From: an uncultured Bacteroidales bacterium
GTDB lineage: Bacteria; Bacteroidota; Bacteroidia; Bacteroidales; P3
NCBI GenBank assembly: GCA_905235855.1
Contig: CAJONE010000022.1
Span: 1 to 39,016, forward strand
DNA length: 39,016 bases
Reading direction: 5' to 3'
This document shows positions 1-39,016 of the stretch, piece by piece. Made by a program: the position numbers and the translations under genes. Each line of letters starts with the position of its first letter. Position 1 is the stretch's first letter. The notes under the pieces were generated by a model, which was not told the origin of the DNA, searched no databases, and was given only the letters and a program-made list of their open reading frames with translations.

Positions 1-60
1 CAACCTCCGCCCGAGAAAACTTTTGAACTTCGATACCCCCAAACTTAAATTTATGCTATA

Positions 61-98
61 TTTGCACAACTGTGTTGCACTTGGTAGTTGAGTCTACA
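61..98 (-). repeat. Dispersed 38-nt repeat, copy A
   Basis: The reverse complement of this stretch matches 36460-36497 at 36 of 38 positions, including 24 identical bases in a row at one end. Both copies are intergenic and they lie in opposite orientation about 36 kb apart. A promoter-like TATATTTG (57-64) overlaps its edge. Its nature is unknown: it could be the end of an insertion element, a small dispersed repeat or a conserved RNA segment. No open reading frame or transposase is attached to it here. Confidence 0.8.
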
Positions 99-144
99 AA
101 GTTTCGTCGTTGATGTTTTTTCGCGCACTTAAAAAAAATATTCG

Positions 145-152
145 TATCTTTG
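145..152 (+). promoter_or_regulatory. -7 promoter element for tRNA-Val
   Basis: TATCTTTG matches the Bacteroidota -7 consensus TAnnTTTG and lies 32 bases before the mature tRNA. No good -33 TTTG is visible at the usual 19-21 base distance. Confidence 0.65.
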
Positions 153-183
153 CACTCGGTTTCGGATAGCGAAACCGCATAAC

Positions 184-258
184 GGAAGTTTAGCTCAGCC
201 GGTTCAGAGCACCTGCCTTACAAGCAGGGGGTCATTGGTTCGAATCCGATAACTTCCA
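184..258 (+). tRNA. tRNA-Val (anticodon TAC)
   Basis: The sequence folds into a full cloverleaf. The acceptor stem GGAAGTT pairs with AACTTCC, the D stem is GCTC/GAGC, the anticodon stem is CCTGC/GCAGG with loop CTTACAA, and the T arm carries TTCGAAT. The anticodon TAC reads valine GUA-type codons, and A is the discriminator base. CCA is not encoded. The gene is followed at once by a terminator and then by accessory DNA, which makes it a candidate integration target. Confidence 0.95.
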
Positions 259-264
259 CTTAAC

Positions 265-288
265 AGCACCGGGATTCGGTGCTTTTTT
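265..288 (+). terminator. Terminator after tRNA-Val
   Basis: A 7-bp perfect stem (AGCACCG/CGGTGCT, loop GGATT) is followed by a run of T, six bases after the tRNA end. Confidence 0.9.
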
Positions 289-703
289 ATTTGCACTAAA
301 TTAATTGTAACGCAAATGTGGGCGTTCTGCACCAATCAGAGATAAATCGGAATTACGCCAACGTGGTATAATTATAGCGTATTTTGGGTGCATTTTGCAA
401 CTTGTGCCGAGTCAAGTGTCGCTCTTGATTTGCCACGCGGCCTCGATATTGTTTCTGTTTTGTTTTCGATACAAAGATACAGCTATTGTTCAAATATGCA
501 ACAATTAATTTAAAAACCTTCAAATTTTAACATTTATCAATTTGTATTATATATCATTTTAAGTAATTTAAAAATTTTATAAAATGTAAAATTTAATGTT
601 TTGCAATTTGATTTTATTGTGTTTTTTTTATATTTCTCTACTATCTTTTTAGAATAATTCTAATAATAGCTGTATTTTTGCATTCGGTTTTAAATAGTAT
701 CAA
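289..703. other. AT-rich intergenic stretch, no clear gene
   Basis: Between the tRNA terminator and the XRE regulator there are about 415 bases, very AT-rich from about 480 on. On the - strand, TATCTTTG sits at about 472-479 and could drive leftward transcription. Downstream of it, a 30-residue reading frame on the - strand (393 to 301) begins MHPKYAIIIPRW and ends LRYN. I cannot show that it is translated. No transposase or integrase trace is visible. Confidence 0.6.
673..680 (+). promoter_or_regulatory. -7 promoter element of the XRE operon
   Basis: TATTTTTG fits TAnnTTTG and is followed by CA. It ends 23 bases before the ATG at 704, so the 5' leader would be short. Confidence 0.6.
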
Positions 704-1054
704 ATGAATATCAGAGACAATGTGAAGATGTTATGCAAACAATATGGCATAACACAAAAAGAACTTTCAGCCAGAATTGGCATGAAAGAAAATACCTTTA
801 ACATTATTTTGGGCAAGGGCAACCCCCAGCTCTCTACGCTTGAAAGGATAGCACATGGTTTTGGCATCACGGTGTCGGACTTGCTGTCGGAGCCCCCCGT
901 TCCCTCGTCCGCTCCGGCACAGCAGCCGGAACACACCAACGGGCAGGGGCTGTTCTGTCCTCACTGTGGCGGCAGGATTACCCTGTATGTCAGGGCAGAG
1001 GACACCCCGTCAGACACACAGCAGCCAAAGGACACAGAACCGCAGGAGCGATGA
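704..1054 (+). CDS. XRE-family transcriptional regulator
   Basis: This is a 116-residue protein whose first 65 or so residues form a Cro/C1-type helix-turn-helix. The pattern is recognisable: KMLCKQYGITQKELSARIGM is the scaffold and first helix, followed by NTFNIILGKGNPQLSTLERIA as recognition helix and third helix, then GITVSDLL. The C-terminal part is a Pro/Ser-rich linker with a single CPHCGG knuckle near residue 86, half of a zinc ribbon. Such proteins bind operator DNA and commonly control phage or plasmid-type genes. Its stop overlaps the next start (ATGA), so it is the first gene of an operon with the following membrane protein. The target is unknown; autoregulation would be typical of the family. 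Confidence 0.85.
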   Translation: MNIRDNVKMLCKQYGITQKELSARIGMKENTFNIILGKGNPQLSTLERIAHGFGITVSDLLSEPPVPSSAPAQQPEHTNGQGLFCPHCGGRITLYVRAEDTPSDTQQPKDTEPQER

Positions 1055-1362
1055 AACGCATAAGGCTCTCTGATAGGGAAAAGCACGTGCTGCGAACGCT
1101 GGCCGTGTCGGACTTCGGTCATTTGAGCGACTTCGACCTATCCGCCGTCTGCCGCCTGTACGACCTCGGACTTGTCCGTGCCGTGTTCGAGGAGGGACAC
1201 ACCCCCGTCGGGGCTATCCTCACCCCTTACGGCATGTCATACATCCAGGACAATCCGTACCTGCGCAATCCCGTAAACTGGATTGTTGTCTGCGTGGTGG
1301 TCGGACTGCTTACCCTTGCCGTTTCCCTGGCGGCTCTGTTTATTGCCTGTCTACATGGATAG
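1051..1362 (+). CDS. Small membrane protein with winged-helix-like N-terminus
   Basis: I do not recognise a family for this 103-residue protein. Residues 1-70 are soluble and resemble a small winged helix (LSDREKHVLRTLAV, then LTPYGMSYI, the latter like a wing leading into a terminal helix). Residues 77-99 form one strong transmembrane helix (WIVVCVVVGLLTLAVSLAALFI). The start codon overlaps the stop of the XRE gene by four bases (ATGA), so the two are translationally coupled. A cytoplasmic domain tethered to the membrane is the likely layout. It is probably an accessory-element gene; no function can be assigned. Confidence 0.65.
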   Translation: MKRIRLSDREKHVLRTLAVSDFGHLSDFDLSAVCRLYDLGLVRAVFEEGHTPVGAILTPYGMSYIQDNPYLRNPVNWIVVCVVVGLLTLAVSLAALFIACLHG

Positions 1363-1363
1363 T

Positions 1364-1394
1364 TTTGCGGATTTGCAAGATTTGTGTAATGTTG
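1364..1394 (+). promoter_or_regulatory. Promoter of the hicBA pair
   Basis: TTTG (1364-1367) is followed after 19 bases by TAATGTTG (1387-1394), one mismatch from the TTTG-N19-TAnnTTTG consensus. The hicB ATG lies 18 bases further on. It suggests that the toxin-antitoxin pair has its own promoter, separate from the upstream operon. Confidence 0.55.
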
Positions 1395-1412
1395 CACATT
1401 ATTTCCCATACA

Positions 1413-1787
1413 ATGAAAGATAACAGCAAGAAAGACACGGTTTCCGCATCGCGCGACTTCCTAAAAATCAATGTCGATATTTACGTGTTCAGGGAACACA
1501 AGTTCTATGTTTCCTATTGTCCATCGCTCGACATCAGCACATCGGGGACGAGCAAGGAGGACGCTATCGAGAATTTTCGCGAGCGGTTTGAGATTTATGT
1601 CGAGACCTGCCTTGAAAAGGGGACGCTGTGGGAAGACCTGAAACGGCACGGTTGGTCTGTGACCAAACGGAACGTAACACCGCCGCCGTTCAACGTCTTG
1701 GTACAGAAACGGGAGGTGTCCGACCTGCTTGGCGGTCCCTTGGATTACCCAAAAATCCGCACCCCTTTCCGCATTACCGCTGTATGA
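1413..1787 (+). CDS. hicB: HicB-family antitoxin
   Basis: This protein has 124 residues if it starts at the ATG at 1413; an upstream in-frame start would overlap the promoter. The central part has the HicB partial RNase H fold pattern: a strand carrying FYVSYCPSLDISTSGTSKEDA and then the helix IENFRERFEIYVETCLEKG. HicB proteins neutralise the HicA mRNA-cleaving toxin and usually repress their own operon. No clear ribbon-helix-helix or HTH is visible at the C-terminus, so DNA binding is uncertain. Its stop overlaps the hicA start (ATGA). The order hicB-hicA is the less usual one. The partner toxin gene is broken, so this antitoxin may be an orphan. Confidence 0.8.
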   Translation: MKDNSKKDTVSASRDFLKINVDIYVFREHKFYVSYCPSLDISTSGTSKEDAIENFRERFEIYVETCLEKGTLWEDLKRHGWSVTKRNVTPPPFNVLVQKREVSDLLGGPLDYPKIRTPFRITAV

Positions 1788-2017
1788 AGAAACTGTCGAA
1801 CATCACTCTGCGCGAGTTTCGTTCTGTGCTCCGCGAGTACGGTCTTGTGCCGACAAGGACGAAAGGCGGTCATGAGATATAGGATAGCCCCGTCTTGACC
1901 CGTACCGTTGTTTTCCAGACACACAACGAGCCAGTACCCGAATACGTGGTAAAGAACGCAATACGCGACCTCGGCACGACACGGGAGGAGTTTCTCGCCG
2001 TTCTCGAAAGAGTATGA
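1784..2017 (+). pseudogene. hicA: hicA toxin gene with in-frame stop
   Basis: The frame starting at ATG 1784 reads MKKLSNITLREFRSVLREYG, then RTKGGHEI, then TAG (1880-1882). It continues in the same frame for 44 codons (DSPVLTRTVVFQTHNEPVPE, and on to LGTTREEFLAVLERV) to a TGA at 2017. The whole is 77 residues, a normal HicA length, with the expected KGGH segment holding the catalytic histidine and the C-terminal helix. A W codon (TGG) at the stop position would restore the protein. HicA is a double-stranded-RNA-binding-fold mRNA interferase. Only the first 32 residues can now be made, so the toxin should be inactive. Confidence 0.8.
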
Positions 2018-2053
2018 CTTGTGCAAAAAGCCCGCCCCCTGCATCGGGAACGG

Positions 2054-2087
2054 ACTGCTATGCTTTACTGTAAACTGCTATGCTTTA
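2054..2087. repeat. Short direct repeat at the phage fragment boundary
   Basis: ACTGCTATGCTTTA occurs at 2054-2067 and again at 2074-2087, a 20-base period. The second copy contains the stop codon of the - strand portal fragment. It may mark a recombination scar, or be chance. Confidence 0.5.
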
Positions 2088-2723
2088 TTTCGCGTCTTGA
2101 CCACTCGGATTGTCGCCCTCTGCCTGCTGGGGCTCTGTACCTTGCTCTTCCTCACTTTCATGTGTGTCATGCTTTCCCACTGCGGCAACGCTCTCCTCGT
2201 CCATGAACGGCTCGCCGAACTCGAACCCTATCTTCAGCGTGTCCAGCCTTGCCGCCATGTCGGGATGCAGAAATTTCAGCACGGCAAGGATGACGTTCTT
2301 CTCGCGGTCTATCAGCTCCTCGTGTATCTCCATGCGGTTCGCCCGTTTCATGTAGCCCAGCGCCATCGAGTTTCGGATGGCGACACCCGACAGCGTCCCC
2401 ATGCCTCGCAGGTTCTCGAACGAAAGGTCGGGCGTGAACGTGTCAAAGAGGATGCTCTCCTTGAGGTCGTCTTTCTCTGACCTGCGCAGTTCGGACGACT
2501 GCGGCGGGTTCACATACTCGAACTTCGAGTTCTGGCCTGTGGCTTGCAGAAGTTTCGCCGGAGTGTAGGGGTCGAACATGCTCTGCACCACATCGGCGGT
2601 GGCGAGCGCGATGGGGTCGGCGAAATAGTTGTTGGTGTCGCCTATCTTGCTCTCTATGTCCTCTTCACGTGACAGGCGCGGCTCTACGCCGTCCCACGCC
2701 TTAGGCGAATTTATTTCCGTCAT
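2085..2723 (-). pseudogene. Phage portal protein, C-terminal fragment
   Basis: This open frame encodes 212 residues that resemble the C-terminal half of SPP1 Gp6-type phage portal proteins. It has a TADVVQSMFDP stretch, then KFEYVNPPQ, then LRGMGTLSGVAIRNSMALGY followed by a long helix, LKIGFEFGEPFMDEES and an acidic Gln/Glu-rich tail. Portals form the dodecameric DNA-entry ring of the capsid and are normally about 400-500 residues long, so the N-terminal half is missing. Its first codons overlap the end of the upstream nuclease fragment by 23 bases in another frame, which looks like a deletion junction. No other head or tail genes are present. I infer a decayed prophage piece; the family call is from memory of such sequences. 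Confidence 0.65.
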
Positions 2724-3033
2724 AGTACAAATCCATTCTCCTACGTGAAGAGGGAAACCCTATTAAATCATTGTCCGATACGATTAAATCTTTTTCTTGC
2801 TTGCTTTTGCGCCGTGAGTGTGTTATTGATTTGACAGACATATACACGGAATTGGAAGCAAGGGTTATTCTGTTATCTTTTGCAAAATCCGCCATACGTC
2901 TTTCTACCCTTCCGATTGAGAAAGGTCTGTGCATTGACTTGCCTTTGGTTTTCAAATCCTCCAGTATCGACTTTATTTCTCTCGATGCTGCTGAAAGCCG
3001 TCGCTTGGGTATGTAAACTCTCGGCTCTCCCAT
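2701..3033 (-). pseudogene. Phage-associated nuclease-like domain, truncated
   Basis: This open frame encodes 110 residues: MGEPRVYIPKRRLSAASREI, a helix with KSILEDLKTKGKSMHRP, then NRITLASNSVYMSVKSITHS and LIGFPSSRRRMDLYYDGNKF. It then stops abruptly. The second half resembles the start of the barnase/EndoU/colicin-like nuclease domains (PBECR type) found at the C-terminus of phage head-morphogenesis and polyvalent proteins. These usually continue after the DLYYDG strand with further strands and catalytic residues, which are absent here. The break coincides with the beginning of the portal fragment. I therefore call it a remnant; the family assignment is tentative. Confidence 0.5.
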
Positions 3034-3054
3034 ATCCTTGCCATTTCAAAAGCA

Positions 3055-3178
3055 AGGCGGCCATTGATAATTGGCCGCCTGCGGTTACGGGTTGCATCAA
3101 TCGCCGTAAGCGGCTACCTGGTCACTGAACTGCTGGGCTCTGCGTCCGAGGGGATTAGCCCCTCGCGGTGTGGACCAG
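3055..3178 (-). other. Compact structured element (nested inverted repeats)
   Basis: Four inverted repeats lie within 124 bases. There is a 9-bp perfect hairpin (3055-3063 with 3072-3080), GCCG/CGGC around TAAG (3103-3114), an outer stem CTGGTC (3118-3123) with GACCAG (3173-3178), and inside it CGAGGGG/CCCCTCG (3147-3153 with 3159-3165, loop ATTAG). Read on the - strand, the 9-bp hairpin comes last and is followed by TTGCTTTT, so it may end a small transcript. The same strand holds a 31-codon reading frame (3192-3097). It could be a small RNA, a leader or a mobile-element end. Confidence 0.55.
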
Positions 3179-3192
3179 TATGGTTCTGCCAT
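3097..3192 (-). CDS. Possible 31-residue small protein
   Basis: On the - strand an ATG at 3192 opens a 31-residue frame beginning MAEPYWSTPRGANPLGRR and ending in a TGA at 3097, just before the terminator-like hairpin. It overlaps strong inverted repeats, so the coding signal may be only apparent. It lies upstream of, and in the same direction as, the phage fragments. Confidence 0.25.
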   Translation of the reverse strand: MAEPYWSTPRGANPLGRRAQQFSDQVAAYGD

Positions 3193-3282
3193 ATTACTTA
3201 TGATAAGTAGTTGTCGATACAAAGGATGTGTACAATTGCCTCGACAGACGTTGTTTGTAGTATTCGGTTGGCATAATTTGTG

Positions 3283-3290
3283 TATCTTTA
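3283..3290 (+). promoter_or_regulatory. -7 element of the PLD nuclease gene
   Basis: TATCTTTA (consensus TAnnTTTG with the last base changed) ends ten bases before the ATG at 3301. The transcript would be nearly leaderless, which argues against the in-frame GTG at 3280 as the start. Confidence 0.5.
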
Positions 3291-3300
3291 CAAAATCAAT

Positions 3301-3825
3301 ATGTTAGAATATATCGCCGATAAAGAACACTACACCAAGGTTTTGTACCGCTGCTCGCAGGTGAGACACGACCTGTGGATCGCGACTGCAGACTTAAAAG
3401 ACCTCTATGTGGGGTTTGCTCGCGGCAGGGCAATGCCTTTTCTTGCAATACTTGACGGGTTGCTTAAGCGCGGTGTCGATGTTCGACTGCTGCACGCCAA
3501 GGAACCGGGCGATAATTTCCGGCAGGATTTCGACAAACACCCTGGTCTATGGTCGCGCCTTGAACGCCGTCTCTGTCCGAGGGTACATTTCAAATTGTTG
3601 ATATTCGACTGCTCGACCGCCTATATCGGCTCTGCCAATCTCACGGGCGCGGGCATTGGTATGAAGGGGCAAGATGCCCGTAATTTTGAGTCCGGAATAC
3701 TGACAGATAACGAAAATCTTGTGGATGCAGCCGCTGGCCATCTGGACGGTGTCTGGCAGGGGATATGGTGTAAAACCTGTAGACGAAAGGAGTTCTGTGG
3801 CGATAGAATAAAAAATAATGGATAG
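3301..3825 (+). CDS. Phospholipase D-family nuclease
   Basis: The 174-residue protein carries one HKD motif: H96-x-K98-x4-D103 in VHFKLLIFD, followed by the usual YIGSANLTGAG with the catalytic-loop asparagine. One motif per chain is typical of the Nuc/Vsr-like small PLD nucleases, which act as dimers on phosphodiester bonds of DNA. The N-terminal half has a TADLKDLYV stretch and a VDVRLLHAKEP strand, again typical of the fold. The C-terminus bears CKTCRRKEFC (C-x2-C-x5-C), possibly a metal site. It overlaps the following exonuclease gene by eight bases, so they form one operon. The physiological substrate is unknown. No signal peptide is seen, so it is cytoplasmic. Confidence 0.8.
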   Translation: MLEYIADKEHYTKVLYRCSQVRHDLWIATADLKDLYVGFARGRAMPFLAILDGLLKRGVDVRLLHAKEPGDNFRQDFDKHPGLWSRLERRLCPRVHFKLLIFDCSTAYIGSANLTGAGIGMKGQDARNFESGILTDNENLVDAAAGHLDGVWQGIWCKTCRRKEFCGDRIKNNG

Positions 3826-4309
3826 TTTTGCAGCCATAGACTTTGAAACTGCCAACGGATGCCGCTCAAGCGTTTGCAGCGTTGGCGTGGTGGTGGTAAG
3901 GGGTGGCCTTGTGACGGACAGTTTCTACAGTCTTATACGTCCGGAACCGAACTACTACAGCTGGTTTTGCCAGCGTGTGCACGGCTTGGATCATGACGAC
4001 ACCGACGGTGCTGACCTGTTTCCCGATGTCTGGCATCGTGTTGAACCGCTGCTTGATGGGCTTCCCCTGGTGGCGCATAACGCGATGTTCGACGAGGGAT
4101 GTCTGCGATCCGTAATGCAGGTTTATCGAATGGATTGGCCAGGATACTGTTTTTACGACACTTTGAGGGCTTCGCGTAGCGAGCTGCCCTGGTTGCCCAA
4201 CCATCAACTTCACACCGTAAGCAAAGCCTGCGGATATCGCCTCGACAACCACCACCACGCCTTGGCCGACGCGGAGGCGTGCGCTGCGATTGCCCTGAAA
4301 CTGCTTTGA
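3818..4309 (+). CDS. DEDDh 3'-5' exonuclease (DnaQ-like)
   Basis: This is a 163-residue exonuclease of the DnaQ/RNase T superfamily. The four acidic positions and the histidine are visible: D8 and E10 in AIDFETA (motif I), the aspartate in VAHNAMFDEGCL (motif II), and H146-x4-D151 in HHALADAEA (motif III, the h type). These hydrolyse 3'-terminal nucleotides with two metal ions. The length is that of a bare catalytic domain, as in DNA polymerase III epsilon homologues without the C-terminal polymerase-binding part. Its ATG lies inside the end of the PLD nuclease gene, suggesting coupled translation and a shared task in DNA or RNA processing. Confidence 0.9.
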   Translation: MDSFAAIDFETANGCRSSVCSVGVVVVRGGLVTDSFYSLIRPEPNYYSWFCQRVHGLDHDDTDGADLFPDVWHRVEPLLDGLPLVAHNAMFDEGCLRSVMQVYRMDWPGYCFYDTLRASRSELPWLPNHQLHTVSKACGYRLDNHHHALADAEACAAIALKLL

Positions 4310-4472
4310 GCTGCGAGTGGCCAATCGTAAAATACGGATAGATGATAATCCTTTTGTGAAATAAACGGCACTGGCATGCGTTATTTCTTAAAGATGAAGG
4401 GTGTGGGCAAGTGTCTGCCATACCCCCGAAGAATACCAGATTGACAAATCCACCAACCCACAAGTCTACTCC

Positions 4473-5804
4473 ATGCAAAACACCATTGATACCATTTACG
4501 AACTTTACCTCAACACTCGCAACGTGACTACCGACTCGCGTTCTATTACCGACGGATCTCTGTTTTTCGCGCTGAAAGGAAACAATTTCGACGGAAACGA
4601 GTTTGTGCCTTCTGCCATCGAAAAGGGTGCGGCAGTGTGCATTGTGAGCGACAACGCCTACGCATCCAATCCACGTTGCATAGTGGTGGACAATGTGCTT
4701 GCTACACTGCAGGATTTGGCTCGGTTGCACCGGCAACATCTTGCAATACCGGTTATCGCTATCACCGGCACCAACGGGAAGACAACAACGAAGGAACTCG
4801 TTGCGGCGGCGTTGCGGCGGCGTTACAAAGTGCATGCGACACAGGGCAACTACAATAATCATCTTGGGGTGCCGCTGACCCTGCTGTCGATACCCGTCGA
4901 TTGTGAAATAGCGGTTGTGGAAATGGGGGCCAACCATCCTGGCGAAATCGCAGATCTTTGCGATATTGCATTGCCTGACTATGGATTGATTACAAACGTG
5001 GGCAAAGCTCACTTGGAGGGTTTCGGAAGTTTTGAGGGTGTGGTGAGGACCAAAACCGAACTTTATCGCTTTTTGGACTCGCATGCAGGGACGATATTTG
5101 TAAATGCTGACAATGATATTTTGCTTGCAGAGGCTGTGAAATGCACAAACGCAATGGTTATGGCATACGGCAGTGCGGACAACGAAGCTCTCAAAATCGT
5201 TGGTGGCACGACTGTTGCCACGGCAACTTGCATCGGTGCGAAACCGTACATGGCTTTCTATACTGAGGATGGTGACAGGGTTTACAACATAAGTACCCGT
5301 CTCTTTGGCGCTTACAACTACGGCAACGCCCTGACAGCCCTGGCGGTGGCAAGGCATTTCAAAGTGGAACTGTACGAGATCAAGGAGGCACTGGAAGGGT
5401 ATTGCCCCAGCAACAACCGCTCGCAACTTAAGCAAACCGGACGCAACCTTCTGCTGATGGACTGCTACAACGCTAACCCGACAAGCATGGAGGCCGCCGT
5501 GAAAAGCTTTGCCGAGATTGATGCCGAAAAACGCGTTGTGATGCTTGGCGGAATGAAGGAACTTGGGGCAGAAAGCAATGCGGAACACCGCCGTATTATG
5601 GACTTGGTGTGCCGATGCGACTTCGACGGGGTTGTGCTGATAGGCGAGGAGTTCGCTTTTGCCAGGCAATGGCCTGCCGTATTGTGGTTTGCCGACAGCG
5701 CGGAGGCTTGTGCCCATTTTTCCGACAAACCGCTCAGCGGAGCCGCTATACTGCTCAAAGGTTCGAACAGTAACCACATGTGGGAACTCGAAAAGGTGTT
5801 GTGA
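4473..5804 (+). CDS. murF: UDP-N-acetylmuramoyl-tripeptide--D-alanyl-D-alanine ligase
   Basis: MurF adds the D-Ala-D-Ala dipeptide to the UDP-MurNAc-tripeptide using ATP, the last cytoplasmic step in peptidoglycan precursor building. The 443-residue product shows the three Mur-ligase domains. The N-terminal substrate domain has VTTDSRSITDGSLFFAL. The central ATPase has the P-loop GTNGKTT at residues 99-105 and AVVEMGANHPGEI. The C-terminal domain holds LLMDCYNANPTSM and VVMLGGMKELG. The ATG at 4473 is chosen because the protein then begins just before the conserved domain; the frame stays open upstream to 4401. About 160 non-coding bases precede it. The following exported hydrolase lies only 25 bases downstream. 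Confidence 0.95.
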   Translation: MQNTIDTIYELYLNTRNVTTDSRSITDGSLFFALKGNNFDGNEFVPSAIEKGAAVCIVSDNAYASNPRCIVVDNVLATLQDLARLHRQHLAIPVIAITGTNGKTTTKELVAAALRRRYKVHATQGNYNNHLGVPLTLLSIPVDCEIAVVEMGANHPGEIADLCDIALPDYGLITNVGKAHLEGFGSFEGVVRTKTELYRFLDSHAGTIFVNADNDILLAEAVKCTNAMVMAYGSADNEALKIVGGTTVATATCIGAKPYMAFYTEDGDRVYNISTRLFGAYNYGNALTALAVARHFKVELYEIKEALEGYCPSNNRSQLKQTGRNLLLMDCYNANPTSMEAAVKSFAEIDAEKRVVMLGGMKELGAESNAEHRRIMDLVCRCDFDGVVLIGEEFAFARQWPAVLWFADSAEACAHFSDKPLSGAAILLKGSNSNHMWELEKVL

Positions 5805-5829
5805 ATCAGCGATTATATAGAAACGGCTT

Positions 5830-6825
5830 TTGAAGTTTTTTGTGCATATACGATTGGCGTTCTGTTTTGCAATGATGCTTTATTCATCTCTCAATACGAT
5901 GTGTGGCCAGAACGCGAGGGTGGCATTTTGGAATGTGGAGAATTTTTTCGACACACGCAACGATACTCTGAAAAACGACGACGCATTCACTCCTCAGGGC
6001 GAAAACCATTGGAACACGAAACGGTTCGAGCTGAAGCGGGACAACATATACAAGGTCATAGTGGCTATGGGGGCGCCAATGGTGTTGGGTTTGGCCGAGG
6101 TTGAAAACAAATACGTGTTGGAGCAGCTGTGTCGCGCCACACCGTTGCGCAAGTTGAACTACGGGTGGATACATTACGACTCGCCCGACATGCGTGGAAT
6201 CGACTGTGCACTACTCTACCGCAAGAACCAATTCAAGCCATTTCGTTCGAAGCCGGTGAATATGTCCGACAGCGCGGCGAATTATTTCACCCGTGATGTG
6301 CTTATGGTAGGTGGTGTGACGGCTACGGGCGACAGTCTTTATATTTTGGTTTGCCACATGCCCTCGAAGTTAGGTGGAGATAATGCCGATCGGCACCGCA
6401 GGAGAATAGCGAAAACCGTGCGCAATATTGTTGATACGGTCGCCTCGGCGCATCCTATGGCGGCGGTTGTTGTGGTAGGCGACTTCAATGCAGACCCTCA
6501 CGAGGCGGAATTCCGTCGCGCATTCGGGTTTGACTCGAAAGGCAGGAATGCCGAAGGGTTGACAAACCTCATGTATGCACTCGGCGAGGATGAGGGAAGC
6601 CATAACTATGGCGGTCATTGGAGCTATCTGGATCAGATTATGATAAAGATGCCTGGCGCAGACAGGGCTTCCGTAATGCCGAGAGCTGTTCTTTTCAGAC
6701 CGGATTTCATGATTGAACGCGACGAGCGCCACGCCACTGAACGGCCTTTTCGAACCTACAGTGGGCAAAAATACCGAGGGGGTTTTAGCGACCATCTGCC
6801 GGTCTATGTCGATTTAAGTTTTTAG
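5830..6825 (+). CDS. Exported endonuclease/exonuclease/phosphatase-family protein
   Basis: This 331-residue protein belongs to the EEP (DNase I-like) superfamily. Residues 30-41 read RVAFWNVENFFD with N35, LAEVENK carries metal ligand E90, GDFNADP has D218 and N220, and SDHLPVYVDL has catalytic D321/H322. Starting at the TTG at 5830 gives a plausible signal peptide (MKFFVHIRLAFCFAMMLYSS, cut near CGQ). The ATG at 5872 would leave too short a leader, so TTG is preferred. It is therefore expected in the periplasm or at the surface, cleaving phosphodiester or phosphate ester bonds of an unknown substrate, perhaps extracellular DNA. It sits 25 bases after murF and is probably cotranscribed. Confidence 0.85.
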   Translation: MKFFVHIRLAFCFAMMLYSSLNTMCGQNARVAFWNVENFFDTRNDTLKNDDAFTPQGENHWNTKRFELKRDNIYKVIVAMGAPMVLGLAEVENKYVLEQLCRATPLRKLNYGWIHYDSPDMRGIDCALLYRKNQFKPFRSKPVNMSDSAANYFTRDVLMVGGVTATGDSLYILVCHMPSKLGGDNADRHRRRIAKTVRNIVDTVASAHPMAAVVVVGDFNADPHEAEFRRAFGFDSKGRNAEGLTNLMYALGEDEGSHNYGGHWSYLDQIMIKMPGADRASVMPRAVLFRPDFMIERDERHATERPFRTYSGQKYRGGFSDHLPVYVDLSF

Positions 6826-6980
6826 TGTCCTGCGGTCGGTTTACAGCGAGTGAAAGTCGGGTTTAGAACAAGTATGCCGATATATAATAATGTCCTTTTT
6901 TTTGCGTTAATTTATTGTTCGAATTTGTGGACTAATGGCTTATTGGCAAACGGCGAACAGGCATACATAATGAAATATCA

Positions 6981-9230
6981 ATGGCTGAACTGAACCCCCT
7001 CTTTCGCGAACTTGCGCTCATCCTCATAACGGCAGGTGTTATCACAGTGATATTCAAGTGGCTGAAACAGCCGTTGGTTTTAGGGTATATTGTAGCGGGT
7101 TTTTTCATCGGTCCGCATTTCCCGTGGTTTCCAGTGATAAAAGGTGACGAGAACCTGACGCTTTGGAGCGACATAGGTATTGTTTTCCTTATGTTTGCCT
7201 TGGGGTTGGAGTTCAGTATCAAGAAACTGAAAAAAGTCGGCGGCACGGGGGCGATAACGGCTTTTACCGAACTGGCCATGATGTTTCTGATTGGCAATGC
7301 GGTGGGGAGAATGTTGGGCTTTGCCACGATGGAAGGCATATTCCTCGGGTGTATGCTCTCCATTTCGTCGACGACAATCATCATAAAGTCGTTTGACGAC
7401 CTCAAACTGAAACAGCAAAAATTCACCGGAACAGTGACCGGCGTGTTGGTAGTGGAGGATTTGATTGCGGTGCTGTTGTTGGTGGTGTTGGGTACGCTTT
7501 CGGTGAGCAAGACGTTCGACGGGGGCGAACTTGGCATGAAGATGCTTTGGCTTGCATTTTTCCTGATAGTGTGGTTTACCTTTGGCATATTTCTTATACC
7601 CACCTTTTTGAGATGGATGCGGCGTTTCATGACAGAGGAGATACTCTGCATCGTGGCGGTGGGCTTGTGTTTCGGTATGGTGGTGCTGGCCGATGCAGCC
7701 GGTTTTTCGACAGCCCTTGGCGCTTTTGTCATGGGAGCTATTCTTGCCGAGACGATTGAGGCCGACGTGATACACCGGGTCATCACTCCTATAAAAAACC
7801 TTTTCGGCGCGGTCTTTTTTGTAAGCGTCGGTATGCTTGTCGACCCCGCAGTGCTAGCGAAGTATTGGCTGCCGGTGGTAGTTATTGCTCTCACTGTGGT
7901 TCTGTTCAAGTCGTTCTCGGCCACCTTGGGGGTACTGTTGTCAGGGCGGCCGCTCAAGACTGCTATGCAGAGCGGTTTCTGTTTTTGCCAGATTGGTGAA
8001 TTTTCGTTCATCATCGCAGGACTTGGCCTCTCTTATGGGGTGATAAGGGACGAGTTGTACCCGATTATTGTTTCGGTGTCGATTATCACCACTTTTGTGA
8101 CCCCATATATGATAAAGTCGGGTTTGCCGGCTTATGAACGGTTGTGGAAACGCCTGCCCCAGCGGTGGAAAGAGGGGCTGGAACGGTATAGCAGCCAGTC
8201 GAAAAACGCCGATGCAAGCGCGTCGGTCAAGGTGTTCGTTCGCAAACAGTTGACAGCGGTTGTAATATACGGGACTGTGAGTCTCGCGCTGTTGCTCATA
8301 TCGGTTTTTGTTCTGAAGCCGTTGCTCAACAACATATTTGTTACATCCGCTGGCGAACCCTCGTTGTGGGGTAATGTCATAGGCTTGTTGATAACGATAA
8401 TGGCGATGGCTCCCTTTCTGTGGGCATTGGCTCGCAAGAACCTCAGCCGTGCTAATGTCAAATCGTTGCTTGAGGAATATCGCTACAGCCAAGCAGTTGT
8501 TGTTCCGATGATACTATTGCGCTATTTTGCGGCTATCACGCTGCTCGGTTTTGCCATAGGACGTTACATCAGCCTTGCTTTCGGTTTGATACTCATCATT
8601 GCCATATTTGTCTTCATAATGGTCCGTTTTTCGGGCAAAGTGAACGGTTTTTATAAGCAAATAGAGACGCGCTTCATGACCAATTTCAATTCGCGTCAGG
8701 CTCAGACATCATTCAAAATTCCCAGTAGCATGGAACAGCAGTTCTCGATGGAAAGGGTAACGGTTAGCCAGTTTTCGAAATATGTCGGCACGACATTGCT
8801 GAATTCGGGTTTTCGTCAGGACTATGGTGTGAACGTAGTGTCAGTTGAACGCGGCGAGAATGTGTACGATTTGCCGTCGAAAGACACGGTTGTGATGCCC
8901 TGCGACCGTCTGACGGTAATCGGCACAGAAGAGCAGATTGCGCGTTTCCGTGCCGTGATTGAGGTCGAGCCGTCTATGCTCATACGTGACCATTCGGAAA
9001 ACGAGATGCATATCTACCGCTATGTGGTACTTCCGTCAGGTCCGCTAATTGGACAGACACTCTCTCATTCGGACTTCCAAAAACGGCATCACGGAATGAT
9101 AATAGCCATTCAGCGCGATGACGAATATATCGTAAATCCGCCCGCTAACACGGTCTTTGAATGTGACGACACGGTTTGGTTTGTGTCGCCCGACGAGATT
9201 TCGCTCAAAAAATTTGTCGAGAATAAATAA
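6981..9230 (+). CDS. CPA2-family cation/proton antiporter with TrkA-C domains
   Basis: The 749-residue inner-membrane protein starts with the Na+/H+ exchanger domain of the CPA2 (KefB/RosB-like) family. About twelve hydrophobic segments lie between residues 8 and 390, with the early pattern KWLKQPLVLGYIVAGFFIGP and the later motif ADAAGFSTALGAFVMGAILAE. Further membrane segments lie at about 430-550. Two cytoplasmic ligand-binding regions follow, near 590-660 (VNVVSVERGENVYDLPSKDT) and 675-749, each resembling TrkA-C/RCK-C domains that gate transport by nucleotide or ion binding. Family members exchange K+ or Na+ for protons; the ion is not evident here. The ATG at 6981 follows a 155-base gap and is 21 bases upstream of the S41 peptidase gene. 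Confidence 0.88.
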   Translation: MAELNPLFRELALILITAGVITVIFKWLKQPLVLGYIVAGFFIGPHFPWFPVIKGDENLTLWSDIGIVFLMFALGLEFSIKKLKKVGGTGAITAFTELAMMFLIGNAVGRMLGFATMEGIFLGCMLSISSTTIIIKSFDDLKLKQQKFTGTVTGVLVVEDLIAVLLLVVLGTLSVSKTFDGGELGMKMLWLAFFLIVWFTFGIFLIPTFLRWMRRFMTEEILCIVAVGLCFGMVVLADAAGFSTALGAFVMGAILAETIEADVIHRVITPIKNLFGAVFFVSVGMLVDPAVLAKYWLPVVVIALTVVLFKSFSATLGVLLSGRPLKTAMQSGFCFCQIGEFSFIIAGLGLSYGVIRDELYPIIVSVSIITTFVTPYMIKSGLPAYERLWKRLPQRWKEGLERYSSQSKNADASASVKVFVRKQLTAVVIYGTVSLALLLISVFVLKPLLNNIFVTSAGEPSLWGNVIGLLITIMAMAPFLWALARKNLSRANVKSLLEEYRYSQAVVVPMILLRYFAAITLLGFAIGRYISLAFGLILIIAIFVFIMVRFSGKVNGFYKQIETRFMTNFNSRQAQTSFKIPSSMEQQFSMERVTVSQFSKYVGTTLLNSGFRQDYGVNVVSVERGENVYDLPSKDTVVMPCDRLTVIGTEEQIARFRAVIEVEPSMLIRDHSENEMHIYRYVVLPSGPLIGQTLSHSDFQKRHHGMIIAIQRDDEYIVNPPANTVFECDDTVWFVSPDEISLKKFVENK

Positions 9231-9251
9231 ATCAGGTAAAAGTGCAATAAA

Positions 9252-10898
9252 ATGAGGAATTTTTTTCAGTTGTTTATAGCGATATTGCTGTTGACGCGTT
9301 CGCTTGCAAGTGTTGCCTATGCACAGGACAAGGGGTTCGAAATATCGAAAAACCTTGAGATTTTCGCCAATGTATACAAAAATGTGCACAAGAATTACGT
9401 TGACGATGTCGATCCGGGGAAGCTGATGAAGACAGCCATCGATGCAATGCTTGCCTCGCTCGACCCATATACCAACTATTACGCAGAGAGCGATATGGAG
9501 GATGTGAAGCTGCAGTTGCTTGGCGAATATGGTGGCGTGGGGGCCCTCATTCACCAGCAGGGTGGCAAAATTTACGTGGCCGAGCCTTACGAGGCTTTGC
9601 CGGCCGACAAGGCGGGTTTGAAAGCTGGCGACCGTATAGTTGAGGTCAATGGCGTGACGACCGACGGAAAAACAACCTCGGATGTGTCGAGCGCAATGCG
9701 AGGTCAGTCGGGTACGCAGGTGAAACTCAAACTGGAGCGTGACGGCAAACTCTTCGAGCGCACCCTCACAAGACAGGAAATCAAGCTTCCCAATGTCCCA
9801 TATAGCGGCATGGTGGGCGGCGGTGTCGGCTATATCAAACTAACCGAGTTTACGCAGGATGCAAGTAAGAATGTGCGCGACGCTTTTAAGAAACTGAAAA
9901 GCCAAAATCCGCAGATGAACGGCATTATCATCGATTTGCGCGGCAATGGCGGCGGCTTGATGAACGAGGCTGTCGAGATTGTCGGCATGTTTGTGAAGCG
10001 TGGTGAACTGGTTGTGGAAACAAAGGGCAAGATTGTTTCGAAGAACGTGAAAAGCTATACTCGCAATGCGCCCGAGGATACCGAAATACCCATAGCTGTG
10101 CTTATCGACGGCTACAGTGCCTCGGCCTCGGAAATCTTGAGCGGTAGCCTCCAGGATTTCGACAGAGCGGTCGTCATCGGAAGCCGTTCGTATGGCAAAG
10201 GTCTGGTTCAGAATATACTTCCGATGGCCTACAACACGCAAATGAAGGTGACGGTTTCCAAATACTATATCCCGTCGGGGCGGTGTATTCAGGCTGTCGA
10301 CTATTCGCACCGTGACGAGAACGGGCGCGCTGTGCGTGTGCCCGACTCGCTCAAAACCGCTTTCAAGACCCGTAACGGGCGCACAGTATATGACGGGTTC
10401 GGCATAGAACCCGACATCGAGGTGGAGAAGGACTATATGTCGGCCCTCTCGGTGGCACTGATTCAGAAGTTTCTGATATTCGACTATGCAACTCTTTTTG
10501 CGAAGACCCATGCGTCTATACCCGATGCATCGCAATTTGAAATTACTGACCAGATATATAACGATTTCAGACAATTTCTTTCGGACAAGGACTATGAATA
10601 CTCAACAACTACGGAGAAATACCTCGACGAGTTGAAGGACATTGCCAAAGAAGAGAAATATTATGATGCCGTAGCGGATGACATTGCCTCGCTCGAAGCT
10701 AAAATCAAGAGCGACAAAGCCGGCGATTTGACCAAGTACCGTCAGGAAGTCAGCGAGATGCTTAAAAATGAAATTCTTTCGCGCTATTATTACCAAAAGG
10801 GTAGGGTAGAGGGTTCGCTCAAAGAGGACAAAGATGTGCTAAAGGCTGTTGAAATACTTACCGACAAGGCTCGATACAACAAAATACTCGGACGTTGA
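9252..10898 (+). CDS. S41 C-terminal processing peptidase
   Basis: This 548-residue protease has a signal peptide (residues 1-24, cut near AYAQ). It then has an N-terminal helical region, a PDZ domain at about 92-172 (YGGVGALIHQQ, ADKAGLKAGDRIVEVNGV), and the S41 catalytic core with a Ser-Lys dyad. S291 lies in GYSASASEIL and K316 in SYGKGLVQNI, 25 residues apart as in other family members such as Prc and CtpA. The last 130 residues are helical and charged. These periplasmic enzymes trim the C-termini of envelope proteins or regulate peptidoglycan hydrolases. It follows the antiporter by 21 bases and precedes a polysaccharide-type membrane protein, so a shared transcript is likely. Confidence 0.93.
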   Translation: MRNFFQLFIAILLLTRSLASVAYAQDKGFEISKNLEIFANVYKNVHKNYVDDVDPGKLMKTAIDAMLASLDPYTNYYAESDMEDVKLQLLGEYGGVGALIHQQGGKIYVAEPYEALPADKAGLKAGDRIVEVNGVTTDGKTTSDVSSAMRGQSGTQVKLKLERDGKLFERTLTRQEIKLPNVPYSGMVGGGVGYIKLTEFTQDASKNVRDAFKKLKSQNPQMNGIIIDLRGNGGGLMNEAVEIVGMFVKRGELVVETKGKIVSKNVKSYTRNAPEDTEIPIAVLIDGYSASASEILSGSLQDFDRAVVIGSRSYGKGLVQNILPMAYNTQMKVTVSKYYIPSGRCIQAVDYSHRDENGRAVRVPDSLKTAFKTRNGRTVYDGFGIEPDIEVEKDYMSALSVALIQKFLIFDYATLFAKTHASIPDASQFEITDQIYNDFRQFLSDKDYEYSTTTEKYLDELKDIAKEEKYYDAVADDIASLEAKIKSDKAGDLTKYRQEVSEMLKNEILSRYYYQKGRVEGSLKEDKDVLKAVEILTDKARYNKILGR

Positions 10899-10917
10899 CA
10901 CAACGGGTTGCGTCAAC

Positions 10918-12567
10918 GTGTTGTCAGGCTGTTTTGACTCTTCAAACGACACTCGCGCTATCAAACGCTTAAGGGTACATAGAATTATATACATTCTGCT
11001 TCTGACACTTCTCGCCGGCAGTGCCGTCACATCCAATTTTATGATGAATCTGGCATGGACGTTGCTGTTTGCCAACTGGCTTCTGGAGTGGGATATGAAA
11101 CGCAAGTTTGCACAATTTGCGCAGCTTGGTTTGCTGCATTTTTCGATGGCTATATTCCTGGTTTCTGTCGTTGGTCTTGTGTGGAGCGACGACATTATAG
11201 TCGGTCTCGACAGTTTGCGGCAGACTCTGCCTCTTCTGGCAATTCCGCTGGTGGTGCTTACATCTCGCCCGCTGGCAAGCCGACAGCTACGGATTGTTGC
11301 AACGGGATATGTCGGCACTGTGCTTGTGGTTTCGGTCATAGGCTTTGTGCGGTGGCTGACAATCCCCGATTTGCCCTATCGCGCGATTGTACCCTATATT
11401 TCGCATATTCGATTTAGTCTGAACACATGTCTCGCAGTATGCATTCTCGTCGCTTCGATGGCCAAGTGCTTCGCGACCGGACGCAAGCCTGCGAAGCAGA
11501 TGTGGTTTGCGGTTGTGAGGCCTGTTCTTGCTGTGGTTCTTGTTATTTGGTTTTTGTTCTTTCTGCTTTTGTTGCAGTCTTATACCGGTTTGATAATACT
11601 ACTTGTGACTGCATTGGTTGTCTTGTTGTTCAGTTTCGGCAGGTCGTTTTTCTCCAAAACCAGTGGCAAACAATGTGGCAATGGGTTGAAAGTACGCTTG
11701 ATGCTTTTGTGTGTTGTCCTACTGTCGGTTGGCTCTGTGGCCGGACTTTGCTGCCATTATGTAAACGAATACTACACGCCGAGGCTCGAACATGCCGACC
11801 AGTCGCGCTATACGGTAGCTGGCAACCCGTATACCTTTGCCCGCGACGGTTTGATTGAATGTGGGCGCAAAGTAAACGATTTTGTTTGCGAACCTGAACT
11901 GCGCAGGCAGTGGGGGCGCGTAAGCGGGATGTCATACGATTCGCTAACACCCGTTGGATACCCGGTCGGTTCCGCGCTTGTGCGCTATCTCAACGCTATG
12001 GGAGTAAGCAAGGACAGTGCAGGTGTAATGACTCTCAGTCGGGGCGATATCAAGGCTATCGAGCAGGGAATTGCTAATCCGGTTTACAACCAGAAGGCAA
12101 GCATTCGCCGAATGGTCTACGTTATGCTTTTCGAGTACGAAAACTACCGCTGTTTCCATTCCGTGCGAGGGTTCACCATGCTTCAGAGAATAGAGCTTTG
12201 GTCGGCTGCATGGGGTGTGGTTGCTGACAACTGGCTTCACGGGGTTGGCACAGGCGATGTCAGGAGCGAACTCCACCGTCAGCTCACTCTTTCCCGTTCG
12301 CCGCTTGCCGAGACCGATATGCTTCCACACAACCAGTATCTTTTCACTATGATGTCATTCGGACTGATTGCTTTTGCTGCATTGTGTGCCGTTGCCGTAT
12401 GGGCCTTTGTGCGGCAGCGCCTATGGCGAAACACCCTGTGGATTGCCTGTGCAACCATTGTCATAGTCTCTTGTTTGACCGAGGACACACTGCTAACCTG
12501 TGCCGGTGCCATATTCTCGGCGCTTTCTCTGTCATTGATTTCCACAGTAAAACGTTATTCTAAATAA
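10918..12567 (+). CDS. O-antigen ligase/Wzy-type polytopic membrane protein
   Basis: About 549 residues with roughly ten transmembrane helices. It begins IIYILLLTLLAGSAVTSNF and is interrupted by a large periplasmic region between about residues 285 and 465. That region ends in WLHGVGTGDVRSEL and LPHNQYLFTMMSFGLIAFA, the motif seen in the Wzy_C family, where periplasmic arginine and histidine residues join undecaprenyl-linked glycans to lipid A-core or polymerise them. No ATG precedes the first helix. The frame opens at TTG 10849 inside the peptidase gene, and GTG 10918 (or TTG 10921) just after that gene's stop is the more likely start. It could act as ligase or polymerase; the sequence cannot decide. 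Confidence 0.78.
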   Translation: MLSGCFDSSNDTRAIKRLRVHRIIYILLLTLLAGSAVTSNFMMNLAWTLLFANWLLEWDMKRKFAQFAQLGLLHFSMAIFLVSVVGLVWSDDIIVGLDSLRQTLPLLAIPLVVLTSRPLASRQLRIVATGYVGTVLVVSVIGFVRWLTIPDLPYRAIVPYISHIRFSLNTCLAVCILVASMAKCFATGRKPAKQMWFAVVRPVLAVVLVIWFLFFLLLLQSYTGLIILLVTALVVLLFSFGRSFFSKTSGKQCGNGLKVRLMLLCVVLLSVGSVAGLCCHYVNEYYTPRLEHADQSRYTVAGNPYTFARDGLIECGRKVNDFVCEPELRRQWGRVSGMSYDSLTPVGYPVGSALVRYLNAMGVSKDSAGVMTLSRGDIKAIEQGIANPVYNQKASIRRMVYVMLFEYENYRCFHSVRGFTMLQRIELWSAAWGVVADNWLHGVGTGDVRSELHRQLTLSRSPLAETDMLPHNQYLFTMMSFGLIAFAALCAVAVWAFVRQRLWRNTLWIACATIVIVSCLTEDTLLTCAGAIFSALSLSLISTVKRYSK

Positions 12568-12578
12568 AAAGTCACAAG

Positions 12579-13814
12579 TTGTACCAATACCATATATTGC
12601 CAAACGGACTGAAAATTGTCTTTCGTCGCACAGCCTCGCAGGTGGCCTATTCGGGGGTTTATATCAATGTCGGCTCGCGTGATGAGAGTCCCGCCGAGGA
12701 GGGTGCGGCCCACTTTATCGAACACTCCATTTTCAAAGGCACCGAGCACCGCCGTGCCTACCATATCCAGAACCGCATCGACGGAGTGGGCGGCGAGCTC
12801 AATGCGTTTACAACTAAGGAGGAAACCTGTATCTACGCCTCTTCGCTGGCCGAACATATCGAACGTTGTATCGAACTGTTCAGCGATGTTCTCTTTCACT
12901 CGGTTTTCCCGTCCCACGAAATTGAAAACGAGAAGGATGTTGTAATAGAGGAGATAAACAGCTATCGCGACCAGCCTGCCGACCTGATATACGACGAGTT
13001 TGAAGAATTAGTTTTCAAGGGTCACCCTTTGGCCCATAACATATTGGGTAGCAAGCGAAACGTCAAGTCGTTTACTCCTGATTTCCTACGTTCGTTTCTG
13101 AAGACAAACTACACACCCGATCGCATGGTGTTGGCCGTTGTGGGCAACATTGCCTTTGCAAGACTTGTGCGCATTGCCGAGAAACATTTTGGAGACTTGG
13201 GTCCGACGAGTACTAAGTCTGTCGGGCAATTGTGCAGGCAATCTGACGGAAAAGTGCCATTCAGTTTTTTCTCAAAAACTGTTGCACGCCACACTCATCA
13301 GGTTCACCTGCTTTTGGGATGTCAGGCACCACACCTGTTTGATGAGCGTAAGGTCGCCTTCTCTTTGCTGAACAACATTATTGGCGGCCCGGCCATGAAC
13401 TCGCGACTCAATGTGGCGGTACGTGAAAAATACGGTTTTTGCTACACCATAGAATCCCAGTTTGTGCCGTTTACCGACACGGGTCTGTTTTATATTTACG
13501 CTGGTGTCGATACGGATGCTGCCGAGCATGCGCGCGACGTGATAATGCGCGAGATTGCCAGACTTTCGTCCGAGCCTCTCACCGCCATGCAACTCAATGC
13601 TGCCCAGCGGCAGTATATCGGTCAGATGGCGATAACCAACGATTCCGCCATCAACGAGATGCAGTCAATTGGCAAGGCTTACCTCAACTATGACCGTGTG
13701 GATACTATCGATGAAATGGCTGCCGACATACGCTCTCTTACCGCTGCCGACATTCAATCGGTTGCCGACGAGTTGCTTCGCCCCGACAGTTTCAGTATGC
13801 TCTGCTACAAGTGA
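12579..13814 (+). CDS. M16-family zinc peptidase
   Basis: This 411-residue protein is a single-unit pitrilysin-family (M16B) peptidase. The inverted zinc motif HFIEH is at residues 45-49 (H45, H49 metal ligands, E48 base). The third ligand E125 lies 76 residues later in VVIEEINSYRDQP. The C-terminal half holds the conserved LLNNIIGGPAMNSRLNVAVRE stretch and the Arg/Tyr region YGFCYTIES. The frame opens with TTG at 12579 and matches the family from LPNGLKIVFRR on, so no later start is acceptable. No signal peptide is visible. It starts 11 bases after the ligase stop, so they share a transcript. Members degrade peptides of about 20-60 residues. Confidence 0.92.
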   Translation: MYQYHILPNGLKIVFRRTASQVAYSGVYINVGSRDESPAEEGAAHFIEHSIFKGTEHRRAYHIQNRIDGVGGELNAFTTKEETCIYASSLAEHIERCIELFSDVLFHSVFPSHEIENEKDVVIEEINSYRDQPADLIYDEFEELVFKGHPLAHNILGSKRNVKSFTPDFLRSFLKTNYTPDRMVLAVVGNIAFARLVRIAEKHFGDLGPTSTKSVGQLCRQSDGKVPFSFFSKTVARHTHQVHLLLGCQAPHLFDERKVAFSLLNNIIGGPAMNSRLNVAVREKYGFCYTIESQFVPFTDTGLFYIYAGVDTDAAEHARDVIMREIARLSSEPLTAMQLNAAQRQYIGQMAITNDSAINEMQSIGKAYLNYDRVDTIDEMAADIRSLTAADIQSVADELLRPDSFSMLCYK

Positions 13815-13908
13815 GCCGCTGATACGCGTATATTTGTGCCACAACAAAAAAGAACGGATGTTTATTGTGAGGATAGATTCCAGAATACCGGCTTGTCGCA
13901 GATGACCG

Positions 13909-15073
13909 CTATTTCACGACAAGTTTCCTGTTTTGGTACCGACAGCCGTAGTAACCTTTACCAGATATATATACCCTTCCGCAGAGGTGACGTGTCGATA
14001 CTGGCGTTTGCACTGTACGGAGTTTTGTGCAGTATTCTGCGGCCAGACATGTCGAAGACAGACAGTTCAGCGATTGGCATAGGGCATGAAACAGTGGTTA
14101 GCCCGTCGGAAGGGTTCGGGGAAATCGTGACACCAGACATGGCGTCGGCTATGCCGATTCCTTCGTTGCCAGATGGGTTGTCAGGGTTGTTCGGATTATC
14201 AGGATTATCAGGGTTGTCCGGGTTATGTGGATTGTCGGGTGGTGGTGTAACTCCTGCCGGCCATGGAATCACCTGTTCCATACTTGCCTCCTCCCATTCG
14301 GGCAACGGAGTCAATATTGGGAAAAAGAATGTAGATCTGGCCAGCCCGGTCACATTGGTGAATTCATTGGTTGAGTAACATAGCGCGCCGAGCTGATACG
14401 TACTGCAAAACGAAAAAAGAAACCTGCTGCCATGTCGGTTCGACTGCCGTGCCCGAAAGAATATATACGGCACCTCCCCCGCTTCGACGGGTGTATCAAA
14501 ATAAATCTCTAATACTTGGCGGTATAGCGTTTCGCCTATGCAGTTGTCGAATATGGTACCGTAATTTAAATAATCCTCTTGATACTCTTCGCCAGCCAAC
14601 TCCATTAATGGTATTTCCATCCATCGCCGCTTCCCCCATTCGCCACCTTTTATGGAAATGGAATCCATGACAACCATGTGAGACCGGTCGCCCGACAATC
14701 TGCAAACGGCAACGGTAAGAGTGTCGCCTTTGGTGAAATCGGCTATGCTGTCGAGACAGATGCCAATTCCATAGATGGTTCTTTCAACCGATTCTTTTCC
14801 GAACATGTACATCATGTAGAACCTATTAAGATGAGCTGAAGGGAAAATGGTGTGGTAGTTGTTGTCTGACTCAAAGGTGAAAAGGTCATAATTGTTAGTC
14901 ATCTCGTTGAATCCCTGTCCATTGGGGTACACTTCGGAACAGTTGGAAAAGCCATAAGGGTGGAAAAAATGATGGTCGTATCTGTAATAATTTGTGTCAA
15001 TTGTGTCCTGAGCACAGAGATACCCCATTGTGCCAAGAAGCAAAGTCATGGCGATAATAACTGATTTTTTCAT
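13909..15073 (-). pseudogene. Secreted protein with frameshifted T9SS sorting domain
   Basis: The intact frame (15073 to 13958, 371 residues) begins with a signal peptide (MKKSVIIAMTLLLGTMGYL, cut after CAQ) and has no family I recognise in its Cys-containing central domain. A linker of Pro-Asp/Asn-Asn triplets follows, then a type-A T9SS C-terminal domain (GVTISPNPSDGLTTVS, ELSVFDMSGRR, KGIYIW), where it stops at 13958. Past the stop, one shifted frame reads VKVTTAVGTKTG and the third reads KLVVK-stop (13909). Together they are the expected last strands. A 2-base gain in the run GG(TA)4TC and loss of one A would explain both shifts. Without this tail, surface anchoring by T9SS should fail. 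The start at 15073 is chosen because the signal peptide begins there. Confidence 0.75.
14175..14237 (-). repeat. Seven 9-bp repeats encoding a PDN linker
   Basis: Seven imperfect 9-base units in a row, of the type gggttgtca/ggattatca on the + strand, encode Pro-(Asp/Asn/His)-Asn triplets. They form a flexible linker between the main domain and the T9SS sorting domain. Unit number may vary between strains. Confidence 0.85.
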
Positions 15074-15285
15074 GGCTGGTTTTGTTTTGGTTTGTTTTTG
15101 GCGTTTTGCTGATGTTGCGGACACTAATACACATAGTGGATGCATTAGCGTGTATCACATCCGCAAAAATAGGTTTTTTTATTTGAAATTCATGCTGTTT
15201 CAATAAAAAAATATTTTGTCGCTTCTTCACACAGCCTTTTGCAGGTGAACCGGAACTGGATTTGAGTAATTCTACGTTATGTGCA

Positions 15286-15334
15286 AAAAAAAACACTCGC
15301 GGTCTTTCATACCGACCATTGCGAGTGTCTTTTT
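15286..15334 (-). terminator. Terminator downstream of tRNA-Pro
   Basis: ACACTCGC (15293-15300) pairs with GCGAGTGT (15321-15328), with an inner GGTC/GACC stem. On the - strand the hairpin is followed by nine T. The + strand side also has a T run (15330-15335), so it may work in both directions. Confidence 0.85.
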
Positions 15335-15399
15335 TCAAATCTCAAAAGTTGCGTTTCTTATTGTAACTTATCAAGACATTTGTTCTGCATTTGTCGTTG

Positions 15400-15473
15400 T
15401 CGGGGCGAGAAGACTCGAACTTCCGACCCCTTGCACCCCATGCAAGTGCGCTAGCCAACTGCGCCACGCCCCG
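15400..15473 (-). tRNA. tRNA-Pro (anticodon GGG)
   Basis: On the - strand a full cloverleaf forms. The acceptor CGGGGCG pairs with CGCCCCG, with C1-G72 and discriminator A, which are proline identity features. The D stem is GCGC/GCGC, the anticodon stem is CTTGC/GCAAG with loop ATGGGGT, and the T loop is TTCGAGT. The anticodon GGG reads CCC/CCU. CCA is not encoded. Confidence 0.93.
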
Positions 15474-15496
15474 TGTTCTTTTCTCAAATGCGAGTG

Positions 15497-15504
15497 CAAA
15501 AGTA
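15497..15504 (-). promoter_or_regulatory. -7 promoter element of tRNA-Pro
   Basis: On the - strand TACTTTTG followed by CA fits TAnnTTTG and ends 23 bases before the tRNA 5' end. Confidence 0.65.
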
Positions 15505-15604
15505 CTAAAAAAGTATCAATTTGAGGTTTTTTGATAAAAAAAGTTTTCAGTGTGCTTTTTGCTCCATGGTTTGCGTTGTTTTACAGCAAATTGTGAGTTG
15601 TTCG

Positions 15605-17056
15605 CTAAAACACGCCGAACTTGATGGTGAGCAGGTCGTTCACCTTTTGTCCATCCTTTTTGGGGGTGAATGCACCGCCGTTTGTGACGGTAATGTTTTT
15701 TGCCGATGGAACTTTTGCTTGAAAGTATTCAAGCAGGTTTTTTGCGCGGTGGCCTGCTATTATTTTGTTGAACTCTTTGTCCGATTCGAGTCCGCAGTAT
15801 GTTGTCATTTGCACCTGCACAGCGGGGTTCCCTGACAGGAAAGCTACGAGCGAGGCAAGTTTATCGCGCCCTTCTTTTGTCAGTTCCACTGCCGCATTGT
15901 CGCCAAATAGACCTTGCAGCTCAATGTACTGTCCCGGATCGTACGAGGTCAGCACTATGTTCATCTGCCGTTCTTCAATAAGGCTATCGTCGTTTAACCG
16001 TCTGCTGTCAATCGTCTTGTGACACAAACTGTACGATACCTTTCCGAATGTGACATCGTAAAAAACATCCTTTTTCAGAAACAGGCTATACCGTCCCTCT
16101 GTGTTAGTCAGTGTTTCGATAGGGCGGTTGTCGTTTCGGTTAACGGTTATCTGGGTGCGTGGTTGCGGGTGGTTGCGCCCATCGACAACGGTGCCGTATA
16201 TCGCCACGAGATCCGGTGTCCCGTTGTAGGCAATGAGCATATCTCCGATTGACGTGCTGTCGCCCTCGCGTACGATGTATGTCCGTTCGTTGTACACTAA
16301 TGCCGCGCGTTCGTTGTGTTGGCTGTTGAACGGGGCGGGCAGTGCCTGTAGTTGGCCGAATCGTTTCTTTATCCTATAGCCGACACTGTCGTCCTGCAAA
16401 ATTTCCACGTTGACCTTTATCGCGTAGAGGTCGCTGCCACCGCGACTGTTGTTGTGTCCGTCCGACGAAAATATAAGATAGTCACGCCACAGTGTCGGAC
16501 ACGTTTCGTTGCCAGGGCTATTAGCCTCTGTGATAGGTTCGGGCTGTGACCACTGTTGGCCAGTCCTTACCGTGATGTATAGGTCTCTGCCACCTTGCTT
16601 GTGTTTTGATTTGGAGGAGAAAACCATGTATTTGCCGTCTGGCGAAAAAGCAGGATGTTCTATCGGCATTTTGCCACCACCAGGGCGAAACGATTTGCCC
16701 TTACCGTCTTTGCCGTAGGGAATGGCATAAAGTTTCGAGTTGAAAAACCAGAACTTTGTGGTGTAAACAAGCTCGTCGCTTTCGGGGTTGCGTGTCGCAT
16801 AGGTGACCTTTTTTGTCCCGACAATCCTTTCCGGTTCGATGTTGCCAAGCATTCCGTGGCTTTCTGATACCAGCAGTGGCAACTCTTTTGTGAAGCAATA
16901 TATCTCGTCGTCCACAACGCTTATTCCGCGAACCGTTGCGGGTATCTGCAGAGGAGTACTGGTCGGATGCAGGTCGGTCAAGGTTTGACTGGCGACGGTA
17001 AGCGACAAGTTTAGCAACAAGAGGGCTATTGTGGTTCTTCTGTTCATTTTACTCAT
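15605..17056 (-). CDS. OmpA/PD40-type cell-envelope protein
   Basis: The 483-residue protein starts with a signal peptide (RRTTIALLLLNLSLTVASQ). The next 260 residues contain PD40/WD40-like beta-propeller blades: HPAFSPDGKYMVFSSK, GGRDLYITVR, DYLIFSSDGHNNSRGGSDLY. About residues 280-360 form a carboxypeptidase-regulatory-like beta-sandwich (VAIYGTVVDGRNHPQPRTQI, TEGRYSLFLKK). The last 110 residues resemble an OmpA-like peptidoglycan-associated domain (LTKEGRDKLASLVAFLSGNP, then NKIIAGHRAKNLLEYF), though diverged. This domain order is like that of T9SS envelope component PorE and of many Bacteroidota OmpA-family proteins. It has no clear lipobox, so it is probably periplasmic. I see no basis for a specific gene name. 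Confidence 0.8.
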   Translation of the reverse strand: MSKMNRRTTIALLLLNLSLTVASQTLTDLHPTSTPLQIPATVRGISVVDDEIYCFTKELPLLVSESHGMLGNIEPERIVGTKKVTYATRNPESDELVYTTKFWFFNSKLYAIPYGKDGKGKSFRPGGGKMPIEHPAFSPDGKYMVFSSKSKHKQGGRDLYITVRTGQQWSQPEPITEANSPGNETCPTLWRDYLIFSSDGHNNSRGGSDLYAIKVNVEILQDDSVGYRIKKRFGQLQALPAPFNSQHNERAALVYNERTYIVREGDSTSIGDMLIAYNGTPDLVAIYGTVVDGRNHPQPRTQITVNRNDNRPIETLTNTEGRYSLFLKKDVFYDVTFGKVSYSLCHKTIDSRRLNDDSLIEERQMNIVLTSYDPGQYIELQGLFGDNAAVELTKEGRDKLASLVAFLSGNPAVQVQMTTYCGLESDKEFNKIIAGHRAKNLLEYFQAKVPSAKNITVTNGGAFTPKKDGQKVNDLLTIKFGVF

Positions 17057-17152
17057 TTGATGGCATGCAGCCGGTTTGTTGTGGAATGTGTTTACGGTTG
17101 CAAATCGCTTCGATTGATTTTATATTCCGTTTTGCTCGCCATCGTTACGGAG

Positions 17153-19567
17153 TCACTCCATAATCAAGGGTACGGCTTCCTTCATCTCGTTTATATAGTG
17201 GAAGGTAAGTCCTTTTAGGTATTCGGCGTTTATATCCTCAATGTCGCGGCGGTTTTCTTCACTCAGTACGATGTCGGTTATCTCGGCACGCTTGGCTGCC
17301 AGTATTTTCTCCTTGATGCCCCCGACGGGTGTAATGGCTCCGCGTAGCGTTATTTCGCCCGTCATGGCATAGGTGGCTTTGACTTTGCGGTGCGTGAAAG
17401 CCGACAACATGGCTATGAATATCGTTATTCCTGCCGAAGGACCGTCCTTTGGGGTTGCACCTTCTGGCACGTGAATGTGGATGTTTGAGTTTTCGATGGT
17501 GCTGCTGTCCAGACCGAATTCTTGTGTGTTGGCCTTTAGATACTCGAAAGCGAGCGTGGCAGATTCTTTCATCACGTCGCCGAGATTGCCGGTCATCGAG
17601 AGTGTGCCTTTGCCGTTGGATGTGCTGGCCTCCACAAACAGAATTTCGCCGCCCACACTGGTCCACGCCAGTCCGGTTACTACGCCCACTTTTGATTCTT
17701 TTCCGCGGCGTTCGCCCGTGTGTATGGGCAGTCCGAGCATGCCTTTCAGCTCTTCGGCTGCAATTGAGCGGGGGCATTCGTTGCCCGAAGCCACGTCTAC
17801 GGCACGGCGGCGAATAACTTTGGCTATGGTTTTCTCCAATTGTCGCACACCGCTTTCTCGGGTATAGTTGTCAATGATGGTGCGCAGCACCTCAGGGCTG
17901 AATTTCAGCCCCCCCCTGTCGAAACCGTTCTCTTTCAGCTGGCGCGGTATGAGATGGCGTTTGGCTATCTCTATTTTTTCCTCTATAACGTATCCGCTCA
18001 ATTCGATAATCTCCATCCTGTCGAGCAGAGCGGGTTGAATGGAGGCGAGACTGTTGGCCGTGGCTATAAACATAACCTTCGAGAGGTCGAAGTCGAGGTC
18101 GAGGTAGTTGTCGTGGAACGCGTTGTTCTGTTCAGGGTCAAGCACTTCAAGCAATGCCGCCGTGGGGTCGCCGTTGTGGGTGCTGGTCTGCACTTTGTCA
18201 ATCTCGTCGAGAATAAACACGGGGTTGGCGGTTGCTGCTTTTTTGATGCCCTGAAGTATGCGTCCGGGCAGTGCACTCACGTAGGTGCGCCTGTGACCTC
18301 GGATCTCGGCCTCATCGTGCAACCCGCCGAGTGCAACGCGCACGTATTTGCGTCCCATGGCGGAGGCTATGCTCTTGCCAAGTGAGGTTTTGCCCGTACC
18401 CGGAGGTCCCACCAGGCAGATTATTGGCGAGCGCATGTCTTTTTTCAGGCTTAACACTGCGAGGTACTCTATGATGCGCTCTTTTACCTTTTCGATGCCA
18501 TAGTGGTCGCGATCCAGTATCTTGCGGGCATGGTCGGTGCGCAGGTCGTCTTTCGAATATTCATTCCAGGGCAGTTCAAGCATCAGGTCGAGATAGTTGT
18601 ACTGCACGGTATAGTCGGGCGACTGTGGCTGCTGTCGTTGCAGTTTTGCCAGTTCTTTTTCGAAGGCGGCGGCAATTTCCTTGCTCCATTTTTTCTTTTT
18701 GCTCCGTGCACGCAACTCTTCAACGTCATGGTCGCTCGGCGTGCCGCCGAGTTCGTCCTGAATCACGCGCATCTGCTGGTTCAGATAGTATTCGCGCTGT
18801 TGCCGGTCCATAATCGAGCGAGCCTTTTCGGTTACCTCGTCGCGTACGTCGATGTAGCTCATCAGGTCGTGCATGATATCGATTATACCATTCATTCGAA
18901 GCTGGTAGTTGTCGGTTTCGAGGAGCCCTTGTTTTGTCTCGACGTCAATTTCGAGGTGCGAGGCAATATAGTTTATCAGGATGCGGTCGCTTCCGATGCC
19001 TTTTATGTTGTTTGCAGCCTCCGAACTGCCCTCGCGTTGGCGCAGCAGTGTGCCGTAGAGTTTCCTCAATTCGCTGATTCCGCTTTTGTACTGTTTTGTA
19101 CCGCGTCCGGCTGCGCTTTCCTCATGTAGAGTGATTATGCCGTTATAGTAGGGCTCTTTCGATGTGATTGATTCGAGCGAAAACCGCTTCACACCCTGCA
19201 CTACGCCCATAGTTGCCCCGTTGGGCAGGTCGAATACTTTTAGCACGCGAGCCACGGTCCCCATCGGATATAGGTCTGCCATTTCCGGCTCCTCGCTGTC
19301 GTTGCGTTGTGCTATAACTCCTATGCGCAGTCCGCGCCGGCTAGCTTCCTTCAGTAGCTTGACCGAGCGTTTTCTGCTTGCCGCCACAGGCAGTATCACC
19401 CCAGGGAAAAGCACGTTGTCCCTCATTGGCAGTATAGGCAGCTCTGTCGGTATGCTGTCGTCGGTCAGTAGAAATTCCTCCTCCTCTTTGGATATAAGCG
19501 GTATAAAGTCGGCGTTCTTGACTATGCCGTCCATAAAATCGCCTTCTGCTTCTGTAAATAACTTCAT
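17153..19567 (-). CDS. lon: ATP-dependent protease Lon
   Basis: Lon is a homohexameric AAA+ protease that degrades misfolded and regulatory proteins in the cytoplasm. The 804-residue product is complete. The N-terminal substrate-binding domain starts [20 protein letters not shown], followed by the coiled-coil region ([20 protein letters not shown]). The ATPase domain has Walker [10 protein letters not shown] at 387-395 and a Walker B around [11 protein letters not shown]. The proteolytic domain has S711 in KDGPSAGIT and K754 in [11 protein letters not shown], 43 residues apart as in E. coli Lon. The ATG at 19567 is followed by a 30-residue group-specific extension. It stands alone. No heat-shock operator is evident upstream. 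Confidence 0.97.
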
Positions 19568-19844
19568 TCGTGAATTTGAAAGTTTGTTTTTAAACTGGGG
19601 CCAATCTGCACTATTTTATTTCGATATCACCCGTTCACAATCGGCCACACAATAAACTAATACGCAAAACAGCCGAAAAAGTTACGTCAGTGTGTGGTCT
19701 GCTATACTTTATCGTGTGTATCAAATAAATGTTTGTTTGATGTTTTCCTCCCATAGGGAGTATTTACACTGTGCCGATATGCCGCAGGCGATGCCTGCGG
19801 CTTTAGCGGTATATGCTATTTCAAGGCAAATTTCAGTGGTCGCT
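19568..19844. other. Intergenic region with two palindromes
   Basis: Between lon and the exonuclease gene are two hairpins: CTCCC-ATA-GGGAG (19749-19761) and the 9-bp perfect GCCGCAGGC-GAT-GCCTGCGGC (19781-19801). Neither is followed by a convincing T run on the - strand, so neither is a clear terminator for the exonuclease gene. They may be a dispersed palindromic repeat or an RNA structure. No gene is seen. Confidence 0.55.
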
Positions 19845-20552
19845 TTATCGTATTTCGACGCAAGTGTCGGGAATCTCTTTGTCCGAACCCTTGAGTTTCA
19901 GGTATAGGCGTGCGGTGGTAAGCACATCCTTTTGGCAGTAGGTGGAGATTCGTTGAAGGTCGCCATCTAGCCAGTACACTTGTCCGACTTGGCTGCCGTT
20001 GATGTCGTCTTTTGGTGTCGGTAGGCCAAATATGGTCGCCAGAAGTTCGAGTGACGTGAAGTGTTTGTAGTCGCCAAATTTCCACAGTTCCATAGTGTCG
20101 ATGTGAGGAATCTCCCAAGGCTTTTTGCCTGCAATGTCGAGCATCGCGGGGAGTTTAAGTCCGTTGACGAGAAGTCTTCGTGCGATAAAAGGTATGTCGA
20201 ACTCTTTGGCGTTGTGGCCGCAAATGGCATGTTGGTTGTCGCATAGCCAGCTACCCATTCTTGTGACGAAATCCTGAAGCAGTTTTTTTTCGTCCTTGTC
20301 GACGAAAGAGTGAAGCACGAATTTTTCGCCGCTGAAAATGCCTACCGAGATGCATACAATCTTTCCAAACTCGGCGTATATTGCGGCGCGGTTGTACAGT
20401 TCGCGCGCGCTATTTTCGCTGAAGTTGACAAACTCGGACATCGTTCGGGCTTTCTTGTCCCAAAGTGCTTGCATTTGTTCTGTTAGGTCGTCGTATTTCG
20501 CTGCACCCGGCACAGTTTCGATGTCGAGAAAGAGTATTCTGTTAAGTTCCAT
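19845..20552 (-). CDS. PolB-type 3'-5' exonuclease (ribonuclease H-like)
   Basis: The 235-residue protein has the DEDD exonuclease pattern of the family related to the proofreading domain of family-B DNA polymerases (DNA_pol_B_exo2 type). Motif I is LFLDIETVPGA with D10 and E12, motif II is ICGHNAKEFDIPFIARRL, and motif III is YCQKDVLTTARLYLKL with the last aspartate (DEDDy-like, the tyrosine at the usual place four residues before). Stand-alone members are predicted to remove 3' nucleotides from DNA or RNA. The ATG at 20552 is chosen because the domain begins directly after it; the frame stays open further up into the rpmE terminator. Transcription is probably independent of rpmE because of that terminator. 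Confidence 0.85.
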   Translation of the reverse strand: MELNRILFLDIETVPGAAKYDDLTEQMQALWDKKARTMSEFVNFSENSARELYNRAAIYAEFGKIVCISVGIFSGEKFVLHSFVDKDEKKLLQDFVTRMGSWLCDNQHAICGHNAKEFDIPFIARRLLVNGLKLPAMLDIAGKKPWEIPHIDTMELWKFGDYKHFTSLELLATIFGLPTPKDDINGSQVGQVYWLDGDLQRISTYCQKDVLTTARLYLKLKGSDKEIPDTCVEIR

Positions 20553-20601
20553 TTCGTTATGGTTGTTGTTCCTTTTTTTTGTGTAGAACTCCCGATGGCT
20601 G

Positions 20602-20633
20602 AAAAAAATGCTCCCCTCGGAAGAGGGGAGCAT
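20602..20633 (-). terminator. Terminator of rpmE
   Basis: An 11-bp perfect stem (ATGCTCCCCTC/GAGGGGAGCAT, 20608-20618 with 20623-20633, 4-base loop) is followed on the - strand by seven T. It lies 25 bases after the L31 stop. Confidence 0.95.
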
Positions 20634-20657
20634 CGGACTATAAACTTTAAAAACAAA

Positions 20658-20915
20658 TTATTTCTTGCCGTACTTTTTGTATTTGCTGAGGAATTTGTCA
20701 ACGCGTCCAGCGGTGTCAACCAGCTTCATCTTGCCGGTAAAGAAGGGGTGGGACGTGTTCGAGATTTCGAGTTTCACAACGGGATATTCGTTGCCGTCGG
20801 TGTAGGTGACGGTCTCTTTTGTGTTGGCGCAACTTTTGGTTAGAACCATGGTATCGTTCGACATGTCTTTGAACACAACCAGTCTGTAGTTTTCGGGATG
20901 AATGCCTTTTTTCAT
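20658..20915 (-). CDS. rpmE2: 50S ribosomal protein L31 type B
   Basis: The 85-residue product begins MKKGIHPENYRLVVFKD and carries SNTSHPFFTGKMKLVDTAGR, which is diagnostic of L31, near the central protuberance of the 50S subunit. It has a single cysteine and no CxxC zinc-binding pair, so it is the zinc-independent (type B, C-minus) form. It is monocistronic, with its own promoter (20987-20994) and a strong terminator. No Zur box could be identified by eye. Confidence 0.97.
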   Translation of the reverse strand: MKKGIHPENYRLVVFKDMSNDTMVLTKSCANTKETVTYTDGNEYPVVKLEISNTSHPFFTGKMKLVDTAGRVDKFLSKYKKYGKK

Positions 20916-20986
20916 TTTCTTTCTTTTTTGCCGTTTTAAGCAGTGGCTCTTAAACGATTGTTGATATTTTGTGTTAATTGAGTTTG

Positions 20987-20994
20987 CAAAAGTA
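20987..20994 (-). promoter_or_regulatory. -7 promoter element of rpmE
   Basis: On the - strand TACTTTTG followed by CA fits TAnnTTTG. The leader to the ATG would be about 65 bases. Confidence 0.65.
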
Positions 20995-21149
20995 CTAAAA
21001 AAATTTCAAGTACGTATTGTTGTTTTGAAAATAAAATTGTTGATTATTAAATATCAATAAAATAATTCTATTTTTGATGTTCGATTCCCAATGCTGTCGC
21101 CGTGCTATAAGGGAGGAGATATACTAATTTTGCAACTTATATTGGTTTG

Positions 21150-21407
21150 TCAGCGCAACAGCATAACCGTACCCACTTTGCGTTGATAGCTAAGAATGAC
21201 CCGTTCCAGTTTATAGTTTATGCGGTAGGTATAGTTTGACATAAGGCGGTCGGTGCCGTTGTGTGTGATATGCTATTTGTCGTTGAGTTCGGTACCATGG
21301 ATGACAACGAAGACATCGCGGCTGAAGATCTATATTTCGAATACCAGTATGCCGTTGCCTTCGGCTCCGAAGTGATAGTGATTGCACAATAGATGTCCTG
21401 GTTCGGA
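21150..21407 (-). pseudogene. Decayed second copy of a T9SS type-B sorting domain
   Basis: In one - strand frame, read through two internal stops (TAG, TAG), the sequence gives EPGH, FGAEGNGILVFEI, IFSRDVFVVIHGTELNDK, HNGTD, NYTYRINYKLE, and VGTVMLLR-stop (21152-21150). This aligns along its length with the end of the giant protein (TPGLDI, FGPVGTGIVELEMWVYNREG, HSTDINEKWDGTHHG, VYRINYVKK, VGTVMLLR). It lies after the giant gene's terminator and cannot be expressed as protein. The N-terminal part of its parent gene is not present, so it is the last trace of a deleted paralogue or of a partial duplication. Confidence 0.8.
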
Positions 21408-21408
21408 C

Positions 21409-21438
21409 AAAAAAATGGTGCGCGATAATTCGCACACC
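21409..21438 (-). terminator. Terminator of the giant T9SS gene
   Basis: GGTGTGCG pairs with CGCGCACC (21431-21438 with 21417-21424, one G-T pair) around a 6-base loop, followed on the - strand by A and seven T. It lies 26 bases after the stop at 21464. Confidence 0.85.
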
Positions 21439-21463
21439 ACTGTAAAGATTGTTGTCAGTCCTC

Positions 21464-24400
21464 TTACCTTAACAGCATTACCGTTCCGACCAGAGTCTGT
21501 GGACCGTTCTGCATTGACTTCTTCACATAGTTGATGCGGTAGACGTAGGCCGCCTGCGGACATGGAACACCATGGTGAGTTCCGTCCCATTTTTCGTTGA
21601 TGTCTGTCGAGTGGAAGACAATTAGACCTTCGCGATTGTAAACCCACATCTCAAGCTCGACTATGCCAGTGCCGACAGGTCCAAAGAGATTGTTTATGTC
21701 GAGACCGGGTGTGAATGCGTTAGGCAGGTAGAGTGACTCGAAGTAGTACGGAATAGCTATGCGACTGGTGTCGGCGCACTGTTCGCTGTGTGCTATCAGC
21801 TCAATTATCACCGAGTCGTTGCCGCTTGCCATATCGTAGTCACCATAGATATGTTCGGTTTGCTGGGTGTAGTATTGTCCGTCGACATACCAGTCGCGCT
21901 GTGCCGTATGGCGGTCGCCGTTTACGTTATAGTCGGCGTGCCAGCGTAGGTTGTCAGGTGTGACGTATGGCGGGTTGACTGTTATGTCGGCAGTGGGTTT
22001 GACAAAGCGGCTTAAGGTTATGTTTGCCGTTTGTGGGCAGCGCCTGTTGTCGCCGTATGCCACGCTTACATAGTAAGTTGTTTCCTCACCCGGATTTACG
22101 TGTATCACACTGTCTGTACCCTGTGGCGTCGAATGGCCAAATTGTGTTTTGCTGCTCCATTGGTATCTGAAAGCGTCGCCGTGGGTCGGAGGTGTGGCTA
22201 TTGCGCTAAGGTCGTACCATCCTTGGATGCAGTCGATATCTTTTTCGATCTCAACCGTAAGGGTGGGCAACAATACGAGGTGCAGGGCATATAGGCTGTC
22301 GCAGCCATATACCGTCTGGTAGGTGTGAGTGAAGTTTCCTCCCGTGGTGTGCCCCTCGCCGTGCCAGGTGTATATTTCGCCTTCGCATAGAGAGTCGGTC
22401 TCTTCTATACGGTAGGACGGGTGGATTGTGAGGTGCAGGGTAACTACACTGTCGCATTGCCATTGGTTTTGAAGCGTCCGTGTCATGTTCGTATCCTGCG
22501 TGAAAGTCGTACCGTTCCAGATGTAGCTGTCGCAAGCTTGCCGATAGTCGTCAGTTGCATTGCTGTAGTGTATAGTTAGATGCAGTGTGACCGTCGAGTC
22601 GCATCCAGCCGCATTGCCGTTAGGCAGCAGGTGGGTCGGCTCTTCGGTTGAGACCGTATAGGTTTGGCCGTTACCAGTGGTCCAGATGTAGCTGTCGCAG
22701 GCCGTCACGGTTTCGGTACCGAAGCTCTTGTGGTTTATTGTAAGATCGAGATAGGCCACGCTGTCGCATCCCGCTGCTGTTACGGTGTTCCAGTGGTAAA
22801 CGCCGGTCATCCCATAGGTGCCCCCGTCGGTTGCCCAGGTGTATGTGTCGCATGCTGTTACGCTTTCCATACTGCGCAGTGTGTCGTTCACTGTGACAGT
22901 ACCCGTCTTTGTTACGGTCGGGCATCCGTAGAGATTTGTGGCCGTGATGGTGAAGTTGCCGCTGTAGTGCGGGATCCCCGAAAGGCGGCCGTAGCCGGTG
23001 CCCATAAAGTCATATTGTACATCGTCGGGTATACCTTCCACTGCTATGTTGGCATGGGTGTAACGGATGTTGATAGGAGTTATGCTTGCTCCTGCACATA
23101 CGGTCTGCTCCAAGTCGTTGGCCGAAATCTCCGCCAGAGGGAATACAATTACTGTTACTGCATCCGTGTCGCGGCATCCGTTTTCATCGGTTGCTGTGAC
23201 GGTATAGGTCGTCGTGTCGGCGGGGGTGGCCACTACCGTTGGCGCATCGCTGCGGTCGAGTCCGGTTCCAGGCAACCAGTTGTATTGCACTGTGCCGCCT
23301 ATGTTGTCGCTTCTTCCGTTGGCTATTAGAGTTGTGCTTTCGCCGAGGCAGATTGATACATCGTTCGAGGCCGTGACGTTTATGTTGCTGGCGGGGATAT
23401 GCACTTGTATTATGCTGGTTGTCTGGTTGCCGCATTCGTCGGCTACCGTAACGGTCACATTGACGTTTTGAGCATCGTGAGTATTTTGCGCAAAACGTGC
23501 GGTAGTGTCTGGAGACTGAGAGACAAAGGAGACGGTGTGTCCACAGTTGTCGCTTGTCGCTGCCAGAGTGATATCTTTCAGGTTAGGCATCCTAAATTGG
23601 CAATTCCCTGCTGCAATTGCTTCCTGTGGGGCGATTGAGCCTATCTCCGGTCGGATGGTATCGCGTACCGTATAGGTAAAGTCCCATTGGGATTCAAGCC
23701 CCGAACAGTCGCGATAGGTGAAACTGTATGTTCGTGAGCCGTTGCAATTGTTGTAGTTTTCGGTCACAACCGTGTCGACCGGAACTAATAGGTTGTCGCA
23801 CACGTCATACATCTCCGGCAGTACACTCGGCAACACCGCATCATCCATGCAGGCTACGGTTGCAGCATTGATTACGGGCGTGCCTCGTTCGCTGGGTGGG
23901 GTAGACCTGTCTATTGTATAGGTGTATCTCCAGAAATCTTCTGCCCCTGCACAGTCCTGATAGCGATAGACGAATGTTACTGTGCCTTCGCATCCCGGCG
24001 TCCCCCAAATGGTGTCAATTTGGTGCAGGGTGGGAACCACCATAGTGTTGCAGCTGTTTCTCACTTCTGGCGATTCAGGTATGGTCACTTCTGACAGGCA
24101 CTCAACGGTCGTACCTTCATCGTTCGGTAGCGAGAACGGTTCGGGAGTTACGTGGTATGTGTAGCTCCAACTGTGTGTTACGGCGTTGATGGTGTAGGTG
24201 TAGGTGAATGTCGAGTCGCCGCAGCCTTGTTCGTTTACGTTATTTTCGGTTAATGTCAAAACAGGTCTGTATTCAACGCCGCATACCATGAATACAGGTA
24301 TGCTTGGTGTGCCATCGAAGCTCGGCTCGATAATGTCGGTGACGCAGTGTACTACGGATGTTTCATCGGGTTGTTCGATGAACACATCCGGGTTGACTGT

Positions 24401-24577
24401 GTAGACATAGCTCCACACGCTGTCGTGGCCCGCACAGTCGGTGTAGGTGTAGCGGTGTGTCACCGTGCCAGTGCCGTGTTCATGGCGGCAGTGCTGTCGA
24501 GATAGACGGGTACTATGTTGCGGCCGCAGGCATCCTGAATGGTGTTGGCACCTGGTATCACGGCGTCGATAGCACAA
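21464..24577 (-). CDS. Giant protein, C-terminal segment (frame 3)
   Basis: This 1,037-codon open frame is genuine from GTGTVTHRYTYTDCAGHDS on; its first 35 or so residues are out of register. It continues with three to four Cys repeats (DCAGAEDFWRYTYTI, DCSGLESQWDFTYTV) and an HYR-like module (DNCGHTVSF, DECGNQTTS). A PKD-like segment follows (CLGESTTLIANG, GCRDTDAVTV). Next are four repeats pairing CDSYxW with GCDSxxxLHLTI at about 60-residue spacing. A last sandwich domain leads into the sorting signal: YLPNAFTPGLDINNLFGPVG, VYNREGLIVF, WDGTHHG, VYRINYVKK, GTVMLLR. The last module matches the type-B gliding-motility-associated C-terminal domain used for T9SS export. No start codon or signal for independent translation is evident. 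Confidence 0.75.
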   Translation of the reverse strand: MCYRRRDTRCQHHSGCLRPQHSTRLSRQHCRHEHGTGTVTHRYTYTDCAGHDSVWSYVYTVNPDVFIEQPDETSVVHCVTDIIEPSFDGTPSIPVFMVCGVEYRPVLTLTENNVNEQGCGDSTFTYTYTINAVTHSWSYTYHVTPEPFSLPNDEGTTVECLSEVTIPESPEVRNSCNTMVVPTLHQIDTIWGTPGCEGTVTFVYRYQDCAGAEDFWRYTYTIDRSTPPSERGTPVINAATVACMDDAVLPSVLPEMYDVCDNLLVPVDTVVTENYNNCNGSRTYSFTYRDCSGLESQWDFTYTVRDTIRPEIGSIAPQEAIAAGNCQFRMPNLKDITLAATSDNCGHTVSFVSQSPDTTARFAQNTHDAQNVNVTVTVADECGNQTTSIIQVHIPASNINVTASNDVSICLGESTTLIANGRSDNIGGTVQYNWLPGTGLDRSDAPTVVATPADTTTYTVTATDENGCRDTDAVTVIVFPLAEISANDLEQTVCAGASITPINIRYTHANIAVEGIPDDVQYDFMGTGYGRLSGIPHYSGNFTITATNLYGCPTVTKTGTVTVNDTLRSMESVTACDTYTWATDGGTYGMTGVYHWNTVTAAGCDSVAYLDLTINHKSFGTETVTACDSYIWTTGNGQTYTVSTEEPTHLLPNGNAAGCDSTVTLHLTIHYSNATDDYRQACDSYIWNGTTFTQDTNMTRTLQNQWQCDSVVTLHLTIHPSYRIEETDSLCEGEIYTWHGEGHTTGGNFTHTYQTVYGCDSLYALHLVLLPTLTVEIEKDIDCIQGWYDLSAIATPPTHGDAFRYQWSSKTQFGHSTPQGTDSVIHVNPGEETTYYVSVAYGDNRRCPQTANITLSRFVKPTADITVNPPYVTPDNLRWHADYNVNGDRHTAQRDWYVDGQYYTQQTEHIYGDYDMASGNDSVIIELIAHSEQCADTSRIAIPYYFESLYLPNAFTPGLDINNLFGPVGTGIVELEMWVYNREGLIVFHSTDINEKWDGTHHGVPCPQAAYVYRINYVKKSMQNGPQTLVGTVMLLR

Positions 24578-27500
24578 GCCATATCGCCGGTGCCGTTGTC
24601 GGGCACAGCTGCAATCACCTCAGGCAGTTCGATGCGGTAGGTGAAGGTCCATGTGTCGCTGTTGTTGCCCGAGCAGTCGGTATAGGTGTAGGTGTAGGTC
24701 TTGGTGGCGTTGCATGAGCCGGCATCCTCGGTGTAGGTGGAGTCGGTGAGCACACCGTTGATAGCCTCGCCGCAGCTGCTGGTGGCGGTCGGCACGGTGA
24801 ACGTGGCCATGGCCAAGCTTGGGCAAATGACGGTGTCCTTGTCGGTGATGCCTGTGCTGTTGATGGCAACTGAACCTTGGCGCTCTATGGTGTAAGTGTG
24901 TACATACGTATGCACATGGTTGGCGCAGTCGCGGTAGGTATAGGTGTAGGCCATCTCGCCCTCGCACGCTGGGGCTGCACTAATCGTGGTGTCTATCGGA
25001 ATGAGTGTCTCGCCGCAAGCAGACGTTACTGTCGGCAATGTCCAAGCACAGCCCGATTCTCCGGCACCCAGAGCGTCGGCGGCGCACTCCACAGTGGCGC
25101 TGCCGGTGGCAGGTGTGACGGCAAAGTCAGGCTGTTCAATATGGTAGGTGTACGTCCAGTCGTGGTTGTGACCGGCGCAGTCGGTGTAGGTGTAAACGAA
25201 CTCGATATCACCGTTGCAAGCAGGAGCGACGGTCGGGTAACCAGCTTTGAGCACTGGAGCGTTGAGGACGGTGTCGCAGTGGTTGAGCACTACAGGCAGA
25301 GATATGAGGCTACCAGTCTCACCAGCGGCCAGAGCGTTGACGGTGCAGTTGACCGTACCCTCGGCGTTGGCGGGCATGAGGTCATCGAAATCTGTCGGGG
25401 TCACGTTGAACACCGCTCTCCATACATAGTCTTCTGCATTTACATTGTATGTCCAGCGGTGAACGATAATACCGCATCCTCCAGCCGCTACTGCAATACT
25501 GTCGCTATATACCGGGATAACATCCACTCCACACACGCTTACCTCCGGCTTTGTATACAGGCTCTCCACGGCAAGTGCCGGACAGCTGATTGCTATTGTG
25601 TCGTTTGCAGGCAAGCTGAACACATCCGGTTCTATCCGATAGGTCAAGTGCCAATCGTAGTCACCAGTGCAGGTGGTGTAACGGTAATTGTATGTCACGA
25701 AGCCTTTTCCGTTCGCACCTACGGTACTCTCCCTATAGTCGGTTGCGTTCGGATAAGGAATAGCTGTGTAGTCGGTTCCGCAAATGGTTATCACGTTTGG
25801 TGTCGGTGCGGTTGCATCCACTTCGCACAGTCTGTCTAAAGTGTCAATTGCTGGCACCGAGAGTATCGGATAGTTTATCGTGATAGTCTGCGTGGCTTCG
25901 CTGTGGTTGCCGCAGGCATCAGTCACGCGGTAGGTTCTTGTTGTAGATTTGTTACACTCGCCTGCCAGTGCCGGTGTGTCGCTTGTAACTACGAGGTCGG
26001 CGTTGTTCGTGCAGTTGTCGCTAATTGTAAGACCGTTGTCGCTCAGATATTCTATGGTGTTTGTTGCGGTTGGCATGTCGCTTTCTCCGCATCCGGTCAG
26101 CACTATCGGCTCAAGTGTGCCAGTGATGAGGGGTTTGGTAGTGTCTTTTATCGTTATGGTCTGCACCGAGTCGGCCAGCCACGAAATGTTGCCACAGACG
26201 TCTGTCACTCTCCAGTTACGTTTGATTGTGGTAACGCAACCTTCTGTCGTGATTACATCGGTGAATGAAACTGTCGGATTGGCGTTGCAGTTGTCGCTTA
26301 CGGCGGTGGGCTGCATTTTGGCTATTCCTGTGGTATCAGATGTTGCGTTGCAAGAGCCGTTCTGCGCTATCAGCGTGTCGGCGGGTCTGGTGTAGGTCGG
26401 AGCTGTGGTGTCTTTTATCGTTATGGTCTGCACCGAGTCGGCCAGCCACGAAATGTTGCCACAGGCGTCAGTCACTCTCCAGTTACGCTTGATGGTGGTA
26501 ACGCAACCTTCTGTCGTGGTTACATCGGTGTAGGAAACTATCGGATTGGCATCGCAGTTGTCGCTTATGGCAGTGGGCTGCATTTTGGCTATTCCTATGG
26601 TATCAGATGTTGCGTTGCAGGAGCCGTTTTGCGCTATGAGCGTGTCGGCAGGTCTGGTGTACGCAGGTGCGATAGTGTCCAAAACGGTGATCGTCTGAAT
26701 CTGATTGTCGGCATGGTTGCCGCAGTTGTCAACGAGACTCCATGTGCGGCTTATCACCTTCTTTCCGGCGCAATCGCCGTCGGTCGCTGCATCCGTGTAG
26801 GTGGCTTCCAATCCTGTCGAGCAGTTGTCTGTCTCATCGGTGACATCGCCTGTTTGTGCTATCGATGCGTCGTATATGCAGTTGGCGTCAGCGTAGATGG
26901 TGATGTCGTCAGGTGCTGTGAATGTTGGGGCAACGTTGTCGAGGATGTTATAGGTATACACCCACACAAACTCTTTGTCTGCACAGTCTTTATATGTATA
27001 GGTGTATGTTACTTTTCCCTCGCAGCCAGTTCTTCCAGTTTCCCAAAATGTGTTTGTAACAGGTTCAGGCTTTGGTATCAGCGTACCGCATACATCGTTC
27101 ACGGTTGGAGTTGCCGGTTCCGATTCTGTTTCGGTCAAACATGCTACAGTGGATGCCGTAGATATTGCCGGATAGTCTACCGCCTCGGGAGCCGAGGTGT
27201 GTTCTATTGTGTAGGTATATGTCCAGTCATGCTCGTGTCCTGCGCAGTCGGCGTAAGTATACACGTATTCAACCGATCCCTCGCACGGGGGCGTTGCTGT
27301 CGGGTAACCAGTCTTTAGGGTTATTGTAACAGCACTGTCGCAATAGTCTGTCACCGTCGGCTGGATGGGTTCGGTCACAGATGACGGGCATGCTACAGTC
27401 GTGCCGTCGTCGGATGGTATGGTAAAGTCGTCTGGCAACACATTGAACGTGTACTTCCACTCGTAGGTTATTCCATTCACCACATAGTGGTAGTAGTATG

Positions 27501-28074
27501 TGCTGTCGCCACAGCTGTTGTTGAAATTGCCGTTCACACTGTCGAACACCACCTCTACTGGAGATCCGCACACCGTAATCGTCGGCTTATTGGCTTCCAT
27601 AGCAATTTGAGAAAGTACCATATTCGGGCATTTCACAGTGCTGTCTTTGTCTGCAACAGGTGTGAATACATCTGGGTTTACAGTATAGACATAACGCCAG
27701 ATGCTATCGTGTCCAGCGCAGTCGGTGTAGGTGTATTTGTGTGTTACTGTCCCCGTCCCATCGGTATTCATCGCAGCCACACTGTCGAGGTATGTCGGCA
27801 CTATATCCCTACCGCACACGTCCGTTATCGTGGCTGCACCTGGTTTAGCAGCATCTATGGCACACGGTACCTCTCTGCCGTCGTCAGCGGGTACTGCTGC
27901 TATGGTCGTGGGCATCTCGATGGTGTAGGTGAAGGTCCATACGAACTCAAGGTCGGCGCAGTCCTTATAGGTATAGGTGTAGGTTCGAAAGCCCTCGCAT
28001 GTCAGGCTGGCCGGGTTGTCGGTCATGACCGGAGCCGGAGCGTCGAGAGTGTTGCCGCACACATCCTTGACCAC
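24460..28074 (-). CDS. Giant protein, middle segment (frame 2)
   Basis: This 1,204-codon open frame carries about nine copies of a repeat of roughly 80 residues. Each has TVxC at the start, VxDxCG in the middle, CEGxxxYTYTYxDCAGHxxxWTYTYxIE towards the end. Between repeats 6 and 7 lie four HYR-like modules; two of them (encoded at 26141-26407 and 26408-26674) are near-identical tandem copies of 89 residues with DNCNANP, CVTTIKRNWRVTD and CGNISWLADSVQTITIKD. The frame can be followed upstream of its first ATG to 28112 (CLAAASAPTTLPVVKDVCG), showing that it continues frame 1. It ends in an aberrant ALAR-stop after the second indel. Confidence 0.75.
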   Translation of the reverse strand: MVKDVCGNTLDAPAPVMTDNPASLTCEGFRTYTYTYKDCADLEFVWTFTYTIEMPTTIAAVPADDGREVPCAIDAAKPGAATITDVCGRDIVPTYLDSVAAMNTDGTGTVTHKYTYTDCAGHDSIWRYVYTVNPDVFTPVADKDSTVKCPNMVLSQIAMEANKPTITVCGSPVEVVFDSVNGNFNNSCGDSTYYYHYVVNGITYEWKYTFNVLPDDFTIPSDDGTTVACPSSVTEPIQPTVTDYCDSAVTITLKTGYPTATPPCEGSVEYVYTYADCAGHEHDWTYTYTIEHTSAPEAVDYPAISTASTVACLTETESEPATPTVNDVCGTLIPKPEPVTNTFWETGRTGCEGKVTYTYTYKDCADKEFVWVYTYNILDNVAPTFTAPDDITIYADANCIYDASIAQTGDVTDETDNCSTGLEATYTDAATDGDCAGKKVISRTWSLVDNCGNHADNQIQTITVLDTIAPAYTRPADTLIAQNGSCNATSDTIGIAKMQPTAISDNCDANPIVSYTDVTTTEGCVTTIKRNWRVTDACGNISWLADSVQTITIKDTTAPTYTRPADTLIAQNGSCNATSDTTGIAKMQPTAVSDNCNANPTVSFTDVITTEGCVTTIKRNWRVTDVCGNISWLADSVQTITIKDTTKPLITGTLEPIVLTGCGESDMPTATNTIEYLSDNGLTISDNCTNNADLVVTSDTPALAGECNKSTTRTYRVTDACGNHSEATQTITINYPILSVPAIDTLDRLCEVDATAPTPNVITICGTDYTAIPYPNATDYRESTVGANGKGFVTYNYRYTTCTGDYDWHLTYRIEPDVFSLPANDTIAISCPALAVESLYTKPEVSVCGVDVIPVYSDSIAVAAGGCGIIVHRWTYNVNAEDYVWRAVFNVTPTDFDDLMPANAEGTVNCTVNALAAGETGSLISLPVVLNHCDTVLNAPVLKAGYPTVAPACNGDIEFVYTYTDCAGHNHDWTYTYHIEQPDFAVTPATGSATVECAADALGAGESGCAWTLPTVTSACGETLIPIDTTISAAPACEGEMAYTYTYRDCANHVHTYVHTYTIERQGSVAINSTGITDKDTVICPSLAMATFTVPTATSSCGEAINGVLTDSTYTEDAGSCNATKTYTYTYTDCSGNNSDTWTFTYRIELPEVIAAVPDNGTGDMACAIDAVIPGANTIQDACGRNIVPVYLDSTAAMNTALAR
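26141..26674 (-). repeat. Tandem 267-bp duplication (HYR-like modules)
   Basis: Two adjacent units of 267 bases start at 26141 and 26408 with the same sequence and differ by only scattered substitutions. The unit is exactly 89 codons, so copy number can change without altering the frame. Confidence 0.9.
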
Positions 28075-31000
28075 AGGTAATGTGGTGGGAGCAGAGGCCG
28101 CAGCCAGACACTCCTACGGTGCTGCTGGTGGCCACGGGTCCGCCGACTTCGGCAGGAGCGGTGGAGTGAGCGATGGTGTAGGTGAAGGTCCATGTGCGAG
28201 TATGTCCGGCGCAATCGGTGTAGGTGTAGGCATACGCTCTTGTTCCCTCGCAGTCGTCGATTGTCCAGGTGCTGACCGGCGATGCCACATTGCGCTGTGC
28301 CGACAGGTCTGAACCGCAGGCGTCGGTTACATTGGGCATCACATTGGGGATTAAAGTGTGAGGCAATGCTATTTCGCTCACGCATTCCACCGTCTTGGAG
28401 TTGGTTCCGCCAGTAATGCTTATGTTGTCAGGGAAGGTGATTCCGATGGTCTGCGTCACTTCGCTGCTCTGGTTGTTGCATGTATCCTTTACCCTATAGG
28501 TTCTGGTAAAGGTTTTGTCGCATGTGCCGCTTACTGGTCCGTCGGACACAGTGAGAGTCATGTTGCCGAGGCTGGCGCAGTTGTCGGTCACATTTGCCCC
28601 AGCTCCCTGAAGAGCGACTTTGAAAGCCTCCACGGACTCATACTTCATAGGAGCATCTCCAAAACTGCACCCTTCGACCGTAAGGTCTGGGAGAGAGCCT
28701 ATGACCACGGGAGCCTCATCGTCGACTATTTTGATGCTCTGCGAGATGGTGCTACCGTTGCCGCAGGCATCCTTGACGGTGTAGGTTCTGGTAAAGGTTT
28801 TCGTGCATCCGCCGCTGACGGTGCCGTCTGCGTAGGAGAGCGTCATGTTGGCAAGATCAGGCGTGCAGGCATCAGTTATGCCAGCACCGCTGCCGGTAAG
28901 GGCGGCTGCCAGAGCTGCAACCGAGGCGTATGGAGCAGGTTTGTCGGCGGCTGTGCAGCCTGTGATAGTGATTTCGGGAAGCGTGCCGATGATGACAGGT
29001 GTGGTGATATCCAGCACTTTGATGGCATCGCTTACAGTGTATGAATTGCTGCAACCAGCTGCATCCAACACGGTTAGGGTTATGGGATAGGTAGCGTTGC
29101 AGTTGTTTGGTATATCTACCACAATCGAAGGCGTAGCCGAGGTGGTGTTTGAAATTGTGGTGGCAGTTACGGCGGTAAGGTCGCCTATAGTCCAAGTGTA
29201 GGTATAGTTCGGTGTACCTGGTGTTGTAAGGCTTCCTGTGATTGTCTGGTTTGTGGCAGAGGGGCAGAGGGTGCCAGCAATCGGGCTGAAGGTCACCGCC
29301 GGCTTCGGGTTGATGGGGAAAATGAAGCTCTTGGGCTGTGCGCAGGTGGAAGTCGCCGGAGTGAAAGTCACAGTGGCAGGTCCGGCCAATGGCAGTGTGT
29401 AGGTGGTGCCGGAAACGCTACCTGCGGTGGCACTCCAGGTGTAGCTGGCGGCCGAGAGGTCGACTCCGTAGGTGGTGGTGGTAGGCAGGGTGACCGACTC
29501 GCCTCCGCAGATTGGTTCGAAGTTGAAATCCACTATCGGCTCCCAGATGGCGTAGAGGTAGTCGTCTTTCTGGTAGAGGTCGGCGGCCACTTTCGTAACT
29601 TCGTTGGTGAAGGTGGACTCCTTATAATATTTGTTGTTCTTGTAATATAAGAAATTGGGCGTGCATTGTTCGATGGTGGTCGGGACGGTGCTGCCTTCGG
29701 GGGTGCGCTGCTTGTACCAGCCCTTGAAAGTGTAGCCCGTGCGGGTGGGTGCTGCGGGTATGGTAGGCGTTGTGCCGTCGAACTCGGTGACGGTCATGTT
29801 GATGGGCAGGGTGTGCGGCGTGGTGGTCTCCTTGTCAGCGCGCACAATGGCACCCGTGCCGTCGTTCTTGTACCAAGTGATAAATGAGTGGGAGGGTTGT
29901 TCCACATCCACATATTCGGCACGTAGTATGAGGGTGTAGATGGCTTTCGAGATCAACCTATGCGTGGCATCGGGCGGGGCGACATTGTATGGATCGTCCG
30001 GTATTCGGATGTCCGAAGCGTTGTCGGGGTCGCACCATTCCAGAATATACTGCTTCGCATTCGACTTAAGAACTGTAAATGCATCGGCGGGATAGATGCG
30101 CGAGCCGGGGACATCCTCAAACACCCTGGTTGTGGTATTGTATCGTTGCATCACCCAATGCGAGAACTCCTTGTCGGCAGATGGCGGTGTACAGGCGTTG
30201 TGGGCTATTGCTTCAACATCGTCCTGATATTTGTGTTGTGCCGTGTCGCTCGCTGGTGTGCCACCGTTGCCGTCGTAAACCACGGTAATGCCTATGGCTC
30301 CAGGCAGGGTGGCCTTCCACTTGCCGTAGATGTCGTACTTGCGGGTAATCCAGAAGCGTTCCGGCACACGAGGGGTTGTCGCATCCCTCATGGCATCGGA
30401 GTTCCATGTGGCACCAACACCATACTCGTCCATCGGGTCGGTAAAGTCGGTGGTTTTGTTATATAGTGTGGTGTTTGCGTCGGTCAGCGTGATGGCTGTC
30501 TCGTTGAAGGGGTGTGTGCATGCTGCGTCGGTAAACCAGCCCACAAACTTATAGTTGTCGTCCAGGTCGATTCCTGTCGGAACACTGATTTTGTCATTAT
30601 AATCCCTACGGAAGTTCATCGCTTGGCTGGCTGAACCCCAATCCAATCGTGGGACGCTTGCGGCGTCGATACCGGGGTGAAGAAACACTCTATACTGAAT
30701 TTTCCTCCATTTCGCATACACCGTTACGCCGCCCTTGGGCATCGTGGTGAAATTATATGCTTGCTGGCACAACTTATCGACATACCAGCCCTCGAACACA
30801 AAACCGATAGGTGTGTCTTCGGCATTAGGACGATATGCATCGTACGAGCGTATGTCTGCACCGTATGCTATATCGGTTATCTCGTCTATCTGTCCCTGAT
30901 CAATCTCACCAGTGAGACGGTTTCCGTTACCGTCATAATAGGCTCCATCCATAAAATTGATAGGATATTTCTCACGCAGGTAGTAGAGATACAAGGTGCC

Positions 31001-32983
31001 TCCAGTGGAAACATCCGCACGTCCATTTACAAAAGCAGGTTCTGACCCGTATTTTGAATAGCCGGTTAGGGTTACAAAGTCCTCTGCCTCGGTAAACCAA
31101 TTGTACTTGGCTGTTATGGTGTTGCCGTATTGCGCAAAATTCACTCCGTTGTAGGTACGTGTTCCCGCCTGTCCTGGCAGCACTTCGACATAAAACCTCA
31201 TATATTTCGTGGAAGCTGTCGATGTGTTTCGATAGAATGTCACGTTTTCAGCTGGCATTGCATCGATGTACACCAACACTTCGTTGAATGTGCTTGAACT
31301 CTGTGGCTCCCATCGCCATTCGGCAGAGGCTCCATTGTCCGTTATCGGGAAATTGCTGCCGATAGACTGCTCGTACAGGGCGGTAATGGTTTTATAAACT
31401 GTTCCATTCCTGTCTTTACGGAATGTCAGTGTATAACTGTTTCTGTCGTAATAGACATTCAGCACCGAATTTCCTTCGGTGGCGATGCGAACATTTTGGT
31501 CAAATTGGTTGAGGTGAAACCCAGTGTATCGTTTGTTTGCGCCGTTGACGCGTGCGTATGCGCCGTTGCCAGTGCCTTGTTGTGTAACAGTGTTTATTAT
31601 ATCGCCCACCGTGCCCGTCAACGATATAGCCTCCGCATAGTCGTAGCCGTTAGCCTCTATGTTCTGTTTCCAGATGATGACGGTATATGGTGCGGTTGTG
31701 TTGGCTCTCCATTTGGCATAGATGTGCGTATTCTCATTCAGAAGGTTGCCGAATGAAAACATTGCGCCTGTTGGATTACCTCCTTCCTCCGAAGGTTCTC
31801 CAAGATACCATCCTTGGAAGGTGTAGCCGTTGCGCGTCATCTCAAGCGATGGTTCCACTGTAACCTCGTCCGACTTCACGAAGTCTGCCGCCTTGTAGGT
31901 AGCTCCCTTACCGTTTTCGTGGTATATCAGCCAGTGGCCCTTGGTGATATGAACCTTGAAGGTTACGCCTCCGGTTATTGTAATCGGGTCGTCGTTTTCG
32001 TAAACATGGTTGTCGTCGGTATGTCCGGAAATGTACGCTCCGTCGGCATGGGTGTTCACCTTCCAACCCTCGAAGTTGTGGTCGTTGTCGTTGGGAATGT
32101 AGGCGGCAGTGACCGTATAGCTGGTGGTCGGCATTGCTGCATCGGCACGATAGGGAAAATCATCGGTTTTCAAAACTGCACCCGCCTCGTCGAGATAGGT
32201 GACATAGTAGCTCTTGAAGAGCATGGTGTAGAAGTGCATCTCTTCGCCGTCGGTTACGCCTGTGTTCAGGCGGGTTTGGATGGCGGTGCGCACCATGGCG
32301 AAGGTCATGGCGGATGCTATGTCGGTTGCTGTATAGCTTGCGTTGGTTGTCCAGCCCTTGCATGCAACGCCGGCAGGGACGGCACCCATGCCAGGATTAT
32401 AGACGATGGTGTTGTAGTCGCCCTGTGCGATATCGGCTTTCTTCACGTAGAGCGATATCGCCGTGCCGTCGGCACGGTGGAATGTTACTTTCAGTCGTGC
32501 GTAGTCGCCCGTTTCGGTCACGATATAAACCGAAAACGACTGCGCGGGGAACACTATCTTGCCGTTTTCTGCAGCAACTGTGGCCACATACTCTATGCCA
32601 TCCTTGCCTTCGTGGTAGATGTCATACAGCCTGCCATCTTCCAACATGGGGTCGGTCATGGCTACTATCGCCGGCTCGTCCGGTTCTGGTTGCCACTCGT
32701 TTCCGTCTTTCGTCAGGTTGATGTCGTATGCGCCATAGAGCCTCTCGCCGTTCGGCGAGGTGCGCTCCACAGGCTTTGCATCCACTGTGGCGTCCTCTGC
32801 TCCATAGACCTCCAAAACCATTGTCTGGCTCGCCTCGGTTTTTATCGTAACGCTTGTCTGCCCATAGGCGGCAAAATTCATCGTCAGTCCGAACAGCAGA
32901 CAGGCTGCCATCGCTAATCCAGCCAAGGGGCTTCTCCTCACTTTGAGTCTCTTTCTCATGCTAAAATTGTGGAAATATTTCAT
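27965..32983 (-). CDS. Giant protein, N-terminal segment (frame 1)
   Basis: This 1,672-codon frame begins with a long basic signal peptide (MRKRLKVRRSPLAGLAMAAC, cut after AAYGQ); ATG 32983 or ATG 32959 may be used. A beta-rich region follows, then from about residue 280 to 1150 come InlB/Listeria-Bacteroides-type repeats (GYTFQGWYLGEPS with IYAKW, FVFEGWYVDKL with VYAKW, GYTFKGWYKQR with LYAIWEP). After a Cys-containing PKD-like stretch there are two HYR-like modules (KDACGNGSTISQSIKIVDDE, KDTCNNQSSEVTQTI) and the first 80-residue Cys repeat (DCEGTRAYAYTYTDCAG). The frame is true to residue about 1,622; the last 49 residues are read after the indel at 28113. On its own it would be secreted to the periplasm without a sorting signal. 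Confidence 0.8.
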   Translation of the reverse strand: MKYFHNFSMRKRLKVRRSPLAGLAMAACLLFGLTMNFAAYGQTSVTIKTEASQTMVLEVYGAEDATVDAKPVERTSPNGERLYGAYDINLTKDGNEWQPEPDEPAIVAMTDPMLEDGRLYDIYHEGKDGIEYVATVAAENGKIVFPAQSFSVYIVTETGDYARLKVTFHRADGTAISLYVKKADIAQGDYNTIVYNPGMGAVPAGVACKGWTTNASYTATDIASAMTFAMVRTAIQTRLNTGVTDGEEMHFYTMLFKSYYVTYLDEAGAVLKTDDFPYRADAAMPTTSYTVTAAYIPNDNDHNFEGWKVNTHADGAYISGHTDDNHVYENDDPITITGGVTFKVHITKGHWLIYHENGKGATYKAADFVKSDEVTVEPSLEMTRNGYTFQGWYLGEPSEEGGNPTGAMFSFGNLLNENTHIYAKWRANTTAPYTVIIWKQNIEANGYDYAEAISLTGTVGDIINTVTQQGTGNGAYARVNGANKRYTGFHLNQFDQNVRIATEGNSVLNVYYDRNSYTLTFRKDRNGTVYKTITALYEQSIGSNFPITDNGASAEWRWEPQSSSTFNEVLVYIDAMPAENVTFYRNTSTASTKYMRFYVEVLPGQAGTRTYNGVNFAQYGNTITAKYNWFTEAEDFVTLTGYSKYGSEPAFVNGRADVSTGGTLYLYYLREKYPINFMDGAYYDGNGNRLTGEIDQGQIDEITDIAYGADIRSYDAYRPNAEDTPIGFVFEGWYVDKLCQQAYNFTTMPKGGVTVYAKWRKIQYRVFLHPGIDAASVPRLDWGSASQAMNFRRDYNDKISVPTGIDLDDNYKFVGWFTDAACTHPFNETAITLTDANTTLYNKTTDFTDPMDEYGVGATWNSDAMRDATTPRVPERFWITRKYDIYGKWKATLPGAIGITVVYDGNGGTPASDTAQHKYQDDVEAIAHNACTPPSADKEFSHWVMQRYNTTTRVFEDVPGSRIYPADAFTVLKSNAKQYILEWCDPDNASDIRIPDDPYNVAPPDATHRLISKAIYTLILRAEYVDVEQPSHSFITWYKNDGTGAIVRADKETTTPHTLPINMTVTEFDGTTPTIPAAPTRTGYTFKGWYKQRTPEGSTVPTTIEQCTPNFLYYKNNKYYKESTFTNEVTKVAADLYQKDDYLYAIWEPIVDFNFEPICGGESVTLPTTTTYGVDLSAASYTWSATAGSVSGTTYTLPLAGPATVTFTPATSTCAQPKSFIFPINPKPAVTFSPIAGTLCPSATNQTITGSLTTPGTPNYTYTWTIGDLTAVTATTISNTTSATPSIVVDIPNNCNATYPITLTVLDAAGCSNSYTVSDAIKVLDITTPVIIGTLPEITITGCTAADKPAPYASVAALAAALTGSGAGITDACTPDLANMTLSYADGTVSGGCTKTFTRTYTVKDACGNGSTISQSIKIVDDEAPVVIGSLPDLTVEGCSFGDAPMKYESVEAFKVALQGAGANVTDNCASLGNMTLTVSDGPVSGTCDKTFTRTYRVKDTCNNQSSEVTQTIGITFPDNISITGGTNSKTVECVSEIALPHTLIPNVMPNVTDACGSDLSAQRNVASPVSTWTIDDCEGTRAYAYTYTDCAGHTRTWTFTYTIAHSTAPAEVGGPVATSSTVGVSGCGLCSHHITCGQGCVRQHSRRSGSGHDRQPGQPDMRGLSNLHLYL

Positions 32984-33321
32984 TTGTGCGTGTGTTTCTG
33001 GTGTTTCGTGTGGTTTGGTCGTTAGGTGTTAAGTTGGTGTTTATCAGGTGATTGGTTTAATCAAAGAAAATGCAAAATTAGTAAAAAAAAGACCAGTAAT
33101 TGACAATTGAGTGTGTATAAAATTATCAACAAATGTTAAAATCCATCAATCTATCACAGATAGTGGAGGGAGTATCGTGTTGTAATACAATGTATTATAA
33201 ATGGTATTGTTGTGCGTTTTAAAGGTGGTGGCTACCATCATTTGATGCCCCACACCGAAAAGGTGTTACAACGAGGGAAAACGAACCTCTGCAAACCCCG
33301 CAATAATGACGGATTAGCCGC
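32984..33321. other. Intergenic region upstream of the giant gene
   Basis: On the - strand a -7 element TAATTTTG (33073-33080) would give a leader of about 80-90 bases for the giant gene, with a possible TTG at 33104-33106 further up. The rest is AT-rich with short imperfect palindromes (for example ACACC/GGTGT near 33251-33265). No gene is seen. Confidence 0.6.
33073..33080 (-). promoter_or_regulatory. -7 promoter element of the giant T9SS gene
   Basis: On the - strand TAATTTTG followed by CA fits TAnnTTTG and lies 90 bases upstream of ATG 32983. Confidence 0.6.
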
Positions 33322-33358
33322 AAAAATAAGCCCCATCCATGTAGCGTACTGGTGGGGC
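33322..33358 (-). terminator. Terminator of the GH3 gene
   Basis: On the - strand GCCCCACC pairs with GGATGGGGC (one bulged A), followed by TTATTTTT. It lies about 34 bases after the GH3 stop. Confidence 0.75.
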
Positions 33359-33391
33359 CTTTTGTATGGCATGACTATGGTTAGCGTGATG

Positions 33392-35650
33392 CTATTGCAG
33401 CGTTATTTCAAGGTCAATGAGGTCTTTGTCGTCGCTGCTGAAGCCCACCTGCAAGGTGATTTTTGTGCCAGCGGCGGGGTATCGCATCTGGCCTGTCGCG
33501 TCGTCGTAGTAGCGGAAAGCCTCGTAGTTTACCGGAATGCTGAACATCACGTCGTGACGGTAGAAAAGGCCAGAGAACGGAACGTCGGATGCCTCGCTGT
33601 GGCGTTCTTCTGTTCGAACGAAACCCACCAGGGTTTTCTCGCATCCGTCGGGCATGTTGCTCCCTTTGGCATACACCTGAACCACTTCCTCGCGCGGGTG
33701 GCCTTCAACACGCAGTATTCCAGTAACACTCCGGCTGCGAGCGTCGTACCTCAGGTTGCGCAACGAGTGCGAGCCGTTGTATGTGAGTCCGAATCCGAAA
33801 GGGTAGGAGGGTGTTTGCTTGAGATAGCGGTAAGTGCGGTTTGCCATCGAGTAGTTCTCAAAAGCCGGCAGCTGACCGGTGGAAGCGTAGAAGGTCACCG
33901 GCAGCCGTCCGAGGAGCGCGCCGTTTGAACAGTCGGCTATGGTCTCGAACAACGCTTGCCCCATTGCCTCGCCACCGTAGAAGGCTACAAGTATTGCGTC
34001 CACATGTTCCGCCACGTCGCCAAGTGCTATGGCGCTGCCGGTGCAGAGTACCAGTATGACGGGCTTGCCGGTGCGCTGTTTTAATGCTTTGATGGTTTTG
34101 GCTTGAATGTCGGGCAGTTCAATGCGAGTGCGGTCGCCACCCGAAAATCCGTCGCAATCCACATCCAGCTCTTCTCCCTCGAGCGCGGGGCTGAGCCCGC
34201 CGAAATAAACTATGGCATCGTAGTTTTTCAGGTGGTCGATGCAGCCTTCAAGGTATATGCTGTCGTCGTATTGCGGTTTTTCGACAAGGTTGTTGAGCCG
34301 TTCGGTGAAAAGCTCCAGGTTGCCGTTCGCTGTCGTTATGGCGTATTCGGTGAATGCTTCCAGTGGCGTTATGGGATTTACAGGCTGGCCGTTGTAGTTG
34401 CCGAGCATCATGGCGGTGTCGTTGGCGTTGGGACCCACTATGGCGAGTCTGTGTATGTCGTGGCGGACTTCCTGCTTAAAGTGCCGCTGCTCGATGCCTG
34501 GCAGACACAATGGCAGAACGCCGTTGTTTTTAAGCATCACGATGCTTTCTCTTGCCATATCGAGTGCGCGCGAGCGAGTGCGTGGCAATTTGGCAAGGTC
34601 CACAGGGTCGTCAACTCCGGTGAGCAACCGGGTTCGCAACACCCGTCGCAAGTGCTTGTCGACCTGCTCTTGGCCGACAAGTCCTGCTGCCACAGCCCCT
34701 TTCAGTGCCGCGAGGCCACTGCCGCACTCCAGATCGACTTCGCCGCCAAAGGCCGCCGCTGCCGCCGCCACCGCGTCTGCGTGGGTTTCGTGGCGCGGTG
34801 TCTTTGCATCGCGTTCCCACAGGTCGTTCAGCGCCCAGCAGTCGGTCACGACAATTCCGTCGTAGCGCCAGCGTTTGCGCAGTATGTCGCTCAGAAGAGG
34901 GCTGTTGGTGCAGCACGGTTCGCCGTTTATGCGGTTATAGCCACACATCACCTGTTGCACATCGCTGTTTTTTACAATGTATTCAAATGCAGGCAGATAG
35001 GTATACCAGAGGTCGAAAACCGAAACTTTCGAATTGAACCGGTGACGTGTCTTTTCCGGACCGCTGTGCACGGCCAGGTGTTTCAGGCATGCTGCCGCCA
35101 GCAGGCTGTTTTTGTCGAGTTTGGTCTGAAGCCCTTTCACTGCGGCAAGCCCCATTTGTGCCGTGAGCCACGGGTCTTCACCAAAGGTCTCCATGCCACG
35201 TCCCCAGCGGGGGTCGCGAAAAATGTTGATGTTGGGGGTGAAGTAGGTTATGCCTTTGTTGTCGCCATAGTTCGAGTGCTGCCGTTCGTTGGCATATTTG
35301 CGCCGTCCTTCGACGGCAATGGCGCGAAACGACTCCTCCACCAGGCCGCAGTCCCATGTGGCAGCCATGCCTATGGGCATCGGATAGACCGTGGCGGTTC
35401 CGTTACGGCCTATGCCGTGCAATGCCTCGTTCCACCAGCTGTAGGGTTTCAGCCCCAGTCTCTCTATGGCCGGATTCTGATGCTCCAAAAGCGACAGCTT
35501 TTCGTCGAGCGTAAGGTTCGAAACCAGGTTGTCAATGCGTTGGTTTGTTGGAAGCGACCTGTTCTGGAATGGGTATTTTTGGGCGGTGGCGTGTGTGGTG
35601 CACAGAATGGTGGCCATTGTGACCACAATAAAGGTTATGGTTTGTTTCAT
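33392..35650 (-). CDS. Glycoside hydrolase family 3 (beta-xylosidase/beta-glucosidase-like)
   Basis: The 752-residue enzyme has a signal peptide (MKQTITFIVVTMATILCTTH, cut after ATAQ). It then has the GH3 N-terminal barrel: YSWWNEALHGIGR, TYFTPNINIFRDPRWGRGME, LKHLAVHSG, and the nucleophile D270 in GIVVTDCWAL. The C-terminal sandwich domain (MLKNNGVLPL, VGPNANDT, then ALEGEELDVDCDGFSGGDR) supplies the acid/base residue. A fibronectin-III-like end follows (EVVQVYAKGS, ETLVGFVRTEE pattern). WWNEALHG is typical of GH3 xylosidases and related enzymes that split terminal beta-linked sugars from plant polysaccharides. It should act in the periplasm. The start at ATG 35650 is chosen for the signal peptide; the promoter lies directly before it. 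It diverges from the outer-membrane-protein gene. Confidence 0.92.
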   Translation of the reverse strand: MKQTITFIVVTMATILCTTHATAQKYPFQNRSLPTNQRIDNLVSNLTLDEKLSLLEHQNPAIERLGLKPYSWWNEALHGIGRNGTATVYPMPIGMAATWDCGLVEESFRAIAVEGRRKYANERQHSNYGDNKGITYFTPNINIFRDPRWGRGMETFGEDPWLTAQMGLAAVKGLQTKLDKNSLLAAACLKHLAVHSGPEKTRHRFNSKVSVFDLWYTYLPAFEYIVKNSDVQQVMCGYNRINGEPCCTNSPLLSDILRKRWRYDGIVVTDCWALNDLWERDAKTPRHETHADAVAAAAAAFGGEVDLECGSGLAALKGAVAAGLVGQEQVDKHLRRVLRTRLLTGVDDPVDLAKLPRTRSRALDMARESIVMLKNNGVLPLCLPGIEQRHFKQEVRHDIHRLAIVGPNANDTAMMLGNYNGQPVNPITPLEAFTEYAITTANGNLELFTERLNNLVEKPQYDDSIYLEGCIDHLKNYDAIVYFGGLSPALEGEELDVDCDGFSGGDRTRIELPDIQAKTIKALKQRTGKPVILVLCTGSAIALGDVAEHVDAILVAFYGGEAMGQALFETIADCSNGALLGRLPVTFYASTGQLPAFENYSMANRTYRYLKQTPSYPFGFGLTYNGSHSLRNLRYDARSRSVTGILRVEGHPREEVVQVYAKGSNMPDGCEKTLVGFVRTEERHSEASDVPFSGLFYRHDVMFSIPVNYEAFRYYDDATGQMRYPAAGTKITLQVGFSSDDKDLIDLEITLQ

Positions 35651-35655
35651 AGGTG

Positions 35656-35663
35656 CAAAGATA
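35656..35663 (-). promoter_or_regulatory. -7 promoter element of the GH3 gene
   Basis: On the - strand TATCTTTG is followed by CACCT and then the ATG at 35650. Transcription would start at or very near the start codon, so the mRNA should be nearly leaderless. Confidence 0.6.
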
Positions 35664-35690
35664 TGCAAAATAGTGCAATAAGTGAAAATA

Positions 35691-35723
35691 TTTGCAAAAT
35701 GTGAATAATCTTGTGTATCTTTG
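35691..35723 (+). promoter_or_regulatory. Promoter of the outer-membrane-protein gene
   Basis: TTTG (35691-35694), a 21-base spacer and TATCTTTG (35716-35723) match the Bacteroidota consensus. It is back to back with the GH3 promoter, about 50 bases away. Confidence 0.75.
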
Positions 35724-35751
35724 CATTGTTTTACTGACTTTTGGACCTGTT

Positions 35752-36414
35752 ATGAACCGTATTTTCACACTTGTCGTACTCGTCTCGCTGATAGCCGGAA
35801 ATATTCAAGCTCAACGATATATGGGCAATTACGATGAAGGCGATGGCCGCCTCTCGAATCTTAAACTGCCGGAGTCCGAACGGGGCAAGGGTTTTGCCCT
35901 CCGCTTCGGCCTCGATGCCGGCAAAATGCAGTTGGCGGCTATCAACCTCGAATACGAGATCAATCCGTACGTTGCGCTGGGCATCGGTGCCGGCGGTGGC
36001 TATCATCTCGACGCGGGATGGGCAGTGCCCATCTATTTCGAAACCCGTGCCTATGCCCCCAATGCGCTCTACAGCGGATATGCGAGCCTGCGAGTGGGTT
36101 ACATGCTTGGACTGGCCGACGGCAAGCAGGTGCCGACCCAGCAGACTCTCTACGGCAATCCGCTCACAAAGGTCGACAAGCTCGGTGGCTTTATGGCCTC
36201 GTTTGGCATCGGGTTCTCGTGGAAACGTCTCGACGCGGGTGTCAATTTCGGTCTCGCCTTCGGCAATTTCGAGAAATACTATACTTCCGGTGGCGAAACC
36301 TTTCACCAATGGATTATCCCCAACAAGGCCTATCTCATTGCCGGAGTGCATCTCTCTTACAGCCTCAGGCTTTGGAAGAAGGAACCATACAACAAAGTCA
36401 TAAAGCGCAACTGA
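35752..36414 (+). CDS. Predicted outer-membrane beta-barrel protein
   Basis: The 220-residue protein starts at ATG 35752, 28 bases after its promoter, with a signal peptide (MNRIFTLVVLVSLIAGNIQA, cut before QRYMG). The rest is a series of amphipathic strands with alternating hydrophobic residues and aromatic ends (FALRFGLDAGKMQLAAINLE, VALGIGAGGGYHLDAGWAVP, SGYASLRVGYMLGL, GFMASFGIGFSW, AGVHLSYSLRLW). This is the pattern of a small 8- to 10-stranded outer-membrane barrel as in the Omp_b-brl families. No TonB box or plug is present, so it is not a SusC-type receptor. I do not recognise a closer family. It is followed by a repeat copy and a terminator, and is monocistronic. Confidence 0.7.
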   Translation: MNRIFTLVVLVSLIAGNIQAQRYMGNYDEGDGRLSNLKLPESERGKGFALRFGLDAGKMQLAAINLEYEINPYVALGIGAGGGYHLDAGWAVPIYFETRAYAPNALYSGYASLRVGYMLGLADGKQVPTQQTLYGNPLTKVDKLGGFMASFGIGFSWKRLDAGVNFGLAFGNFEKYYTSGGETFHQWIIPNKAYLIAGVHLSYSLRLWKKEPYNKVIKRN

Positions 36415-36459
36415 AGCCGTGCCAGTGATGATGTGACTTTCAAAAGGCAAAAATTGTTG

Positions 36460-36497
36460 TGCAGACTCAACTGCCAAGTGCAACACAGTTGTGCAAA
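36460..36497 (+). repeat. Dispersed 38-nt repeat, copy B
   Basis: It matches the reverse complement of 61-98 at 36 of 38 positions. It lies in the 3' untranslated region of the outer-membrane-protein gene, before the terminator. The repeat contains a short inverted pair (CAACACAGTTG type), and GCAAAAATTGT occurs on both flanks (36447-36457 and 36493-36503), which could be a duplicated target or chance. Confidence 0.8.
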
Positions 36498-36521
36498 AAT
36501 TGTAATTTTTTCCCCACGGAT

Positions 36522-36550
36522 TGTGCCGATTAATCTCGGCACACTTTTTT
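36522..36550 (+). terminator. Terminator of the outer-membrane-protein gene
   Basis: An 8-bp perfect stem TGTGCCGA/TCGGCACA (36522-36529 with 36536-36543, 6-base loop) is followed by C and six T. Confidence 0.9.
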
Positions 36551-36614
36551 ACCCCTTTTGTTGCACTTCTAACATGAAATTAGGCTCTCTTTGTTTGATT
36601 TTTTGTGTGTTGGA

Positions 36615-36645
36615 TTTGGACTTTCCGAATAATTGCGTATCTTTG
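36615..36645 (+). promoter_or_regulatory. Promoter of rpsP
   Basis: TTTG (36615-36618), a 19-base spacer and TATCTTTG (36638-36645) followed by CA give a full consensus match. The leader to ATG 36699 is about 45 bases. Confidence 0.85.
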
Positions 36646-36698
36646 CAGACGCAACAAACAAAATATAAAATTTACAACAATTTAAAAATTAGAGCATT

Positions 36699-37253
36699 AT
36701 GCCAGCAAGAATGAGATTGCAACGTCATGGTAAGAAAAACCAGCCTTTCTACCATATCGTTGTAGCGGATGGTCGAGCACCACGCGACGGAAGATTTATC
36801 GAGAAACTGGGTACCTACAACCCGCTGACCAACCCGGCCACCATCGTCCTCAACGAGGAAAGGGCAGCCGAGTGGCTCAAAAACGGAGTGCAGCCGAGCG
36901 ACACGGTTCGCCGTATACTCTCCTACAAAGGGGTTTTGCTTCGCCGTCACCTTCAGATTGGTGTCGAAAAGGGAGCTATCACTCAGGCTCAGGCCGATGC
37001 CAAATTCAACGAGTGGAAACAAGCCAAGGACGCTAAGATTGCCAGCGTGAAGAGCAGTGCCGACGCCGCCAAGCGCGACACCGCCAAATCGCGTATGGAA
37101 GCCGAGCGCAAGCACAACGAGGCCAAGGCCGAGGCCGTGGCTGCCAAGATGCGCGCCAAAGCCGAGGCCGAAGCCGCAGCCAAAGCCGCTGCCGAGGCCG
37201 AAGCCGCCGAAACTCCGGCTTCTGAGGCATCCGAAACACCGGCTGCCGAGTAA
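36699..37253 (+). CDS. rpsP: 30S ribosomal protein S16 with long C-terminal tail
   Basis: The first 80 or so residues are the S16 core ([40 protein letters not shown], then [15 protein letters not shown]), a 30S assembly protein binding the 16S rRNA 5' domain. The total of 184 residues is about twice the usual bacterial length. The extra 100 residues are a charged Ala/Lys/Glu-rich helix, then a stretch nearly all Ala, Glu and Lys ending in [12 protein letters not shown]. Long low-complexity tails of this kind are common in Bacteroidota S16. Its own promoter precedes it, and a terminator separates it from rimM, as rpsP and rimM often sit together. Confidence 0.97.
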
Positions 37254-37278
37254 AAACATTGTTTTTCACAACCGTCAA

Positions 37279-37309
37279 AGCGTGTCCCGCAAGGGAACAC
37301 GCTTTTTTT
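37279..37309 (+). terminator. Terminator or attenuator between rpsP and rimM
   Basis: AGCGTGTCCC pairs with GGGAACACGCT (one bulged A, GCAA loop), followed by seven T. It would uncouple the levels of the abundant S16 from the scarce RimM. Confidence 0.9.
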
Positions 37310-37337
37310 GAACTCCTTTTCTTTTTTTCCTGACACT

Positions 37338-37871
37338 ATGACCAAAGACGAATGCTACTACCTCGGTCGCATCACCAAACCGTTCGGTTTCAAAGGCGAG
37401 ATGGTCCTTTTCCTTGATGTCGACAACATGGACGATTATGCCAACCTCGACTCCGTTTTCGTTGAGATGAAGAACGTCCTCGTACCCTATTTTATCAAGT
37501 CGCTTCGTTTCAGCGGCAACAAGGCCATCGCCCTGTTCGACGAGTTGTCGCCCGCCGAGGCCGCCGCGCTTGCCGGCCACGACATGTACCTCCCGCTCGA
37601 CCTCCTGCCCAAGCTTTCGGGCAACCAGTTCTATTTCCATGAAGTCAAGGGATTTCGCGTGGTCGACGACGTGTGGGGCGACATCGGCGTCATTGACTCC
37701 GTCATCGAATATCCCGCGCAACCGCTGTTCCGTATCCTCAACGGCTCGACCGAAATCCTAATCCCTGTCATTGACCAAGTCATAAAAAATGTCGACCGCG
37801 AACACAAAATGATATATATATCAGCACCTAATGGTTTGATTGACTTGTATATGACTGCCGATGACAAGTGA
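37338..37871 (+). CDS. rimM: Ribosome maturation factor RimM
   Basis: RimM binds ribosomal protein S19 and aids maturation of the 30S head. The 177-residue product shows the N-terminal RimM barrel (YYLGRITKPFGFKGEMVLFL, with the conserved G-R-I-x-K-x-x-G-x-x-G pattern). The C-terminal PRC-barrel follows (LAGHDMYLPLDLLP, FHEVKGFRVVDDVWGDIGVI, then QPLFRILNGSTEILIPVIDQ), closing with the typical HKMIYISAPNGLIDLY. The ATG at 37338 lies 29 bases after the terminator T run. Position after rpsP is the common arrangement. Confidence 0.95.
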   Translation: MTKDECYYLGRITKPFGFKGEMVLFLDVDNMDDYANLDSVFVEMKNVLVPYFIKSLRFSGNKAIALFDELSPAEAAALAGHDMYLPLDLLPKLSGNQFYFHEVKGFRVVDDVWGDIGVIDSVIEYPAQPLFRILNGSTEILIPVIDQVIKNVDREHKMIYISAPNGLIDLYMTADDK

Positions 37872-37909
37872 TGTTGAAAAGTATTGATTTATTTTGCTCA
37901 AAAAAAGTC

Positions 37910-37917
37910 TATATTTG
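37910..37917 (+). promoter_or_regulatory. -7 promoter element of the DksA/TraR-type gene
   Basis: TATATTTG followed by CA fits TAnnTTTG. It ends 28 bases before ATG 37946. Confidence 0.65.
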
Positions 37918-37945
37918 CAAATTAATAATCATAAAACTTAAGGCT

Positions 37946-38344
37946 ATGGCAAAGAAAGTTGTAAATCAGGAGAAGACATGCTATTCTGCCGAAGAATTGC
38001 AGGAGTTCAAGGCTTTGATCTTAAAGAAAATTGAAGAGGCCAAGCGCAATCTCGACATGCAGATGCAGGCCATGGCCGGCAATGAGAACGAGGCAAACGA
38101 CACGGCCCCGACTTTCAAAACCCTCGAAGAGGGCAGCAATGTACTTTCAAAGGAGGAGAACGCCCGACTTGCCGCCCGCCAGCAGCGCTTTATCCGCGAT
38201 TTGGAGGCCGCTCTGATTCGTATCGAAAACGGCACCTACGGCATCTGCCGCGTCACCGGCAAGCTTATACCGAAAGAGCGTTTGATGATTGTGCCGCATG
38301 CTACCACATCCATAGAGGGCAAGCAGAAAGAGAAAGGCCGTTAG
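37946..38344 (+). CDS. DksA/TraR-family protein
   Basis: The 132-residue protein resembles DksA. Its N-terminal half forms a coiled coil (ELQEFKALILKKIEEAKRNL, then LSKEENARLAARQQRFIRDL), and the C-terminal part has the zinc-finger module GTYGICRVTGKLIPKERLMI followed by a short helix. DksA inserts its coiled coil into the RNA polymerase secondary channel and works with ppGpp. Only one of the four zinc cysteines remains (in GIC), so no classical zinc site is expected; this cysteine-poor form is common in Bacteroidota. The start at 37946 is chosen because the promoter lies just before it. It is monocistronic. Confidence 0.9.
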   Translation: MAKKVVNQEKTCYSAEELQEFKALILKKIEEAKRNLDMQMQAMAGNENEANDTAPTFKTLEEGSNVLSKEENARLAARQQRFIRDLEAALIRIENGTYGICRVTGKLIPKERLMIVPHATTSIEGKQKEKGR

Positions 38345-38384
38345 TTAAGTGATTTTTAGAACAAGTAGGCACCTGCAAACAGAA

Positions 38385-38414
38385 AAGAGGGGCATCCGCA
38401 AGGTTGCCTCTCTT
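38385..38414 (+). terminator. Terminator between the DksA-type gene and the ABC ATPase gene
   Basis: AAGAGGGGCA pairs with TGCCTCTCTT (one G-T pair, 10-base loop). T-rich bases follow on both strands, so it may serve both converging genes. Confidence 0.75.
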
Positions 38415-38419
38415 TCGGT

Positions 38420-39016
38420 TTATATTCGCGGTATTGCGTCGATCAGGCGTCTGGTGTATTCCTGCTGTGGGTGGGCATACAGCTCGTCGGAGTTGTTGAG
38501 TTCTACCATGCGCCCCTTCTCCATCACCATGATGCGGTCGGAAATGAACTTTACCACCGAAAGGTCGTGCGTAATGAAAAGGTAGGTGTAGCCATACTTT
38601 CGTTTCAGGTCGTTAAGCAGGTTAAGCACCTGAGCCTGCACCGACACGTCGAGTGCCGACACACTCTCGTCGCATACCACCAGTTCTGGACGTACAGCCA
38701 GTGCACGCGCTATGCACACCCGCTGCCGTTGTCCGCCGCTGAACTCGTGCGGATAGCGGTTGTAGCACTCCCGCTCAAGTCCCACTTCGTGCATCAGCCG
38801 CTCTACGGCTTCTCGCCGTTCCGTCTCGCTGGCGTAGATATGGTGGCAACGAAGCGGCTCGGTTATGGCCTCGCCCACGGTGAGCCGCGGGTTGAGCGAT
38901 GAGTAGGGGTCCTGAAACACAATCTGCATCTTGGTGCGCAGGTGCCTCAGCTGTGTGCGCGAAAGTTTGTCGAGCGGCTCGCCGTTGTATTCCACCGAAC
39001 CCGACGAGTGGGCGAT
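38420..39016 (-). CDS. Oligopeptide-type ABC transporter ATP-binding protein, 3' part
   Basis: The frame is open to the window edge, so the gene continues beyond 39016 and the Walker A motif is not in view. The 198 visible residues hold the Q-loop region (MQIVFQDPYSSLNPRLTVGE), which is the hallmark of the OppF/DppF type, the signature HEFSGGQRQRVCIARALA, Walker B LVVCDESVSALD, the D-loop and the switch histidine in LFITHDLSVVKF. A C-terminal HPQQEYTRRLIDAIP follows, the motif of the oligopeptide/dipeptide ATPase C-terminal domain. It is a cytoplasmic subunit powering import of peptides or similar solutes. The permease and binding-protein genes are not in the window. Confidence 0.92.
   Translation of the reverse strand: MAHSSGSVEYNGEPLDKLSRTQLRHLRTKMQIVFQDPYSSLNPRLTVGEAITEPLRCHHIYASETERREAVERLMHEVGLERECYNRYPHEFSGGQRQRVCIARALAVRPELVVCDESVSALDVSVQAQVLNLLNDLKRKYGYTYLFITHDLSVVKFISDRIMVMEKGRMVELNNSDELYAHPQQEYTRRLIDAIPRI

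Follow-up and report, generated by a model that had tools for sequence, protein, structure and literature searches.

The window analysed here (39,016 nucleotides; contig 22 of an uncultured Bacteroidales genome, G000, assembled in 133 contigs, 2.25 Mb and 93% complete) carries on its minus strand, from 32983 to 21464, three long overlapping reading frames that continue one another in repeat register. An open reading frame scan places them at 27965-32983 (1,672 aa), 24460-28074 and 21464-24577; as scanned, the first piece covers 27968-32983, the second 24463-28113 (1,217 aa) and the third 21467-24484. Their joint span is 11,520 bases, or 3,840 codons. Judged by their sequence, the three frames are one gene for a single predicted T9SS-type repeat protein of ~3,840 residues, broken in the present copy.

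The first piece (28118..32983, minus strand, ~1,622 residues in register) starts with a basic and then a hydrophobic stretch, by eye resembling a signal peptide, followed by Flg_new (List_Bact) repeats (PF09479, 87.8 bits) and the first HYR_4C repeats (PF23237, 92.2 bits). Its open reading frame runs on out of register past the first break to 27965. The second piece (24478..28113, minus strand) consists of eight HYR_4C stretches (PF23237, 491.9 bits) and has no sorting tail. It includes a tandem pair of 267-bp (89-codon) HYR repeats that match at 93% (26141..26661, minus strand), an in-frame duplication of one unit that represents a recent repeat expansion; at 57 bp, the longest stretch that recurs exactly within the gene lies inside this pair. 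The third piece (21464..24475, minus strand) has further HYR_4C repeats, a K319L-like PKD domain (26.3 bits, just below the Pfam cut-off of 27), a CHU_C tail of the T9SS type B kind and a stop codon. The three pieces hold 3, 8 and 4 HYR_4C stretches above the Pfam cut-off, which makes the product a HYR_4C repeat protein. CHU_C is found at the C-terminus of the third piece (33.7 bits; Pfam cut-off 27) and nowhere else in the gene. The NCBIfam type B model TIGR04131 matches at the right place with 27.2 bits, below its cut-off of 35, so that the filing under type B follows from Pfam CHU_C and from the CHU_C ends of relatives.

Break 1 (28110..28118, minus strand) is a net one-base frame step (28113-28118) within the repeat motif TVEC, and break 2 (24470..24482, minus strand) is a net four-base shortfall (24474-24478) relative to relatives. 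The original prediction had read the locus as three frames in repeat register, split by two small indels, and the open reading frames, a codon-usage frame model and, for the second and third pieces, gapless junction alignments agree on this. The frame model, trained on the long open reading frames of the window and of further loci, and blind to the breaks, puts the frame changes at 28093-28099 and 24476-24477. That TVEC is interrupted by a net one base at break 1 is borne out by the model and by the last upstream stop of the second frame, which lies at 28116, directly at the break. The four bases said to be missing at ~24474 are also confirmed: between the same flanking codons, DNA comparison finds 2 bases in the window and 6 in two relatives (G014:C28 and G073:C8). 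Beyond these two breaks, no further stop or frame change occurs in the ~3,840 codons. As assembled, the copy thus carries frame-disrupting lesions relative to its orthologues, as a pseudogene would.

Collapse of an ACGG tandem had been offered as the origin of break 2. Four copies are comparable at this position (G014 C28, G014 C17, G073 C8 and the window's own sister repeat), and a directly doubled ACGG occurs in none of them; G014 C28 and G073 have two ACGG one base apart. A four-base tandem may lie at the origin of break 2, and its collapse is possible, yet the copies do not point to it and it is not needed as an explanation.

Continuity across the breaks was assessed with junction peptides (80 residues, XX, 80 residues) compared with 232 homologous proteins, the three records of the window itself being excluded. 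At break 2, 99 of the 232 homologues give a single alignment across the junction. The best (P0123, P0004 and P0125) are gapless over 162 columns at 73-78% identity; P0122 has one gap at 58%, and the corresponding G073 copy and G014 likewise show small gaps. G073 and P0122 look like one species, as their identity to the window is the same and neither departs from the invariant columns of the other. P0004 and P0123 also seem to be related; when each pair is counted together, about four independent lineages cross break 2 in one frame. The predicted continuity of the second and third pieces is beyond chance. Comparison of the locus in related genomes, which had been proposed as a check, thus finds these two pieces fused. 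At break 1, 97 of the 232 homologues span the junction in one frame, the best at 59-62% (P0139, P0121). Since this junction sits in a repeat motif, most of the spanning proteins are repeat-family relatives and not orthologues of the site, and break 1 is judged more against the repeat family than against orthologues. G014 crosses the equivalent of break 1 in one frame, but a different repeat follows there.

The relatives that share the C-terminal part are Bacteroidota HYR_4C giants with CHU_C, annotated as gliding motility-associated C-terminal domain-containing proteins (P0123, P0125, P0122, P0004). They have the same repeat family, PKD domain and CHU_C end, align colinearly with the final ~1,500 residues of the window protein at identities of about 50-64%, and stay in one frame over all of the length available; they differ in the N-terminal half, and Flg_new is absent among their precomputed domains. 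P0125 reads as one frame of 3,496 residues and appears to be complete; in it the family takes its normal form, an unbroken chain. The N-terminal ~1,220 residues are shared, at about 48-53%, with Flg_new proteins bearing a Por_Secre_tail from Bacteroidales/Bacteroidia metagenome-assembled genomes (RGIG8023 and RUG13567), which end soon after the shared part in a type A tail and have no HYR_4C match. The nearest relative over the whole length is found in G014, a genome of the same genus, on contigs C17 and C28 (57% identity to the first piece, 68-70% to the end of the second and 58% to the third), and it runs in one frame across break 2. Same-species copies are absent from the protein collection among the matches listed (best 120 of 426; ~8,000 candidates sharing the most words were scored per search); among these matches, 100% identity is reached only by P0002 and P0124, clusters whose single member is the window's own protein, and the next highest value is 65%.

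The G014 copy differs in lying on two contigs and in the sites of its breaks, which fall at short duplications and at a join near C28:438. Near C17:5254 (L017:5214-5290, minus strand) there is an exact doubling of a 38-bp unit (an exact match of 39 bp at offset 38), which looks like two overlapping ends joined without being merged. Near C17:4908 (L017:4847-4963, minus strand) a 70-bp unit is doubled (47 bp exact at offset 70); its copies differ at two bases, so it does not amount to one overlap simply being counted twice, and it may be an unmerged join with strain differences or true repeat variation. The frame change at C28:438 (L049:438, plus strand) is close to the contig start.

If the gene had been dead for some time, constraint downstream of the lesions should have relaxed. 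In the third piece, the window departs from 36 of 400 columns that are invariant in six other sequences, similar to G014 (32/396) and P0125 (30/394), two relatives of comparable divergence; sequences with a near relative in the set depart at 0-8. At C, W and G columns the window departs at 1 of 89, and the tail of the second piece at 3 of 126 invariant columns. The ratios of first-plus-second to third codon position changes are 0.43-0.52 before and after the breaks and 0.47-0.50 between two relatives. No relaxed constraint is seen in the third piece by invariant columns against six relatives, a measure insensitive to very recent loss. The breaks are therefore either very recent or not real, two cases that the decay test cannot separate.

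The reading that we favour, with a probability of about 0.58, is that both breaks are assembly or consensus errors and that the living cell has one open frame. Spurious breaks in the assembly or its consensus would come from low coverage, or from a mixture of strains, across a long repeat gene. This reading is preferred because interruptions also affect other genes of this assembly, among them the conserved secretion gene porU. In its favour stand, too, the relatives that are unbroken at break 2, the absence of decay in the third piece and the short duplications at which the G014 copy is broken. In porU (L067:10327-10466, contig C10), ~140 unrelated bases stand in place of 52 residues, with one half covering positions 1-428 and the other 482-1093 of the PorU model. 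The ~140-base stretch has no DNA match elsewhere in the genome or in four relatives, and porU is one open frame in all six relatives (aligned across the interruption only for G014); the interruption is likely a chimaeric join. Contig 56 holds another large repeat gene, which ends like the third piece and changes frame mid-repeat near C56:10244 (L051:10198-10250, minus strand), away from homopolymers. On contig 4, a gene resembling a restriction S subunit appears by eye to be frame-split (L061:4310-4360, plus strand), and its second part has no ATG. On C7, C33 and C47, related repeat genes are cut short by the contig end, and on C91 a match breaks off no more than 60 bases from it; the same truncation is seen in three of the giant genes of G073, G070 and G092.

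The extent of such interruptions was surveyed in 20 stretches of 20 kb (400 kb) of the source genome, which contain 46 frame changes between adjacent coding segments. Seven were read in three frames: two resemble interior breaks (porU and the contig-4 gene) and five look like ordinary gene boundaries. Eight of the 46 have no ATG of the second frame between 40 bases before and 60 bases after the stop of the first, porU and the contig-4 gene among them. This ATG rule is weak, flagging break 2 and the contig-56 change and missing break 1 and two of the three G014 changes, so that the number of breaks given here for ordinary genes is a minimum. Two frame changes in relatives outside giant genes (L047:13182 and L053:19289) were taken as gene boundaries. 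One study, on public genomes in general, documents spurious frameshifts from assembly at low coverage and attributes many apparent pseudogenes to these causes; in it, Illumina assemblies generally had the fewest pseudogenes (PMC11017572).

Several observations stand against assembly error. Both breaks lie outside exact repeats: the 57-bp longest one lies elsewhere, and a 23-bp repeat ends ~55 bases from break 1. Neither break is in a homopolymer, and indels in short-read consensus sequences are rare as a rule. In the same scan, the giant genes of G073, G092 and G070 were free of internal frame changes. Misassembly across internal repeats was considered as a direct cause in the window and rejected, as the gene has no exact repeat above 57 bp and none at the breaks.

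A real and recent loss is the next most likely reading, tentative beside assembly error as the most likely one. It holds that two true indels left a truncated N-terminal piece lacking the sorting tail and turned the remainder into a young pseudogene. The breaks are small and clean and fall neither in exact repeats nor in homopolymers, and no alternative allele of either site occurs elsewhere in the source genome, all of which would suit a true lesion; surface repeat genes are, moreover, commonly lost within species. Against it, the rest of the ~3,840 codons has no additional stop or frame change and the conserved columns of the third piece show no excess of changes, and the interruption of other genes, including porU, throws suspicion on the assembly. 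If the breaks were real, the product would be the first piece with an out-of-register tail of ~50 residues; that it would lack a sorting signal, as originally predicted, agrees with the confinement of CHU_C to the third piece.

The original prediction had also raised reversible slippage, by which small indels would turn a surface protein on and off within the population. Surface repeat proteins are usual targets of phase variation, and the copy in the sister genome G014 is frame-broken too, but that copy is broken at different positions and in a different manner. Within 15 bases of the two breaks in the window, no base run exceeds 2, units of two to six bases reach at most 2 tandem copies at the breaks, and no homopolymer of at least 6 occurs in the whole gene, whose only four-copy short tandem is at 29482, away from the breaks. 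In the upstream region (32800-33500) there are no inverted repeat pairs of at least 10 bases and thus no sign of an invertible element near the promoter; with no simple-sequence tract at the frame breaks either, the locus does not resemble a contingency locus. A literature search on T9SS phase variation via frameshift found no paper on the subject by title. Since a slippage tract is absent and two independent sites would need to be restored, a reversible switch is unlikely and the idea is not supported; the assembly-error alternative, which the original prediction had also named, fits better, given the other interrupted genes of the assembly and the different positions of the G014 breaks. A wider form of the switch would have short indels and duplications arise frequently in the repeat arrays of giant T9SS proteins across the genus, so that populations mix broken and unbroken versions, most cells would show a changing subset, and the present breaks and those of G014 would be snapshots. 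We regard it as similarly improbable.

It is more doubtful still that the pieces are three separate genes of an operon whose products jointly build a surface structure. Each frame does contain some ATG, GTG or TTG codon. The frames, however, overlap with no gene-like boundary, the second piece starts mid-repeat right after a stop, and the frame of the third piece has no ATG from its last upstream stop to 120 bases beyond the end of the second. This lack and the junction alignments, with the two pieces fused in relatives, led to the rejection of this reading. Programmed ribosomal frameshifting at both sites, which would yield one full protein and would account for the coding character and domain order kept in all three frames, is the least probable, as relatives cross break 2 without it, base runs of at most 2 at the breaks leave no slippery heptamer, and programmed frameshifting is not known to take a net four-base step of this kind.

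On the favoured reading of assembly error, the intact protein would be exported through the inner membrane by Sec, by virtue of its N-terminal signal, and its CHU_C tail would direct it to the type IX secretion system for passage across the outer membrane. Components of this system are present in the source genome, where GldL scores 202.4 bits (cut-off 68.3; 0 of 14 controls), PorV scores 446.9 (cut-off 250) and PorU is found as two halves. The HYR-like and Flg_new modules may be displayed as a long surface rod, and the domains suggest that the giant protein probably serves adhesion or contact. Going by this gene, the closest named relatives are Bacteroidales/Bacteroidia genomes assembled from metagenomes, one of them from water-buffalo rumen. 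The bearer is probably a Bacteroidales of the gut or rumen type, and its genome was probably put together from a metagenome as well.

The locus calls for caution, in that intact giant repeat genes in metagenome assemblies can pass for phase-variable or dead genes and will be misinterpreted in surveys that count pseudogenes or break one such gene up into several proteins. Breaks that were both real and variable would matter for the way in which gut Bacteroidales alter their surface. Within the genus, the first piece is matched in 2 of 37 genomes searched and the third in 118 of 120 (E up to 1e-20), the source genome being included in both counts; among the matches listed, those to the third piece are mostly to its C-terminal part. 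Large CHU_C-type proteins are thus general in the genus. A paralogue with the same end on contig 24 of G073 (G073:C24; L046:353-19114, plus strand) stays open over 6,253 codons in one frame, and giant genes of this genus can therefore be assembled in one frame.
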